A stretch of 64,000 bases of DNA from Lysobacter soli. Its GTDB lineage: Bacteria > Pseudomonadota > Gammaproteobacteria > Xanthomonadales > Xanthomonadaceae. The stretch is from assembly GCF_003382285.1 (NCBI RefSeq), contig NZ_QTJR01000010.1, positions 62,001 to 126,000 on the forward strand, written 5' to 3'. Made by a program: the position numbers and the translations under genes. Below, in pieces: positions 1 to 64,000 of the stretch; position 1 is the stretch's first letter; each line of letters starts with the position of its first letter. The notes under the pieces were generated by a model. It made no database searches. It was not told the DNA's origin and saw only the letters and a program-made list of their open reading frames with translations.

Positions 1-1
1 C

Positions 2-757
2 AAGCGCCAGCGCGAAATCCTCGTGGGGCGCGCCAGCGACGAATTCCTGCGCACGCAGGAAGCGATGGGCATGACGCCCGATCGCATCCCGAAGTACGAC
101 GATCTCAACCGGATGCTGCGCAAGGCGACGGGTTGGGAGCTGGTCGGCGTCGAGGGCCTGCTGCCCGAACTGACCTTCTTCGACCACCTCGCCAACCGCC
201 GTTTCCCGGTGACGTGGTGGATCCGCAAGCCCGAGCAGCTGGACTACCTGGCCGAGCCTGACCTGTTCCACGACCTCTTCGGCCACGTTCCGCTGCTGAT
301 GAACCCCGTTTTCGCCGACTACATGCAGGCCTACGGCCGCGGCGGCGTGAAGGCGCACGGCATCGGCCCCGACGCGCTGGTCAACCTGACGCGCCTGTAC
401 TGGTACACGGTGGAATTCGGCCTGATCAAACAGGACGACGGCCTGCGCATCTACGGCAGCGGCATCGTGTCGTCGAAGGGCGAGTCGATCCACTGCCTCG
501 ACAGCGCCGCGCCGAACCGCATCGGCTTCGACCTGGAACGCATCATGCGCACGCAGTACCGCATCGATACCTTCCAGAAGACCTACTTCGTCATCGACAG
601 CTACGAGCAGTTGATGGAAGCGACGCGTCCGGACTTCACGCCGATCTACGCATCGCTCGCGAAGCAGGACTCGATCCCGGCCGGCAACGTGCTCGACACC
701 GATACCGTGTTCAACCGCGGCACGGGCGAGGGCTGGGCGACGGGCGGGGACGTCTGA
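2..757 (+). CDS. phhA: Phenylalanine 4-monooxygenase, 5'-truncated by the window edge
   Basis: Non-haem iron, tetrahydropterin-dependent enzyme that hydroxylates phenylalanine to tyrosine in the cytoplasm, the entry to phenylalanine/tyrosine catabolism. The reading frame is open from base 2, so the GTG at 23 is internal and the true start lies outside the window. The iron triad is visible: the two histidines of HDLFGH (codons at 269 and 284) and the glutamate of TVEFG (codon at 413). The C-terminal half matches the aromatic amino acid hydroxylase catalytic core; the family is usually about 260-300 residues in bacteria, so only a short N-terminal piece is missing. Confidence 0.93.
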   Translation, partial: KRQREILVGRASDEFLRTQEAMGMTPDRIPKYDDLNRMLRKATGWELVGVEGLLPELTFFDHLANRRFPVTWWIRKPEQLDYLAEPDLFHDLFGHVPLLMNPVFADYMQAYGRGGVKAHGIGPDALVNLTRLYWYTVEFGLIKQDDGLRIYGSGIVSSKGESIHCLDSAAPNRIGFDLERIMRTQYRIDTFQKTYFVIDSYEQLMEATRPDFTPIYASLAKQDSIPAGNVLDTDTVFNRGTGEGWATGGDV

Positions 758-775
758 CGCCCGAGATGTAGATTC

Positions 776-884
776 GTCATTCCCGCGAAAGCGGGGACCC
801 AGCGACTCTCACGCTCTCCCGATTACAACCGGGCATCGGTGATCGCACGCTGCGAGCCTGGGTCCCGGCCTCCGCCGGGATGAC
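776..884. repeat. Paired REP-like intergenic hairpins
   Basis: Two inverted REP-like units fill the convergent gap between phhA and the next gene. The first runs GTCATTCCCGCGAAAGCGGG (776-795) into gacccag. The second is cctgggtcccggcctccgcc continuing to gggatgac (857-884). The units face each other, and each has a G+C stem. Related units recur at 7107, 43497, 59322, 59551 and 60930. They may act as bidirectional transcription stops for the two convergent genes; that role is inference. Confidence 0.75.
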
Positions 885-908
885 GTTCGTTGGTGGTGAA
901 AGCGAATG

Positions 909-2324
909 TCACGGCCGAGCCAGCGCCTCCATCCCGCGCCGGATTCCGACGCTCGCCTGCCGTTCCTGCGAGCTGAGCAACTGCTTCGCAAGCGCCCGCG
1001 CGGCGACACGCAGTTCCGGCACCGCCGTGATCTCCCACAACTGGGCGCGCAGCAGCGGCCCCAGCGCGTAGAGCCCGCGCACCGGTGCGCCGCTGCCGTC
1101 GAGCGCTTCGTATTTCGTCGATGCCTCGATGCCGAGGCCCAGTGGATCGGCGGTGATGAGGCCCGAGTCGCGCAGCTGTGCAATCAACGGATGGCTCGTG
1201 CGATCGACGTCCGTATCGAAGCCGGTCGCGCGCACCACGACATCGAACTCCTCGCGACTCGCATGCGAGAAGCCTCGCTCGCGGATGAGCACTTCCACCG
1301 CCTCGCCGGTTCGCCGCGCACGCAGCAGCCGGCCGGCGCGAATGCGGAGGCGACCGCGCACGCGCAGCTCCTCGATCTCGCGCGAGAGCGTCGGCGCGAG
1401 CCGATGACGCAGCACTTCCCAATGCGAGCGCAGGTGGCGCAGGAACTGCGCGCGCTGCGGCGACGGCAGGCCGCGCCAGAAGCCCTGCAGGTACGGACGC
1501 AGCGCATCGATCAGGCTGCGCCAGTCCGGCACGATCGGCGTCAGCGCGCGAAGCGCACGCACCAGTTCGCGAAGATCGTGCGTGTTGATCGCGTGCAGCA
1601 CCGTCGGCGGGAGCGCGATCGGCGCCGCCGGTTCGTCGGTATGCGATTGCGGCAGCAGCCCGTGGCGTGACAGCGCGGTGATCGGGCCGCGATGCCCGCG
1701 ACGATGCAGCGTCGCGACGACATCCGCCATCGTCAGCCCCGTGCCGATGATCAGCACGCGCTGGTTCGGCGCGATGTGGTCGATGGCGCCGATGCCGTCC
1801 AGCCCGTTCTGCCACGGCCACGCGATGTAGCTCGGATGCACCGCCAGGCGCGGCCCGATGCCCGCCAGCGGCTGCGGCGGCAGCGCGCCGACGGTGAGCA
1901 CCACGCGGTCGCTGTCGAAATCGGATCCGTCGGCCAGATGCACGCGGAACGCCGGGCCTTCGCGGTCGATCGCGATGGCTTCCTGTGCGATGCGGTTGAA
2001 GCCGCCCAGCGACAGCTGCGAGGCGGCGTTCAAGCGCGAGTGCAGGTACTCGCCGTACACCAGGCGCGGCAGGAACGTCGTCCGCGCGCGCTCGGTGAGG
2101 TTCAACCAGTCGGCGAATTCGCCCGGATGGTCCGCAGTCGCGCCGAGGTCGCGGGCGCGCACGTTGAGCAGGTGCTCGGGACGCGCTTCGCCGTAGGCCA
2201 CGCCGCGCCCGAAGCTTTCGGGCACGCCGACCAGCTGGATGTCCACGTCCGACGACGCCGCGCGTGCCAGTTCGGTGGCCAGTGCGCAGCCGCTGAAGCC
2301 GGCGCCGATGATGCTGATCCGCAT
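909..2324 (-). CDS. FAD/NAD(P)-binding oxidoreductase (NAD_binding_9 / HcpB-type family)
   Basis: A 471-residue flavoprotein. The N-terminus is a dinucleotide-binding beta-alpha-beta fold with GAGFSGCALA at residues 7-16. It is followed by the family region GRGVAYG (about 39-45), a second nucleotide motif GTGLTMADV, and a late ATGFD motif typical of flavin monooxygenase-like proteins. The start at 2324 is preceded by GGAGGGAA on the coding strand, a strong ribosome-binding site. Proteins of this type are often annotated only as FAD/NAD(P)-binding protein; the substrate is unknown. It stands alone, convergent with phhA. Confidence 0.8.
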   Translation of the reverse strand: MRISIIGAGFSGCALATELARAASSDVDIQLVGVPESFGRGVAYGEARPEHLLNVRARDLGATADHPGEFADWLNLTERARTTFLPRLVYGEYLHSRLNAASQLSLGGFNRIAQEAIAIDREGPAFRVHLADGSDFDSDRVVLTVGALPPQPLAGIGPRLAVHPSYIAWPWQNGLDGIGAIDHIAPNQRVLIIGTGLTMADVVATLHRRGHRGPITALSRHGLLPQSHTDEPAAPIALPPTVLHAINTHDLRELVRALRALTPIVPDWRSLIDALRPYLQGFWRGLPSPQRAQFLRHLRSHWEVLRHRLAPTLSREIEELRVRGRLRIRAGRLLRARRTGEAVEVLIRERGFSHASREEFDVVVRATGFDTDVDRTSHPLIAQLRDSGLITADPLGLGIEASTKYEALDGSGAPVRGLYALGPLLRAQLWEITAVPELRVAARALAKQLLSSQERQASVGIRRGMEALARP

Positions 2325-2457
2325 GTCGCTTCCCTCCGGGTCGTCGTGCGCCTATTGGTAGGCGATCGCGGGACGGCGGAAGTAAACGGTGGGTTACGCG
2401 CGGTGCGATTTCACGCAACGGTTCGTCAGCCCGACATAACCGAACGGAATCTGGCCT

Positions 2458-3174
2458 TCACGCGTTCTGCGTGCGCGGCGGGGTCGCTACTGCTTTCGAC
2501 GCCGGGCGCGGCTTCCAGCGGCGGTCCAGGATCACCTTGGCGACGATCGCCACCGCCAGCGGACCGAACCACGACAGGTAATGCAGCGCCGTGCCGTTCG
2601 CCGACGGCAGCAGGCGCGGCAGGCCGATGCCGAGGAAGGCGATGTGCGTGGCGATGCCGTTGCCGATCATCGCGGTGTAGTGCTGCGTCATCCACCAGCG
2701 CGGCGTCTTCGCGAAGGTGTCGCGACGAACGCGACGGCGCAGCATGTCGAAGCCCGTGAACAGCCCGACGGCCGAGAATCCCATCAGCAACGGCGCGCCG
2801 GCCTGGATCCCCAGCGCGAGCACGCCCGCACCCGATAGCAACGACAACGCGCCGAACGCGACGTACACCGGGCCGACGAAGCGCTGCGGCGCCGCCTTGT
2901 CGCGGATCGCCCGCCACGACACCCACACGCCGGTGCTCGTGATCACCACCAGGTACGCGAGGAACGCCGCTGTGACGACATGGCCGTCGATCCAGCGCGT
3001 GATCGCCATCGGCGCACCGGTGATGACGATGCCGACCATCGCCAGCAGGTACACGCGGCCGGTGTTGCGGTGCGCCGGCGTGCCCTTGCGCAGCAGGCCG
3101 GCGGTCCAGAAGGTCACGAGGGCGACGGCGCCCACGAGGACGTGCACGGCGACGAGCATCTGGTAGGCGGTCAT
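2458..3174 (-). CDS. Integral membrane protein, DUF2306-like
   Basis: 238 residues with about seven hydrophobic segments beginning at the N-terminus (MTAYQMLVAVHVLVG). Conserved-looking elements include AHRNTGRVYL near residue 40 and WWMTQHYTAMIGNGIATH near residue 170, which contains histidines that could bind haem or metal. The pattern resembles the DUF2306 family of predicted membrane proteins of unknown function. The frame stays open far upstream, but that part is antisense to the histidine kinase and lacks membrane character, so I take the ATG at 3174. Divergent from the kinase at 3326. Confidence 0.7.
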   Translation of the reverse strand: MTAYQMLVAVHVLVGAVALVTFWTAGLLRKGTPAHRNTGRVYLLAMVGIVITGAPMAITRWIDGHVVTAAFLAYLVVITSTGVWVSWRAIRDKAAPQRFVGPVYVAFGALSLLSGAGVLALGIQAGAPLLMGFSAVGLFTGFDMLRRRVRRDTFAKTPRWWMTQHYTAMIGNGIATHIAFLGIGLPRLLPSANGTALHYLSWFGPLAVAIVAKVILDRRWKPRPASKAVATPPRTQNA

Positions 3175-3325
3175 GGCGGCGTTGATCGGGAAGAGGGTGT
3201 GGACACACGATGCGCGCCGGCGCGCGCCGGCCGCAGTGCCCGCGGTCATCGCCTCGACCTGCCGGAAGTCACTTTCGTCGCCCGATCCATTGCGCGCGCC
3301 GCCGGGGCGGTCGCAGCATGTGGCC

Positions 3326-4429
3326 ATGAACGAACGCGTGCGCTCGCTGCTCCAGCCCCTGAACCTCGCCGGCCTCTTCACGCTGGTCGCCGTCGGCATG
3401 GCGTTCCGCTGGATGCCCGGACACCTGTTGCCATGGGCCATCGCGCTGCTCGCGACGTACGCCTTCCTCCTGCTTTCGTGCGAGATCTGGCCCCGCCAGG
3501 CATGGCTTCGCCCGGTGCAGCTGACGCTGATGCCGATCATCGCGCTGACGCTGGTGTGGCTGGATCCGCGCCCGTCGGTCGCGCCCGTGCTGCTGGTGGT
3601 GTGGACGGCGGTGATGGCCACCGCCACGCCGCTGCGCATCACCGCGCTGGCGGTCGTCGTCGCCGACACGGGCTTCTGGCTCGTGCTGCGCGATGACGGC
3701 CACCGCGCGCCGCTGACGGTGGTGATGATCCACATCGGCTTCCAGCTCTTCGCCGCGCTTTGCGCGTGGTACGCGGTGAGCGCCGAGCGCGCCCGCGACC
3801 GGCTCGCGCTCGTCAACGCCGACCTGCTTGCCACGCGCGCGCTGCTGGCCGACAGCGCGCGCGACAACGAGCGGCTTCGCGTCGCGCGCGAGCTGCACGA
3901 CGTCGCCGGCCACAAGCTCACGGCGATGACCTTGAACCTGCGCGCGCTCGCGGCCGATCCGGCCTTCGCCGGTCGGCCGGAAATCGCCATCGCGCAGCAG
4001 CTGTCGACCGAACTGCTCAGCGACATTCGCGGCATCGTGCAGGCGATGCGCGACGAGCGCGGCCTCGACCTGGGCACCGCGTTGCGCGCGCTCGCGGCGC
4101 CGATGCCACGGCCCTCGCTGCGGCTGCACGTGGCGCAGTCGGTGCACGTCACCGATCCGGCCACCGCCGAAGCAGTGCTGCGACTGGTGCAGGAGGCGCT
4201 CACCAACAGCGCGCGCCATGCCGATGCCGACATCGTGCAGGTGTCGTTGGACTGCGAAGGCGACCGCCTGCGCATCCGCGTGGAGGACGACGGCCAGGTG
4301 CGTGGCGCGATCCGCGAAGGCAATGGCCTGTCGGGCATGCGCGAACGCGTCGTTGCCGCCGGTGGACAACTCGCCTTCGGACGCTCCGAGCGCGGCTCGC
4401 TGCGCATCGACGCGAGCCTGCCCGCATGA
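3326..4429 (+). CDS. Sensor histidine kinase, NarL/DesK-type (HisKA_3)
   Basis: 367 residues: about five or six membrane helices in residues 10-140, a short coiled linker, then a HisKA_3 dimerisation domain with the phospho-acceptor in VARELHDVAGHKL (about 187-199), and a compact HATPase domain (EALTNSARHADA; EDDGQ; GNGLSGMRERV). It lacks a large periplasmic sensor, so it probably senses a membrane or intramembrane signal, as in DesK-like kinases. Its stop overlaps the start of the response regulator (ATGA), indicating translational coupling. The signal and regulon are not readable from the sequence. Confidence 0.88.
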   Translation: MNERVRSLLQPLNLAGLFTLVAVGMAFRWMPGHLLPWAIALLATYAFLLLSCEIWPRQAWLRPVQLTLMPIIALTLVWLDPRPSVAPVLLVVWTAVMATATPLRITALAVVVADTGFWLVLRDDGHRAPLTVVMIHIGFQLFAALCAWYAVSAERARDRLALVNADLLATRALLADSARDNERLRVARELHDVAGHKLTAMTLNLRALAADPAFAGRPEIAIAQQLSTELLSDIRGIVQAMRDERGLDLGTALRALAAPMPRPSLRLHVAQSVHVTDPATAEAVLRLVQEALTNSARHADADIVQVSLDCEGDRLRIRVEDDGQVRGAIREGNGLSGMRERVVAAGGQLAFGRSERGSLRIDASLPA

Positions 4430-5058
4430 CGTCGCTGCGCATCGCCCTGGCCGACGACCAGGCCATTGTCCGCGCGGGACTGCGCGCGTTGCTCGAACGA
4501 CACGGCATCGCGGTCGCCTTCGAGGCGAACGATGGCACCGAGCTGCTCGAACGCCTCGCCGAATCGCCCGTGGACGTCGTGCTCAGCGACATCCGCATGG
4601 CGGGCATGGACGGCATAGAAGCGCTGCGCCGCCTGCGCGAACGCGGCGACGCGACGCCGGTGCTGCTGCTCACCACGTTCGACGAGAGCGAACTGCTGTT
4701 GCAGGCCACCGAGGCCGGCGCGCAGGGATTCCTGCTCAAAGACGCCGCGCCCGAGGATTTGCGCGAGGCGATCGCGCGCGTCGCGGCCGGCGAAACGCTG
4801 CTGCAGCCGGTCAGTACCGATCCGGTGCGCGCGCGCTACCAGTACCACCAGCAGGAAGCGCCGCGCGAGCACTTCACCGAACGCGAGGTCGCGATCCTGC
4901 GGCTGCTCGCCGGCGGGTATTCGAACAAGGAAATCGCCCGCGCGATGTTCCTCGCCGAAGGCACGGTGAAGAACTACGTCTCGGTGATCCTGGAGAAGCT
5001 CGGCACCCGCGACCGCACGCGCGCGGTGCTGAAGGCGATCACGCTGCGGGTGATCTGA
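4426..5058 (+). CDS. Response regulator, NarL/LuxR family
   Basis: 210 residues. The N-terminal receiver has the acidic pair DDQ (about 10-12), phospho-acceptor Asp in VVLSDIRM (about 54), Thr in LLLTTFD and Lys in FLLKDA. The C-terminal LuxR helix-turn-helix is FTEREVAILRLLAGGYSNKE followed by GTVKNYVSVILEKLG. It is the cognate partner of the kinase immediately upstream (4-base overlap). Targets are unknown. Confidence 0.92.
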   Translation: MTSLRIALADDQAIVRAGLRALLERHGIAVAFEANDGTELLERLAESPVDVVLSDIRMAGMDGIEALRRLRERGDATPVLLLTTFDESELLLQATEAGAQGFLLKDAAPEDLREAIARVAAGETLLQPVSTDPVRARYQYHQQEAPREHFTEREVAILRLLAGGYSNKEIARAMFLAEGTVKNYVSVILEKLGTRDRTRAVLKAITLRVI

Positions 5059-5060
5059 CG

Positions 5061-5441
5061 TCAGCGCGTCAGCATCCTTACCGTCCAAAGCCCCAGGCCC
5101 GTCATCGCGAGCGACCCGAGCAGGTGCATCGCGATGGTTCCGAACGCCCACCCGTAGGCCTGCTTCTGCAGCAGGTCGACGGTCTCGGCGGAGAAGGTCG
5201 AGAACGTCGTCAGCCCGCCCAGGAAGCCCGTGATGACGAACAGCCGCCATTCGGGCGACAGCTGCGGCATCTGCGCGAAAGCCGCCACGGCCAGGCCGAT
5301 GAGGTACCCGCCGATCAGGTTCGACGCGAGCGTACCCAGGGGCACCGCGTGGTGCGCCGGATTCAGCCACAGGCTCAGGCCCCAGCGCGCCCACGCGCCC
5401 AGGGCGGCGCCGGCGGCGATGGCGATCAGGGCAAGCGGCAT
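5061..5441 (-). CDS. crcB: Fluoride channel CrcB/FluC
   Basis: 126 residues with four hydrophobic segments, the size usual for this dual-topology dimeric fluoride exporter. Diagnostic motifs are [13 protein letters not shown] near the N-terminus, [14 protein letters not shown] in helix 2, and [13 protein letters not shown] in helix 3, which contains the conserved phenylalanine/serine-threonine track of the fluoride pore. I choose the ATG at 5441, which begins directly with the first membrane helix; the frame extends to 5498 but adds only an arginine-rich lead. I see no crcB-type riboswitch upstream. Convergent with the response regulator, only two bases apart. Confidence 0.92.
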
Positions 5442-5573
5442 GCGGCGTCTCCGGCGGGGCGTCGCCACGCAGGGTAAGCGCTCGGCCAGCCCGGGCAAAC
5501 AAGCCTACATCGCGGAAAGCCGGACTGGACAGGCAGGTCTAGACTTCGGATTCCCCCGATCTACGTCGCCCCC

Positions 5574-7085
5574 ATGAACGACCGCATCCGCCACGCCGGC
5601 CTGCGCGACAAGCGCATGTCCGCCGAGAACGCCGCCGCCCTCATCCAGCCCGGCATGACCGTCGCGATGAGCGGCTTCACCGGCGCCGGTTACCCGAAGT
5701 CGGTGCCACAGGCGCTGGCGACGCGGATCGAGAGCGCGCACGCGCGCGGCGAGGACTTCCGCGTGAAGGTGATGACCGGCGCGTCCACCGCGCCCGAACT
5801 CGACGGCGTGCTCGCCCGCGCGCAGGGCATCGAGTTGCGCCTTCCGTACCAGTCCGACCCGCACCTGCGCGAGCGCATCAACGCCGGCGACCTGCACTAC
5901 ATCGACATGCACCTGAGCCACGTCGCGCAGCACACGTGGTTCGGCTTCTTCGGCGCGGTGGACGTGGCGGTGATCGAAGTGACCGCGATCACCGAGGACG
6001 GCCACCTCGTGCCGTCCTCGTCGGTGGGCAACAACAAGACGTGGCTGGAGCAGGCCGACCGCGTGATCCTCGAAGTGAACCGCTGGCAGCCGGCGGCGCT
6101 GGAAGGCATGCACGATGTCTACTACGGCACCGCGCTGCCGCCGAACCGCAAGCCCATCCCGCTGCTGCATCCGGACGACCGCATCGGCGAGCCGTGGCTG
6201 CGCTGCGATCCGTCGAAGGTCATCGCGGTGGTAGAGACCGATGCGCCGGATCGCAATTCACCGTTCACGCCGCCGGACGCGACCTCGCGCGAGATCGCCG
6301 CGCACCTGCTCGACTTCCTCGCGCACGAAGTCCGCCGCGGACGCCTGCAACCGCAGCTGCTGCCGTTGCAGTCGGGCGTGGGCAACATCACCAACGCCGT
6401 GCTCATGGGCCTGGGCGAAGCGGGCTACCGCGACCTCACCGCGTTCACGGAGGTGATCCAGGACGGCATGCTCGACCTGCTCAAGCGCGGCGTCGTGCGC
6501 GTGGCGTCGGCGACGTCGTTCTCGCTGAGCCCGGCGGCGATCGACGAGTTCCTCGACCACGTCGACTATTACCGCGAGCGCATCGTGCTGCGCACGCAGG
6601 AGATCTCCAACCATCCCGAGCTCGTGCGCCGCCTGGGCTGCATCGCGATGAACGGCATGATCGAGGTCGACCTGTACGGCAACGTCAACTCCACGCACGT
6701 CGCCGGCACGAAGATCATGAACGGCATCGGCGGCAGCGGCGACTTCGCGCGCAACGCGTACCTGTCGGTGTTCATGTCGCCGAGCACGGCGAAGAACGGC
6801 GCGATTTCCTCCATCGTCCCGATGGCCAGCCACGTCGACCACACCGAGCACGACGTGATGGTGATCGTCACCGAACGCGGCATCGCCGACCTGCGCGGCC
6901 TCTCGCCGAAGCAGCGCGCGCAGCGGATGATCGACGGCTGCGCGCATCCGGATTACCAGCCGATGCTGCAGGACTACTTCGGCCGCGCCTGCCGCGAAAG
7001 CTTCGGCAAGCACACGCCGCACCTGCTGGGCGAGGCGCTGTCTTGGCACCAGCGGTTCGTGGAGACGGGGTCGATGCGGAAGTAG
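5574..7085 (+). CDS. Acetyl-CoA hydrolase / succinate:acetate CoA-transferase family
   Basis: 503 residues, full length for the Ach1/AarC class I CoA-transferase group. N-terminal elements include GFTGAGYPK and the middle holds GVGNITNAVL followed by FTEVIQDGM, where the Glu is expected to form the gamma-glutamyl-CoA intermediate. NGMIEVDLYGNVNSTHVAGT and GIGGSGDFARNAYLS are characteristic of the C-terminal half. Likely interconverts acetyl-CoA and succinyl-CoA, or hydrolyses acyl-CoA, during acetate or propionate use. Single gene, followed by a REP-like pair. Confidence 0.9.
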   Translation: MNDRIRHAGLRDKRMSAENAAALIQPGMTVAMSGFTGAGYPKSVPQALATRIESAHARGEDFRVKVMTGASTAPELDGVLARAQGIELRLPYQSDPHLRERINAGDLHYIDMHLSHVAQHTWFGFFGAVDVAVIEVTAITEDGHLVPSSSVGNNKTWLEQADRVILEVNRWQPAALEGMHDVYYGTALPPNRKPIPLLHPDDRIGEPWLRCDPSKVIAVVETDAPDRNSPFTPPDATSREIAAHLLDFLAHEVRRGRLQPQLLPLQSGVGNITNAVLMGLGEAGYRDLTAFTEVIQDGMLDLLKRGVVRVASATSFSLSPAAIDEFLDHVDYYRERIVLRTQEISNHPELVRRLGCIAMNGMIEVDLYGNVNSTHVAGTKIMNGIGGSGDFARNAYLSVFMSPSTAKNGAISSIVPMASHVDHTEHDVMVIVTERGIADLRGLSPKQRAQRMIDGCAHPDYQPMLQDYFGRACRESFGKHTPHLLGEALSWHQRFVETGSMRK

Positions 7086-7106
7086 GGCTGCGTCGTGCGC
7101 ACTGCC

Positions 7107-7167
7107 GTCATCCCGGCGAAAGCCGGAATCCAGGCACGTAGCGCCGGAAGTCCGGCTCCCGGATGAC
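7107..7167. repeat. REP-like inverted pair
   Basis: gtcatcccggcgaaagccgg at 7107-7126 and the facing unit ending cggatgac at 7167 surround a short spacer with its own small hairpin. It sits between two convergent genes and belongs to the same family as the units at 776 and 43497. Confidence 0.7.
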
Positions 7168-7170
7168 GCC

Positions 7171-7848
7171 TTACCCCTGCACCGCCTTCATGTACGCCGC
7201 CAACCCGCGCTCGCGCGTTTCCACGAACGTTTCGCCCGTCGGCGCGTAATCGACGATGCGGTCGGGGCGGAAGTTGCGGAAGTCGCCGCGCAGGCGGCAC
7301 CACGCGCCCAGCGTCCAGCTGCCGCCCCAGAACGCCAGGCACAGCGGTTCGATTTCCCGCGCCGTCGTTCGCGAATCGTTGTCGCGATAGTTCATGCGCA
7401 GCACCAGCGCGCTGGTCACCGCCGCGTGCAGGTCGTCGATGAGCCCGCTGTTTTCCAGCCGGTCGACTTCCGGCGCGAAGATGCGCGTGCGATCGCTGCG
7501 TTCGCGCAATTCCGGCGGCAGCACCGCTTCGATCTTCAGCAGCGCCGCTGCGGCTTCACGTCCGAGCCGGTTGCCGCCGAAGGCACGCACGAACCGCGTG
7601 CCGACGACCAGTGCTTCGAGCTCGTCGGGCGTGAACATCAGCGGCGGGATGTCCGAACCCTTGCGCAGCAGGTAGCCGACGCCCGCTTCGCCTTCGATCG
7701 GAACGCCGGAGCGCTGCAGGTCGGCGACGTCGCGGTACACCGTTCGCAACGAGACGCCGAGCTCCTGCGCCAGTCGTTGCGCGGTGATGGCAGAGCGGCG
7801 TCCACGCAGGGCATGGATCAGCAGGAAGAGGCGGTCGGCGCGGCGCAT
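7171..7848 (-). CDS. HTH-WYL transcriptional regulator (YafY/DeoR-type)
   Basis: About 225 residues. The N-terminal HTH_11 winged helix is RLFLLIHALRGRRSAITAQR followed by LGVSLRTVYRDVADLQRSG. The C-terminal half is a WYL ligand-binding region, with the PLCLAFWGGSWTLGAWCRLR stretch in place of the WYL core. I use the ATG at 7848, which starts right at the HTH; a GTG at 7878 in the same frame would add ten residues. Often encoded beside the genes it controls; here the divergent region towards the NIPSNAP protein is short, so its target is uncertain. Confidence 0.85.
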   Translation of the reverse strand: MRRADRLFLLIHALRGRRSAITAQRLAQELGVSLRTVYRDVADLQRSGVPIEGEAGVGYLLRKGSDIPPLMFTPDELEALVVGTRFVRAFGGNRLGREAAAALLKIEAVLPPELRERSDRTRIFAPEVDRLENSGLIDDLHAAVTSALVLRMNYRDNDSRTTAREIEPLCLAFWGGSWTLGAWCRLRGDFRNFRPDRIVDYAPTGETFVETRERGLAAYMKAVQG

Positions 7849-7924
7849 GCGCCATGATCGCGCGCCGCCCTGCCGCACTCAATGTGCCGTGCGACCTGGA
7901 CGCCGGCGTATGGCGCGACCGCGA

Positions 7925-9181
7925 TCACGCACGCAGCTCCGAACGCGCCGTCGGCGACAGGCGCATCCGTTGCGGCGGCTGCTTCAGGCCATGCAGCAGC
8001 GATTGCGCGACGGCCTCGCGCCACGCCGTGTCGGCCAGCAGCGCCGCTTCATAGCGATGGTGCGCATCGACATCGTCGAAGCGCGCGAACCACACCAGCA
8101 CGTGTTCGCCTTCGCGCACGGGCAGTCGCGGATAGGTGTTAGCGCTCGCTTCGGTGACGTACATGCCTATGAGCTCCGCGCCGGCGGACGTGAGCCGCGG
8201 CACGAGGTCGCGCTCGAAGCGCTCAAGGAAGCCATCGTCTGCCGCTGCATCCAGCGAACAGATGCCCGCTTCGATCAGGCCTTGCGTCTTCGCTGAAGCG
8301 TTCAACGGCGGACGTGGCGCCGATGGCGTGGCGAAGCCGGATCGCGCGCGCGCTGGACGCAACAACAGCACGTCGTCGCTGTCGACGATGGTGGCGTTTG
8401 CCGCCTCGCGATGACGTTTCCACGTCGGGCCGCCATAAAAGCCGTCGAGCGCTTCGGCGCGTACCGGCATGCTCGGGAAACCGCGCATCCAGACGAACCG
8501 GTCGGGCGCATCGAGGTCGCGGAACTGCCCGATCACGTGCATGCCCACCGCCTCCTGCGGCTCGATGAACTCGCGTTCGAACAGGTCGATGAGTTCGTCG
8601 CGGCGCGCAGGCTGCATCGCGTACTGGCGCAGTTCGATCACACGGTCTTCGTGCGACATGCGGCCCGCATCGTCCGTGCGACGGAACCACATGTGCCAGT
8701 TGGTTTCCCAGCTCGCGCCATCGTCGACGGAGAACGCCTGCTGCCAGTGCGCGGTGTTCGCGCTGATCTGGCTCCATCGGAAACGCACGCGCACCGGCTG
8801 GCCTTCGTGTTCGTCCGTGCCGAAGAAGGTGCCCACGCGGCCGCCGTCGGGTTCGTCGGCGAAGGCGCCGAACACCGGCGGATCGAGCACGCCGTCGTGA
8901 TTGCCGGCCCAGTAGATCGACCACTGTTTCGACTCGGTGCCGAACAGGCGCAGCGTCATGCCGATGAAGCGCTCGCTCGTGCCGGGGCGCGTCCAGTCGC
9001 TGACGAAATCATCGACGTTGCCCACGCCGCCGAGCATCGGCTGGCAACGCTGCGTGGCGTGGAAGACCTCCCAGTCGGTTGAGCCGGCCAGGCGCTTCGT
9101 CAGGCGTTCGTTGCGGATGCTCCACTGCCCATGGAGGAAGTCGAAATCGTGTCGGCCGTCGTGGCCGGTCGTGGGGTCCAT
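7925..9181 (-). CDS. NIPSNAP-domain protein with N-terminal DUF1579-like lipocalin-type domain
   Basis: 418 residues with two parts. Residues 1-170 (HDFDFLHGQWSIRNERL; later DWTRPGTSERFIGMTLR) resemble the beta-barrel proteins annotated DUF1579 or hypothetical. Residues 180-280 (VIELRQYAMQPARRDELIDL; GMHVIGQFRDL; FVWMRGF) match a NIPSNAP ferredoxin-like fold, and a second degenerate copy seems to follow to the end. The ATG at 9181 has GAAGG at a good distance, so I prefer it. The frame is open to 9322, and that extension reads RQRRLFLQLAA, which looks Tat-like. Function unknown. Confidence 0.72.
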   Translation of the reverse strand: MDPTTGHDGRHDFDFLHGQWSIRNERLTKRLAGSTDWEVFHATQRCQPMLGGVGNVDDFVSDWTRPGTSERFIGMTLRLFGTESKQWSIYWAGNHDGVLDPPVFGAFADEPDGGRVGTFFGTDEHEGQPVRVRFRWSQISANTAHWQQAFSVDDGASWETNWHMWFRRTDDAGRMSHEDRVIELRQYAMQPARRDELIDLFEREFIEPQEAVGMHVIGQFRDLDAPDRFVWMRGFPSMPVRAEALDGFYGGPTWKRHREAANATIVDSDDVLLLRPARARSGFATPSAPRPPLNASAKTQGLIEAGICSLDAAADDGFLERFERDLVPRLTSAGAELIGMYVTEASANTYPRLPVREGEHVLVWFARFDDVDAHHRYEAALLADTAWREAVAQSLLHGLKQPPQRMRLSPTARSELRA

Positions 9182-9404
9182 CGTGGGCGCCTTCGTTCGT
9201 GAAAGTGCGCGCGCACCGGCGCGCATCGGCGCAAGCCACGCGGTCTGGGCGATCGCGGCCAGTTGCAGGAACAGGCGACGCTGCCGGTGCCATGCCGGCT
9301 GCAGGGCGGTGTCCAGGTCCATCGCGGTGATCCAGTCCGGCGTGCCGATCGCACGATGGCAGGATCGTCCGGCGCTGCTGACAGGGTCCTGTCAGCAGCC
9401 GTGC

Positions 9405-10775
9405 TCAGGCGGCCGGGAAGAACACCGTGATGGCCAGCCCGCGACCGTCGAGCCCGTCCTCGACGTGGATGCGCGCGTGATGTGTGCGTGCGATGCGCGC
9501 GACCAGCGACAGGCCGATGCCGCTGCCGCTGTTGCGCGAGCCGTTGCCGCCGTTGCCGGCACCGTTGGCACGATAGAAGCGGTGGAAGATGCGTTCGCGT
9601 TCTTCCGGCGCGACGCCCGGGCCGTCGTCGGCCACGCACAGCGCGATGCCGCCGACGCCATCGCGCACGTCGCGACGGCAGACCACTTCGATGCGCCCAC
9701 CTTCGCCGGCGTAGCGCACGGCGTTGTCGACGAGGTTGCGGATGAGGATGCCGAGCAGGTCGACGTCGCCGAGGATGCGGCCGTCCTCGGTGCGCAGGGC
9801 GATGCGCTGGCGGCGTTCGCGCGCGAGCGTTTCGAAGTCGCGCACCACCAGCACCAGCAGCGGCGCGATGTCGAGCGGCACCAGCGTCGGCGAGACCGTC
9901 TGCGCGTCCAGGCGCGCGAGGTCGAGCAGCTGTTCCGACAACCGCGCCGCACGCGCGACGCCCGCGCTGAGGCGGCGCAGCGCGGTATCGCGCTCGTCCT
10001 CCGTCGCGGCACGACGCGCAAGGTCGGCATGGGCACTTAGAACCGCGAGCGGCGTGCGCAGTTCGTGCGCGGCGTCGGCGATGAAGCGGCGTTCGTTCTG
10101 CACCGCCTGGTCCACGCGCGTGAGCTGGTCGTTGAATGCATCGACCAACGGGCTGAATTCGGTGGGAAGGCCCGGCGCCTGCAGCGGCGTGAGGTCCAGC
10201 GGCGGGCGCGCGCGCAAGCTGTCGCGCAGCGCGGCGACCGGCCGCAGCGATCGACCGATCACGACCCACACCGTCAGCACGAACAACACGAAGATCAGCC
10301 CGGCGGCGAGCAGGCTCAGGCCGACCCAGCGCGCGATCTCGTTGGCGATCATTTCCTTCGAACGCCCGACCTGCACGATCAGGCCGCGCCGGGGATCGGA
10401 CAGGCTGTAGACGTGCCAGACCTGCCCGGCGATGGTGCGTCGCGCGAAGCCGTCGCGGAAATCGGGCTTGAGCGGCTCATCCGGCGCAGCCACCGAATAC
10501 ACGACGTTGCGGCCGCTCGCCCACACCTGCCAGCTCATCTTGTGGTCGCGATGCCCGGCCTTCACCGCGGGACGTTCGCGCGGCGGAAGGCTTTGAAGCC
10601 CGTCTGGCATGGACTCGAGGATCTGCGCGGCGACTTCGCGCTGCGACTCGTCCCAGAAGCCGTAGTGCGCGCGCGACAGCTGCCACGCCTGGCATCCGAG
10701 CCACACCAGCCACGCGACCAGCACGCACTTCACCGACACCCACGTCAGGCGCCATCGCAGCGAGCGCGCCTTCAT
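9405..10775 (-). CDS. Sensor histidine kinase, OmpR-partner type (QseC/PmrB-like)
   Basis: 456 residues: transmembrane helix at about 15-33, a periplasmic domain of about 130 residues, second helix at about 160-185 (LLAAGLIFVLFVLTVWVVIG), HAMP-like linker, HisKA with ADAAHELRTPLAVLSAHADL (His near 248), and HATPase with NLVDNAVRYAG, DDGPGVAPEER and GSGIGLSLV. The start overlaps the stop of the upstream regulator by four bases, so the two are co-translated. Its input could be a cation or an envelope stress, as in PmrB/QseC relatives, but that is inference. Confidence 0.9.
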   Translation of the reverse strand: MKARSLRWRLTWVSVKCVLVAWLVWLGCQAWQLSRAHYGFWDESQREVAAQILESMPDGLQSLPPRERPAVKAGHRDHKMSWQVWASGRNVVYSVAAPDEPLKPDFRDGFARRTIAGQVWHVYSLSDPRRGLIVQVGRSKEMIANEIARWVGLSLLAAGLIFVLFVLTVWVVIGRSLRPVAALRDSLRARPPLDLTPLQAPGLPTEFSPLVDAFNDQLTRVDQAVQNERRFIADAAHELRTPLAVLSAHADLARRAATEDERDTALRRLSAGVARAARLSEQLLDLARLDAQTVSPTLVPLDIAPLLVLVVRDFETLARERRQRIALRTEDGRILGDVDLLGILIRNLVDNAVRYAGEGGRIEVVCRRDVRDGVGGIALCVADDGPGVAPEERERIFHRFYRANGAGNGGNGSRNSGSGIGLSLVARIARTHHARIHVEDGLDGRGLAITVFFPAA

Positions 10776-11449
10776 GCCGACGCTCCGGCTGCGCCGTTGT
10801 TGATGCGGTATCCCTGCCCGTGCACGGTGACGATCAACTGCTCGCCGAGCTTGCGTCGCAACTGGTGCACGTACACGGCGATGGTGTTGCTCTCGATCGT
10901 GCCGGAGCTGCCGTACACCGCCTCCTCCAGCTGCTCACGCGTGACCACGCGGCCCTGGCGTTCCATCAACAACAGCAGCGTGCGGAATTCGTGTGCGCTC
11001 AGCGGCACCGCGGCGCCGTCGCGCGTGACCTCGCGACGCGCCGGATCGAGCACGACGCCGTTGAAGCTCAGCACCGGCGACACGCGGCCCTGCGTGCGCC
11101 GCATCACGGCGCGAAGCCGCGCGAACAGTTCGTCGGGCTGGAACGGTTTGACGATGTAGTCGTCGGCGCCGGCATCGAGGCCTGCGATGCGGTCGCTGAG
11201 CTTGTCGCGCGCGGTGAGGATGATGACCGGCGTGGCGTCGTAACGCCCGCGCAGGTACGACAGCACGCTCAGGCCGGAGCTGCCGGGAAGGCCGAGGTCG
11301 AGCAGCACCGCGTCGAAATCGTGTTCTACCAGTGCGGTACGCGCGAGCGCGGCATCGCCGACGGTGTCGACGCGGAAGCCGTTCGCGCGCAACGCGGCGC
11401 ACAGCGCCTCGGCGAGCATCGTGTCGTCTTCCACCAGCAGCAGGTTCAT
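10772..11449 (-). CDS. Response regulator, OmpR/PhoB family (QseB/PmrA-like)
   Basis: 225 residues. The receiver domain has EDD at 7-9, phospho-Asp in AVLLDLGLPG (about 51), Thr in IILTARD and Lys in YIVKPF. The C-terminal winged helix runs from about 130 to the end (LSAHEFRTLLLLMERQGRVV; VYVHQLRRKLG). First gene of a two-gene operon with the kinase at 9405. A PmrA-box-like direct repeat lies about 55 bases upstream of the start (11503-11519), consistent with autoregulation. Confidence 0.93.
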   Translation of the reverse strand: MNLLLVEDDTMLAEALCAALRANGFRVDTVGDAALARTALVEHDFDAVLLDLGLPGSSGLSVLSYLRGRYDATPVIILTARDKLSDRIAGLDAGADDYIVKPFQPDELFARLRAVMRRTQGRVSPVLSFNGVVLDPARREVTRDGAAVPLSAHEFRTLLLLMERQGRVVTREQLEEAVYGSSGTIESNTIAVYVHQLRRKLGEQLIVTVHGQGYRINNGAAGASA

Positions 11450-11502
11450 TCCGGGATCCGTGTTTCGCAGCGCGTTGCCGGCGGGCAGTGTCGCGGCGGG
11501 GG

Positions 11503-11519
11503 TTTAAAAACTTCTTAAA
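11503..11519 (-). promoter_or_regulatory. PmrA/QseB-box-like direct repeat
   Basis: Read on the regulator's strand the site is TTTAAG AAGTT TTTAAA: two TTTAAG-like hexamers separated by exactly five bases, the layout of PmrA/BasR half-sites. It is an A+T island in GC-rich surroundings. It lies in the divergent region between the response regulator (start 11449) and the GNAT gene (start 11600). The match to the box is seen; binding by the neighbouring regulator is inferred. Confidence 0.45.
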
Positions 11520-11599
11520 GGCACGCGCGCAGCCTGTGCCTCCCATGCGCCGTGCCCGGCATCGTAGCGCGGCGCGGTCGGCCCTCCCCCGGTGATCCC

Positions 11600-12073
11600 A
11601 TGACAGCGACGTCCCTGCTTTTCCGCGTGCCCGCGCCCACCGTATCCCCCGTGACGGTGCGCCCTGTCCGTCCGGAAGACGCGTCCACGCTGCTGCGCCT
11701 GTCGCGCGAACGCGATGCGCGCGGTGGCCCGTGGACCGATCTGCTCGAGTTCCACGAAGCGCTGTTCGAGGCGCCCGTGCGTGCGTGGGCATGGCTCGCG
11801 TGCGTCGGCGACGAGCCGGTCGGCCACGCGTTGGCGACCGTGGGTTTTTCGTTACGCGCACGCGGCTACTGCCTGCAGATGGACACGCTGCATGCGCGCG
11901 ACGAGTGGGCCGCCGCGGCCGAAGCGGCGCTGTTCGACGAAGTCCGCGCGATGGCGCGACGCCTGGGCTGCGTGCAGCTGCACTGGCACGACGCCTGCGA
12001 AGACGCATCCGCTCGGCTGAACGCTCCGGACGCAGCGCGCGACGGCGTACGCCACGTCGTGCCGCTGGCGTGA
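11600..12073 (+). CDS. GNAT-family N-acetyltransferase-like protein
   Basis: 157 residues. The pattern VTVRPVRPEDASTLLRL near the N-terminus, then WLACVGDEPVGHALATVGFS (beta-4 region) and LGCVQLHWHD (beta-5), fits the GNAT fold. The usual acetyl-CoA loop (R/Q-x-x-G-x-G/A) is not obvious, so catalytic activity is uncertain. The ATG at 11600 is preceded by ggtgatccc. The following lipoprotein gene can start on a GTG overlapping its stop codon, so they probably form an operon. Confidence 0.6.
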   Translation: MTATSLLFRVPAPTVSPVTVRPVRPEDASTLLRLSRERDARGGPWTDLLEFHEALFEAPVRAWAWLACVGDEPVGHALATVGFSLRARGYCLQMDTLHARDEWAAAAEAALFDEVRAMARRLGCVQLHWHDACEDASARLNAPDAARDGVRHVVPLA

Positions 12074-13179
12074 ACTCCCCTCGTCCCTTCGTGTCTGAAC
12101 CCGTCCGCGCCCTGCCGCGCCCCCTGCTGCTGAGCCTGCTGCTGATGACCACCGGATCGCTTGCCGCCTGTTCCACCACCGCCTCGCCTTACGCGAACTC
12201 GCCGCAGTTCCGCGACGGCGGCTTCCGCAATCCCGTCGCGCCCAAGCAGGCGGGCTTCGCGCAGATGCCGCGCATGCTGTGGCGGTTCCTGTTCGACAAG
12301 CCCGACGACGCGCGACCCGACGTGGCGGTGCCCGTCACGCCGCTCACCCGCGCGCAGCTGCTCGCCGCAAAGGACGGCTCGCTGTTCCGGCTGGGGCATT
12401 CGACGATGCTGCTCAAGCTCGACGGCGGCTTCTGGCTGACCGATCCGGTGTTCTCCGAGCGTGCCTCGCCGGTGCAATGGGCCGGGCCGAAGCGCTTCCA
12501 CGCGCCGCCGATCCCGATGGACCAGCTGCCGCCAATCGAAGGCGTGATCCTCTCGCACGACCACTACGACCATCTCGACCGCGCCGCGGTGCTCGCGCTG
12601 GCCGCGAAAACCAGGCACTTCGTCGCGCCGCTGGGCGTGGGCGACCTGCTGGTCGAGTGGGGCGTCGATGCGTCCAAGGTGCGGCAGCTGGACTGGTGGG
12701 ACGAAACGCGCGTCGGCGGCGTACGCCTGGTCGCGACGCCCGCGCAGCATTTCTCCGGCCGCGGGATGTTCTCGAAGAACCCGACGCTGTGGGCGTCGTG
12801 GGTGATCGAGGCCGATGGCCTGCGCGTTTTCTTCAGCGGCGACAGCGGCTATTTCGACGGCTTCAAGGCCATCGGCGAGCGCCTGGGCCCGTTCGACGTG
12901 ACGATGGTGGAATGCGGCGCCTACGACGCGATGTGGAGCGGCGTGCACATGCAGCCCGAGCAGACCGTGCAGGCGCACCTGGACCTGCGCGGCCGCTGGC
13001 TCATGCCGGTGCACAACGGCACGTTTGACCTCGCGCTGCACGGCTGGCAGGAACCGTTTACACGCGTCTCGCGCATCGCGCGTGAACGTGGTGTAGCGCT
13101 AACAACGCCGGGCTTCGGCGAAGCGCTGGATCTGCGCGAACCCTCGCCGGAACGCGCGTGGTGGCTGCCCTCGCCGTAG
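12070..13179 (+). CDS. MBL-fold metallo-hydrolase, predicted lipoprotein (NAPE-PLD/UlaG-like)
   Basis: 369 residues from the GTG at 12070, or 362 from the GTG at 12091. A lipoprotein signal ends in GSLAAC, so the protein is probably anchored in the envelope. The beta-lactamase-fold domain shows the HxHxDH metal motif in SHDHYDHLD (about residue 160), then [18 protein letters not shown] and a late PVHNGTFDL histidine. This arrangement is typical of the N-acyl-phosphatidylethanolamine phospholipase D-like branch. Substrate unknown. The start overlaps the GNAT stop. Confidence 0.85.
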
Positions 13180-13223
13180 TCATCGGCGACAATGGCGGCC
13201 CGTTTTCGAACACGGCGCCGCCC

Positions 13224-14264
13224 ATGACGAACCACTCGCAGTCGATTTCCCTCACCCGCTACCTCATCGAGGAACAGCGCGCCGGCCGCATCAACGCCGA
13301 CCTGCGCCTGCTGATCGAAGTGGTGGCGCGCGCATGCAAGACGATCTCCATCGCCGTGGGCAAGGGCGCGCTCGGCGGCGTGCTGGGCGATGCGGGCACG
13401 GCCGGCGAGGCGTCGATCAACGTGCAGGGCGAGGCGCAGAAGAAGCTCGACGTGCTGTCCAACGAGATCCTGCTGGAAGCCAACGCCTGGGGCGGCCACC
13501 TCGCCGGCCTCGCATCGGAGGAGATGGACACCTCGCAGCCGATCCCCGACGTCTATCCGCGCGGCAACTACCTGCTGCTGTTCGATCCCCTCGATGGCAG
13601 TTCGAACATCGACGTGAACATCTCTGTCGGCACGATCTTCTCGGTGCTGCGCGCGCCGGACGGCGTCACGCGCGCGAAGGACGAGGACTTCCTGCAGCCC
13701 GGCACCGCGCAGGTCGCCGCCGGTTACTGCACGTACGGGCCGAGCACGATGCTCGTATTGACCGTCGGCAACGGCACGCATTCGTTCACGCTCGATCGCG
13801 AGATCGGCAGCTTCGTGATGACCACGCGCGGCATGCGCATTCCGGAGGAGACGAAGGAATTCGCGGTGAACATGAGCAACCAGCGCTTCTGGGAGGCGCC
13901 GATGCAGCGCTACGTGAGCGACCTGCTCGCCGGCAAGGAAGGTCCGCGCGGCAAGGACTTCAACATGCGCTGGGTGGCGTCGATGGTCGCCGACGTGCAT
14001 CGCATCCTCACGCGTGGCGGCATCTTCAGCTATCCGCTGGACAGCAAGTGCGCGGCGAAGGGCGGCAAGCTTCGCCTGATGTACGAAGCCAACCCGATGG
14101 CACTGCTGGTCGAACAGGCCGGCGGCGCGGCGAGCACCGGCCGCCAGCGCATGCTCGAAGTGCAGCCCGACGGCCTGCACCAGCGCGTGCCGGTGTTCCT
14201 CGGTTCGAAGCTCGAAGTGGAAGCCGCGGTGCGTTACCACGCCGAACACGATCGGGCCGCGTAA
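13224..14264 (+). CDS. fbp: Fructose-1,6-bisphosphatase class 1
   Basis: 346 residues, normal for the class. Dephosphorylates fructose-1,6-bisphosphate to fructose-6-phosphate in gluconeogenesis in the cytoplasm. The Mg2+/phosphate site [12 protein letters not shown] is at about residues 123-134, and the N-terminal [11 protein letters not shown] fits the family. The C-terminus [20 protein letters not shown] is also characteristic. The gene is preceded by only about 44 bases after the lipoprotein gene and followed by a hairpin at 14295. Confidence 0.95.
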
Positions 14265-14294
14265 GCGCGCCCGATACGTTGTATTGGGATACAG

Positions 14295-14323
14295 GAGTGG
14301 CGCACGCGAAGGCGGCGCCACTC
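14295..14323. terminator. Hairpin after fbp, possible terminator
   Basis: Perfect 9-base-pair stem GAGTGGCGC / GCGCCACTC around an 11-base loop, 31 bases after the fbp stop codon. There is no T-run on the + side, so it may be a weak or factor-assisted stop. Confidence 0.45.
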
Positions 14324-14493
14324 ACGAATGTGAACTGAGTTGGCCCGTTTCATGTCGTGTGCCGATTGACGCATTCAGCACCGTAACGCGTCGTTTCTGA
14401 CCGCTCATCGTCGAACGGCCCGTTGAATACACTGCGTAACTTCCCGCAGTGGCAGCATCGACTGCCTCGGACTAGGTCAGGAATGCCAAGCCG
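14324..14493 (+). promoter_or_regulatory. Upstream region of the sigma-54 activator gene
   Basis: No gene is visible. The stretch is less GC-rich than its surroundings and probably carries the promoter for the gene at 14494. A TTGACG hexamer begins near 14365 but has no convincing -10 partner. A TGGCAG...TGC pair near 14452 has a GG-to-GC gap of 11, not the 10 expected for sigma-54. Confidence 0.3.
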
Positions 14494-15903
14494 ATGGACG
14501 GAATGCAGGACTCCGAAGCGGCACAGACCGGTGGCCGCGAACTGATCTACGTGACACGTGGCGGCGCCGGTCGCGTGCTCGCGCTGGGTGGCCTCCAGCA
14601 ACTGGGCTGGAACCTGCGCCGCGCCCCCGATGCGCGCAGCGTTCTGCGCATCCTCAACGGCGATTCGCGCAAACCGCACGCGGCGCTGCTCGACCTGCGC
14701 GAAGGCTTCACGCAACAGGACCTGGCCGAGTTCGGTACCGCGCTGTCGGCCGGCAATGTCGGCTGGGTCGCCGGCGTGGATGCGCGGCAACTCGACGAGC
14801 CACCGGTACGCGACCTCATCCGCGATTACTGCTACGACTACCTGACGCTGCCGTGCCCGGAATCGGTGCTCAACACGGTGATCGGCCACGCACACGGCAT
14901 GGCGAGCCTCGCCTGCGAACGCGGCGATGCGACGAGCGAATCGGGCTTCGACGGGATGATCGGCGACAGCCCCGCGATGCGTACGTTGTGCCGCACGCTG
15001 CGCAAGGCCGCGCTGACCGAAGCGCCGGTGTTCATCGCCGGCGAAACCGGCACGGGCAAGGAACTCGCCGCGATGGCGGTGCATCGGCATTCGCGCCGGC
15101 ATGCGCATCCGTTCGTGGCGATCAACTGCGGCGCGATCCCGCACAGCCTGATCCAGTCCGAATTGTTCGGCTACGAGCGCGGCGCATTCACCGGCGCGCA
15201 GCAGCGCAAGCTCGGTCGCATCGAGATGGCCAACAGCGGTACGTTGTTTTTGGATGAGATCGGCGACCTCCCGCTGGAAAGCCAGGCTTCGCTGCTACGC
15301 TTCCTGCAGCAGGGCAGCATCGAACGACTCGGCGGCCACGAGCAGATCCCGGTGGACGTGCGCATCATCTCGGCGACCCACCACGACCTCGACCGTGCCG
15401 TCGCCGAAGGACGCTTCCGCGCCGACCTCTACCACCGCCTGTGCGTGTTGCGCCTGCAGCAGCCGCCGTTGCGCGAGCGCGGCAGCGATATAGACAAGCT
15501 CGCCGAGTACTCGCTGCAACGCTATTCGCAGGAAGGTCATCGCACGCTCAAGGGCTTCTCGCCGTGCGCGCGGCAGGCGCTGCACACGCACTCGTGGCCC
15601 GGCAACGTGCGCGAGCTCATCAATCGCGTCCGGCAGGCCGTGGTGATGGCCGAAGGCCGGCTGATCACCGCCGCCGACCTGCACATCGAAAGCTCGCTGA
15701 CCACGCCGCCGCCGACGCTGGACGAAGTGCGCGACGCGGCGACGCGTGCGGCGATCGAGCGTTCGCTGCACCGCAATCGCGGGCGCCTGGTCGATGTCGC
15801 GCGCGAACTGGGCGTCTCGCGCGTGACGCTCTATCGCCTGATGCAGCGCCACGGACTGCGCGCGCACGAGCCGGAAGCGCCGAACACGATCCACATCGCA
15901 TAA
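14494..15903 (+). CDS. Sigma-54-dependent activator, VpsR-like
   Basis: 469 residues. Residues 1-140 form a degenerate receiver-like domain: LLDLR offers an Asp at the phospho-acceptor position, but the N-terminal acidic pair is missing. The AAA+ domain has Walker A GETGTGKE (about 183), the sigma-54 loop GAFTGA, Walker B GTLFLDEIGDL and arginine fingers in RFRADLYHRL. A Fis-type helix-turn-helix closes the protein (VDVARELGVSRVTLYRLMQR). Architecture and lack of an adjacent kinase recall VpsR, which binds cyclic di-GMP and controls exopolysaccharide and biofilm genes. A second ATG nine bases downstream is also possible. Confidence 0.88.
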   Translation: MDGMQDSEAAQTGGRELIYVTRGGAGRVLALGGLQQLGWNLRRAPDARSVLRILNGDSRKPHAALLDLREGFTQQDLAEFGTALSAGNVGWVAGVDARQLDEPPVRDLIRDYCYDYLTLPCPESVLNTVIGHAHGMASLACERGDATSESGFDGMIGDSPAMRTLCRTLRKAALTEAPVFIAGETGTGKELAAMAVHRHSRRHAHPFVAINCGAIPHSLIQSELFGYERGAFTGAQQRKLGRIEMANSGTLFLDEIGDLPLESQASLLRFLQQGSIERLGGHEQIPVDVRIISATHHDLDRAVAEGRFRADLYHRLCVLRLQQPPLRERGSDIDKLAEYSLQRYSQEGHRTLKGFSPCARQALHTHSWPGNVRELINRVRQAVVMAEGRLITAADLHIESSLTTPPPTLDEVRDAATRAAIERSLHRNRGRLVDVARELGVSRVTLYRLMQRHGLRAHEPEAPNTIHIA

Positions 15904-15974
15904 GCGGCGAGGTCGCGTTTGCTTCGCGCGCGCGCCGTGCGAGGATGCGGCATCCGGGCTTCTTTCCTCGCGAC

Positions 15975-16700
15975 ATGCACAGCCAGGCAGGTGGCGGTTC
16001 CGACTTCGCCGACTTCATCGAGGTGTTCGACGACGCGCTCGATCGCGAACAATGCGCGCAGCTGGTCGAACGCTTTTCCGCCAGCGGCGACAGCGTGCCC
16101 GGGCGCATCGGCGGGGGTGTCCTGCCGGAACTGAAGGACAGCCGCGACCTCACCATCACCGGCCGCGAACCGTGGCGCGATGCCGAGGCGATGCTCAACG
16201 CCGCGGTGTTCAAGGGACTCATCGCGTACCTGCGCCGCTATCCGCACACGCTGATCGCGCCGCTGATGCTGGAAGTGCCGGGCGAGAACGGCGCGCGTCA
16301 CCGGCTCACCGCCGAGCGACTGGCCGCGATGGATGATGCGTCGCTGACGCCGGTGGTGCAGACAGTGCTGCGGCCCGGCGCGATCAACCTGCAGCGCTAT
16401 ACGGCCGATCGCGGCGGTTATCCCTACTGGCATTGCGAGCTGTATCCGCGCGATGCGCACGGCGAGACGCTGCATCGCCACCTGCTGTGGACGATCTACC
16501 TCAACGACGGCTTCGAGGCCGGCGAGACGGAATTCCTTTACCAGCGCCGCAGGATCGCGCCGCGCGCCGGCAGCCTGCTGATCGCGCCGGCGGCGTTCAC
16601 GCATACGCACCGCGGCAACCGGCCGCTGGGCGGCGACAAGTTCATCGCGACCAGCTGGATCCTGTTCCAGCGCGCGGAGCGGCTGTTCGGGGCGTCGTAG
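15975..16700 (+). CDS. 2-oxoglutarate/Fe(II)-dependent oxygenase (P4Hc-like)
   Basis: 241 residues. The C-terminal double-stranded beta-helix shows the prolyl-4-hydroxylase pattern YWHCELYP (first iron ligands, here H-x-E rather than the common H-x-D), TIYLNDGFEAGETEF, PRAGSLLIAP, then THTHRGN with the distal His, and GDKFIATSW with the basic residue expected to bind 2-oxoglutarate. The N-terminal part (FIEVFDDALDREQCAQLVER) is the usual lead-in helix. Start chosen at 15975; an ATG at 15945 is an alternative. Substrate unknown. Confidence 0.78.
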   Translation: MHSQAGGGSDFADFIEVFDDALDREQCAQLVERFSASGDSVPGRIGGGVLPELKDSRDLTITGREPWRDAEAMLNAAVFKGLIAYLRRYPHTLIAPLMLEVPGENGARHRLTAERLAAMDDASLTPVVQTVLRPGAINLQRYTADRGGYPYWHCELYPRDAHGETLHRHLLWTIYLNDGFEAGETEFLYQRRRIAPRAGSLLIAPAAFTHTHRGNRPLGGDKFIATSWILFQRAERLFGAS

Positions 16701-16716
16701 CGCCGTTGTTGCGGCA

Positions 16717-17148
16717 TCACGTGCGCGGGTGGTTCAGCACCAGCCAGTACAGGCCGACCTGCTTGACCGCCCACACGAACTGCTCGAAATCCACCGGCTT
16801 CTGGATGTAGCTGTTGACGCCCAACGCGTAGCTGGCTTCCACGTCGAACGGCTCGGCGCTGGTGGTCAGCACGACCACGGGCAGCGTGCGCGTGGCTTCG
16901 TTCGCGCGCACGGCCTGCAGCACCTCGCGCCCGTCGACCTTGGGCAGGTTGAGGTCCAGCAGCATGATCGAAGGCAGGTCGGCCGGATCGCGATCGGCGT
17001 ACTGGCCACGCGCGAAGAGATAGTCGAGCGCCTCGGCGCCGTCGTTCACCACGACCAGGCGGTTGGCGACCTTCGCCTCGTCGAAGGCGATGCGCGTCAG
17101 CTCGACGTCGTCGGGGTTGTCCTCGACCAGCAGGATTTCCTTGTGCAT
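16717..17148 (-). CDS. Single-domain response regulator (Rcp1/CheY-like)
   Basis: 143 residues, receiver domain only: EDNPDDVEL (acidic pocket), phospho-Asp in IMLLDLNLP (about 66), Thr/Ser in VVLTTSAEP, Lys in YIQKPVDF. The longer loop between beta-3 and the N-terminus and the DLPSIMLLDLNLPKVDGREV wording are typical of Rcp1-type regulators that pair with PAS/phytochrome kinases. Start and upstream stop share one base (TGATG), so it is translationally coupled to the PAS kinase. Confidence 0.92.
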   Translation of the reverse strand: MHKEILLVEDNPDDVELTRIAFDEAKVANRLVVVNDGAEALDYLFARGQYADRDPADLPSIMLLDLNLPKVDGREVLQAVRANEATRTLPVVVLTTSAEPFDVEASYALGVNSYIQKPVDFEQFVWAVKQVGLYWLVLNHPRT

Positions 17149-18284
17149 CAGGCGTTCTCCTCCGCCAGCGCTTGCGCCGGCAATTCGAGGGTGAACGTGG
17201 CGCCGGATTCGGGTGTCGAATCGGCGCGGACGCTGCCGTGGTGCCGTTCGGCGATGCGCCGGACGATGGCAAGGCCCAGACCGTGACCACCCCCCTGGTC
17301 CGGTCCGTGCAGCCGCTGGAATGGCTCGAACAGCTTGTGCGCATAGCGCATGTCGAATCCGATGCCCTCGTCACGGATCACGACCTGGAGGTTGCGGCCT
17401 TCACGCCGGCCGCTGACCTGGATGCGGATCGGCTCGCGCCCGCGCGAGAACTTCCACGCGTTGCCCATCAACTGGCTCAGCATCAGCTTGAGCAGGCGCT
17501 CGTCGCCCCACGCGTGCAGGCTGGGCTGCACGCGGATGTCGGCGCGGCGCTGCGGCTCGGCGTCCTGCAGCTCGGCGCCGACCCAGTCGGCGAGCAGGCT
17601 CAGGTCCACGTCCGCCGGCTTGAGTTCGGTACGCGTGACGTAGGCCAGGTCGTTCAGCGCGCTGAGCAGCCCGCTCATGCGCGACGCCGCGGCGCGGATG
17701 CGGCCGAGGTAGTCGCGGTCGGTGTCGTCCAGCCGCTCCGATGCGCGATCGGCCAGCAATGCCGAGAAGCTTTCGATCGAACGCAGCGGCGCGCGCAGGT
17801 CGTGCGCGACCGCGTCGGCGAACAGCTGCAGCTGGTGGTTGGCGGCGAAGCGCGCGGCGTGTTCGGCTTCGGCACGCGCCTTGAGCGCGAGTTCGGCCGC
17901 GTGCTGCGCGCTGATGTCGCGCACCTGCACCAGCAGGTAAGACGGGTGACCTTCGCCGTCGCGCACCACCGACACGTTGACGTGCGCCCAGATGGTGTCG
18001 CCGTTGCGATGCACGTAGCGCTTCTGCGCGTCGAGCGCGGGGATGTTGCCGTCGACCAGGCCGCGCAGGAACGACTGGCTCATCGCCACGTCGTCCGGAT
18101 GCGTGAGCGAGGCGGCCGATGTGCCGATGATGTCGCGTGCGTCGTAGCCGAAGATGCGCTCGAAGGCGGGGTTCACTTCAAGCCAGCGGCCGTGCAGGTC
18201 GACCACCGCCATGCCGACGCCGGAAGCGTCCATCGCGAGACGGAAACGGTCGATACCCGCGTCCTGACCAGGGATTTCGCTCAT
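17148..18284 (-). CDS. PAS-domain sensor histidine kinase, soluble
   Basis: 378 residues with no membrane segments. A PAS domain covers residues 12-130 (FRLAMDASGVGMAVVDLHGR ... VVRDGEGHPSYLLVQVRDIS, a PAC motif). HisKA has DAVAHDLRAPLRSIESFSAL (His near 170). HATPase shows LSQLMGNAWKFS, IRDEGIGFDMRYAHKLFEPF and GHGLGLAIVRRI. The cytoplasmic location and PAS type suggest sensing of a small molecule, redox state or light; no ligand residue is evident. Partner is the single-domain regulator at 16717. Confidence 0.9.
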   Translation of the reverse strand: MSEIPGQDAGIDRFRLAMDASGVGMAVVDLHGRWLEVNPAFERIFGYDARDIIGTSAASLTHPDDVAMSQSFLRGLVDGNIPALDAQKRYVHRNGDTIWAHVNVSVVRDGEGHPSYLLVQVRDISAQHAAELALKARAEAEHAARFAANHQLQLFADAVAHDLRAPLRSIESFSALLADRASERLDDTDRDYLGRIRAAASRMSGLLSALNDLAYVTRTELKPADVDLSLLADWVGAELQDAEPQRRADIRVQPSLHAWGDERLLKLMLSQLMGNAWKFSRGREPIRIQVSGRREGRNLQVVIRDEGIGFDMRYAHKLFEPFQRLHGPDQGGGHGLGLAIVRRIAERHHGSVRADSTPESGATFTLELPAQALAEENA

Positions 18285-18397
18285 CGATGGCGTGGCTCAA
18301 GCTTGTCCTGTCGCGGCGCTAGTGTAGCGGGGCCGATCGTGACGGTGCGGTGCAGGCTGCCTGCACGGCGTTCGCGCCACCTCGCGCACAATGGGTC

Positions 18398-20191
18398 ATG
18401 GAGATGCAACAGGTCCTGTTCCTCGTCATCCTCGCCGGTTCGCTGTACCTCTTCATAAGCGAACGCCTGCGCGTCGACGTGACGGCGATGCTCACGTTGC
18501 TGGCGATGGTGCTGGCGGGTGTGCTCGATGCGCGCGAGGCGTTGTCGGGCTTCGCGAGCGAGCCGGCGATCATCGTGGCGGCAGTGTTCATCATCTCCGG
18601 CGGACTGGCCGCGACGGGCATCACCGAACGCATCGGCCAGGCCGTGGAACGTGCGGCCGGTCGCACCGAAAGCCGGGCGATCGCGGTGGTGATGCTGGCG
18701 GTGGCGGCGCTGTCGTCGTTCACGCATCACGTGATGGTCACCGCGATGATGCTGCCGATCGTGACGCGGTTCGCACGTGCGCGCGGGATGTCGGCATCGC
18801 GATTGCTGATGCCGATGTCGTTCGCCGCCTCGCTCGGCACGACGCTGACGCTGGTGAGCGCGCCCGCGTTCCTGCTCGCCGACAACCTCATCGAACGCAC
18901 GGGCAGCGAAGGGTTGGGCATCTTCTCGATCACGCCGATTGGCCTGGCGCTGGTGGCGCTGGGCGTGGTTTACATGCTGGTTGCACGATGGCTGTTGCCC
19001 AAGCGCTTCGGCGCGCTGGGGGACGCGGGTTATTTCCGGCTGGATCGCTACCGCACCGAGCTGGTCGTCGGCGAAGGCCCGCGCTGGAACACGCGGCCGC
19101 TGTCGGACCTGCAGAAGGCGCTGGGCGACCGCTTCCGCCTGCTGAGCTGGACGCGCGACGGCCGCGTACGCGACGACCTGACGCCGGCCAGTCCGCTCAT
19201 CAACGGCGACATCCTGCGCGTGGAGGCCTCGGCCGACGCGCTGGCCTCGCTCCATGCGGATACGGGGCTCAGCCTGCAGGCGATTCGCCGCTATGGCGAA
19301 CTCGCCACCGGCGAGGGCGACGCGCAGCTGGTGCAGGCGGTGATCGCGCCGGGCTCGGAATTCATCGGGCGCACGTTGCGCGAGCTGGATTTCGCGCGGC
19401 GCTTCCACACCGTCATCGTCGGCTTGTGGCGCCGCGGCGAGGACGAATCGCCGCGCCTGGCCGAAACCCGCCTGCGTGAGGGCGACCTGCTGGTGCTGTG
19501 GGGCCGGCCGTCGCGCTTCGCCGAACTCGCCACGCACCACGGCTTCCTGATGCTGGTGCCGTTCGCGGGCGAGGCGCGCCGTCGCGTCCGCGCGCCGGTG
19601 GCGCTGGCGATCCTGGCGGCCACGGTGCTCGCCGCCGCGACAGAATGGCTGCCGGCACCGCTCGCGTTCCTGCTCGGTGCAGTGGCGATGGTCGCCTCGC
19701 GCTGCGTGGAGGTCGACCAGGCGTACCGCGAGGTCGACGTGCGCATCTTCGTGATGATCGCCGGCGTGATCCCGCTCGGTATCGCGATGGAGCAGACCGG
19801 CACGGCGCAGTGGCTCGCCTCGGGGCTGCTGCACGTGGTGTCGGGGTGGCCGCCGCTGGGCGTGCTGCTGGTGATGTTCGGCGTGGCGGCGTTGCTGACG
19901 CAGATCCTGTCGGACGCGGCGACGACGGTGCTGCTCGGGCCCATCGCGGTGGAGCTGGCGCAGTCGCTCGGCCTTCCGCCGACGCCGTTCGTGGTGTGTA
20001 CGGCGCTGGGCGCCGTGGCGTCGTTCCTCACGCCGATCGGGCACCACGGCAACCTGCTGATCCTCGGGCCGGGGCAGTACCGGTTCAACGATTTCCTGCG
20101 CATCGGCCTGCCGCTGACGGCGATGATCGCCTTCGTCAGCGCATGGATGTCGCGCTGGCTCTGGCTCGGCGGGCCGCTGTTGCCGGGCTGA
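18398..20191 (+). CDS. SLC13-family permease with two RCK_C domains
   Basis: 597 residues. About five to six membrane helices, then a soluble region of about 200 residues holding two TrkA-C (RCK_C)-like domains (FRLLSWTRDGRV ... and AQLVQAVIAPGSEFIGRTLR), then a second set of helices. The order CitMHS/ArsB-like transporter - TrkA_C - TrkA_C - transporter is typical of SLC13-type permeases related to sulfate or dicarboxylate carriers. LTPIGHHGNLLILGPGQY near the C-terminus is the repeat motif containing the substrate/Na+ site. ATG at 18398 is used; the frame begins upstream with non-membrane sequence. Substrate not predictable. Confidence 0.85.
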   Translation: MEMQQVLFLVILAGSLYLFISERLRVDVTAMLTLLAMVLAGVLDAREALSGFASEPAIIVAAVFIISGGLAATGITERIGQAVERAAGRTESRAIAVVMLAVAALSSFTHHVMVTAMMLPIVTRFARARGMSASRLLMPMSFAASLGTTLTLVSAPAFLLADNLIERTGSEGLGIFSITPIGLALVALGVVYMLVARWLLPKRFGALGDAGYFRLDRYRTELVVGEGPRWNTRPLSDLQKALGDRFRLLSWTRDGRVRDDLTPASPLINGDILRVEASADALASLHADTGLSLQAIRRYGELATGEGDAQLVQAVIAPGSEFIGRTLRELDFARRFHTVIVGLWRRGEDESPRLAETRLREGDLLVLWGRPSRFAELATHHGFLMLVPFAGEARRRVRAPVALAILAATVLAAATEWLPAPLAFLLGAVAMVASRCVEVDQAYREVDVRIFVMIAGVIPLGIAMEQTGTAQWLASGLLHVVSGWPPLGVLLVMFGVAALLTQILSDAATTVLLGPIAVELAQSLGLPPTPFVVCTALGAVASFLTPIGHHGNLLILGPGQYRFNDFLRIGLPLTAMIAFVSAWMSRWLWLGGPLLPG

Positions 20192-20206
20192 TCGCAGCCG
20201 GTTCGA

Positions 20207-21295
20207 TCAGAACAGCTCGCCCTGCGGCGACGGTTTGCGCGGCGGAACGAACTGGCTGGTGTCGAGGGCCGGCATCGAGCCGAAGCCCAGCCGCGCGTGC
20301 GCCTTGCGGAAGCGTTGCGCGATCAGCTGCGCGAACGGCCCTTCGCCACGCATGCGCGTACCGAAGGCGCTGTCGTAATCCTTGCCGCCACGCATCTGCT
20401 GGATGAGGCTCATCACGTGCTCGGCGCGATCGGGATAGTGCAGCTGCAGCCACTCGCGCCACACCTGCTTGAGTTCATGCGGCAGGCGGAGCAGCACGTA
20501 GCCGGCCGACGTCGCGCCGTGATCGCGGCAGGCTTCGAGGATGTGCTCGATCTCGCGGTCGTTGATCATCGGAATGACCGGCGCGACCATCACGCCCACG
20601 GGAATGCCGGCATCGACGAGCGTGCGGATCGCCTTCAGGCGCGCATGCGGCGCCGATGCGCGGGGTTCCATGCGCGCGGACAGGCGGTTGTCGAGCGAAG
20701 TCACCGAGAACGCGACGCTTGCCAAGCCGCGTTTGGCGAGCGGCGCGATGAGGTCGATGTCGCGCACGACGCCGGCGTTCTTGGTGATGATGCTGAACGG
20801 ATGCGAGCACGCGCCGAGCACTTCGATCACCGAACGCGTCACGCGGTAGCGGCGTTCGATCGGCTGGTACGAGTCGGTGTTGATGCCCAGCGCGAGCGGT
20901 ACGCACTGATAGGACGGCCGCGCGAGTTCGTTCTGCAGCAGTTCGGCCGCGTTGGTCTTGGCGAACAGGCGCGTTTCGAAATCCAGCCCCGGCGAGAGAT
21001 CGAGGTAGGCGTGCGACGGCCGGGCGAAGCAGTAGACGCAGCCGTGTTCGCACCCGCGATACGGATTGACCGACGCGCTGTGGCCGACGTCGGGCGAGTC
21101 GTTGCGGCTGACGATGCTGCGGGCGCGCTCCTCGGTGACGCGGGTCTGCGGGCCGGGCGCGTCGGCGAGGTCTTCGTAGACCGAACCCCAGCCGTCGTCC
21201 TCGCCCTGCGCGACCGTCACCGCGTAGCGGCCGTCGACGTACGAGGCCGCACCTCGACCCTTGATCGGTGCCTGGGCTTTGCGGGCGTCATCCAT
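20207..21295 (-). CDS. Radical SAM protein, PA0069/SplB-like family
   Basis: 362 residues. The [4Fe-4S] motif is CEHGCVYC (C-x3-C-x2-C) near residue 75, preceded by SVNPYRGC, the hallmark of the PA0069 family of DNA-repair-photolyase-like radical SAM proteins. LGINTDSYQPIERRYRVTRS and ITKNAGVVRDIDLIAPLAKR follow. The biochemical role is not established; the similarity to spore photolyase-type enzymes has led to the repair label. I start at 21295 (MDDARKAQAPIKGRG); the longer frame to 21412 overlaps the divergent cls gene. Confidence 0.85.
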   Translation of the reverse strand: MDDARKAQAPIKGRGAASYVDGRYAVTVAQGEDDGWGSVYEDLADAPGPQTRVTEERARSIVSRNDSPDVGHSASVNPYRGCEHGCVYCFARPSHAYLDLSPGLDFETRLFAKTNAAELLQNELARPSYQCVPLALGINTDSYQPIERRYRVTRSVIEVLGACSHPFSIITKNAGVVRDIDLIAPLAKRGLASVAFSVTSLDNRLSARMEPRASAPHARLKAIRTLVDAGIPVGVMVAPVIPMINDREIEHILEACRDHGATSAGYVLLRLPHELKQVWREWLQLHYPDRAEHVMSLIQQMRGGKDYDSAFGTRMRGEGPFAQLIAQRFRKAHARLGFGSMPALDTSQFVPPRKPSPQGELF

Positions 21296-21401
21296 CGGCC
21301 TTAGCCTACGCGCGGCCCGTCGCAGCCCGTGAGACGGACGGCCGCGACGCGGCGACGACGCGACGCACGGCAGGCTGAATACCGGAGGAGACCCGCCCTG
21401 C

Positions 21402-22838
21402 ATGCTCGACATCCTGCGTAGCGCCTGGAGCGCGTTCGCCTCGATCCCGAACCTGGGGCTGTACCTCGTCCTCGGCTGGCTGACCTACGTGGTATGGCTC
21501 GGGCTGTGGATCGTGCTCCAGAAGCGCGAGCCGGTGGCGACGCTGAGCTGGCTGATCAGCCTGGCGGCACTGCCGTACATCGGCTTCCTCATCTATTTCT
21601 TCTTCGGCCCGCAGCGGATCCGCCGCCAGCGCCTGCGCCGCGTGCGCGCCCGCGCGACCTTGCCGCCGCCGCCCGAAGGCCTGGTGCCCACGCCGGACGC
21701 GATCGAGCTGGCGCGGCTGGCGCAATCCACGACCGGCCTGCCGCCGATCACTGCCACGCGCGTGGATTTGCTGATCGACGGCTCGGCCAAGTACGTCGCG
21801 CTGCTGGAGGCGATCGCGAGCGCGCGCGACCACATCCACCTGGAGTACTACATCTACCTGCCCGATCGCACCGGTACCGCGCTGCGCGATGCGCTGGTCG
21901 AGCGCGCCCGCGCCGGCGTGCAGGTGCGGCTGCTGCTCGACGCGGTGGGGTCGGGACGCACCAAGCGCAAGTTCCTCCAGCCGCTGGTGGAGGCGGGCGC
22001 GGAAGTCGCGTGGTTCCATCCGATGAAGCTGCAGTGGTTCTGGAAGCGGCCCTGGCTGAACCTGCGCACGCACCGGAAAATCGTCGTGATCGATGGCGAG
22101 ATCGGCTTCACCGGCGGCATCAACATCACCGACGAGGAAGACGAGCGCCTGCGCGAGGACGCGTATCGCGACCTGCACCTGCGACTGGAAGGCGACATCG
22201 TCCGCGAGCTGCAGCTGGTCTTCATCGAGGACTGGGCGTACGCGACGGGCGAGCCGCCGCTGCGCGTGCATCATCCAGCGCCGCGTCGGGGGACGATTTC
22301 GGCGCAGGTGCTGGTGTCGGGGCCGGACTCCTCGTGGGAGGCGATCCACCGCGTGCACGTCGCGGCGATCCACTCCGCGCAGCGTCGCGTGTGGCTGGTG
22401 ACGCCGTACTTCGTGCCCGGCGAGGCGGCGCGCATGGCGCTGACCTCGGCGGCGCTGGGCGGGCTCGACGTGCGACTGCTGGTGCCCAAGGTCTGCGACA
22501 GCCGGCTGGTGACGCTCGCCGCCCGGTCGTACTTCGACGAGCTGCTCGAAGCCGGCGTCAAGGTGCACGAGTACGGCCCGCGGATGCTGCACAGCAAGGC
22601 GCTGCTGTGCGACGACGACCTGGCGATCGTCGGCAGCGCGAATTTCGATCACCGCAGCTTCCGGCTCAACTTCGAGGTCTCGGTGTTGTTCCGCGACAAG
22701 GCGCTAGCTGCCGAGCTGGAGTCGCTCATCCAGGGCGAGTGCAATCTCGCGCCACGTGTCCGGGAGGATCGAGCGCAGCCGCTGTGGCGCACGCGGCTGC
22801 CGGAAGGGCTCGCGCGGCTGGTCTCGCCGTTGCTGTGA
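21402..22838 (+). CDS. cls: Cardiolipin synthase
   Basis: 478 residues. Condenses phosphatidylglycerol molecules to cardiolipin at the inner membrane. Two N-terminal membrane helices (about 15-38 and 45-65, PLDNc-type lead) precede two phospholipase D motifs: HRKIVVIDGEIGFTGG near residue 223 and HSKALLCDDDLAIVGSAN near residue 398, both with the H-x-K-x4-D core. Length equals the ClsA class. A GGAGGA ribosome-binding site lies just before the ATG. Divergent from the radical SAM gene. Confidence 0.95.
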   Translation: MLDILRSAWSAFASIPNLGLYLVLGWLTYVVWLGLWIVLQKREPVATLSWLISLAALPYIGFLIYFFFGPQRIRRQRLRRVRARATLPPPPEGLVPTPDAIELARLAQSTTGLPPITATRVDLLIDGSAKYVALLEAIASARDHIHLEYYIYLPDRTGTALRDALVERARAGVQVRLLLDAVGSGRTKRKFLQPLVEAGAEVAWFHPMKLQWFWKRPWLNLRTHRKIVVIDGEIGFTGGINITDEEDERLREDAYRDLHLRLEGDIVRELQLVFIEDWAYATGEPPLRVHHPAPRRGTISAQVLVSGPDSSWEAIHRVHVAAIHSAQRRVWLVTPYFVPGEAARMALTSAALGGLDVRLLVPKVCDSRLVTLAARSYFDELLEAGVKVHEYGPRMLHSKALLCDDDLAIVGSANFDHRSFRLNFEVSVLFRDKALAAELESLIQGECNLAPRVREDRAQPLWRTRLPEGLARLVSPLL

Positions 22839-22949
22839 CGGCCGCCGCGCTTCGCTGACGGGCGGTCACGCGAGCCCGGCAATCGGGCGATTCCCTCGGA
22901 AATCGCGCGCTACACTGCCGGCGCATCGCACCCTCTCACGGAGCTTCCC

Positions 22950-23213
22950 ATGCACTGGCTGTACCTCCTGCTCGCACTGGTCGCCTTGGCGATCGCGTTC
23001 AAGACGACGTCGGTGGCGGTCCTGATGGTGTGCCTGCTTGCGGCGCTCGGTTTCGGGCTGGCATGGGTGCTCAAGCTGCTGGCCGCGCGAGTCGACAGCC
23101 AGACGCGTGACTCGACGCTGATCCTGGATCCGGCCGAGCTGCGCCGTCTGCGCGAGCAGGCCGAAGCGCGCCGCGCCGCCGCGGGCAATCCGCCGGCGCC
23201 GCCGGCCGCCTGA
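22950..23213 (+). CDS. Small membrane protein of unknown function
   Basis: 87 residues: two closely spaced hydrophobic segments (about 2-20 and 24-46), then a charged stretch ending in an Ala/Pro-rich tail (PAELRRLREQAEARRAAAGN). The cytoplasmic tail could form a short helix. A cacgga ribosome-binding site and a TACACT hexamer about 35 bases upstream support expression. I do not recognise the family. Confidence 0.65.
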   Translation: MHWLYLLLALVALAIAFKTTSVAVLMVCLLAALGFGLAWVLKLLAARVDSQTRDSTLILDPAELRRLREQAEARRAAAGNPPAPPAA

Positions 23214-23374
23214 GCGGCGAACCTCCGCAAGCCGCTGGCTCACGCCCGCTGCGCTAGTATCGGCGCGCCGGGCCGCGGGCTCCGCCTGCCGGTCTGGCCG
23301 GATGCGGTGGGCGCTGCCGTCCCATCGCCAACATGCGCCGGCTCGCGCCGTCGATCGCCATCGTGGAGATCGCC

Positions 23375-23836
23375 ATGAAAGCTTTCGGCCTTCCGCTCCT
23401 GTCCCTCTGCCTCCTCGCCGGTCCCTGCGTTGCCGGCCAGGATTCGCCCGGACCCACGCCCGTTTCGAACGCCACCGGCTGCGGCCGCATCAGCATCTTC
23501 GACGTCGCGCCGCGTAGCCAGGACCTGTATCGCGCGCGCCTGATGAACCTCGACGGCCAGCTTCCCGGCCCCGCAGGTGCGAAGAGCTTTCGCGTAACGC
23601 CCGGCCGGCATGTCTTGCAGGTCGCCGAACTGATCGATCCGGAACAGTTCAACGACGTGCAGCGGCGCCAGCGCGACATGCGTGCCAATCCGTACAAGGA
23701 TCTGGTGGTCGACGTGCAACCGAACACGACCTATCTTCTGGGCGCGCGGCTCGTCGAGGCGCGTCGCAACTACATCACCGACGGCTCCTACTGGGAGCCG
23801 GTCATCTATCAGCAGAACTCCGAGAAGTGCCAGTGA
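23375..23836 (+). CDS. Secreted protein of unknown function
   Basis: 153 residues with a signal peptide ([20 protein letters not shown], likely cut before GQDS). The mature part is a small beta-rich domain with [20 protein letters not shown] and [17 protein letters not shown], the layout of periplasmic proteins with an immunoglobulin-like or PEGA-like fold. Two cysteines in the mature part (GCGR near the N-terminus and the penultimate KCQ) could pair. GGAG precedes the ATG. Function unknown. Confidence 0.7.
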
Positions 23837-23879
23837 TCCAAGCGTGGAGCTTCGCGACGTCGACGCAGGACGTCGCGCG

Positions 23880-24650
23880 ATGACCGTACTGAGCGTCAAC
23901 GTCAACAAGATCGCCGTGCTGCGCAATTCGCGCGGCGGCTCCGAACCCGATGTGGTGCGCGCCGCGCGCGCGTGCCTGGATGCCGGAGCCCACGGCATCA
24001 CCGTGCATCCGCGCCCGGATGCGCGGCACATCCGTGCCGACGACGTGTATGCGCTGGCCGAGCTCACGCGCGAACGTGGCGTGGAGTTCAACCTCGAAGG
24101 CAATCCATTCGCACCGCCGCGCGCCGGCTATCCCGGGTTCTTCGCGCTATGCGACGCTGTGCGTCCGGCGCAGGCGACGCTGGTGCCTGACAGCGACGCG
24201 CAGCTCACGTCCGATCACGGTTTCGATTTCGTGCGCGATGCCGATTCGCTGCGTCCGCACGTCGATGCGCTGAAAGGCATCGGCTGCCGAGTCAGCCTGT
24301 TCGCCGATGCGCACACGCAGGGCGGTCGCGCGGGCATCGCACATGCCGCCGACGTCGGCGCCGACCGGGTCGAGCTTTACACCGGGCCGTGGGCGGAGGC
24401 GTTCGCGAGCGGGGCGAGCGAAGCGATGGCGGCGCAGTTCGCCGAAGCCGCCAGGCGCGCGCAGGACGCCGGCCTCGGCGTCAACGCGGGACACGATCTG
24501 AGTCAGGAAAACCTCGGCGCCTTCCTGCGCGCCGTGCCAGGCGTACTTGAGGTGTCGATCGGCCATGCGCTCATCGGTGAGGCGCTGTACGACGGCCTGG
24601 ATGCCACCGTGCGTGGGTATCTCGCCCTGCTGGGTGAGGAGCGGGGCTGA
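23880..24650 (+). CDS. pdxJ: Pyridoxine 5'-phosphate synthase
   Basis: 256 residues. Condenses 3-amino-2-oxopropyl phosphate with deoxyxylulose 5-phosphate in DXP-dependent vitamin B6 synthesis. Family motifs: [20 protein letters not shown] at the N-terminus, [14 protein letters not shown] with active-site His, [33 protein letters not shown] and VNAGHDL. The position beside the tonB-exbBD cluster is conserved in Xanthomonas. The end is separated from the convergent exbD by a strong hairpin at 24669. Confidence 0.95.
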
Positions 24651-24668
24651 GGCACTGTTCCAGGAGTG

Positions 24669-24693
24669 GGCGCCCGCCGTGCGGGCGGGCGCC
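24669..24693. terminator. Strong GC hairpin between convergent pdxJ and exbD
   Basis: Perfect 10-base-pair stem GGCGCCCGCC / GGCGGGCGCC with a five-base loop, 18 bases after the pdxJ stop and 11 before the exbD stop. There is no clear U-tract on either side. Probably a bidirectional stop or barrier. Confidence 0.5.
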
Positions 24694-24704
24694 GGTTCGA
24701 CGCT

Positions 24705-25124
24705 TTACTCCCAGGCGATATCGCGGACGCCATTGCGCTGGGCTTCGGCCAGCGTCCACGCGAAGTCCTGATAGTCCGCATCCGCGTTCGCGGTGATCTG
24801 GACGACGGTACGGGGATCGGCCTGCATCAGATCGCGCAGCGCCTGCGGCAAGGCCGCGCGGTCGAGTGCGACGCCATCAAGCTGGAAGTGGCCGTTCGCA
24901 TCGACTTTCAACGCCACACGTCGCGGCGGTTCTTTCCGCTGTGTGGTCTCGATGTTCTGCGGCAATCGCAGGTCGATCTTGCTGGCCACCATCGGCGTGG
25001 CGACCATGAAGATCACGAGCAGCACCAGCATGACGTCGACCAGCGGCGTGATGTTCATCTGCGCGACCTCGGTGTGGCCGCTGCGGGACGACGAAGGGGA
25101 ATCGCGGAAAACGGAAGCAGCCAT
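24705..25124 (-). CDS. exbD: ExbD/TolR-family biopolymer transport protein (third copy)
   Basis: 139 residues. Single membrane helix with the channel aspartate in [19 protein letters not shown] (Asp near residue 30), then a periplasmic domain. It works with ExbB in the proton-driven motor that energises TonB. It differs from the other two copies by a longer Ser-rich N-terminus and by RKEPPRRVALKVDANGHFQL. A transcription terminator (25243-25276) separates it from the upstream exbD, so it may have its own promoter in the 170-base gap. Partner specificity is unknown. Confidence 0.9.
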   Translation of the reverse strand: MAASVFRDSPSSSRSGHTEVAQMNITPLVDVMLVLLVIFMVATPMVASKIDLRLPQNIETTQRKEPPRRVALKVDANGHFQLDGVALDRAALPQALRDLMQADPRTVVQITANADADYQDFAWTLAEAQRNGVRDIAWE

Positions 25125-25242
25125 CGCGCAACCTCCATGGGCCCCATGCCCGGTTCCACGCTAAACCCGGCGGGGCGGCGGCTGCAAGTCGCACGAAGGT
25201 TGTAGGGAGGGGCAGGGTGACGCGCCTGGGCGTCTCGAGCGC

Positions 25243-25276
25243 ACAAAAGAAAACGCCGCCCGGAGGCGGCGTTTTC
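25243..25276 (-). terminator. Rho-independent terminator after exbD2
   Basis: On the minus strand: AACGCCGCC, loop tccg, GGCGGCGTT followed by TTCTTTT. Nine-base-pair stem plus U-rich tail, 22 bases past the exbD stop. It should end the tonB-exbB-exbD-exbD transcript. Confidence 0.85.
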
Positions 25277-25294
25277 CCGACAGGTAAGCGTCAA

Positions 25295-25708
25295 TCAGTT
25301 CTGGACGAAGCCAATCTTTTCCATATTGGCGTTCTTCGCATGCGCCAGCACCTTCGCCAGGATGCCGTAATCGGCGTCCGGGCTGGTATCGATCTCGAGC
25401 ATGGGCTGATTGCTCGGGTCGCGCTGGACCTCCGCCTTCATCATGTCTTGGATCGCGGTGATGGGCTGCGGAGCGTCGTTCCAGAACACCTGACCGGACG
25501 CGTCGATACGCAGCCTGATCGGCGGCGGCGGTTCGCGCGTTTGCGGCGGCGGGTTCAGCGACTTCTGCGGCAGGTTAACGTCGATCGGATACGTCAGCGG
25601 AGGCGCCGTCACCATGAAGATGATCAGCAACACCAACATCACGTCCACGAGGGGCGTGACGTTCATGTCCGACATCGGACCGCCACCGGATTTCGATGCA
25701 AATGCCAT
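25295..25708 (-). CDS. exbD: ExbD/TolR-family biopolymer transport protein (second copy)
   Basis: 137 residues. Membrane helix with channel Asp in [19 protein letters not shown], then a proline-rich linker ([15 protein letters not shown]) into the periplasmic domain. Fifteen bases separate it from the upstream exbD, so they are co-transcribed. In Xanthomonas campestris the equivalent exbD2 is reported as dispensable for iron uptake but needed in plant interaction; whether that holds here is inference. Confidence 0.92.
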
Positions 25709-25723
25709 TACTGGATCTCCGGA

Positions 25724-26143
25724 TCAGCGAGGTTCTTTGAGCGCCATGAAGCCGACCTTGCGCATGCCCTGGGCCTGCGCAATCTGCACCACTTCGGACA
25801 CGATGCGGTACTTGGTCGTCTTGTCGCCGCGGACGTTGATTTCCGGCTGCGGCGTCTTCTGAGCTTCGATCGACAGACGGCTCTCGAGCAGATCCTTCGT
25901 CACCGGCTCGTCGTTCCAGTAAAGGTTGCCGTTGTCTTCCACCGTGATGCTGATCGGCGGAACCGGCGGAGCCTCACTGTCACGCTTGTCCAGATTCGCT
26001 TCCGGAAGATCGACCTGGACCTTATGCGACATCAGGGGCGCGGTGATCATGAAGATGATGAGCAGAACCAGCATCACGTCCACGAGGGGCGTGACGTTGA
26101 TCTCGGCCATCGGGCCGCCGCTATCGCCAGTACTGAAGGCCAT
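25724..26143 (-). CDS. exbD: ExbD biopolymer transport protein (first copy)
   Basis: 139 residues. Channel Asp in [20 protein letters not shown], then the periplasmic region DKRDSEAPPVPPISITVEDN and NVRGDKTTKYRIVSEVV. It follows exbB by 49 bases and is the usual ExbB partner in the proton motor that drives TonB. The opening GDSGGPMAE and the second copy's KSGGGPMSD point to a tandem duplication. Confidence 0.94.
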   Translation of the reverse strand: MAFSTGDSGGPMAEINVTPLVDVMLVLLIIFMITAPLMSHKVQVDLPEANLDKRDSEAPPVPPISITVEDNGNLYWNDEPVTKDLLESRLSIEAQKTPQPEINVRGDKTTKYRIVSEVVQIAQAQGMRKVGFMALKEPR

Positions 26144-26192
26144 TACGAAACTCCAACCTGCTGCAAGAGGGTGTCGTTGTTACAACGCGTTC

Positions 26193-26945
26193 TTAGCGCT
26201 TCGCGCCCACTTCGCCGACGCGCGAGCCGGTGGCGAAGAAGTCGTGCAGATCGTGCGCGAACGTATCGAACTTGTTGTTGGTGACGCGGTTGAGGCGGGT
26301 GAAGAAGTTGTACGCCAGCACCGCGGGGATCGCGACGAACAGACCGATGGCGGTCATGATCAGCGCTTCGCCCACCGGACCTGCGACGGCGTCGATCGAC
26401 GCCTGGCCGGTCGCGCTGATGCGGATCAGGGCGTGGTAGATGCCCCACACGGTACCGAGCAGACCGACGAACGGAGCGGTCGAACCCACGGTGGCGAGCA
26501 CGGTCAGGCCGGCCTCCAGCTTCGAGGACTCGCGGGTCACGCCCTGGCGCAGCGCACGGTCAACGAACTCCGAGCGGTTCAGCGACTCGACCAGGCGCGA
26601 ACCTTCGTGGCGCTGGTGGTGGGCAGCCGCCTGGGCGGCGTCGAGGGCGATCTTCGAGAACGGCTCGAAACGGCCCTGCTCTTCCATGAAACGGATGGCG
26701 TCCTGCGCGTTCGGGGTTTCCCAGAACGTGGAGACGACGCGATCCGAACTGGCGCGCAGGCGCAGGTTCTTCACGAAGTTCACGACGATCCAGTAGATCG
26801 ACAGGATCGACATGATCGCCAGAGTGATGAAGACGACCCAGCCGACGAAGTCGAAGTTCTGCAACAGATGCGCGAAGCTCATCTGCTGAAGTGCCTGGGC
26901 GTTGGAGCCTCCAGCAGTCGCAGCGGTGGTGGTTTCCTGCAGCAT
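26193..26945 (-). CDS. exbB: ExbB biopolymer transport protein (MotA/TolQ/ExbB proton channel)
   Basis: 250 residues. Three membrane helices at about 32-55, 140-165 and 185-208. The proton-channel signature is GLTVLATVGSTAPFVGLLGT VWGIYHAL followed by GEALIMTAIGLFVAIPAVLA. The N-terminus begins directly with a short Thr/Ala-rich lead before helix 1, without the long signal peptide of Pseudomonas ExbB. Second gene of the tonB-exbB-exbD operon, 73 bases after tonB. Confidence 0.95.
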   Translation of the reverse strand: MLQETTTAATAGGSNAQALQQMSFAHLLQNFDFVGWVVFITLAIMSILSIYWIVVNFVKNLRLRASSDRVVSTFWETPNAQDAIRFMEEQGRFEPFSKIALDAAQAAAHHQRHEGSRLVESLNRSEFVDRALRQGVTRESSKLEAGLTVLATVGSTAPFVGLLGTVWGIYHALIRISATGQASIDAVAGPVGEALIMTAIGLFVAIPAVLAYNFFTRLNRVTNNKFDTFAHDLHDFFATGSRVGEVGAKR

Positions 26946-27018
26946 GACGCTTACCTTTGAAATGTCGTGGAAAAGGAGTGTGTTGCGGGTTTGGTGCTAA
27001 CGAATCCCGTGACCCCGA

Positions 27019-27693
<675 letters not shown>

Positions 27694-27785
27694 GCGCCGT
27701 AGCTCGGGAGGTAATTCCGGACGCCAGGGCGCCTCGGGCCGTCAGATACGATTCCCGCGGCCCATGTCGAGTCGCGGGAACCTCC

Positions 27786-27822
27786 TAGCATATACCAATT
27801 CGCGTCCGTGTAATCACACAAA
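27786..27822 (-). promoter_or_regulatory. Candidate tonB promoter
   Basis: The only A+T-rich stretch upstream of tonB. On the minus strand a TATGCT hexamer (27787-27792) is preceded by TTACAC about 15 bases upstream and by TTGTGT further out. The spacing is shorter than ideal, so the exact elements are uncertain. No clear Fur box was seen. Confidence 0.35.
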
Positions 27823-27844
27823 TCGGTAGATTCGCTTTGCCGAA

Positions 27845-29059
27845 TTACTTACCCGGCAGGGCGAGAATCTTCTTGGCGTCGTCGGGCTTCTTCACGCCCT
27901 TGGCGACGGCCTGCTTGGCGGCTTCCTTGGCCTCGGGGATGCGGTCTTCCTGCCACAGGACACGGGCGAGATTCAGGTAAGCCTCGCCATCGGGCGCCAG
28001 CGGAGCGGCCTTCTTGTAGGCGTCGATCGCCGGGCCGGCCTGGTCGGAGAAATAGTACGCCTGCGCCTGTGCGAGGTACGTCTGGTAGTCCGGCTTGAGG
28101 ACGCCCTTCTGGATACCGTCGTTGATGACCGCGATGGCTTCCTTCTCCTTGCCGTCCATGTTCAGGTACGTGGCGTAGAGCTGGCGGTATTCCTTGTCTT
28201 CGGTGAGCTGGCCGGAAGCGCGCAGCTTCTCGAGCACGGCGGCCGACTTGTCGTACATCTCGCCCTGCTGGTACACGGCGGCCAGGTTGAGCTGGGCGCG
28301 CTTGTCGTTCGGGTTCTTGGCGGCGACGGCCTCGGCCATCTTGGCCGCTTCACCGGCGTTGCCCGACTCGGCGTAGGTCGCCATCAGCAGCTGCTGCCAC
28401 TCCGGCTTCGGAGTCGGGCTGGAATCGATGGCCTGCTTGAGGACCGTCGCGGCTTCCGGGTAGCGCTCCAGGCGGTACAGGGCGTTGCCCTTGACCACCA
28501 GCTGCTCCGGCTTGGTGCTCTTGGTTTCGTTGAAGAAGGTATCGAGCGTCTTCAGCGATTCGGCGTACTGCTCGTCCTGCAGCTGCAACTGGGCGAGCAT
28601 GTACATCGCGCCGTAGTGGCCGTTGTTGTCCAGACCATTGAGTTCGATCGCCTTGCGCAGGTAGTTCTTCGCAGCGGCCGTATCGTCTGCGTCGTAGGCG
28701 ATCTGCGCGGCCATCTGCGCGGCGAACGCGCGGTCGTAGGCGTTGAAGGTTTCCGTCGCGATGATTTCGTCGGCGGCGGCGCGAGCCTCGGTGCCCTTGT
28801 CGTCGTCGTACAGGCCCATCATCTTCTGCAGCTTCTGGCCGCCCTTCGACGAGGCCTTCGCCTCGACCTGACGGGTCGCCTGCGGGTATTCCTCAGCCGG
28901 CTTGGCGGACTTCTGCTTGCCTTCGGCCTGGCGTGCGCGGCGCTCCTCGGCGCGCTGCTGCGCGGACTGGGCATTCACCTGGCTGACCGCACCGAACACC
29001 AGCACCGCGCCAATGGCCGCGGCCAGGATGCTGCGGTTACGGAGGGAGAACTTGTTCAT
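27845..29059 (-). CDS. Periplasmic tetratricopeptide-repeat protein upstream of tonB
   Basis: 404 residues with a signal peptide (IGAVLVFGAVSQVNAQ, cut after NAQ or NA). A charged Ala/Arg/Lys segment follows, then about seven to nine TPR-like helical pairs from residue 90 to the end (for example DTAAAKNYLRKAIELNGLDN, AYLNLARVLWQEDRIPEAKE). GAGGTG precedes the ATG at 29059; an upstream extension in frame lacks a signal sequence. TPR proteins beside TonB systems are known in Vibrio and Shewanella, where they aid TonB-dependent transport; the same role here is inference. Confidence 0.8.
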   Translation of the reverse strand: MNKFSLRNRSILAAAIGAVLVFGAVSQVNAQSAQQRAEERRARQAEGKQKSAKPAEEYPQATRQVEAKASSKGGQKLQKMMGLYDDDKGTEARAAADEIIATETFNAYDRAFAAQMAAQIAYDADDTAAAKNYLRKAIELNGLDNNGHYGAMYMLAQLQLQDEQYAESLKTLDTFFNETKSTKPEQLVVKGNALYRLERYPEAATVLKQAIDSSPTPKPEWQQLLMATYAESGNAGEAAKMAEAVAAKNPNDKRAQLNLAAVYQQGEMYDKSAAVLEKLRASGQLTEDKEYRQLYATYLNMDGKEKEAIAVINDGIQKGVLKPDYQTYLAQAQAYYFSDQAGPAIDAYKKAAPLAPDGEAYLNLARVLWQEDRIPEAKEAAKQAVAKGVKKPDDAKKILALPGK

Positions 29060-29184
29060 CGAACACCTCAGATCTGCTGCCGCACGCGGGCGCGCGCGGG
29101 ACGATGGCACCGGGGCCAGGGGGGCGTCACGCTAACAGAAACGCGCGGCGCTGCGATACGGGGTTGTGTGCCGGATTTGCAGTC

Positions 29185-29991
29185 TTACGAACCGCACTTC
29201 GGCGTATGGCCGGACGCGCGCGCCTGCTCGAAAGTGGGCATGAGGCTGCCCGCGCGCGCACCGAGTTCGTTGATGCGCGACTGCGGATCCGGGTGGGTCG
29301 AGAGCCACTGCGGAGGACGGCTGCCGCCGGCGGCAATCATGTTCTGCCAGAGATTCACGGCCTGGCGGGGGTCGAAGCCCGCCTTCGCGGCCAGCTGCTG
29401 GCCGACGACGTCCGCCTCGGTTTCCTGCGTTCGCGAGTTCGGAAGCAGGTAGAAGGTCTGCGCCGCGGCGCCGCCGATCTGGCCGGCTGCATTGCCGGCA
29501 CCTGAACCGTAGGCACTACCGAGGATCGCACTGCCGATGCCGAGCAGGGTCGAGGTGCCCTGCTGCTTGGTGATGCGCTCGTCGTGGTGACGCGAAACGA
29601 CGTGGCCGATCTCGTGCGCGATGACCGCCGCGAGCTGGTCCTGGTTCTTGGCCACGGTGAAGATGCCGGTGTTCACGCCGATCTTGCCGCCCGGCAGGGC
29701 GAAGGCGTTCGGGGAATCGTCCTGGAAGACGGCCACTTCCCACTGCGTCTGCCAGCCGGCTGGCAGCTGCCGGGTGATGGCGTCGACGACGCAGCGCACG
29801 TAGGTGTTCTGGCGCGCGTCGGTGCTCAGCTTCTCCTTCGCCTTTGCTTCGGCGAAGGCCTGTGCGCCCAGCTGGTTGAGCTGCTCCTGCGAGACCGCGC
29901 CGACGTACTGCGTGCGTCCGGTTGGCGAGGTCGTGGTGGCGCAGGCGACCACGAGGGTGGCGATGGCGAGGCCGAGCAAAGCGCGTTTCAT
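29185..29991 (-). CDS. M48-family zinc metalloprotease, lipoprotein (LoiP/BepA-like)
   Basis: 268 residues. Lipoprotein signal with lipobox LVVAC at residues 13-17. The catalytic motif is AVIAHEIGHVVSRHHDERIT (H-E-x-x-H near residue 135), and the third zinc ligand is expected in RTQETEADVVGQQL. It matches periplasmic M48 proteases such as LoiP (YggG) that clear damaged outer-membrane proteins. Residue +2 after the lipid cysteine is Ala, which suggests sorting to the outer membrane. Confidence 0.88.
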   Translation of the reverse strand: MKRALLGLAIATLVVACATTTSPTGRTQYVGAVSQEQLNQLGAQAFAEAKAKEKLSTDARQNTYVRCVVDAITRQLPAGWQTQWEVAVFQDDSPNAFALPGGKIGVNTGIFTVAKNQDQLAAVIAHEIGHVVSRHHDERITKQQGTSTLLGIGSAILGSAYGSGAGNAAGQIGGAAAQTFYLLPNSRTQETEADVVGQQLAAKAGFDPRQAVNLWQNMIAAGGSRPPQWLSTHPDPQSRINELGARAGSLMPTFEQARASGHTPKCGS

Positions 29992-30086
29992 CGATTCACC
30001 CTGAAGAGGAGGCTTGAGGCTGAAGGGGGTTGTATCGCCCGCCGGATTAACACTTCGTCAATGCCTGAACACGCACACGCAGCGCT

Positions 30087-30107
30087 TCCGGGGCACGAAG
30101 CCCCGGA
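30087..30107. terminator. Hairpin after gyrB, possible terminator
   Basis: Stem TCCGGGGC / GCCCCGGA with a five-base loop, 16 bases beyond the gyrB stop codon on the minus strand. No U-run follows. Confidence 0.4.
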
Positions 30108-30123
30108 GGGGTCACCCGACGCA

Positions 30124-32649
<2,526 letters not shown>

Positions 32650-32722
32650 CTATACAAACCGGGAGTATAACAGCCGGCGTTCGGGCGCTGGACAACCCGC
32701 CGTCGGACGTCAGGCGGCGGGC

Positions 32723-33820
32723 TCAGCAGGTGGTGATGGCGCCATGTTCCACGTGGAACCGGTGCACCGGAAAGTCGGACGGGAGGCCAGGCGGGGCTTC
32801 GGTGCCGGTGATGAACACCTGGGCACCACTGGATTGGAGGCGCGCCAGCACCCTTCCTTGATGGTGGCGATCGAGCTCGGATGCAAGGTCGTCGAGCGCG
32901 ACCACCGGCCATTCGCCTTGTATCTGGTCGTGGTGTTCAGCCTGAGCGAGCAGGGCCGCCAGCGCGGTGAGCTTCGATTGGCCGCGGGAGAGCGCCTCGC
33001 GCCCCGGCAGGTTCGCGAACATGACCCGCCAGTCCGCCCGATGTGGCCCCACACCGGTGTAGCCGGCGGCAAGGTCGCGCTCGCGGGACAGCAGCAACGC
33101 ATCGGCGAGCGACATCTCGTCGCGGCGCCAGCCGGGTGCGTACTCGAGGCGACTCAGGCCCAGCGCCGGGGCCAAGTCCGACAACAACGGCTCGAAGCGC
33201 ACTTGGAGGAGGTCAAGGTAGCGCTCGCGGAAACGGCTGAGCGGTTCTCCGGCCTCAGCGAGTTCGTGATCCCAGGCATCGAGCTGGGCGTCCCGGGCCC
33301 GGGCTTTGAGCAGCGCGTTCCGCTGCTTGAGGGCACGGCTGTATCGGCGCCACACCGGGAGGAAGTCTGGTTCCACGTGGAACAGCCCCCAATCGAGGTA
33401 GCGCCGACGGGACTCACCGCCGCCGGTGATCAGCGCATGGCTCCCGGGTTCGAACGTCACCACGGCCAGCGCTGCGCAGAGATCCCCGAGCTGGGCGACG
33501 TTCGCGCCGTCGAGGCGACCGGTCCAATCCTGGCCGGTGTGACGAAGCCCGGCTTTCCGATGGCGTTCGTCGTCGCCCGAACGGCCCGTCCTTTCCCGCC
33601 ATTCGACGAATACCTCCAGGCCGGCGTCACCCGCCCGGATCAGCCCGTCGCGTACGCGTCCACGGAAGCTGCGGCCGTAAGCCATCAGATGCAAGGCTTC
33701 GAGCACGGTCGTCTTGCCCGCGCCGTTATCGCCGGTGATGAGGTTCAGGCCGGGGGCAGGGTCGAGGCGGAGATCCTGGAAGCGACGCAGATGGCGCAGC
33801 TCGAGTCGGGTGACGTGCAT
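32723..33820 (-). CDS. recF: DNA replication and repair protein RecF
   Basis: 365 residues. SMC-like ATPase that helps load RecA at single-strand gaps. Walker A GDNGAGKTT lies near residue 30, with LELRHLRRFQDLRLD before it; a signature-type motif SRGQSKLTALAALLAQAE and Walker B VVALDDLASELD are near the end. The frame contains two parS-like 16-mers read as FHVE, once in GLFHVEPD and once in RFHVEHG. The start is MHVTRLEL at 33820. It follows dnaN after a terminator, so its expression may depend on readthrough or its own promoter. Confidence 0.96.
   Translation of the reverse strand: MHVTRLELRHLRRFQDLRLDPAPGLNLITGDNGAGKTTVLEALHLMAYGRSFRGRVRDGLIRAGDAGLEVFVEWRERTGRSGDDERHRKAGLRHTGQDWTGRLDGANVAQLGDLCAALAVVTFEPGSHALITGGGESRRRYLDWGLFHVEPDFLPVWRRYSRALKQRNALLKARARDAQLDAWDHELAEAGEPLSRFRERYLDLLQVRFEPLLSDLAPALGLSRLEYAPGWRRDEMSLADALLLSRERDLAAGYTGVGPHRADWRVMFANLPGREALSRGQSKLTALAALLAQAEHHDQIQGEWPVVALDDLASELDRHHQGRVLARLQSSGAQVFITGTEAPPGLPSDFPVHRFHVEHGAITTC
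32745..32760. promoter_or_regulatory. parS-like ParB-binding site
   Basis: TGTTCCACGTGGAACC, a near-perfect palindrome. It matches 15 of 16 positions of the parS consensus TGTTnCACGTGnAACA. It lies inside the 3' end of recF, where it encodes FHVE. Confidence 0.8.
33369..33384. promoter_or_regulatory. parS-like ParB-binding site
   Basis: GGTTCCACGTGGAACA; its reverse complement is identical to the site at 32745 over all 16 bases. It lies in the middle of recF, again encoding FHVE. Confidence 0.8.
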
Positions 33821-33841
33821 CGGGACAAGTTTAGCGGAGGC

Positions 33842-33874
33842 CGAAAACAGAACGCCCGGCACGAGGCCGGGCGT
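33842..33874 (-). terminator. Terminator after dnaN
   Basis: On the minus strand: ACGCCCGGC, loop ctcgt, GCCGGGCGT followed by TCTGTTTTC. Nine-base-pair stem plus U-rich tail between dnaN and recF. Confidence 0.75.
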
Positions 33875-33877
33875 CGA

Positions 33878-33893
33878 TGTTTCACGTGGAACG
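33878..33893. promoter_or_regulatory. parS-like ParB-binding site
   Basis: TGTTTCACGTGGAACG, 15 of 16 matches to TGTTnCACGTGnAACA. It lies in the short gap between dnaN and recF, next to the dnaN terminator. Confidence 0.78.
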
Positions 33894-33899
33894 CGTGAA

Positions 33900-35000
33900 T
33901 CAGAGTCGCAGCGGCATCACGACGTGGCGGCAACGGTCGTTCGCCGCCTCACGCACCAGCGCCGAGGAGTTGGCATCGCGAAGCATGATGACCACGTGCT
34001 CGTCCTTCAGCGAGGTCAGCGCATCCAGCAGGTAGTTCACGTTGAACCCCACTGCCAGGTCGTCGACGCGCGTATCGGCCTCGACCTCTTCCTGCGCTTC
34101 TTCCTGCTCCGGGTTGTGCGCGCTGATCTTCAGCTGGCCCGGAGAAACTTCGAGGCGGACGCCGCGGTACTTCTCGTTGGACAGGATCGCGGCTCGCTGC
34201 AGCGAGGCGCGAAGGACCTCGCGATCGATCCGCACCTCACGGTCGGCACCGATCGGGATGACCGCCTCATAGTCCGGAAAGCGCCCATCGATCAGCTTGC
34301 TGGTGAAGGTGACATCGTCCCGCTTCACGCGAAGGTGGCCACGGCCCATTTCCAGCTCGAGCTCGCGCTCGCCGCCTTCCAGCAGGCGCTGCAGTTCCTG
34401 CACGCCCTTGCGCGGCACGATCAGCTGGCGCTTGGTCAACGCGCCGTTGTCGAGCGGCGATTCGCACAGCGCCAGGCGATGGCCGTCGGTAGCTACGCAG
34501 CGCAGGCTGGCTTCACGCAAGTCGAACAGCAGGCCGTTGAGGTAGTAACGGACGTCCTGCTGGGCCATCGCGAACGCCGTGCGCTCGATCAGTTCCTTCA
34601 GTGCGGCCTCGGGCACGCGGACGCGCTCATTGGCTTCGACCTCGTCGATCGACGGGAAGTCGTTCGCCGGCAGGCTCGACAGGGTGAAGCGGGAACGCCC
34701 GGCCTGCACCGTGATCTTTTCGGCCGACTGCGAGACGGTGACCTTGCTGCCGTCCGGCAGGGCGCGAACGATCTCGAACAGCTTGCGCGCGGGGATCGTC
34801 GTTTCGCCGTCCTGTGCGTCATCCACCAGAACGCGCGAGACCATCTCCACTTCCAGGTCGGTACCGGTCAGCGAGAGCTGGCCGTCCTTCACCTGTACCA
34901 GCAGGTTGGCCAGGACCGGCAGGGTCTGGCGGCGCTCGACGACGTTGACGACCTGAGCGAGCGGCTTGAGAAAGACTTCGCGTTGAAGGGAAAAACGCAT
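33900..35000 (-). CDS. dnaN: DNA polymerase III beta sliding clamp
   Basis: 366 residues, the standard length. Forms the dimeric ring that tethers DNA polymerase III. Three repeated clamp domains; recognisable stretches are FLKPLAQVVNVVERRQTLPV at the N-terminus, RFTLSSLPANDFPSI, and the C-terminal RDANSSALVREAANDRCRHV followed by VMPLRL, the conserved clamp end. A GACGGGG-like lead precedes the ATG. Its promoter probably lies in the dnaA-dnaN gap that also serves as origin. Confidence 0.98.
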   Translation of the reverse strand: MRFSLQREVFLKPLAQVVNVVERRQTLPVLANLLVQVKDGQLSLTGTDLEVEMVSRVLVDDAQDGETTIPARKLFEIVRALPDGSKVTVSQSAEKITVQAGRSRFTLSSLPANDFPSIDEVEANERVRVPEAALKELIERTAFAMAQQDVRYYLNGLLFDLREASLRCVATDGHRLALCESPLDNGALTKRQLIVPRKGVQELQRLLEGGERELELEMGRGHLRVKRDDVTFTSKLIDGRFPDYEAVIPIGADREVRIDREVLRASLQRAAILSNEKYRGVRLEVSPGQLKISAHNPEQEEAQEEVEADTRVDDLAVGFNVNYLLDALTSLKDEHVVIMLRDANSSALVREAANDRCRHVVMPLRL

Positions 35001-35165
35001 GCGGACCCCGTCCCCGTGCCATTACTAAGTATGTGGAATAAATCAAAAGCATGGTGGTGATGGTGTCGCCGGAAATCCGGGAAAACCATCTCAAGCTCTT
35101 GATAACCAAGGTTTTTCTTGCTTGTGAAACTTCGGTAGAACTGGCCGGGCAACCGGCGGACAAAC

Positions 35166-35174
35166 TGTGGACAA
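35166..35174 (-). promoter_or_regulatory. DnaA box
   Basis: TTGTCCACA on the minus strand, one mismatch from TTATCCACA. Inside the putative oriC. Confidence 0.65.
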
Positions 35175-35201
35175 CTCTAGCGCACGGCGCGAGGGCCGAA
35201 A

Positions 35202-35210
35202 CTGTCCACA
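35202..35210 (+). promoter_or_regulatory. DnaA box-like site
   Basis: CTGTCCACA on the plus strand, two mismatches from TTATCCACA. It faces the box at 35166 across 27 bases. Confidence 0.5.
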
Positions 35211-35300
35211 ACTTGTGCCCGCACCATACACGGCTTGCCCCGTGCGGACGGGGATAAGTATGTATCGGCGACCGTCGCTTTGCTGCGGGCCGCCGATGCA

Positions 35301-36635
35301 TCACTCGCTGAGCTTGCGGATCAGCTTGTCCCAGTCTTCGCGCAGCTTGCCGTCGGTTTCCATCAGCGTGCGGATCTGGCGGCACGCGTGCAGCACCGTG
35401 GTGTGGTCGCGGCCGGCGAACGCGTCGCCGATCTCCGGCAGGCTGTGCTCTGTCAGCTCCTTGGCCAGCGCCATCGCCATCTGGCGCGGACGCGCCAACG
35501 AGCGCGTGCGGCGCTTGGACAGCAGATCCTTCATCTGCAGGCCGTAGTAGTCGGCCACGGTCTTCTGGATGTTCGGGATGCCGATCGCCTGCTGCTGCGC
35601 GCGCAGCAGGTCGCGCAGGGTTTCCTGCGCGAATTCGACCGTGATCGCACGGCCGGTGAAGTTGGCGCGCGCGGCGAGCGTGTTGAGCGCGCCCTCCAGG
35701 TCGCGCACGTTGCTGCGCATCTTCTTGGCGAGCAGGAACGCGACTTCCTCGGGGATGTGCGCGCCGCGTTCGCGCGCCTTGCTCAGCACGATCTGCGCGC
35801 GCGTCTCGAAGTCCGGTGGCTCGATCGCCACGCTCAGGCCCCAGGCCAGGCGCGACTTCAGGCGCGGCTCCAGGCCTTCGACCTCGCGCGGATAGCGGTC
35901 GCAGGTCAGGATGATCTGCTGCTTGCCGTCGAACAGCGCGTTGAAGGTGTGGAAGAACTCCTCCTGCGTGCGGTCCTTGCCGGCGAAGAACTGGATGTCG
36001 TCGATCAGCAGCGCGTCGACCTGCTGGAACTGGCGCTTGAACGCGTCCATGGTCTTGTCCTGCAGCGACTTCATCATCGCGCTGAAGAACTGTTCGCTGC
36101 GCAGGTAGAGCACGCGCATGTTCGGATTCGCCGCGCGCATCGCGTTGCCGGCGGCGAACATCAGGTGCGTCTTGCCCAGGCCCGTGCCGCCGTACAGCAA
36201 CAGCGGGTTGTGCGCGCGATCGCCGGGCTTGAGCGAGGCCTGCCACGCGGCGGCGCGACCGAGCTGGTTGCTGCGGCCTTCGACGAAGTTCTCGAAGGTG
36301 TAGTGGTTGTCCAGGTGGCCGTTGAACGGCTCGCTCGGTGCGGCGCGCACCGGCGCGACCAGCGTGGCGGCTACGGCTTCCGGCACCGGCGCGGCGGCGC
36401 GCGGTAGGGAGCCGATCTCCAGGCTCACCTCGTCGCTGCCGGCGAAATGCGCGAGCAGCTCGCGGATGCGCGGCAGGTAGCGCTCGCGCACGTGTTCGAC
36501 CACGAACGCGTTGGGCGCGTAGAGCACCGTGGTGTCGTCTCGCCGCGTCGCCTGCAGGGGCTTGAGCCAGGTGTGGATATCCTCGGGCGGAAGTTCGGCT
36601 TCGAGGCGTTCGAGGCAGCGGGGCCAGGCATCCAT
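35301..36635 (-). CDS. dnaA: Chromosomal replication initiator DnaA
   Basis: 444 residues. Domain I (about 1-85; [20 protein letters not shown]), a short domain II linker rich in Ala/Pro, domain III AAA+ ATPase ([20 protein letters not shown]; Walker [11 protein letters not shown]; Walker [14 protein letters not shown]), and domain IV with the DnaA-box-recognition signature [14 protein letters not shown]. It opens oriC and regulates transcription. Start chosen at 36635 ([15 protein letters not shown]); an in-frame ATG at 36893 gives a non-homologous N-terminal extension. Two DnaA boxes upstream (36785, 36808) suggest autoregulation. Confidence 0.98.
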
Positions 36636-36784
36636 CGGTTCGGGAATCTTCGTCTCTTGTGCGTCCGGCGCCGAAGCACCGGAAAACCGCGGCGAAAAGC
36701 ATCCCGCCGCGCGATGCACGGATCGCGGCGAACGGGTCTGGGGGTAGGGGCAGACTATCACCGCGACCGGGCGCGGAACAGGAC

Positions 36785-36793
36785 TTGTCCACA
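36785..36793 (+). promoter_or_regulatory. DnaA box
   Basis: TTGTCCACA, one mismatch from TTATCCACA, about 150 bases upstream of the dnaA start. Likely part of dnaA autoregulation. Confidence 0.65.
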
Positions 36794-36807
36794 GGTGGAT
36801 TAACAGG

Positions 36808-36816
36808 TAGTCCACA
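36808..36816 (+). promoter_or_regulatory. DnaA box-like site
   Basis: TAGTCCACA, two mismatches from TTATCCACA, 14 bases after the box at 36785 and in the same orientation. Confidence 0.5.
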
Positions 36817-36849
36817 GGCGTTCGCCGGCACAGCCGGCTTCGCCTCCCA

Positions 36850-36932
36850 AAGTTTGCAGTGCAAACTTCGCGCCCCGTGGCGTGCGTTCCCATACCCCGC
36901 TTCGCTGCGCGAAGCGCCCCCTAACTTAGGGG
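36850..36932. repeat. Three consecutive perfect palindromes
   Basis: AAGTTTGCA-g-TGCAAACTT (36850-36868), CGCTTCGC-tgc-GCGAAGCG (36898-36916) and CCCCTAA-c-TTAGGGG (36918-36932). All three have one- to three-base centres, too short for comfortable RNA loops, so they look more like protein-binding or cruciform elements than terminators. Confidence 0.85.
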
Positions 36933-36993
36933 ACTGGCTTTGCTTCGTTTCCCGGTGGGTCGCTGCGTCGGAAGCGAGCCGGGTCAAGGACGG

Positions 36994-37023
36994 TTGACCT
37001 GGCACTCCCCGGGCCGCTAGAAT
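36994..37023 (+). promoter_or_regulatory. rpmH promoter
   Basis: TTGACC (36994-36999), an 18-base spacer, then TAGAAT (37018-37023), 38 bases before the rpmH start. A good sigma-70-type promoter for the rpmH-rnpA-yidC transcript. Confidence 0.7.
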
Positions 37024-37061
37024 CCGCGGTCCATTTTGCCGTTTACGCATCGAGCCGAACC

Positions 37062-37202
37062 ATGGCCACCAAGCGCACCTACCAGCCCAGCAACCTCAAG
37101 CGCAAGCGCGACCACGGTTTCCGTGCCCGCATGGCGACCGCCGATGGCCGCAAGATCCTGGCCCGTCGTCGCGCCAAGGGCCGCAAGCGTCTTTGCGCCT
37201 AA
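37062..37202 (+). CDS. rpmH: 50S ribosomal protein L34
   Basis: 46 residues, a highly basic peptide beginning [20 protein letters not shown] and ending GRKRLCA; the family wording is unmistakable. Part of the large ribosomal subunit. First gene of the rightward rpmH-rnpA-yidC transcript and divergent from dnaA, the order conserved around origins in gammaproteobacteria. Confidence 0.97.
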
Positions 37203-37260
37203 GCGTCGCCGCTGCCGCTCCGCGCGGCAGTCGCACACCGGCCCTCGCCGGTAGCAGCAG

Positions 37261-37695
37261 ATGACATCGGCCCGCTTCCCGCGCCGCGCGCGGGTTCGCG
37301 CGAAGTCCGATTTCGACCGCATATTCCAGCACGGACGGCGCACGGCGCTGCCCGTGCTGGCTTTGCATTGGCTTCCCAGTGACGTGCCTGCACGCATGGG
37401 TCTGGCCGTGTCCCGCAAGGTCGATCCGAACGCCGTCGGTCGCAATCGCATCAAGCGCGTTCTTCGCGATACCTTCCGTCGCCTGCGCGGGCAACTCGCC
37501 GCGGGCGACTACGTCGTGGTCGCGCGTCCGGCCGCACGCCAGGCCAGCGGCCCGGAACTAGTCGCGGCCTTCCAGGGTCTGCTCCACCGCAGCGGGGCCC
37601 TCGCGCCCGACGCCGCGTTGCCCCTGTCACCGGCGCCCGGCACAATGCCGGCCGCTTCCCCTTCCGCCCCAGCGCCGCACGTCGATCGCGGCTGA
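37261..37695 (+). CDS. rnpA: Ribonuclease P protein component
   Basis: 144 residues. Protein subunit that helps the RNase P RNA trim tRNA 5' ends. The N-terminal FPRRARVRAKSDFDRIFQHG and central RNR motif GLAVSRKVDPNAVGRNRIKR VLR are diagnostic. The last ~35 residues are an Ala/Pro-rich tail without family resemblance. Only 14 bases separate it from yidC, with no yidD in between. Confidence 0.95.
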   Translation: MTSARFPRRARVRAKSDFDRIFQHGRRTALPVLALHWLPSDVPARMGLAVSRKVDPNAVGRNRIKRVLRDTFRRLRGQLAAGDYVVVARPAARQASGPELVAAFQGLLHRSGALAPDAALPLSPAPGTMPAASPSAPAPHVDRG

Positions 37696-37709
37696 GCAGC
37701 CTGTCGCCC

Positions 37710-39407
37710 ATGAACCAGACCCGCGTTTTCCTGATCTTCGCCTGGCTGATGGTGGCGACCCTGCTGTGGATGGAATGGGGCAAGGAGAAGGCCGCGCCTG
37801 CCGCTCCCGCGCAGACCACGACCACCGCCGCGACCGCGACGGACGCCAGCATCCCGACCACGGCCAGCGCGCCGGGCGCTGTCCCGGCCGCGCCGAGCGT
37901 CCCCGGCACCACGCCGACGGCTGCCGCCACGCCGGCCGCCGCGCCGAGCGTCACCGTCACCACCGACGTCCTGAAGCTCGTGCTCGACGGCGGCGAGATG
38001 CGCCAGGCCGACCTGCTGCGATATCCCAGCACCGCCGACGACAGCAGCGCACCGGTGCGCCTGTTCGCCACCGATCCGGCCAACTACTTCGTCGCGCAGA
38101 GCGGCTGGGTGAGCCAGGGCGGCCAGGCGCCGACGCACCAAGCCGGCTTCGTGCCCGAAGGCGGCAAGACCGATTTCACGCTCGCCGATGGCGCCAACTC
38201 GCTCGAGGTCCCGTTCGTCTGGACCGGCAGCGACGGCGTGACCATCCGCCGCACCTACACCTTCACGCGCAGCAACTACGTCGTGCAGGTGCGCGATGAA
38301 GTCATCAACGCCAGCGCCCAGCCATGGCAGGGCTTCGTCTACCGCCAGCTGAGCCGTGTGCCGCGCGCGCTGGTTAAGAAGGGCCCGATGAGCGCCGAGC
38401 AGTACAGCTTCCAGGGCGCCGCGTGGTACTCCAGCGCCGACAAGTACGAGAAGCGCAAGTACGACAACTTCGTCGAGGACGGCCCGCTCAACAAGCAGGT
38501 CACCGGCGGCTGGATCGGCATGCTCCAGCACCACTTCTTCGCCGCCTGGATCCCGGGCTCGAACGACACCACGACCTTCTCGCTCGCCACGCCCAGCGGC
38601 ACCGGCGGCACGCAGTACCTCATCCGCGAAGTCGGCCCGGGCGTCACCGTCGCGCCGGGCGCGAAGGCCGAAACCACCGCGCGCCTGTGGGTCGGACCGA
38701 AGCTGGTCAAGGCGATCGAAGCCCAGAACGTGCCGGGCCTGGACCGCGCGGTGGACTTCAGCAGCTACAGCATCATGGCGACGATCGCCGGCTGGCTGTT
38801 CTGGGTGCTGGAGAAGATCTACGGCCTGGTCGGCAACTGGGGCTGGTCGATCGTCGGCCTGGTGTTCCTGATCAAGCTCGCGATGTACCCGCTGTCGGCC
38901 GCGCAGTACAAGTCGATGGCGAAGATGCGCAAGTTCCAGCCGCGCATCGCGCAGCTCAAGGAGCGCTACGGGGACGACAAGCAGAAGTTCCAGATGGCGA
39001 TGATGGAGCTGTACAAGAAGGAGAAGATCAACCCCGTCGGCGGCTGCCTGCCGATCCTGCTGCAGATGCCGGTGTTCCTGGCGCTGTACTGGATGCTTTC
39101 GGAGTCGGTCGAGCTGCGCCATGCGCCGTGGATCGGCTGGATCACCGACCTGACCTCGCGCGATCCGTTCTTCGTGCTGCCGATCATCAACGTCGCGATC
39201 ATGTGGTTCACGCAGAAGTTGAACCCGACCACCGGCATGGATCCCATGCAGGCCAAGATGATGCAGTTCATGCCGCTGGTGTTCGGCGTGATGTTCGCCT
39301 TCTTCCCGGCCGGCCTGGTGCTGTACTGGGTCACCAACGGCGCGCTGGGCCTGCTGCAGCAGTGGTGGATGGTGAAGAAGTACAGCGAGCAGCCGGCGAA
39401 GGCGTAA
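37710..39407 (+). CDS. yidC: Membrane protein insertase YidC
   Basis: 565 residues. N-terminal signal anchor ([15 protein letters not shown]), an Ala/Thr/Pro-rich linker, the large periplasmic P1 domain (about 85-340), then the 60-kDa insertase core with helices at about 350-375, 415-440, 475-495 and 515-540. Typical core wording: [40 protein letters not shown] and [20 protein letters not shown]. Inserts proteins into the inner membrane with or without SecYEG. A strong hairpin follows at 39427. Confidence 0.97.
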
Positions 39408-39426
39408 TCCGCCGCGCCCGTTCGCA

Positions 39427-39456
39427 CGAAGCCCGCCGGAAGGCGGGCTTCGCATT
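39427..39456 (+). terminator. Terminator after yidC
   Basis: Eleven-base-pair stem CGAAGCCCGCC / GGCGGGCTTCG with loop ggaa, followed by catttg. Ends the rpmH-rnpA-yidC transcript. Confidence 0.75.
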
Positions 39457-39493
39457 TGTGCCGCCGCTACCTCCGTTCTGCGACCATGACGCC

Positions 39494-40831
39494 ATGACCG
39501 ATCGCGACACCATCGCCGCCATCGCCACCGCGCCCGGCGCCGGCGGCGTCGGCATCGTGCGGCTGTCCGGGCCGAAATCGCGTGCGATCGCCGAAGCGCT
39601 CGCCGCGCGCGAACTCGTACCGCGTACGGCGCACTACGTGCGTTTTCGCGACGAGCACGACGAGACCATCGACGACGGCATCGCGCTTTATTTCGCCGCG
39701 CCCGCCAGCTACACCGGCGAGGATGTGGTGGAACTGCAGGCGCACGGCAGTCCCGCCGTCCTGCACGAACTGGTCGCGCGCTGCGTAACGCTCGGTGCGC
39801 GCCGCGCGCGGCCGGGCGAGTTCAGCGAACGTGCGTTCCTCGAAGGCCGCCTCGACCTCGCACAGGCCGAAGCCGTCGCCGACCTCATCGCCGCGGCCGA
39901 CGTGCGTGCCGCACGCGCCGCACGCCGTGCGCTCGACGGCGAGTTCTCGCGCCGCGTCGATGCCATCGCCGACGAACTGCTCGCGATCCGCGTGCACGTC
40001 GAAGCCGCGATCGACTTCGCCGACGAGCCGATCGACACGCTCGGCGGCGAGCAGCTCCGCGTCCGCCTTCGCGACAACGCGCTCGCCCTCGACGACCTGC
40101 TGAAGGCCGCCGAACGCGGGCGTCGCCTGCGCGACGGCCTGCATGCGGTGATCGTCGGGCCGCCGAACGCCGGCAAGAGCTCGCTGCTCAACGTGCTGGC
40201 CGGCAGCGAGCGCGCCATCGTCACCGACATCGCCGGCACCACGCGCGACCTGCTGCACGAAACCATCCGCATCGACGGCGTCGAGCTCACGCTCGTCGAC
40301 ACCGCCGGCCTGCGCGAAGGCGGCGATGTGATCGAGCGCGAAGGCATGCGCCGCGCGCGCGGCGAGCTGCAACGTGCGGACCTCGCGCTCGTGGTACTCG
40401 ATGCGCGCGATCCGGAAGGCGGCCGCGCAGCGGTGATCGACGCCATCGCCGAGGTCCCGCTGCGCGTGTGGGTCCACAACAAGGCCGACCTGCTCGACGC
40501 CGACACGCGGCAACCGCAGGACGCCCTGAACGTCTCCGCCCGTACCGGCGCCGGGCTGGAGTCGCTGCATGCACGCCTGCGCGAACTCGCGCAGGGCAAC
40601 GCCGATGCGGCCGGCGAGGGCGCCTTCACCGCACGCGCGCGGCACGTCGATGCGCTGGCGATCGCGCGCGAACACCTTGCGCAGGCAAGCATCGAACTCG
40701 ATCGCGAAGCGCTCGACCTCGCCGCCGAATCGCTGCGCCTCGCGCATGACGCGCTCGGCGAGATCACCGGCCGCGTGCACGCGGATGACCTGCTCGGCCA
40801 CATCTTCTCGAGCTTCTGCATCGGCAAGTAG
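39494..40831 (+). CDS. mnmE: tRNA modification GTPase MnmE (TrmE)
   Basis: 445 residues. With MnmG it installs the carboxymethylaminomethyl group on U34 of certain tRNAs. N-terminal folate-binding domain ([40 protein letters not shown]), helical domain, G domain with G1 [10 protein letters not shown]2/G3 DIAGTTRD and DTAGLRE, G4 NKAD, and the invariant C-terminal FCIGK with the reactive cysteine. The ATG at 39494 gives the standard start [11 protein letters not shown]. Confidence 0.97.
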
Positions 40832-40841
40832 CGCAGCGCCC

Positions 40842-40855
40842 TTGACCGGGATCAA
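40842..40855 (+). promoter_or_regulatory. FNR/Anr-type box upstream of ubiM
   Basis: TTGAC-CGGG-ATCAA, one mismatch from the FNR consensus TTGAT-N4-ATCAA. It ends 55 bases before the ATG of the ubiquinone hydroxylase gene, a plausible activator or repressor position. The match is seen; binding by an FNR/CRP-family protein is inferred. Confidence 0.55.
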
Positions 40856-40910
40856 TGCGCCGACATCGCTCCCGCGGGACAGTGCGCGCACTCCAGAACG
40901 CGGGCGCCGC

Positions 40911-42188
40911 ATGCAGACCATCGAAACCGACGTGATCGTCATCGGCGCGGGGCCGGCGGGCCTGTGCCTGGCGCGGGCGCTCGACGTAAGCGGCCTTCGC
41001 GTCGCGTTGCTCGAACGCGAAAGCGAGGAGTCCCTGCGCGCCCCGAAATTCGACGGGCGTGAGATCGCGCTCACGCAGCGCTCGGTGCGGCTGCTACGCG
41101 ATCTGGGCGTGTGGAGTCGGCTGCCGCCGGACGAATGCCATCCGCTCTGCGAAGCGCACGTGTTCGACGCCGGCGCGCGCGAGCCGCTGAAGGTCGGCGG
41201 CGGCGACGAACCGCTCGGCTGGCTGGTGCCGAACCACGCGATTCGGGCGGCGGCGTTCGACGCAGTGTCCGGGTCGCAGGATGTCGAACTCCATGCAGGC
41301 GTGCGCATCGCCACGGTCGAAGCCGACACGACCGACGCGTGTGTTCGACTGGAAGACGGCCGAAGTTTCGCAGCGCGCCTGATCGTCGCCGCCGACGGCC
41401 GCTTTTCCGAAACCCGGCGCCACCTGGGCATCCCCGCGCGGATGCACGATTTCGGCCGCGCGATGCTCGTGTGCCGCGTGACGCACGAGCGCCCGCACGA
41501 CGACACCGCCTGGGAATGGTTCGATCGTGGCCAGACCTTGGCGCGCCTGCCGCTGGGGCGCGCCACGCCGTGCGGGCACCGGTCCTCCGTCGTGCTGACG
41601 CTGACCGGCGCGCAGATGCGAGACCTGCAGGCGATGGACGACGCGGCATTCGCAGGGGAAATCGCCCGACGCTTCCACGGACGCCTCGGTGCCGTGTCCA
41701 ATCCCGGGGAGCGCCACGTGTACCCGCTGGTCGGCGCGTGGGCGACGCGCTTCGCCGGCACGCGCGTCGCGTTGCTGGGCGATGCGGCGGTCGGCATGCA
41801 TCCGGTGACGGCGCACGGCTTCAACCTCGGGTTGCTTGGCGTCGAGCGCCTGGCCGCGGAACTGCGCGACGCGGCGGCCACGCGTGCGGACCCCGGCGAT
41901 CCGGTGCGACTTGCCCGCTATGAGCGTGGGCACCGGCTCGCGACCGCGCCGCTTCACCTGGCCACACGGGGGATCGTCGCGTTGTTCACCGACGACCGTG
42001 CGCCGATTCGCGCACTTCGCGCGGGCGTGCTCCGCGCGAGCGCGGGATTCCCGCCGTTCCGGCGGCTGCTCGCCACGTTCCTGTCCGACCGGCCGCGCAC
42101 GGGTCTACCCGGAAATCACCGCATTACGGCCCTGCGTGCCGCATCTGAACAGGGCGATGGGCGGCCCGGTCGCGCCGACCGATGGTAG
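40911..42188 (+). CDS. ubiM: FAD-dependent ubiquinone-biosynthesis hydroxylase, UbiM-like
   Basis: 425 residues. UbiH/UbiF-class flavin hydroxylase: FAD motif GAGPAGLCLARAL at residue 11, the middle motif AADGRFSETR, and the second FAD motif GDAAVGMHPVTAHGFNLGLL near residue 290. The wording HPVTAHGFN instead of the usual Q-G-x-N matches the UbiM branch, which can hydroxylate several ring positions of the ubiquinone precursor using O2. UbiH or UbiF assignment cannot be excluded. A candidate FNR box lies upstream. The last ~40 residues are Arg/Gly-rich and look unconserved. Confidence 0.72.
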   Translation: MQTIETDVIVIGAGPAGLCLARALDVSGLRVALLERESEESLRAPKFDGREIALTQRSVRLLRDLGVWSRLPPDECHPLCEAHVFDAGAREPLKVGGGDEPLGWLVPNHAIRAAAFDAVSGSQDVELHAGVRIATVEADTTDACVRLEDGRSFAARLIVAADGRFSETRRHLGIPARMHDFGRAMLVCRVTHERPHDDTAWEWFDRGQTLARLPLGRATPCGHRSSVVLTLTGAQMRDLQAMDDAAFAGEIARRFHGRLGAVSNPGERHVYPLVGAWATRFAGTRVALLGDAAVGMHPVTAHGFNLGLLGVERLAAELRDAAATRADPGDPVRLARYERGHRLATAPLHLATRGIVALFTDDRAPIRALRAGVLRASAGFPPFRRLLATFLSDRPRTGLPGNHRITALRAASEQGDGRPGRADRW

Positions 42189-42280
42189 GCTCCGATGGCC
42201 GTTCGCTTGACAAACAGGGGCCGCTCACGCGATCTAGTGCCTGTGTGCTCGTGACGGCGCACTTCAGGGGAGCTTTGCCA

Positions 42281-43327
42281 ATGACGTTCGTTAATCCACA
42301 AGACCGGCGTTCGCGCCGACTGTCTGTCGTATCGCAGCTGTCCGTCGCGCTCGCCCTGTGCTGCGCGCTGGCGGCCTGTAACAAGGAAGAACCCGCCCAG
42401 CCCACCGCCGCCGCGCCGGCCGCCACCCAGGCTGCGCCTGCGGTCACGGCGGAAACCGCGGTGTCGGCCAAGGTGTCGGCGCTGACCGCCGACCAGCTGC
42501 GTGAAGCGGCCCGCAAGGCGTATGCCGAAAACCGCCTGTACGCACCGGCCGAAGACAACGCGGTGGAGTATTACCTCGCGCTGCGCGACAAGGCGCCGGG
42601 GGACGCCGCGGTGTCCAGCGCGCTGACCGACCTGCTGCCGATGACGGTCATCGCCACCGAGCAGAGCGTCAATCGCGAGGACTTCGCCGAAGCCCAGCGT
42701 CTGGCCGCCCTGCTCGAAAAGGCCGATGCCCAGCATCCGGCGCTCGCGCGCCTGAAGGCCAGCATCGCCGCCCAGCAGGACGCGTCGACCAAGCGCGCCG
42801 CGCAGCAGCAGCTGACCGCCGAGGAAGAGGCCAAGAAGAAGGTCGAACTCGAGAAGAAGCGCGTCGAGGACCAGAAGAAGCAGCAGGAAGACGCCGCCCG
42901 CCAGCTCGCCGCCCAGCAGGCTGCGACCAAGCAGGCCGACGACAAGGCAGCGGCGGACAAGGCCGCAGCCGACAAGGCCGCGGCCGACCAGCGTGCCGCG
43001 GACGCCCGCGCCGCCGAACAGCGTGCCGCCGCGGCCCGCCAGGCCGCCGCCGCACCGGCGTCGGCCGACGCGAGCGACCTGCGTCCGCTGTCGATGCCGC
43101 CGCCGCGCTACCCGCCGGAAGCCCTGCGCGCAGGGACCTCGGGCGAAGTGCAGGTCGAGTTCACCGTCGGCACCGACGGCTCGGTCACGGCCGCACGCGT
43201 GGTGCGTTCCAACCCGGCGCGCATCTTCGACCGCGAAGCGGTCAACGCCGTGCGCAAGTGGCGTTTCCAGCCGATCGACGCGCCGGTGACGACGCGCCGT
43301 ACCATCGGCTTCAACCCGCAGAGCTGA
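42281..43327 (+). CDS. TonB C-terminal-domain lipoprotein with TolA-like coiled coil
   Basis: 348 residues. Lipoprotein signal ending CALAAC (Cys near residue 29) rather than a membrane anchor. An Ala/Thr/Pro linker precedes a helical domain (about 70-190), a long Ala/Lys/Glu/Gln coiled coil of TolA type (about 185-265; DKAAADKAAADKAAADQRAA), and a C-terminal TonB domain (MPPPRYPPEALRAGTSGEVQ; REAVNAVRKWRFQPIDA). It cannot couple to ExbB-ExbD in the usual way because the transmembrane anchor is missing. CAGGGGAG precedes the ATG; a strong terminator follows. Confidence 0.85.
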   Translation: MTFVNPQDRRSRRLSVVSQLSVALALCCALAACNKEEPAQPTAAAPAATQAAPAVTAETAVSAKVSALTADQLREAARKAYAENRLYAPAEDNAVEYYLALRDKAPGDAAVSSALTDLLPMTVIATEQSVNREDFAEAQRLAALLEKADAQHPALARLKASIAAQQDASTKRAAQQQLTAEEEAKKKVELEKKRVEDQKKQQEDAARQLAAQQAATKQADDKAAADKAAADKAAADQRAADARAAEQRAAAARQAAAAPASADASDLRPLSMPPPRYPPEALRAGTSGEVQVEFTVGTDGSVTAARVVRSNPARIFDREAVNAVRKWRFQPIDAPVTTRRTIGFNPQS

Positions 43328-43398
43328 TCGCGAGGCGGCGGCGAAGGTTGGGGGACTGACGCCACCGCACGCGCTTCGCAAAGCAACGTTGTAAAACG

Positions 43399-43433
43399 AA
43401 AGGCCCGGCGCAAGCCGGGCCTTTCTCTTTTTT
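43399..43433 (+). terminator. Rho-independent terminator
   Basis: AAAGGCCCGGC, loop gcaa, GCCGGGCCTTT, then ctcttttttcc. Eleven-base-pair stem plus U-run after the TonB-domain lipoprotein gene. Confidence 0.92.
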
Positions 43434-43496
43434 CCGTTGGGCACATTACGGACGCTCGCCTACCTCAGCTTCATCCGTCGAACGTCAATCCCGACC

Positions 43497-43593
43497 GTCA
43501 TCCCGGCGAAGGCCGGGATCCAGGCCCGTAACCTCCGGGCACTCCCGTATCGGCGACCCACCTCACCGTCATTCCAGCGAAAGCTGGAATCCA
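43497..43593 (-). repeat. Composite REP-like element
   Basis: Two hairpin units (gtcatcccggcgaaggccgg at 43497 and gtcattccagcgaaagctgg at about 43568) joined by a conserved spacer containing cccgggcactccc-like sequence. It is the reverse complement of the elements at 59322 and 59551, spacer included. Confidence 0.8.
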
Positions 43594-43671
43594 TCTTGCT
43601 TCAGTGTCCCACCGCAAAGCAGCAGCGCAGCGCAGTAAGGCACGGTTCGTTCACCGATGCGACTCCGTTGG

Positions 43672-43708
43672 CCCTCACCCCAACCCCTCTCCCGGTGGGA
43701 GAGGGGCC
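43672..43708. repeat. CCCTCTCCC/GGGAGAGGGG hairpin repeat
   Basis: CCCCTCTCCC-ggt-GGGAGAGGGG with a caccccaa flank. A second copy in opposite orientation occurs at 59422-59459. Confidence 0.8.
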
Positions 43709-43880
43709 AAAAGCCGTCATCCGTCTGCTGTTGCTGTTGATCAGCCAAGCAGTTAGCTAGCCCCGAAGGGCGCCGCACAGGATGTGCGGCGGTGAGCGCT
43801 GAGCCATGGATGGCGAATCGCGAACGCGCCCTTTCTCCGTCCGGTCGCAGGATTGGGTTGGACTTGTACGCACTTTCTTT

Positions 43881-43918
43881 GGGTTACTTTTCTTTGTGCG
43901 AGCAAAGAAAAGTGACCC
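43881..43918. repeat. Long inverted repeat in a dispersed element
   Basis: GGGTTACTTTTCTTTG (43881-43896), loop tgcgag, CAAAGAAAAGTGACCC (43903-43918): 16-base arms with a single G-T mismatch. Markedly A+T-rich against its surroundings. Confidence 0.85.
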
Positions 43919-44184
43919 GAGCGCCGCAGGCGATCGGAAGCTTGGCTGGTGATCCTTCTTTGCTCTTTGACGCTGCGGGTAAAGCGTGGAAAGTCCTTGG
44001 ATGGTGCCGCCATTCGGCGGCCCAGAAGCGGCCCGCCTTCGCGGGAATGACGAGCAACTTCGAAAGCAACGCAACACACCAGCGTCAGCAAGAACAACGC
44101 CATGAGGCAACGGCTACAGAAAACAGTAAAGCGGCGGGTAGACCAAACAACGCCGCAGCGCGCACCCACGCTGCGACCAAACCA

Positions 44185-45396
44185 CTAACCCGAAATCGCC
44201 AACCGCTCCTGGTGGTAACGCCGCACCGCGACGAACCACAGCAATGCCGCCACGGCAAAGCCGGTGCCCAGGTAGATCCCCCAGGTCTGCATGTCGATGC
44301 CCTCGCCACGGATCACCTTCAGCAGCATCTGGTTCTGTGCGAGGAACGGCACCATGAACTGCCACGCCTGCGTCTTCACCGGGTTCACGATCAGCGCGAT
44401 CGTCGGAATCATCGGCAGCAGCATCAGCCACGTCATGTGGCTCTGCGCTTCCTTCAGGCTCTTGGATGCAGCCGCGAGACACGTGAGCAGCGTCGTGCCG
44501 ATGAACACCATCGGCAGCAGGATCAGCAGCATGCGTCCGATCGACGCGAAGCTCACGTCGAGCATGCGCCCCACGCCCGTGCTCATCTGCGCGCTGAGCT
44601 TGAACCCCACCAGCGTCAGCAGCAGCGACAGCAACCCCATCGCGCAGGCGGCGGCGATCTTGCCGCTGACGATCGCGCCGCGCGACGCCGGCGTGGCGAG
44701 CAGCGGTTCCAGCGACTGGCGTTCGCGTTCGCCCGCCGTGGCGTCCATGATCAGGTACGCGCCGCCGATGAAGGACATCAGGATCAGCAGGTACGGCATG
44801 ATCGCGGCGAGCATCAGCCCGCGCTTGGCCTCCTCCGTCGCAAGGTCGCGACTGCCGACACTCACCGCGCGCACGACGGACGGATCGATGCCGCGCGCAA
44901 GCAGGCGCAGCGCGCCGACCTGACCGCCGTAACCTTCCAGCGCCGCGCGCATGCGCGCACTCGGGATCTCGCTGTCGCGACGCGTCGTATCGGCGACGAT
45001 CTCCACCAGCGCCGGCTTGCCGTTACGCCAGTCGTTCGCGTAACTGGGCGAGATGCGCAGCGCGACGTCGAACTCCTGCCGCACGATCGCCGCGTCGACG
45101 TCGTCCGGCGCCTTTACCGCGCGGATGCCCTGCGTGGCGAGGAACGCGACGAGATTCGGCGCGCGCTCCATGCCGACGGTGGGCACTTCTAGCGTGCGAT
45201 CCAGCTGCGTGCGCGCGCGCGATTCGGCCAGCGAACCCATGCCGATCATCAGCACCGGATACAGCAGCGGGCCGAGCAGCAGCGCGAGCGCGAGCGTGCG
45301 ACGGTCGCGCGAGATGTCGAGCAGCTCCTTGCGCATCACCGACCACATCGTCGCGAACATGCCGGGACGCGATTGCTTCATCGAACCGGCGCTCAT
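44185..45396 (-). CDS. ABC transporter permease, NatB/ABC-2 type
   Basis: 403 residues. First membrane helix at about 35-55, a large extracytoplasmic domain (about 60-210), then five more helices from about 215 to 395. Sequence such as GGAYLIMDATAGERERQSLE followed by PLLATPASRG is typical of NatB/YhaP-type export permeases. Start overlaps the end of the ATPase gene by four bases. Substrate could be sodium, a drug or a peptide; not resolvable. Confidence 0.88.
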   Translation of the reverse strand: MSAGSMKQSRPGMFATMWSVMRKELLDISRDRRTLALALLLGPLLYPVLMIGMGSLAESRARTQLDRTLEVPTVGMERAPNLVAFLATQGIRAVKAPDDVDAAIVRQEFDVALRISPSYANDWRNGKPALVEIVADTTRRDSEIPSARMRAALEGYGGQVGALRLLARGIDPSVVRAVSVGSRDLATEEAKRGLMLAAIMPYLLILMSFIGGAYLIMDATAGERERQSLEPLLATPASRGAIVSGKIAAACAMGLLSLLLTLVGFKLSAQMSTGVGRMLDVSFASIGRMLLILLPMVFIGTTLLTCLAAASKSLKEAQSHMTWLMLLPMIPTIALIVNPVKTQAWQFMVPFLAQNQMLLKVIRGEGIDMQTWGIYLGTGFAVAALLWFVAVRRYHQERLAISG

Positions 45397-46139
45397 GCGT
45401 GCAGCCCCTCTTCCGAACCGATGGCCTTCACGAAGGCATCTTCGAGGTTCGCCTCGCCCGTCTGTTCGCGCAGCTCATGCGCCGTCCCAGCCGCGACGAC
45501 CTGGCCCTTGGCGATGATGACGATGCGATCGCACAGCGCGGCGACCTCCTGCATGATGTGGCTGGAGAAGATCACGCAGCGACCTTCGGCGCGCAGCTGC
45601 TGCAGGAAGCCGCGCATCGCGCGCGTGGTCATCACGTCCAGGCCGTTGGTGGGCTCGTCGAGGATCACGTTGCGCGGATCGTGCACGAGCGCGCGTGCGA
45701 TCGCGGTCTTGGTGCGCTGTCCCTGCGAAAAACCTTCGGTGCGCCGATCGAGGATGTCGTGCATCTGCAACGCATCGGCGAGCACCTGCGTACGCGCCTC
45801 GATGGCCTGCTTCGACATGCCGTGCAGTTCGCCGAAGTACGCGATGTTCTCGCGCGCCGTCAGTCGCTTGTATACGCCGCGCGCGTCCGGCAGCACGCCG
45901 AGCGCGCCGCGCACCGATGCCGGATCGCGCGTCGCATCGACGCCGTCGACCAGCACCTGTCCGGCGTCGGGTTTCATCAACGTGTAGAGCATGCGCAGCG
46001 TGGTCGTCTTGCCGGCGCCGTTGGGCCCGAGCAGGCCGGTGATCTCGCCATCGCGCGCGGTGAAGCGCACGCCTTCCACGGCGCGCACCGTGCCGGTCGG
46101 CGTCTTGAAACTCTTGTGCAGGTCCTGTGCGACGATCAT
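45393..46139 (-). CDS. ABC transporter ATP-binding protein, NatA-like
   Basis: 248 residues. Walker A GPNGAGKTT (about 37-45), Q-loop, signature FSQGQRTK in place of LSGGQ, Walker B VILDEPTNGLDV, H-loop SSHIM. It drives the permease at 44185. The start is four bases after the stop of the upstream peptidase gene, so the three genes form one transcript. Confidence 0.93.
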   Translation of the reverse strand: MIVAQDLHKSFKTPTGTVRAVEGVRFTARDGEITGLLGPNGAGKTTTLRMLYTLMKPDAGQVLVDGVDATRDPASVRGALGVLPDARGVYKRLTARENIAYFGELHGMSKQAIEARTQVLADALQMHDILDRRTEGFSQGQRTKTAIARALVHDPRNVILDEPTNGLDVMTTRAMRGFLQQLRAEGRCVIFSSHIMQEVAALCDRIVIIAKGQVVAAGTAHELREQTGEANLEDAFVKAIGSEEGLHA

Positions 46140-46143
46140 CGCG

Positions 46144-47673
46144 TCACGGCTCCCATCCGTTGTATCCGGTGAACGGCGGCACGTAGCCGATCGTGTCGAG
46201 GCACTTTCCGTCCAGCGCCTTCGCGTCGAGCGATTCGACGAACTGTCCGACGAGCTTGGGCAGGCAGCCGGTCGCGCCCACGTTGTGGCCTTGCCCGCGC
46301 AATACGAAGTGGTGTCCGTTCGGCAGGCCTTTCAGCACGCGTTCGCCATAGGCCGGCGGCGTCACCGGATCGATCTCGCCCGACAGCAGCAGCGCGGGCA
46401 CGTTGGAGCGCAGCGGCTTGTCGAACGCCGCCGGACGCGCGCCATGCGGCCACGCCTTGCATGCGGCGAAGAACGCGGGTCCGGTTTCCGCGCCCAGCAC
46501 GGTGTCGGCATCGGCGGGATCGGGCGTGTAACGGTCCGCATCCTCGGCACAGATCACCGACCACTGCATCGCGCGCGACATGCGGCCGTCCATGTTGCGC
46601 GTGGCCAGCTGTGCCAGCGCCAGCAGCGGCGCGTATTCGCCGCGATCGGCTTCGTCGATGACGACCGGCATCAGCGACATCATCTGCGGCATGTACGAGA
46701 ACATGTGCGTGAGGCCGACGACGGCGTCGGCGGTGAGCGTGTCGCGACGACGCTGCGCGGTGGCGGGATCGCGGAAATCCACCTGCACCGGCGCTGTTTC
46801 CAGACGTTCCTTCAGGCCGCGCAGCTGCGTGCGCAGATCTCGCGGATAGCGTTCGCGACAGCCCGGCAGCGACTGGCAATGCGCCGACTGCAGTTCGAGC
46901 GCGCGCTCGAACGTACGCGCGAATTCGCTACCGACCACGAGTTCATTCGGCAGGACGCCGTCGAGCACGATCGAACGCGTGTGCGTCGGAAACCGCGCCG
47001 CATACTGCTGCGCCACGCGCGTTCCGTACGACACGCCGACGAGATTGACCTGTTGCACGCCCAGCGCGGCGCGCACCGCATCGAGATCGCCGATCGCCTG
47101 CGTCGTCGTGTAGAAGCGCGGGTCTGCCTTGCCTTCCAGCGTTTTCGCGCAACGCGCGGCGTAGTCGGCGACGGCGGCGGCATCGACTTCCTCGTCCGCC
47201 GGCAGCGCGAGTTCCGCGCCGTTCGCATCGCGGCACACGAGCGGGCTCAGCTTGCCAGTGCCGCGCTGGTCGATAAGCACGATGTCGCGATGCTTGCGCA
47301 CGTCGCGCAATGCGGCATCGACGTCGACCGCGTACTCGGTGGCCGCCTGGCCGGGGCCGCCGGCGAGGAAGAACACCGGATCGGGCGCCTTCGAGCCCTT
47401 GTCGCCGGCCGGAAGCCACGCAATGTTCAGCGGGATGCGGCGGCCGTCCGGCTTTGCCGGATCTTCGGGAACGTCCAGGCGCGCGCATTGCGCATCGATG
47501 CTGGAGGAGGCGAGTGCGCCGGACAGCGTGCAGGGCTCGAAGGCGATCGAGCCGTACATGCGTTTGCCGGCGTCGGCGTCCTTGCGCGACGCGCTGGCGT
47601 CATCGCGAGGCGTGCAGGCGGTGAGGCAGCAGATCGCCGCCAGTGCGGCGATCCATGCAGGAGACGTGCGCAT
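46144..47673 (-). CDS. Alpha/beta hydrolase lipoprotein, tripeptidyl aminopeptidase-like
   Basis: 509 residues. Lipoprotein signal with lipobox LTAC (Cys near residue 18). Alpha/beta hydrolase fold: oxyanion region FFLAGGPGQAATEY, DQRGTGKLSP, nucleophile elbow GVSYGTR, then the TAP-like C-terminal domain with SGEIDPVTPPAYGERV (catalytic Asp) and GHNVGATGC (catalytic His). Similar to Streptomyces SlpD/SlpE-type and proline iminopeptidase-like enzymes. GAGGG precedes the ATG at 47673. Linked to the NatAB-like exporter downstream. Confidence 0.9.
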   Translation of the reverse strand: MRTSPAWIAALAAICCLTACTPRDDASASRKDADAGKRMYGSIAFEPCTLSGALASSSIDAQCARLDVPEDPAKPDGRRIPLNIAWLPAGDKGSKAPDPVFFLAGGPGQAATEYAVDVDAALRDVRKHRDIVLIDQRGTGKLSPLVCRDANGAELALPADEEVDAAAVADYAARCAKTLEGKADPRFYTTTQAIGDLDAVRAALGVQQVNLVGVSYGTRVAQQYAARFPTHTRSIVLDGVLPNELVVGSEFARTFERALELQSAHCQSLPGCRERYPRDLRTQLRGLKERLETAPVQVDFRDPATAQRRRDTLTADAVVGLTHMFSYMPQMMSLMPVVIDEADRGEYAPLLALAQLATRNMDGRMSRAMQWSVICAEDADRYTPDPADADTVLGAETGPAFFAACKAWPHGARPAAFDKPLRSNVPALLLSGEIDPVTPPAYGERVLKGLPNGHHFVLRGQGHNVGATGCLPKLVGQFVESLDAKALDGKCLDTIGYVPPFTGYNGWEP

Positions 47674-47826
47674 CGGTTCCCTCGTCCGACGTGGAAGCCC
47701 CCAGCATGCCAGAGCCGGCGGGGAGTTTGATTGCACGTCGTATGGCGGATGGACGGCGCCGCGGCCTTCCATTGTCATCCCGGGGAAACGGCCGTAACGG
47801 GCCGGCGGGGCTCCAGGCGATTCGGG

Positions 47827-48618
47827 TTACTTGCTGCTGACGTACTTCTCTCGCCGCACCTGCGGCACCGGCAGCCCGTGGCCCTTCAGCGCTTCGAAAC
47901 ACGCATCGACCATGTTCGGGTTGCCGCACAGGTACGCGATGTCGCCGGTCGCATCCGGCGCGAACTCATCGAGGAACTGCTGCACATAGCCGTGGCGTAC
48001 GTCGGCGTGCGCATGCGGCGAATCAGGCGCCGGCAGCTCGCGCGAGAAACAGGGGACGAAGCGGAAGTGGTCCGGGTACTTGCCCGCGAAGGCGCGGAAC
48101 TCGTCGCCGTACAGCAGCTCGTCGGTGTTGCGCGCGCCGAACAGCAGCACCACGCGAACGCCGCGCTCGCGGATCTGCGCTTCCAACTGCGGCAGCATCG
48201 CGCGATAGGGCGTGACACCGGTGCCGGTGGCGATGAGCAGGTACCGCGCGTTCGCGTCGGTCGGCATCAGGCAGAAGCGGCCGAACGGGCCGCTCGCATC
48301 CACGTGTCCGCCGGCTTCCAGTCCCTCGAACAGCGCCGTGGCGGCGCCGCCGGGCACGTAGCTCACGGCGATTTCCACCGCTTCGCCCGGGCCCAGCGCG
48401 TGGTCGTGGATCGTCGCCAGCGAATAGCTGCGCTTGGTGGCGGTGCCATCGGCGTACTGGAAATGCACCTGGATGAACTGGCCGGGGATGAAATCCAGCG
48501 GCTGCCCGTCATCGCGCACGAACGTGTAATGACCCACGCTCGGGGCCAGCATGCGGCGGGAAACGAGCTTGAGCGGGAAATGCTGGATGGCCACGGCAGG
48601 TCCAGTGTGAAACGACAT
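47827..48618 (-). CDS. Ferredoxin--NADP reductase family oxidoreductase
   Basis: 263 residues. FAD-binding barrel with the flavin motif RSYSLA near residue 60, then AVSYVPGGAATALFEGLEAG and GPFGRF. The NADP domain has ATGTGVTPYRAML and AYLCGNPNMVDACFEALKGH. Transfers electrons between NADPH and ferredoxin or flavodoxin in the cytoplasm. ATG at 48618 chosen; an upstream in-frame start adds only a few residues. Divergent from the ABC transporter at 48709. Confidence 0.88.
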   Translation of the reverse strand: MSFHTGPAVAIQHFPLKLVSRRMLAPSVGHYTFVRDDGQPLDFIPGQFIQVHFQYADGTATKRSYSLATIHDHALGPGEAVEIAVSYVPGGAATALFEGLEAGGHVDASGPFGRFCLMPTDANARYLLIATGTGVTPYRAMLPQLEAQIRERGVRVVLLFGARNTDELLYGDEFRAFAGKYPDHFRFVPCFSRELPAPDSPHAHADVRHGYVQQFLDEFAPDATGDIAYLCGNPNMVDACFEALKGHGLPVPQVRREKYVSSK

Positions 48619-48708
48619 CGTGATGCAACAGTGTGTGGCCGGAGCGCCCACACGGGGGCGCCTATACTACCGTCTATCGCCGCGACGCCGCGGCGCAGGC
48701 CTTCACCG

Positions 48709-49716
48709 ATGACCCCGGCAACCGCATCCCCGACCGCTTCCCCGAACGCGGCGCACGCCGCTCCCGCCCTGTCCGTGCGCGAGCTGCGCAAGACCTACGA
48801 CAACAAGGTACAGGCGCTCAAGGGCGTCTCGCTCGACGTCGCGCCCGGCGACTTCTTTGCCCTGCTCGGCCCGAATGGCGCCGGCAAGAGCACGCTGATC
48901 GGCATCGTCAGCTCGCTGGTGAACCTGAGCGAAGGCTCCGTGTCGATCTTCGGCGTCGACCTGCAGCGCCACCGCGATGCCGCGATGCGGCTGATCGGCC
49001 TGGTGCCGCAGGAACTGAACTTCAACATGTTCGAGAAGCCCGTCGACATCCTCGTCAACTACGCCGGCTTCTACGGCGTGCCGCGCGAGGAAGCGTTGAA
49101 GCGCGCCGAGGTGGAACTCAAGCGCGCGCACCTGTGGGAGAAGGCGACGGTGATGAGTCGCACGCTCTCCGGCGGCATGAAGCGCCGCCTGATGATCGCC
49201 CGCGCAATGATGACGCAGCCCAGGCTGTTGATCCTGGACGAACCCACCGCCGGCGTGGACATCGAGATCCGCCGCGGCATGTGGAAGACGCTGAAGGAGA
49301 TCAACGCCGCCGGCACGACGATCATCCTCACCACGCATTACCTGGAGGAAGCGGAGAGCCTGTGCCGCAACCTCGCGATCATCGACCGCGGCCGCATCGT
49401 CGAGCAGGGCCCGATGAAGGCGCTGCTGGCCAAGCTCGACGTGGAAGGCTTCCTGCTCGACATCGATGGCACATTGCCCGCGCAGCTGCCGCTGATCGAA
49501 GGCACCACGCTCACCGCGACCGACGACCACACGCTCGACATCGAAATGCCGCGCGCGATGGACCTCAACCGCGTGTTCGCCGCGCTGGGCGATGCGGGTA
49601 TCCGCGTGCGCTCCATGCGTACCAAATCGAACCGACTCGAAGAACTCTTCGTCCGCCTGACGGGCGAGAACGCACAGGACGGCACCGCGCAGACGCCGCC
49701 GGAGCAGGTGGCATGA
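48709..49716 (+). CDS. ABC transporter ATP-binding protein, YadG-like
   Basis: 335 residues. A Pro/Ala-rich lead (about 1-20), then the nucleotide-binding domain: Walker A GPNGAGKST (about 55-63), signature LSGGMKRR, Walker B LLILDEPTAGVD, H-loop TTHYLEEAE. A C-terminal regulatory part of about 90 residues follows. The stop overlaps the permease start (ATGA). The pair matches the conserved YadG-YadH exporter of unknown substrate. Confidence 0.92.
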   Translation: MTPATASPTASPNAAHAAPALSVRELRKTYDNKVQALKGVSLDVAPGDFFALLGPNGAGKSTLIGIVSSLVNLSEGSVSIFGVDLQRHRDAAMRLIGLVPQELNFNMFEKPVDILVNYAGFYGVPREEALKRAEVELKRAHLWEKATVMSRTLSGGMKRRLMIARAMMTQPRLLILDEPTAGVDIEIRRGMWKTLKEINAAGTTIILTTHYLEEAESLCRNLAIIDRGRIVEQGPMKALLAKLDVEGFLLDIDGTLPAQLPLIEGTTLTATDDHTLDIEMPRAMDLNRVFAALGDAGIRVRSMRTKSNRLEELFVRLTGENAQDGTAQTPPEQVA

Positions 49717-50519
49717 ACGACATGACGCAGACCCATCACGAGATGTCCGCAACGCAGCGCAACCTCGTCGCGCTCGGCACCATCGTGCGCCGCGAAGTGA
49801 ACCGCATCCTGCGCATCTGGGGCCAGACGCTGGTGCCGCCGGCGATCACGATGACGCTGTACTTCCTGATCTTCGGCGGCCTCATCGGCTCGCGCGTGGG
49901 CACGATGGACGGCATCCGGTACATGGACTTCATCGTGCCGGGCCTGGTGATGATGAGCGTCATCCAGAACAGCTACGGCAACATCTCGTCCTCGTTCTTC
50001 GGCGCGAAATTCGGCCGCCACGTGGAAGAACTGCTGGTCAGCCCGATGCCGAGCTGGGTGATCCTCACCGGCTACGTCGCCGGCGCCGTGCTGCGCGGGC
50101 TGATGGTGGGCGCGATCGTGCTGGTCATCGCGATGTTCTTCACCAAGGTGCGCCTGCCGCATCCGTTCGTGACGCTCACCACTGTGATCCTCGGCGCGAC
50201 GATCTTCTCGCTCGCCGGCTTCGTCAACGCGGTGTACGCGAAGAAGTTCGACGACATCGCGATCGTGCCGACCTTCATCCTCACCCCGCTGACGTACCTG
50301 GGCGGCGTGTTCTATTCGGTGAAGCTGCTGCCGCCGTGGGCCGAGGCGATGACGCACGCGAACCCGATCTTCTACATGGTCAACGCGTTCCGCTACGGCC
50401 TGCTCGGCGTGTCCGACGTGCCGGTGTGGGTTGCGTACGGGCTGATGTTCGCGTTCGTGATCGCGCTGGCGAGCCTGGGCCTGTGGCTGCTCAAGCGCGG
50501 CGTGGGCCTGCGCAGCTGA
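49713..50519 (+). CDS. ABC-2 type transporter permease, YadH-like
   Basis: 268 residues with six membrane helices. Typical wording is QTLVPPAITMTLYFLIFGGL IG, VPGLVMMSVIQNSYGNISSS and TFILTPLTYLGGVFYSVKLL. Partner of the ATPase upstream. Its stop overlaps the start of panE (TGATG), so all three are in one transcript. Confidence 0.92.
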   Translation: MNDMTQTHHEMSATQRNLVALGTIVRREVNRILRIWGQTLVPPAITMTLYFLIFGGLIGSRVGTMDGIRYMDFIVPGLVMMSVIQNSYGNISSSFFGAKFGRHVEELLVSPMPSWVILTGYVAGAVLRGLMVGAIVLVIAMFFTKVRLPHPFVTLTTVILGATIFSLAGFVNAVYAKKFDDIAIVPTFILTPLTYLGGVFYSVKLLPPWAEAMTHANPIFYMVNAFRYGLLGVSDVPVWVAYGLMFAFVIALASLGLWLLKRGVGLRS

Positions 50520-51460
50520 TGCGCATCCTCGTGCTCGGCGCCGGTGGCACCGGCGGTTATTTCGGCGGACGTCTCGCGCAATCCGGTGCGAACGTGACCT
50601 TCCTGGTGCGGCCCGCCCGCGCGGCGCAGCTGGATGCGAACGGGCTGCAGATTCGCAGTCCGCTGGGCGACGCGGATTTCCCGGTGGCGCACGTCACGGC
50701 CGATGCGTTGCCGGCGCTCGCGCAGGCACGACCCTTCGACACGGTGCTGCTCAGCTGCAAGGCCTACGACCTCGACAGCTCGATGGACGCCATCGCGCCC
50801 GCGGTCGGCGGCGACACATGGGTGCTGCCGATCCTCAACGGCCTGCGTCATTACGCGCCGCTGGACGAACGCTTCGGCGCGCGCAACGTGGTCGGCGGGC
50901 TGTGCTTCATCAGTGCGATGAAGGGCGCCGATGGCGAAGTGCGCCATCTCGGCCAGCCCGCATCGATCACCTTCGGCGAGCGCTCCGAACCGGCCGACAG
51001 CGAGCGCACGGCCGCGTTTGCCGCGCTGTGTTCGGCGGCGAACATCGACCACGTGCGTTCGATGCGCATCGCGCGCGAGCAATGGACCAAGTTCACCTTC
51101 CTCGCGACGCTCGCCGCCGCGACGTGCACGATGCGCGCGCCGATCGGTCATATCGTCGCCGCGCAGGGCGGCGACGCCTTCGTGCGCGGTCTGTACGCCG
51201 AATGCCTTGCCGTCGCGCAGGCCGAAGGCGAGCCGATTGATGCGAAGGCGCAGGAGACCGCGCTCGCCACGCTCACCGCACCCGGGTCGCCGCTGAAAGC
51301 GTCGATGCTGCGTGACCTGGAAGCCGGGCAGCCGGTGGAGGCGATGCAGATCGTCGGCGACATGGTGTTGCGCGCTCGCGCGGCCGGCATGGAGGCGCCG
51401 CTGTTGTCGGCGGCCTGGGTGCACCTGCAGGCGTACGAGGCGGGCCGGATCGCGGGCTGA
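50519..51460 (+). CDS. panE: 2-dehydropantoate 2-reductase
   Basis: 313 residues. NADPH-dependent reduction of ketopantoate to pantoate in pantothenate synthesis. N-terminal Rossmann motif GAGGTGGYFGG at residue 7, followed by the catalytic region (SCKAYDLDSS; NGLRHYAPLDERF) and the C-terminal helix bundle with EQWTKFTFLATLAAATC. The family contains many members of unclear specificity, so the exact substrate could differ. Start shares bases with the permease stop (TGATG). Confidence 0.85.
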   Translation: MRILVLGAGGTGGYFGGRLAQSGANVTFLVRPARAAQLDANGLQIRSPLGDADFPVAHVTADALPALAQARPFDTVLLSCKAYDLDSSMDAIAPAVGGDTWVLPILNGLRHYAPLDERFGARNVVGGLCFISAMKGADGEVRHLGQPASITFGERSEPADSERTAAFAALCSAANIDHVRSMRIAREQWTKFTFLATLAAATCTMRAPIGHIVAAQGGDAFVRGLYAECLAVAQAEGEPIDAKAQETALATLTAPGSPLKASMLRDLEAGQPVEAMQIVGDMVLRARAAGMEAPLLSAAWVHLQAYEAGRIAG

Positions 51461-51466
51461 AGGCGC

Positions 51467-51814
51467 CTAGCCGTCCGGCCGGTCGAACCGGTACCCGTAA
51501 CCCCGCACCGCGTGCAGATAGCGCGGCTGGTGCACGTCATCTCCGAGCGCGGCCCTCAAAACACCGACGATCTGCCCCACCGCGCCGGGCGGAACCCGGC
51601 GATGGCCCCACACCTCGTCGAGGATTTCCTCCGGCGAGAACACCTGGCCCGGTGACCGCGCCAGCAGGCACAGCACCGCGAAGGCCCGCGGATCCAGCGG
51701 CTGCTCCTCGCCGGCCCGAAGCAGGCGCCGCCCGTTCAGGTCGATGGCGATGTCGTCGAAGACGAGCAGGGGCGGGTCGGGGCAGGTCATCGTGCGAAGG
51801 GTCAGGTCACCCAT
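51467..51814 (-). CDS. Winged-helix transcriptional regulator, OmpR/CadC DNA-binding domain only
   Basis: 115 residues, a lone Trans_reg_C winged helix: LDPRAFAVLCLLARSPGQVF followed by EEILDEVWG, PPGAVGQIVGVLRAALGD and PRYLHAVRGYGYRFD. No membrane helix, receiver or sensor domain. An internal ATG at 51790 is possible. Convergent with panE. Confidence 0.82.
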   Translation of the reverse strand: MGDLTLRTMTCPDPPLLVFDDIAIDLNGRRLLRAGEEQPLDPRAFAVLCLLARSPGQVFSPEEILDEVWGHRRVPPGAVGQIVGVLRAALGDDVHQPRYLHAVRGYGYRFDRPDG

Positions 51815-51868
51815 ACCGATACGGGACGTGATGCCGGACGCGGCCCCCTACCGCGCCCGACCGACGTT

Positions 51869-52663
51869 TCAGCGTTCCGGCAGGCGGAAGAACGCCCGGG
51901 CCGTGGCGGTGGTCAGCGCCGCGGTCGTCGCCACGTCCTCGCCGCGATCACGCGCCAGCTCCTCGACGATGTGCGCCAGGAACATCGGCTCGTTGCGTCG
52001 GTGCGACGGCGCCGGCTTGATCGTGCGCGGCAGCAGGTACGGCGCGTCGGTCTCGATCATCAGCCGGTTGGCCGGAATGTGGCGCACCAGTTCGCGCAGG
52101 TGCTGGCCGCGCCGCTCGTCGCACAGCCAGCCGGTGATGCCGATGTGCCAGTCGCGATCGAGGTAATCGAACATCTCCTCGCGCGTGCCGGTGAAGCAGT
52201 GCACCACGGCCGGGCCGAGGCGCCCGTCGAAGTTGCGCATCATCGACATGAAATCCGCATGCGCGTCGCGCTGGTGCAGGAACAGCGGCTTGTGCGTCTC
52301 GGCGGCGATCTGGAGCTGCATCTCGAACGCACGCCGCTGCGCCGGGCGCGGCGAGAAATCGCGGAAATAATCCAGCCCGCACTCGCCGACGGCGACCACT
52401 TCGGAATGCGTGTGCAGCTCGCGGATCTCGGCGTCGCACTCGGCCGTGTATTCGCTGGCGTGATGCGGATGCACGCCCGCGGTGGCGAACAGCTCGCCCG
52501 GATGCTGCTTCGCCAGTTTCAGCGCGAGCGGCGAATGCTCGCGGCTGGCGCCGGTGATGACCATTTGCACCACGCCGGCCTCGCGCGCGCGGGCGAGCAC
52601 GGCGTCGCGGTCGTGGTCGAAGGAGTCGTGGGTGAGGTTGGCGCCGATGTCGATCAAATCCAT
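51869..52663 (-). CDS. tatD: TatD-family metal-dependent DNase
   Basis: 264 residues. TIM-barrel nuclease of the TatD family (3'-5' exonuclease, DNA repair and quality control). Motifs in order: DIGANLTH at the N-terminus, GVHPHHA, GECGLDYFRDFSPRPAQRRA, FLHQRDA, VVHCFTGTREEM and METDAPYLLPR with the metal-binding Asp. Standard length. Between the winged-helix gene and the divergent helicase gene. Confidence 0.95.
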   Translation of the reverse strand: MDLIDIGANLTHDSFDHDRDAVLARAREAGVVQMVITGASREHSPLALKLAKQHPGELFATAGVHPHHASEYTAECDAEIRELHTHSEVVAVGECGLDYFRDFSPRPAQRRAFEMQLQIAAETHKPLFLHQRDAHADFMSMMRNFDGRLGPAVVHCFTGTREEMFDYLDRDWHIGITGWLCDERRGQHLRELVRHIPANRLMIETDAPYLLPRTIKPAPSHRRNEPMFLAHIVEELARDRGEDVATTAALTTATARAFFRLPER

Positions 52664-52702
52664 GCGCGAAGTCTAGCCGAGCGTGCCGTTTAGACTGTCG
52701 GC

Positions 52703-55201
52703 GTGACGCGCACCGACTTCCCCATCGACCCCCTGCTGCCGCAGATCCGCGCCAGCCTGGCCGACCATCCCCGCCTCGTGCTCGAAGCGCCGCCCGGCGC
52801 CGGCAAGACCACGCAGGTGCCGCCGGCGCTGCTGGACGCGCCGTGGCTCGCGGGCCGCAAGATCGTGATGCTCGAGCCGCGTCGCGTGGCTGCGCGCGCG
52901 GCGGCGCACTTCATGGCGCGTCAGCGCGGCGAGGACGTCGGCGGCACGGTGGGTTATCGCATCCGTTTCGAGAACCGCGTGTCCGCGCAGACGCGCATCG
53001 AGGTCGTCACCGAAGGCATCCTCACGCGCATGCTGCAGGACGATCCGATGCTCGAAAGCGTCGGCGCGCTGCTGTTCGACGAATTCCACGAGCGCCATCT
53101 GTCGGCCGACCTCGGCCTCGCGCTCGCGCTCGACGTGCAGGCCGGCCTGCGCGAGGACCTGCGCATCGTCGTCATGTCGGCGACGCTCGATGGCGAACGG
53201 CTGGCGGTGTTCCTCGACGCGCCGCGGCTGAGCAGCGCCGGGCGCAGTTATCCGGTTTCGATTTCCCACTTCGCCGCGCGTCGCGACGAAGCGCCCGAGC
53301 ACCAGACGCGCCGCGCCGTCGAACATGCCCTGGCGCAGCATCCCGGCGACGTGCTCGTCTTCCTGCCGGGGCAGCGCGAAATCGCGCGTGTCGACTCGCT
53401 GCTCGCCTCATCGGCCGATGCCGACGTGCTCACGTTGCACGGCGAGCTTCCCGTCGAGGCGCAGACGCGCGTGCTGCAGCCCGATCCCGAGGGCCGGCGT
53501 CGCGTGGTGCTCGCCACCAACGTCGCCGAATCGAGCGTCACGCTGCCCGGCGTGCGCGTGGTGATCGACTCGGGGCTCGCGCGCGAACCGCGCTATGACC
53601 CCAACAGCGGCTTCGCGCGGCTGGACGTGGTGAACATCGCGCAGGCGTCCGCGGACCAGCGCGCCGGTCGCGCGGGGCGCGTGGCCGAGGGTTGGACGTA
53701 TCGGCTGTGGCCCGAGTCGCAGCGGCTTGAACCGCAGCGTCGGCCCGAGCTGGCGCAAGTCGAGTTGGCCGGCCTCGCGCTCGAACTCGCCGCGTGGGGC
53801 GATGCCGACCTGCGTTTCGTCGATGCACCGCCGCCCGGCGCGCTCGCGGCGGCGCGCGAATTGCTGCACCGGCTCGGCGCGCTCGACGGCGGTTCGATCA
53901 CGCCGCTGGGTCGGCGCATGCTCGCGCTGGGCACGCATCCGCGACTGGCGGCGATGCTGCTCGCGCCGAAGGATGCACGGGAACAGGCGCTCGCCTGCGA
54001 CCTTGCCGCGCTGATCGAAGCGCGCGATCCGCTGCGCTCGCGCAGCGATTCGGTCGCCGAACGCTGGCAGGCGCTCGCCGCTTTCCGTGCGGGCCGTGTC
54101 GCGCCCGATGCATCGCGTTCCTCGCTCGCCGCGCTCGAACAGGCGGCGAAGCAATGGCGCCGTCGCCTCCGCCTCGATGCCGCGCCGCCGCCGGATGCGC
54201 CATCGCATCAGCTTGGCGACGTGCTGCTGCACGCTTTCCCCGACCGCATCGCGCGCCAGCATCCGTCCGATGCGTACCGCTATCAACTCGCCAACGGCCG
54301 GAGCGTGAAGCTGTTCGACGACTCCACGCTCTACGGCGAGCGCTGGATCGTGGTGAGCGAACTGCGCGACGAGGCCCGCGATGCGCGCGTGCTGCGTGCC
54401 GCGCCGCTCGACGAGGCGCGGCTGCGCGAGGACTTCCCGCAGCGCTTCGTCACCGAGGACCGCGTGGTGTGGGACACGAACACGCGCGGAATCGCGGCCA
54501 TGCGCGAAACACGCTTCGACCGCATCGTCATCGAAAGCAAACCGCTCGCGAAACCCGATCCCGCCCGCTACGCCGACGCGCTGGTCGACGCCGTGCGCCA
54601 ACTCGGGCTGCGCGCGTTGCCGTGGACGCCCTCGCAGCGCCAGTGGCGCGATCGCGTGCGCTGCCTGCGCGCATGGATGCCGGAGCTCGACGGATTGCCC
54701 GATCTCTCCGACGCCGCACTGCTGGACTCGCTGGACGAGTGGCTCAAACCCGCGCTCACGGGCAAGACGCGGCTGGACGCGCTCGACGAGCAGGCCTTCG
54801 GCGAAGCGCTGAAGTCCATCACGCCGTGGGCGCTGCGGCAGAAGATCGATGCGCTGGCCCCGATGCGGATCGTCGTGCCCTCCGGCATGGAACGCGGAAT
54901 CGAATACGCGTACGACGACGAAGCCGACGCGCCGATCGCCCCTGTATTGGCGGTGAAACTGCAGGAACTGTTCGGCCTGGCCGATACGCCGCGCATCGCC
55001 GACGGGCGCGTGCCGCTCACGCTGCATCTGCTGTCGCCCGGCGGGAAGCCGCTGCAGATCACTCAGGACCTGAAGGGCTTCTGGGACCGCACATACCCGG
55101 AAGTGAAGAAGGAAATGAAGGGGCGCTACCCGAAGCACCCGTGGCCGGACGATCCGTGGAGCGCGACGGCGACGCACCGGGCGAAGCCGCGCGTCAGGTG
55201 A
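52703..55201 (+). CDS. hrpB: ATP-dependent RNA helicase HrpB
   Basis: 832 residues. DEAH-box helicase of the HrpB group. Walker A APPGAGKTTQVP (about 31), motif Ia, Walker B DEFHERH, motif III SATLDGER, motif V/VI TNVAESSVTLPG and QRAGRAGR. The C-terminal HrpB_C domain ends KGRYPKHPWPDDPWSA, a wording specific to the family. The cellular role of HrpB is poorly defined in most bacteria. Divergent from tatD by 39 bases. Confidence 0.95.
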   Translation: MTRTDFPIDPLLPQIRASLADHPRLVLEAPPGAGKTTQVPPALLDAPWLAGRKIVMLEPRRVAARAAAHFMARQRGEDVGGTVGYRIRFENRVSAQTRIEVVTEGILTRMLQDDPMLESVGALLFDEFHERHLSADLGLALALDVQAGLREDLRIVVMSATLDGERLAVFLDAPRLSSAGRSYPVSISHFAARRDEAPEHQTRRAVEHALAQHPGDVLVFLPGQREIARVDSLLASSADADVLTLHGELPVEAQTRVLQPDPEGRRRVVLATNVAESSVTLPGVRVVIDSGLAREPRYDPNSGFARLDVVNIAQASADQRAGRAGRVAEGWTYRLWPESQRLEPQRRPELAQVELAGLALELAAWGDADLRFVDAPPPGALAAARELLHRLGALDGGSITPLGRRMLALGTHPRLAAMLLAPKDAREQALACDLAALIEARDPLRSRSDSVAERWQALAAFRAGRVAPDASRSSLAALEQAAKQWRRRLRLDAAPPPDAPSHQLGDVLLHAFPDRIARQHPSDAYRYQLANGRSVKLFDDSTLYGERWIVVSELRDEARDARVLRAAPLDEARLREDFPQRFVTEDRVVWDTNTRGIAAMRETRFDRIVIESKPLAKPDPARYADALVDAVRQLGLRALPWTPSQRQWRDRVRCLRAWMPELDGLPDLSDAALLDSLDEWLKPALTGKTRLDALDEQAFGEALKSITPWALRQKIDALAPMRIVVPSGMERGIEYAYDDEADAPIAPVLAVKLQELFGLADTPRIADGRVPLTLHLLSPGGKPLQITQDLKGFWDRTYPEVKKEMKGRYPKHPWPDDPWSATATHRAKPRVR

Positions 55202-55229
55202 GCGGCCAAAGCCCCGCTAAACTCGCCCC

Positions 55230-56222
55230 ATGACCACCGCCGCGATCGACAGCCCCGACTTCCTGCCCTTCAGGCTCGACCTCGTCGGTCGTCGCGTGCT
55301 GTGGTTGCGACTGGACGAGGCGCAGCGGCGCGAGGCGGCGTTCCTCGACGACCGCGCGGTGCCGCCGAATGCCGAAGGCGGCTGGGCACCGCTCGAATCG
55401 CTGCTGTCGCGCGTTTCCGACGAACCAGCACCCGCGCACGCGATCTTCCATATCGGCCACTGCGGCTCGACGCTGCTCAGCCGTTTGATCGACACCTGGC
55501 CCGAGGTGCAGGGCCTGCGCGAGCCGCTGCCGCTGCGCACGCTCGCCGATGCGTGGCCGATGCTCGACGAGGCGATTTCCCGCCTGTCGCCGGACGAAGC
55601 GGAAAACACGCTGCGCGCGCTGTGGGCGCGCTGGTCGCGCGCGCTGCCGCCGCATGCGCGCAGCGTGGTGAAGGCGACCAGCAGCTGCAACGGCCTGATC
55701 GCGCCGTTGCTGTCGCAACAGCCGCGCATGCGTGCGGTGCTGATCGACATGCCGCTGCGGCCGTACCTCGCCACCCTGCTGAAATCGCCCAACTCTGTCT
55801 TCGATGCCGCGAGCGCCGCCGGCGAACGCCTGCGTTACCTGCACCAGCACGGCGTCGCGACGCATCTGTCGCTGCACCAGATTCCGGTGCATCGCCAATG
55901 TGCGCTCGGCTGGCTCGCCGAGCAGATGCGCTTCGACGCGCTCGACAAGGGCCGCCACGGCGAGCGCGTGATTCGCGTCGATTTCGAATCGCTGCTCGAC
56001 GAACCCGCGCGCGAGCTGCACCGCGTCGCCGCGCATTTCGAGCTGGATCCCGCGCGTGTGGACGAAGCGGTCGCCTCGCCCGCATGGGGGCGCTACTCGA
56101 AGGCGCAATCGCACGGCTACGGCCGCGAGGACCGCGCGCACGACCTCGCGCTGTCGATGCAGAGCTTCGGCGCGGACATCGCCGACGCCGAAGCGTGGGT
56201 CGCGTCGATCGCCGCCACCTGA
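55230..56222 (+). CDS. Sulfotransferase-like P-loop protein
   Basis: 330 residues. FHIGHCGSTLLSRLID (about 73-88) has the form of the PAPS-binding 5'-phosphosulfate loop, in which the P-loop lysine is replaced by Cys-Gly-Ser as in bacterial sulfotransferase-like proteins. Later VIRVDFESLLDEPAREL and ASPAWGRYSKAQSHGY resemble the C-terminal sulfotransferase motifs. The acceptor is unknown; some relatives act on peptides or glycans, others are uncharacterised. Confidence 0.7.
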   Translation: MTTAAIDSPDFLPFRLDLVGRRVLWLRLDEAQRREAAFLDDRAVPPNAEGGWAPLESLLSRVSDEPAPAHAIFHIGHCGSTLLSRLIDTWPEVQGLREPLPLRTLADAWPMLDEAISRLSPDEAENTLRALWARWSRALPPHARSVVKATSSCNGLIAPLLSQQPRMRAVLIDMPLRPYLATLLKSPNSVFDAASAAGERLRYLHQHGVATHLSLHQIPVHRQCALGWLAEQMRFDALDKGRHGERVIRVDFESLLDEPARELHRVAAHFELDPARVDEAVASPAWGRYSKAQSHGYGREDRAHDLALSMQSFGADIADAEAWVASIAAT

Positions 56223-56257
56223 CGGCTCCACGACCCGCTTCGCGCTAAGCTCCGCCC

Positions 56258-57094
56258 ATGTCGGAGTTCTCCGTCCATACGCTGCTCGACACCGGCACCG
56301 TCAAGGTGCGCGACGTGTTCTGCGCCGGCACGTGCCGGCACCGCAGCGCGGAGGAATGCGCGGCCAACACGCACCTGGTGTTCCCGTATCGCGGGCTCTA
56401 CGCGCGCCACGTCGGGCAGGACCAGTCCGTCGCCGATGCCAACCACGTGCTGTTCTTCAACGCGGGGCAGGGCTATCAGGTCAGCCATCCGGTCGACGGC
56501 GGCGATGCGAGCCTCGTGCTCGCCGTATCGCCGGGCCTGCTGCGCGAACTCTCGCCGCGCGAACTGCTCGAACGTCGCGATGACCTCACGTACCGCCTGC
56601 AATCGCTGCGCATCGACCCGCGTGCACAGGCGCTGGTCGCGATGCTGCGCCACAGCCTGCGTCACGGCGGCATCGAGCCGCTGGAAGCCGAAGTGCTGGC
56701 GGTGACGCTGATCTCGCGCAGCCTCGGGCCGCGCACCACGCACGAAACCACGGCGACGCAAGGCCGCAGGCGACTGGTCGATCGGGTGAAGGTGCTGCTC
56801 GCGAGCGATCTCGGCCGGCAGTGGAAACTCGCCGAGATCGCCGAACACATCGGCGGATCGCCGGTGTACCTGACGCAGGCCTTCGCGCAGGTCGAAGGCA
56901 TTCCGCTGCACCGCTACCACCTGCGGCTGCGCCTGGCGCGCGCGCTCGATCGGCTGGGGCAGGCCGAGGACATGTCGGCGCTGGCGCAGGACCTGGGCTT
57001 CTCCAGCCACAGCCATTTCAGCGCGGCGTTCAAGCAGGCCTATGGCCGCACGCCGACCGCGTTCCGCGCCGCGGCGCAGGTCAAGAGCGCCTGA
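56258..57094 (+). CDS. AraC-family transcriptional regulator
   Basis: 278 residues. The N-terminal cupin-like sensory domain has a cysteine pattern CAGTCRHRSAEEC (about 22-34) that could bind metal or sense redox, followed by THLVFPYRGLYARHVG and VLFFNAGQGYQVSHP. The C-terminal double helix-turn-helix runs WKLAEIAEHIGGSPVYLTQA ... LAQDLGFSSHSHFSAAFKQA and YGRTPTAFR. It lies directly upstream of the three-gene operon 57199-59342 and is its likely regulator. Confidence 0.88.
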   Translation: MSEFSVHTLLDTGTVKVRDVFCAGTCRHRSAEECAANTHLVFPYRGLYARHVGQDQSVADANHVLFFNAGQGYQVSHPVDGGDASLVLAVSPGLLRELSPRELLERRDDLTYRLQSLRIDPRAQALVAMLRHSLRHGGIEPLEAEVLAVTLISRSLGPRTTHETTATQGRRRLVDRVKVLLASDLGRQWKLAEIAEHIGGSPVYLTQAFAQVEGIPLHRYHLRLRLARALDRLGQAEDMSALAQDLGFSSHSHFSAAFKQAYGRTPTAFRAAAQVKSA

Positions 57095-57153
57095 CACGCC
57101 GCCGCGTAGCCGATCGCTAAAGATTCCGACAGCGCCGCTTTCGCCCGGATCGT

Positions 57154-57190
57154 CCAATGGCCCTGCCCGGAATTGCCGGGCTCCCAATGG
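57154..57190. promoter_or_regulatory. Hairpin flanked by direct CCAATGG repeats, candidate operator
   Basis: CCAATGG at 57154-57160 and again at 57184-57190, bracketing GCCCGG-aattg-CCGGGC (57165-57181). It lies just upstream of the 45-residue protein gene. The two identical heptamers 30 bases apart would suit an AraC-type activator or a dimeric repressor. Confidence 0.4.
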
Positions 57191-57198
57191 AGCGTGTC

Positions 57199-57336
57199 AT
57201 GAGCGAGAACACCTGTGCCGTCTGCGATTACCCGCTGGACGAGAACCGCGTCGAGGTGACCATCGGCGGGCGGACCGTCGAGGCCTGCTGCGAGGAATGC
57301 GCGCAGAAGCTCCGCGAAGCCGAGCGGAGCGCGTGA
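57199..57336 (+). CDS. 45-residue cysteine protein (TRASH/YHS-like zinc ribbon)
   Basis: 45 residues. A C-x-x-C near the start (CAVC at 6-9) and CCEEC at 30-34 frame a short beta/alpha unit with VEVTIGGRTVEACC between them, the layout of tiny treble-clef or TRASH metal-binding domains. The gene begins with ATG at 57199 preceded by GGAG; an in-frame ATG at 57187 is an alternative. Its stop overlaps the start of the hydrolase (TGATG), so production of the two is coupled. Likely a metal or protein-binding accessory; function unknown. Confidence 0.75.
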   Translation: MSENTCAVCDYPLDENRVEVTIGGRTVEACCEECAQKLREAERSA

Positions 57337-58232
57337 TGGACGCCGCCACCTTCTTCGCCGCGCGCCGGACGGTGCGCACGTCGTCCGGCACGATCGGCTA
57401 TGTCGAGCGCGGCACCGGACCGGTCGCCCTGTTCGTACACGGCGTGCTGCTCAACGGCTACCTGTGGCGGCACCAGCTGGAGGCGCTGTCCGACGTGCGC
57501 CGCTGCATCGCGGTGGACCTGCTCGCGCACGGCCACACCGATGCCGCCGACGGGCAGGACGTGTCGGTCACGGCCAACGCGCACATGCTGGCGCAGTTCC
57601 TCGACGCGCTGGGCATCGATCGCGTCGACCTGGTCGGCAACGACAGCGGTGGCGGCATCTGCCAGATCTTCGCCGCGCTCTATCCGCAGCGGCTGCGCAG
57701 TCTCACGCTGACCAACTGCGATGCGCACGACAACTGGCCGCCGGAGGCGTTCGCGCCGTTCGTGGCGATGGTGGCCGATGGCGGACTGCCCGGCACGATC
57801 CAGGCGATGGTCGACGACAAGTCGGTGTACCGCGCGGCGCTCGCGCCGGCGTACGAACGCCCGCAGGACGTGTCCGACGCGACCATCGACACGTACCTGC
57901 AACCCTTCGCCAGCGACGCGCGACGGCTGAAGCAGCTGGAAGCCTTCGCCAACGCGTTCGACTGCCGGCACACGCTGGCGATCGAGGACGGCCTGCGCAC
58001 GTTGCGGGTGCCGACGCTGATCGCGTGGGGTACGGACGACATCTACTTCCCGGTGGAGTGGTCGCACTGGTTGCAGAAGGCGATCCCGGGCACGACGCGG
58101 CGCGTGGAGTTCGAGGGCGCCCGCATCTTCTTCCCGGAAGAACGGCCGGACGACTTCAACCGCGAACTGCGCGCGCATCTCGAGGCAACGCTCGCGTCGG
58201 CGCCGCGCACGCGCGACAACGCAACGGCATAG
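57336..58232 (+). CDS. Alpha/beta hydrolase, dehalogenase/epoxide-hydrolase-like, lacking the catalytic histidine
   Basis: 298 residues. HGVLLNGYLW is the oxyanion region, DLLAHGHTDA follows, and the nucleophile elbow is GNDSGGG (about 101-107), with Asp rather than Ser at the nucleophile position as in haloalkane dehalogenases and epoxide hydrolases. The acid is expected at GTDDIYFPVEWS. Where the catalytic His should be (usually G-H-F/W-x-x-E-E-x-P) the sequence is EGARIFFPEERPDDF with no His. Either the chemistry differs or the protein is non-catalytic. Coupled to the small cysteine protein upstream. Confidence 0.78.
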   Translation: MDAATFFAARRTVRTSSGTIGYVERGTGPVALFVHGVLLNGYLWRHQLEALSDVRRCIAVDLLAHGHTDAADGQDVSVTANAHMLAQFLDALGIDRVDLVGNDSGGGICQIFAALYPQRLRSLTLTNCDAHDNWPPEAFAPFVAMVADGGLPGTIQAMVDDKSVYRAALAPAYERPQDVSDATIDTYLQPFASDARRLKQLEAFANAFDCRHTLAIEDGLRTLRVPTLIAWGTDDIYFPVEWSHWLQKAIPGTTRRVEFEGARIFFPEERPDDFNRELRAHLEATLASAPRTRDNATA

Positions 58233-58241
58233 GACGTCACG

Positions 58242-59342
58242 ATGGAACTTCGCAACTCCGGTACGAATGCGCCCGTCGTCGTGTACGGCGCCACGGGTCA
58301 CACGGGCCGCTTCATCGTCGCCGAGCTGCTGCGTCGCGGCCGCACGCCGGTGCTGTGCGGCCGCGATGTGGTGAAGCTGGCGGAGATGGCCCGCTCTTAC
58401 CCGGGCCTGCTGTGCCACGTCGCCACCATCGACGATGCCGCCGCGCTGGACACGGCGTTGCGCGGCGCCAGCGCGGTGATCAACGCGGCCGGACCGTTCC
58501 TCGATACCGCCGCCCCGCTGCTCGACGCCGCGATTCGCAACGGCGTGCACTACTTCGACACCAGCGCCGAGCAGGGCGCCGCCGTGCACGTGTTCGACCA
58601 GGACGCGCGGGCGAAGGCGGCCGGGATCGTCGCGATGCCGTCGGTCGCGTTCTACGGCGCGTTAGCGGATCTGCTCGCGACCGCGGCGATGGACGACTGG
58701 GACGGCGCGGACGCGATCGATATCGCCGTTGGCCTGGACGGCTGGCGTCCCACGCGCGGCACGCGCATCACGGGCGAGCGCAACCGCGCCGTGCGATGGA
58801 TCGTGGAGGGCGGTGAACTTCGTCCGCTGCCCGATCCCGCGCCGACGCGCGACTGGGACTTTCCGGCACCGTTCGGCACGCAGGAAGCGGTGATGCTGAC
58901 CTTGTCGGAGATCGTCGCCATCGCGCGCCACCTGCGCAGCGAACGCGTGCGTTCGTACATGAACCTGGCGCCGTTGCGCGACCTGCGCGATCCCGCCACG
59001 CCGCCGCCCGTCGCGGCGGACGAACGCGGACGGTCGTCGCAGCGGTTCTTCCTCGATCTCCGGGTCGAGCGCGGCGATCGCGTGCGTCGTGCGACCGCGA
59101 AGGGGTTCGATATCTATGCAGTGACTGCGCCGCTGATCGTCGAAGCGCTGGAGCGCGTGTTGTCGGGCGAAGTGGCGAGGGCGGGCGCATGGGCGGCGGG
59201 TGAGGCATTCAATGCGGTCGGCTTCCTCCGCGCGCTGGCGCCGGAGCATTTCGCGTTCACGTTGGCCGAGGAAGCCGATGCGAGTGAGCTCGCGACGTCT
59301 CGCGTGCCTGTGGCCGATGGGTTCCAGCTTTCGCTGGAATGA
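58242..59342 (+). CDS. Saccharopine dehydrogenase-like NAD(P)-binding protein
   Basis: 366 residues. Rossmann motif GATGHTGRFIVAELLRRG at the N-terminus, then INAAGPFLDTA and GVHYFDTSAEQG, typical of trans-enoyl reductase/saccharopine dehydrogenase-like proteins (Sacchrp_dh_NADP). It follows the hydrolase by nine bases. The last residues (DGFQLSLE) and stop codon lie inside a REP-like repeat (59322 onward), so the natural C-terminus may have been changed by repeat insertion. Confidence 0.8.
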   Translation: MELRNSGTNAPVVVYGATGHTGRFIVAELLRRGRTPVLCGRDVVKLAEMARSYPGLLCHVATIDDAAALDTALRGASAVINAAGPFLDTAAPLLDAAIRNGVHYFDTSAEQGAAVHVFDQDARAKAAGIVAMPSVAFYGALADLLATAAMDDWDGADAIDIAVGLDGWRPTRGTRITGERNRAVRWIVEGGELRPLPDPAPTRDWDFPAPFGTQEAVMLTLSEIVAIARHLRSERVRSYMNLAPLRDLRDPATPPPVAADERGRSSQRFFLDLRVERGDRVRRATAKGFDIYAVTAPLIVEALERVLSGEVARAGAWAAGEAFNAVGFLRALAPEHFAFTLAEEADASELATSRVPVADGFQLSLE

Positions 59343-59414
59343 CGGCGACGTGGTTCGCCGTGCAGGGAGTGCCCGGGCGTTATGGGCCTGGGTCCCGGCC
59401 TTCGCCGGGATGAC
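59322..59414 (+). repeat. Composite REP-like element overlapping a gene end
   Basis: Hairpin unit ttccagctttcgctggaatg, a conserved spacer with tggttcgccgtgcagg, and a second unit gtcccggccttcgccgggat ending gac at 59414. Near-identical to 59551-59643 and to the reverse complement of 43497-43593. Confidence 0.85.
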
Positions 59415-59421
59415 GGGTTTA

Positions 59422-59459
59422 GCCCCTCTCCCATCGGGAGAGGGGTTGGGGTGAGGGGC
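59422..59459. repeat. CCCTCTCCC/GGGAGAGGGG hairpin repeat
   Basis: CCCCTCTCCC-atc-GGGAGAGGGG followed by ttggggtgagggg. Inverted copy of 43672-43708. Confidence 0.8.
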
Positions 59460-59550
59460 AACGAAGCGGGTGCGGTGACCGGCGATTGCCTGACAGCGCT
59501 GCGCTGTTGCTTCGCTTGGGCTTAAACGCCGCTTCGAAAATCAAAATGGA

Positions 59551-59643
59551 TTCCAGCTTTCGCTGGAATGACGACGGCGTGGTTCGCAGTGCAGAGAGTG
59601 CCCGGACGCTATGGGCCTGGATCCCGGCTTTCGCCGCGATGAC
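59551..59643 (+). repeat. Composite REP-like element
   Basis: ttccagctttcgctggaatg, spacer with gtggttcgcagtgcagagag, and atcccggctttcgccgcgat ending gac. A second copy of 59322-59414 with scattered substitutions. Confidence 0.85.
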
Positions 59644-59666
59644 GGCTCAAAGCCCAGATGCGGCGC

Positions 59667-60332
59667 TTACGTATCCGCCCACATCCGGAACAGATTCGTC
59701 CGCAGCGACTCCAGCAACACCTGCAGGCGCTGGCGATCGCCCCCGCTGGCGGCCAGGCCACGGGCTTCCTCCAGCTGCACCAGCAGTTCGCGCTGGTTGC
59801 TGTCGGCGACCCAGCTCTGCAGCCAGGTGATCGCGGCGATGCGCACGCCGCGCGTCACTGGCGTGACGCGGTGGATCGTGGTGGACGGATACAGGATCGC
59901 GCTGCCCGGCTCGAGCTTGTACGCCAGCTCCTGCGCGCCGAGCTGGATGGTCAGCTCGCCGCCGTCGTATTCGGACGGATCGTTCAGGAACAACGTGCAC
60001 GACAGGTCGCTGCGAATCGGCGGCGTCGACGGAAACAGCGCCTCGTCCACGTGCCAGCCGTAGTTCATCCCGGGCTCGTAGCGAACCACCGTGGTGCGCG
60101 CCATCGTGCGCGGCTGCGCGAACACGCGCAGTTCGCCGAACCGCATCAACGCATCGCGCGCGATCAGCGCGATGCGCTGGTTCGCCGGGTCTTCCTGCGG
60201 CGCCTGCAGGTTCTGCTTGATGGTCGAGTCGGGATTGGTGATCCGGCCGTCGGCGAAGCGCACCTGCGGCAGCAGCTCGCGTACCGCCTGCAATTCGGCC
60301 GCGGAGAGCACGTTGGGCAGGATGCGGATCAT
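59667..60332 (-). CDS. Fe(II)/2-oxoglutarate dioxygenase, PKHD-type (YbiX/PiuC-like)
   Basis: 221 residues, the usual length of PKHD-type hydroxylases. Iron ligands H-x-D in YGWHVDEA (about 93-95), distal His in STTIHRVTPV, and the 2-oxoglutarate Arg in TRGVRIAAITWLQS. N-terminus MIRILPNVLSAAELQAVREL and C-terminal LLVQLEEARGLAA ... LRTNLFRMWADT match the family. YbiX/PiuC genes often sit beside TonB-dependent siderophore receptors; none is visible here. Confidence 0.92.
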   Translation of the reverse strand: MIRILPNVLSAAELQAVRELLPQVRFADGRITNPDSTIKQNLQAPQEDPANQRIALIARDALMRFGELRVFAQPRTMARTTVVRYEPGMNYGWHVDEALFPSTPPIRSDLSCTLFLNDPSEYDGGELTIQLGAQELAYKLEPGSAILYPSTTIHRVTPVTRGVRIAAITWLQSWVADSNQRELLVQLEEARGLAASGGDRQRLQVLLESLRTNLFRMWADT

Positions 60333-60466
60333 GGCGATGCGTGCTCGACGGTGGTGGCGGCCATCATCGGCATTCAGCCGGGGGCGGGCAACTTCCGCGC
60401 CCGATCACGCTGTTTCAACGATGGCTTGCCGACACTGGACCCCGTTCCCGAAACGGGCTGTACATC

Positions 60467-60874
60467 ATGACGAAGCTGACTTCGATCCCCGAACGCGCGC
60501 TCGACCTGGCCTCGCTGGTCGGCGACAACCTCCGCAGCGCCGGCGACAGCCTGCGCCACTCGGTTCCCGCGATGACCCACAGCGCCGGCCAGTGGCTGGA
60601 CGCCGGCGCGAAGCTCGGCGCCCTGAAGGGCGGCGCGCGCGTGGCGGGCGGCTTCGTGCGCCGCAACCCGGTGCTGATCGCCGCTGCCGTCGCCGGCGCC
60701 GGCCTGCTCTGGTACGCCGCCAAGCGTCGTGCCCGCCGCGTCGAGGAAGAACAGGACGAGCACGCGATCGAAGGCAGCTCGCGCCGCGTTGAAGCGCGTC
60801 GCGGCTCCGGCCGTCGCGCGCCGACGCCGCGCCGCAATGCGTCCTCGCGCCAGCAGTCGCGCGTCGAGCACTGA
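60467..60874 (+). CDS. Membrane-associated protein of unknown function
   Basis: 135 residues. An amphipathic N-terminal half (ERALDLASLVGDNLRSAGDS) leads into one hydrophobic segment RRNPVLIAAAVAGAGLLWYA A (about 66-86), then a strongly basic tail (KRRARRVEEEQDEHAIEGSS ... GRRAPTPRRNASSRQQ). The layout resembles small DUF883/ElaB-like or stress-associated membrane proteins with a cytoplasmic basic tail, but I cannot assign it. A terminator follows at 60891. Confidence 0.65.
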   Translation: MTKLTSIPERALDLASLVGDNLRSAGDSLRHSVPAMTHSAGQWLDAGAKLGALKGGARVAGGFVRRNPVLIAAAVAGAGLLWYAAKRRARRVEEEQDEHAIEGSSRRVEARRGSGRRAPTPRRNASSRQQSRVEH

Positions 60875-60890
60875 ACCTGTAGACAGCCCG

Positions 60891-60915
60891 ACCCTCCCCG
60901 ATCCGGGGAGGGTTT
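60891..60915 (+). terminator. Terminator
   Basis: ACCCTCCCCG-atc-CGGGGAGGGT followed by TT. Ten-base-pair stem just after the basic membrane protein gene. Confidence 0.65.
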
Positions 60916-60929
60916 GATGTTGGGCAGAC

Positions 60930-60955
60930 GTCATCCCCGCGAACGCGGGAATGAC
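60930..60955. repeat. Single REP-like hairpin
   Basis: gtcatccccgcgaacgcggg ending aatgac, a solitary unit of the REP-like family, between convergent genes. Confidence 0.7.
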
Positions 60956-60964
60956 GGGCAGGAG

Positions 60965-62074
60965 TCACGCCATCACAGGCGTCGGCGCTTCCGGTAGTTC
61001 GATGATGAAGCGCGCACCGCCGTTGCGGCGTGCTTCGTACCAGAGCTGACCGCCGGCGCGCGCGACGATGCGCTTGGCCAGCGACAGGCCCAGTCCGCTC
61101 GACAGGCCGTCGTAACGCGGATCGTCGTGCAGGCGCACGAACGGCTTGAACAGCTCCTTCTCGCGATCCGGCGGAATGCCCGGGCCGCGATCGGCCACGA
61201 CCAGCTGCCAGTAGCCCGGCGCACCCGCGCGCGCGGTGAGCAGCAGTTCGGAATCGGGCGCGTACTTCATCGCGTTGGTGACGAGGTTTTCCGCCACCTG
61301 GCGCAGCACGCGCGGGTGGATGCTCACCTGCGCGGCCGTTTCCGGCAGGCGCAACTCGGCCCGGATGCCGCGAGCTTCCAGCTGCATTTCGTAGCGCTTG
61401 TGCAGCCAGCCGAGGATTTCGGCCAGGTCCGCGCGACCGCCGCCGGTGTCTTCGTCGGCGAGCTTGTCGGACTGGCTTTCCAGGTAATGGTGGATGTAGC
61501 CGAGCGCGTCGTCGGCGCTCTCGTGGATCATCTCGAGGTAGCGCGGAATGCGCTCGGCCTTGCACAGGCCGCTGCGCAGCAGTTCGGCGGCGAAGACCAC
61601 GCTGCTCAGGGGGTTCTTCAGGTCGTGCGCGACCAGGTTGACCAGTTCCTCGCGCTCGCGGGCGACGCGTTCGAGGCGGTCGCGCGTGAGCTTCAGGCCG
61701 ACGTGCGCGTTGACGCGCGCCAGCAGTTCCTCGGGCAGGAAGGGCTTGGTGACGTAATCGACGACGCCGGCGTCGAAGGCGCGCAGCAGCAGGTCGCGAT
61801 CGTGGGCGGCGGTGACGAAGACCACCGGCACCTGCAGCGGACCGAGCTCATGCAGGGCGGCGATGACGTCGAAGCCGTCCATGCCGGGCATCATCATGTC
61901 GAGCAGGATCAGGTCCGGCGGGCTTTCGAGATAGCGCTGGAGCGCTTCCTCGCCGGAACTGGCGGACACGACTTCGTAGCCCTGGCGGGCCAGCAGGGTG
62001 CCGACCACGCGCAGGTTCACGTTCTGGTCGTCGACGACCAGGATTCGGCCCGAATTGCCAGCGGCTACGACCAT
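60965..62074 (-). CDS. Response regulator / histidine kinase hybrid (receiver first)
   Basis: 369 residues, no membrane segment. The receiver comes first (ILVVDDQNVNLRVVG; phospho-Asp in LILLDMMMPGMDG; Lys in YVTKPFLP; residues 8-125), then a coiled linker and a HisKA-type kinase (NLVAHDLKNPLSSVVFAAEL, His near 152) with HATPase motifs NLVTNAMKYAP, DRGPGIPPDREKELFKPFVR and SSGLGLSLAKRI. This order (REC-HisKA-HATPase) is typical of phosphorelay components that are modulated by an upstream kinase. ATG at 62074 used. Confidence 0.88.
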   Translation of the reverse strand: MVVAAGNSGRILVVDDQNVNLRVVGTLLARQGYEVVSASSGEEALQRYLESPPDLILLDMMMPGMDGFDVIAALHELGPLQVPVVFVTAAHDRDLLLRAFDAGVVDYVTKPFLPEELLARVNAHVGLKLTRDRLERVAREREELVNLVAHDLKNPLSSVVFAAELLRSGLCKAERIPRYLEMIHESADDALGYIHHYLESQSDKLADEDTGGGRADLAEILGWLHKRYEMQLEARGIRAELRLPETAAQVSIHPRVLRQVAENLVTNAMKYAPDSELLLTARAGAPGYWQLVVADRGPGIPPDREKELFKPFVRLHDDPRYDGLSSGLGLSLAKRIVARAGGQLWYEARRNGGARFIIELPEAPTPVMA

Positions 62075-62306
62075 GCTGCGTCCCTGTCCCCGGGGCAGCG
62101 TCGACCCCCTTCGCGCCGCGGTTTCATTGGGACAAACGGTATCAGAAAGGCGGGCGATTGCCGACATCATGTCCCCCGGAAGGCGGTTGGGCGCCGAGCC
62201 GATCCGGCAAAGAGGCAGGATCCGCAACGTCGCGCTACAGGTCGATTGCCCCTGCGGCCTAGAACGCATCGCATCATGTGACCCCCTACTCGGCCGAGTT
62301 TCCCCC

Positions 62307-63260
62307 ATGACGCCGTCCCTTCGCCCCCTCGGCCGATCCGGCCTGCGTGTCGCCCCGTTCGCACTCGGCGGCAACGTCTTCGGCTGGAGCGCCGACGAGA
62401 CCGCGACCTTCGCCCTGCTGGACGCCTTCGTCGACGCCGGCTTCGACCTGGTCGATACCGCCGATTCGTACTCGTACTGGGTGCCGGGCAACGAGGGCGG
62501 CGAGTCCGAAACGCTGCTGGGCCGGTGGTTCCAGCGCAGCGGCAAGCGCGCGCGCGTGACCCTGGCGACCAAGGTCGGCAAGTGGGAACGCCACCGCGGC
62601 CTCGCGCCGGCGACGATCCAGGCCGCGGTCGAAGGCTCGCTGCGCCGACTGCAGACCGACGTCATCGACCTCTACCAGGCGCATGAGGACGACCCGGCGA
62701 CGCCGCTGGCCGACACGCTGGGCGCGTTCGCCCGGCTGATCGAGCAGGGCAAGGTGCGGGCGATCGGCGCCTCGAACTACTCCGCCGCGCGCCTGCGCGA
62801 GGCGCTGGACGTCGCCGAACGCGACGGCGTGCCGCGCTTCGAGACGCTCCAGCCCGAGTACAACCTCTACGCCCGCGCCGGCTTCGAGGCCGAGCTCCAG
62901 CCGCTGGCGCGCGAACGCGAGGTCGCGGTGATCCCGTACTACGCGCTCGCCAGCGGTTTCCTCACCGGCAAGTACCGCAGCGAGGCCGACGTCGGCAAGA
63001 GCGCCGCGCGCGCCGGGGCCATCGGCAAGTACCTCAACGCGCGCGGGCTGCGCATCGTGCAGGCGCTGGACGATGTCGCCGTCGACCTGCGCGCCACACC
63101 GGCGCGGGTCGCCCTGGCCTGGCTGATGGCGCAGCCGACGATCGCCGCCCCGATCGCGAGCGCGACCACGGTCGAACAGCTCCACGAACTGCTCGCCGCG
63201 GCGCGCCTGTCGCTGGGCGCGGCGCAGCTGAAGCAGCTCGACGACGCGAGCGCCGAATGA
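62307..63260 (+). CDS. Aldo/keto reductase
   Basis: 317 residues. NADPH-dependent carbonyl reductase of the AKR superfamily. Catalytic tetrad: Asp and Tyr in DTADSYSYW (about 48-56), Lys in LATKVGKW and His in DLYQAHEDD. ASNYSAARLREAL and EYNLYARAGFE also fit. The ATG at 62307 follows a weak lead; the frame extends upstream into antisense sequence. Its stop overlaps the next start (ATGA). Confidence 0.92.
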   Translation: MTPSLRPLGRSGLRVAPFALGGNVFGWSADETATFALLDAFVDAGFDLVDTADSYSYWVPGNEGGESETLLGRWFQRSGKRARVTLATKVGKWERHRGLAPATIQAAVEGSLRRLQTDVIDLYQAHEDDPATPLADTLGAFARLIEQGKVRAIGASNYSAARLREALDVAERDGVPRFETLQPEYNLYARAGFEAELQPLAREREVAVIPYYALASGFLTGKYRSEADVGKSAARAGAIGKYLNARGLRIVQALDDVAVDLRATPARVALAWLMAQPTIAAPIASATTVEQLHELLAAARLSLGAAQLKQLDDASAE

Positions 63261-64000
63261 GCGCGACCACCGCAACCGCGCACCCACAGGCCGCACGCCG
63301 CGTCGGCCTGGCGATGGCCGCCACCGGCGCGATCCTGTTCTCGGCGAAGGCGATCCTGGCGAAGTTCCAGTACCGCTACGGCGTGGATTCGCTCGACGTG
63401 CTCGCGCTGCGGATGCTGCTGTCGCTGCCGCTGTTCGTGGCGCTCGGCATCCGCGAGTCGCGCCGTCCCGAACGCGCCCCGATGACGCGACGCGACTTCG
63501 GCCTGATCGTGATCCTCGGCGTGCTCGGCTATTACCTCTCGAGCCTGCTGGATTTCTGGGGCCTGGAGTACGTGCCGGTCTCGCTGGAACGGCTGATCCT
63601 GTTCCTCAACCCGACCTTCGTGCTGCTGATCGGCGTGTTCGCGTTCAAGCGCCGCGTCGCGCGTCGCGAATGGGTTGCGCTGGCGGTGAGCTATGCCGGC
63701 GTATCGCTGGTGTTCGTAGAGAACCTGCGCGTGCAGGGCGAACACATCCTGCTCGGCAGCGCGCTGGTGCTGGGCGCCGCGCTGAGCTACGCGCTGTACC
63801 TGTCGATGTCGGGCCAGCTGATCAAGCGCATCGGCTCGCTGCGGCTGGTGGCGTATGCGATGACGATCTCGACCGCGGCGACGCTCACGCATTACCTGAT
63901 CGCGCGCGACCCCTCGCACCTGTTCGAACTGCCGATGCCGGTCTACGGCTTGGCGGCGATCAACGCGTTCTTCTGCACCTTCCTGCCCGTGACCTTCACG
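63257..64000 (+). CDS. EamA-family (DMT) transporter, 3'-truncated by the window edge
   Basis: 248 residues visible, no stop before the window ends. Repeated EamA-type helices: AATGAILFSAKAILAKFQYR, DVLALRMLLSLPLFVALGIR, IVILGVLGYYLSSLLDFWGL, LNPTFVLLIGVFAFKRRVAR and LLGSALVLGAALSYALYLSM. Predicted drug/metabolite exporter of the inner membrane. Four-base overlap with the aldo/keto reductase gene. Confidence 0.9.
   Translation, partial: MSATTATAHPQAARRVGLAMAATGAILFSAKAILAKFQYRYGVDSLDVLALRMLLSLPLFVALGIRESRRPERAPMTRRDFGLIVILGVLGYYLSSLLDFWGLEYVPVSLERLILFLNPTFVLLIGVFAFKRRVARREWVALAVSYAGVSLVFVENLRVQGEHILLGSALVLGAALSYALYLSMSGQLIKRIGSLRLVAYAMTISTAATLTHYLIARDPSHLFELPMPVYGLAAINAFFCTFLPVTFT

Follow-up and report, generated by a model that had tools for sequence, protein, structure and literature searches.

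A probable chromosomal parS cluster in and beside recF of Lysobacter soli, and its likely imprint on RecF across the Gammaproteobacteria

Three palindromes of 16 bases lie in and beside recF in this stretch of Lysobacter soli DNA, two of them as coding sequence, and the question they raise is what they are and whether the DNA or the protein has been conserved here. We conclude, with a probability of roughly 0.95, that they are a chromosomal parS cluster (a centromere) serving ParB-ParA origin segregation, and that the DNA site fixes RecF peptides FHV(E/K). Their probable identity as parS follows from sequence, place and conservation, and ParB binding, spreading and segregation are proposed by analogy with characterised relatives.

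A preliminary description of the window (the whole 64 kb stretch that was analysed) had placed parS-like 16-mers at 32745, 33369 and 33878. We recovered all three at these positions (Table 1), each matching the 16-bp palindrome of chromosomal parS, TGTTNCACGTGNAACA, with one mismatch (15/16) and each having inner 14 bases that are exactly GTTNCACGTGNAAC. As described, two of them lie in the recF frame and encode FHVE both times, site A at RecF residues 355-358 and site B at residues 147-150, and the third occupies the dnaN-recF gap, downstream of dnaN and 6 bases from its stop codon. The claim that the 64 kb hold no comparable site elsewhere is also borne out, as the window has five matches to the consensus at up to three mismatches, against 1.28 expected, and the other two have three mismatches. 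When the whole genome was scanned (3,953,742 bases in 27 contigs, 99.99% complete), exact GTTNCACGTGNAAC was found three times, always at the two recF sites and the dnaN-recF gap, with no equal match outside the window and no exact match for a reversed-pattern control; at one mismatch four further places appear, giving seven in total versus eight for the control at the same setting. A chance origin is ruled out by the window and genome match counts, and the class sample described below also argues against it (500 exact sites versus 36 for the reversed-pattern control, sums made by hand). An RNA element and a tRNA were likewise rejected, with no Rfam match at the gathering threshold and no tRNA in the window.

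The sites sit in a neighbourhood of replication genes, with recF between dnaN and gyrB, dnaA beyond dnaN, and beside dnaA a gene that we take from its sequence to be rpmH. All three exact sites (3/3) cluster near oriC, within 1.15 kb beside dnaA-dnaN. They had been described as about 2 kb from oriC, a figure that is approximate: measured from the dnaA-dnaN gap they are 1.1-2.6 kb away, and from the dnaA-rpmH gap about 2.7-4.3 kb. The GC skew changes sign near 36.5-37 kb, close to the dnaA-rpmH gap, and a scan for DnaA-box-like matches returned few.

Table 1. Features of the recF region, in positions of the window.
Feature	Coordinates	Strand	Basis or remark
gyrB (start inferred)	30124..32589	-	NF011501 E 0, scanned as 30124-32586
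recF, host of sites A and B	32723..33820	-	TIGR00611 E 3.2e-97
parS-like site A (TGTTCCACGTGGAACC)	32745..32760	.	in recF near the 3' end; site 2 of the comparisons
parS-like site B (GGTTCCACGTGGAACA)	33369..33384	.	in recF; site 1 of the comparisons
parS-like site C (TGTTTCACGTGGAACG)	33878..33893	.	dnaN-recF gap
dnaN	33900..35000	-	TIGR00663 E 4.5e-103
dnaA (start inferred from start of profile match)	35301..36635	-	TIGR00362 E 7.4e-163

Both expected protein partners are present in the genome, away from the sites. The preliminary description saw no parA or parB in the window, and we agree: none occurs among the window's open reading frames that were looked at, and the single ParB match in the genome (TIGR00180, E 2.2e-60) is on another contig (C25). 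There an intact block has the order rsmG-parA-parB (L089:5200-7900), rsmG being our naming from its sequence, and the best match of the ParA is NF041546 at E 3e-35, below that profile's cut-off. The ParB has parS-type recognition residues, namely an arginine and a glycine in the helix-turn-helix that correspond to R173 and G201 of Caulobacter ParB, which the passages available from PMC7383237 tie to parS preference; positions were placed by counting between the residues G170, R173, N178, G201 and R204 listed in that source, and position 162 is H here versus the Q given in the same passages. The whole-genome scan found no exact parS near the parB locus, and parB, on a different contig, is separated from the sites by about 159 kb or more as judged by contig ends. 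In two Xanthomonas chromosomes, taking contig C1 of each genome as NZ_CP101417.1 and LR990730.1, parB and recF are about 572 kb and about 547 kb apart, respectively, and at such distances (0.55-0.57 Mb) parAB is far from the origin there while the sites stay. The genome thus departs from the usual parABS layout, in which only some kb separate parAB from oriC and parS, a layout that is customary without being defining.

Next, we examined codon use at the two coding sites among related recF genes. The best 80 of 561 relatives from a RecF search, by title nearly all Lysobacteraceae, were compared together with the window's gene (81 genes); because two of the six seed peptides of the search overlap the sites, the sampling of peptides has some bias, whereas that of codons should have none, the seeds having been back-translated into all codons. 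In every one of these best 80 of 561 loci (80/80), recF contains two exact sites and the DNA upstream of it at least one more, at a varying distance. At both recF sites, histidine is CAC, valine GTG and glutamate GAA in 81/81 genes (window plus best 80 of 561), whereas across the same 81 genes other conserved histidine columns have CAC in 34-52, other conserved valine columns have GTG in 25-59, and other conserved glutamate columns mix GAA and GAG, with glutamate elsewhere in these genes being GAG 928 times and GAA 876 times. Within the four FHVE codons of these genes the only synonymous change is TTC/TTT, at a free base of parS. The palindrome is therefore kept beyond what FHVE needs in 81/81 family genes (window plus best 80 of 561), which is the outcome that the preliminary description had proposed to look for in a recF alignment.

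Two observations on these loci stand apart from the codon comparison. Stenotrophomonas-type loci (L049, L051, L054, L058, L066, L069, L086 and L087) have an extra near-site (TGTTCCACGTGGAGCA, one mismatch) 47-72 bases from the upstream parS. Additionally, a contig titled Bacillus subtilis SK7B5 (L039) carries a Lysobacteraceae-type recF region with 69% RecF identity and a Stenotrophomonas-like site layout, and given this recF under a Bacillus title the record looks contaminated or mislabelled.

The comparison was extended to the class with a sample of 274 gammaproteobacterial genomes labelled as 171 families, in which recF was sought by TIGR00611. We analysed 222 recF genes from 221 genomes. 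The window's own gene is not among them, and the set also excludes 49 genomes with a poor best match (E 2e-13 or worse; probably not RecF) or none at all, and the recF fragments in G089, G111 and G163. Site 1 is exact in 180/222 genes and site 2 in 169/222, with both exact in 151, one in 47 and neither in 24; two exact sites are spaced by 597-669 bp, and by 606-636 bp in 145/151. Wherever the peptide is FHVE or FHVK, it is encoded as CAC-GTG-RAA in 180/185 cases at site 1 and 170/177 at site 2, where the codon use of the individual genes predicts 11.7 and 11.8 such cases, so that the alignment gives the same answer class-wide. FHVE (here FHVE or FHVK) kept with other codons, which had been named as the case that would count against the idea, is nearly absent (5/185 and 7/177 peptides, differing by one base each), and several of these peptides come from genomes where both sites changed alike. 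FHVK occurs in 27 genes at site 1 and 42 at site 2, its last codon always being AAA, and this charge reversal from glutamate to lysine (GAA/AAA) corresponds exactly to the free base of parS. The earlier proposal that parS fixes the peptide FHVE hence fits the codon data but needs amending, since the peptide is FHV(E/K), with its last residue set by that free base.

Loss of the site goes with drift of the peptide. None of the genes with at least two mismatches (35 at site 1 and 39 at site 2, two further genes in which a contig end truncates site 2 being outside this count) has FHVE or FHVK, and they have 32 different peptides in 35 genes at site 1 and 36 in 39 at site 2. Some of these genes are not plain losses, since a parS is present at a different position within recF or shortly behind it (in another frame in G106 and G132; also G043, G067, G120, G144, G147, G159 and G184), and in a few the recF frame itself is short or broken. 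We observe that the conserved unit is the full 14-mer GTTYCACGTGRAAC, not CACGTG alone, and the family and class codon tests indicate that at the two coding sites selection acts on the DNA rather than on the peptide.

Across all 274 genomes, exact parS is absent from 42, occurs once in 31, twice in 159, three times in 32 and more often in 10. Site location was compared in 220 genomes, leaving out one with two recF genes (G273) and cutting the frame at the recF start; at least one exact site is present in 203/220, all copies lie inside recF in 146/203, and both lie in recF in 126/147 genomes with exactly two, these counts covering exact copies only, as exact matching misses weaker sites. Two genomes, G119 and G274, have unusually many exact parS (12 and 8), and four with only a weak RecF match (G145, G158, G258, G269) have two exact parS 36-106 bp apart. 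In a phylum sample, a site-1 pattern that presupposes a DWG context, and so misses RecF with another context and parS elsewhere in recF, was found in 37/299 genomes, 36/87 within the class and 1/212 outside it. Among the 36 in-class matches, 31 read CACGTG and five, all of one genus, have FHSE or FHTE in non-parS codons; the sole match outside the class (G378) is not parS. In three alignments with solved RecF structures, site 1 faces different residues, and none of the three extends as far as site 2.

We also investigated genomes in which the sites differ. Eight ParB-bearing genomes without an exact recF site have near variants (G005, G008, G026, G033, G099, G168, G182, G224), and in G026, G099, G168 and G182 the same variant stands at both recF sites; G026 reads FHME twice and G099 FHMK twice, valine having become methionine in both peptides. 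Matches to the pattern GTTYYAYRTRRAAC, which takes in canonical and variant forms, are confined to the two recF sites in G005, G026, G033, G168 and G182. Besides those at the recF sites, G099 has two on other contigs that differ in form, G008 has three, and G224 has one 0.8 kb away; the reversed control hits one place in each of G005, G026, G033, G099 and G168 and none in G008, G182 and G224. ParB positions 171-172 depart from [KR][SN] in 6/13 genomes with variant or no sites versus 1/30 canonical ones (Fisher p = 0.0017), in a test that ignores kinship (G160 and G271 are congeneric) and with a motif class chosen after viewing. The 30 canonical ParB were taken by hand and include three genomes with one canonical and one variant site (G012, G056, G185), and the 13 include an 84% complete assembly (G246). 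The test leaves out G051, G190 and G115, and it uses one of two Xanthomonas sequences. Four genomes (G160, G271, G260, G263) have a ParB over the cut-off and no exact parS in the genome, and three of them have altered recognition-helix residues, a combination which suggests that the centromere sequence may have changed.

Presence and absence of the two partners gave a more mixed result. Seven recF-bearing genomes have no over-cut-off ParB, and exact parS is missing only from G175 and G254 among them; the other five (G040, G132, G133, G217, G228) keep some, and simple co-loss of ParB and recF parS is accordingly a mixed test (5 of 7 ParB-less genomes keep exact parS). Where parS is kept without a ParB match, the draft assemblies perhaps have a hidden ParB. 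The clearest contrast pairs G175, a one-contig genome in which no ParB turned up, exact parS is absent and both recF sites have decayed, with its congener G029, which has ParB and both recF sites exact. Furthermore, 13 genomes have ParB and neither a recF site nor a near variant (site 2 of G246 being cut by a contig end), with exact parS elsewhere in six of them and none in seven.

Other explanations of the palindromes have to be weighed against this evidence. If RecF needed FHVE and codon bias made CACGTG out of it, the palindromes would be a by-product of the protein, and the peptides are indeed kept in 81/81 family genes (window plus best 80 of 561). As a full explanation this is refuted by the family and class codon tests and we give it next to no weight: the codons are fixed at the two sites and mixed elsewhere (180/185 and 170/177 versus about 12), glutamate is GAA in all 81 genes (window plus best 80 of 561) though GAG and GAA are about equal elsewhere, the class-wide change to lysine in 27 and 42 genes always uses AAA, the peptide is not kept at two or more mismatches (some of those genes having parS elsewhere in or after recF), and the third site is outside any gene. 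CACGTG is also a common core for other regulators, so that a different CACGTG-binding factor could use the sites, a proposal just as improbable given that the conserved unit is the full 14-mer GTTYCACGTGRAAC, that both sites vary together in some genomes, and that the ParB helix is altered in 6/13 variant or no-site genomes versus 1/30 canonical ones (p = 0.0017, kinship ignored).

A mainly local role, in which the sites bind ParB and tune the dnaA-dnaN-recF-gyrB genes by silencing or SMC loading, is a little less improbable than these two and still very unlikely. In its favour, the passages available from PMC5521831 / PMC3909081 report that ParB excess in Pseudomonas aeruginosa lowers expression of genes beside parS1-4, but according to the same passages ParB at native levels represses genes next to the intergenic parS3/parS4 and not those next to the intragenic parS1/parS2. 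Moreover, one of parS1-4 is necessary and sufficient for P. aeruginosa segregation according to the abstract of PMC4368675, and the genome studied here has no other exact site for the segregation job. Under the centromere reading that we favour, ParB from the distant rsmG-parA-parB locus would nucleate on the three sites, load as a CTP-dependent clamp, spread over dnaA-dnaN-recF-gyrB and hand the newly copied origin to ParA, probably also to SMC. Two of the three sites are recF coding sequence and recur at matching codons in most of the recF genes sampled from the class, and selection for the site as DNA would fix the RecF peptides FHV(E/K). Counting against this reading are the mixed co-loss of ParB and recF sites, the 13 ParB-bearing genomes with neither a recF site nor a near variant, the match of only 36/87 class members to the site-1 pattern in the phylum sample, the H at ParB position 162 and the distant parAB.

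We further consider it likely that the ancestral centromere of the Gammaproteobacteria is a parS pair about 620 bp apart in recF, with the whole exact set there in most of the sampled recF-bearing genomes that have any exact parS, that it fixes two RecF tetrapeptides, and that a shift in ParB preference changes RecF (valine to methionine; glutamate to lysine within the canonical site). If this is true, the place of RecF beside oriC may be held partly by the centromere and not by the protein. In recF-borne parS, a DNA-level chromosome function apparently dictates amino acids of an unrelated conserved protein across a class, and the persistence of recF next to dnaN has a simple potential explanation. 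The same reading predicts where the centromere lies in Gammaproteobacteria that have yet to be studied and provides natural pairs of co-varying ParB and parS for work on specificity, and it cautions against taking the conserved FHVE of RecF for catalytic residues before this has been tested.

The Spo0J/parS system of Bacillus subtilis has the same 16-bp consensus, and its parS sites are not known to include the recF pair. In most described bacteria parAB lies near parS, whereas here it is far from the sites. The occurrence of parS in recF is as such already known, from P. aeruginosa, and parS is known at dnaN in Xanthomonas citri, as far as the excerpts of these accounts go; a class-wide account or a RecF imprint did not appear among the matches listed for parS and recF in the literature, the survey Livny 2007 being outside that scope. 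In P. aeruginosa, parS1 and parS2 are inside recF according to the passages available from PMC5521831 and PMC3909081, and the likeness, compared by description, is that of two parS in recF near oriC. PMC4368675 quotes the 16-bp parS consensus and reports that the intragenic parS were mutated without changing the proteins. P. aeruginosa has parS3/parS4 and a further six diverged sites, and its parAB genes lie about 7 kb from oriC (PMC5521831, PMC3909081, PMC4368675, each in excerpt), whereas the genome studied here has a third site in the dnaN-recF gap, no further exact site and parAB far away. X. citri belongs to the same bacterial family, and the passages of PMC3937727, citing Livny 2007, place a parS (TGTTCCACGTGGAACG) at the 3' end of its dnaN, the position of site C. 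That paper speaks of 'at least one' element and nowhere mentions recF, whereas the best 80 of 561 related loci, many of them from Xanthomonas, also carry the two recF sites.
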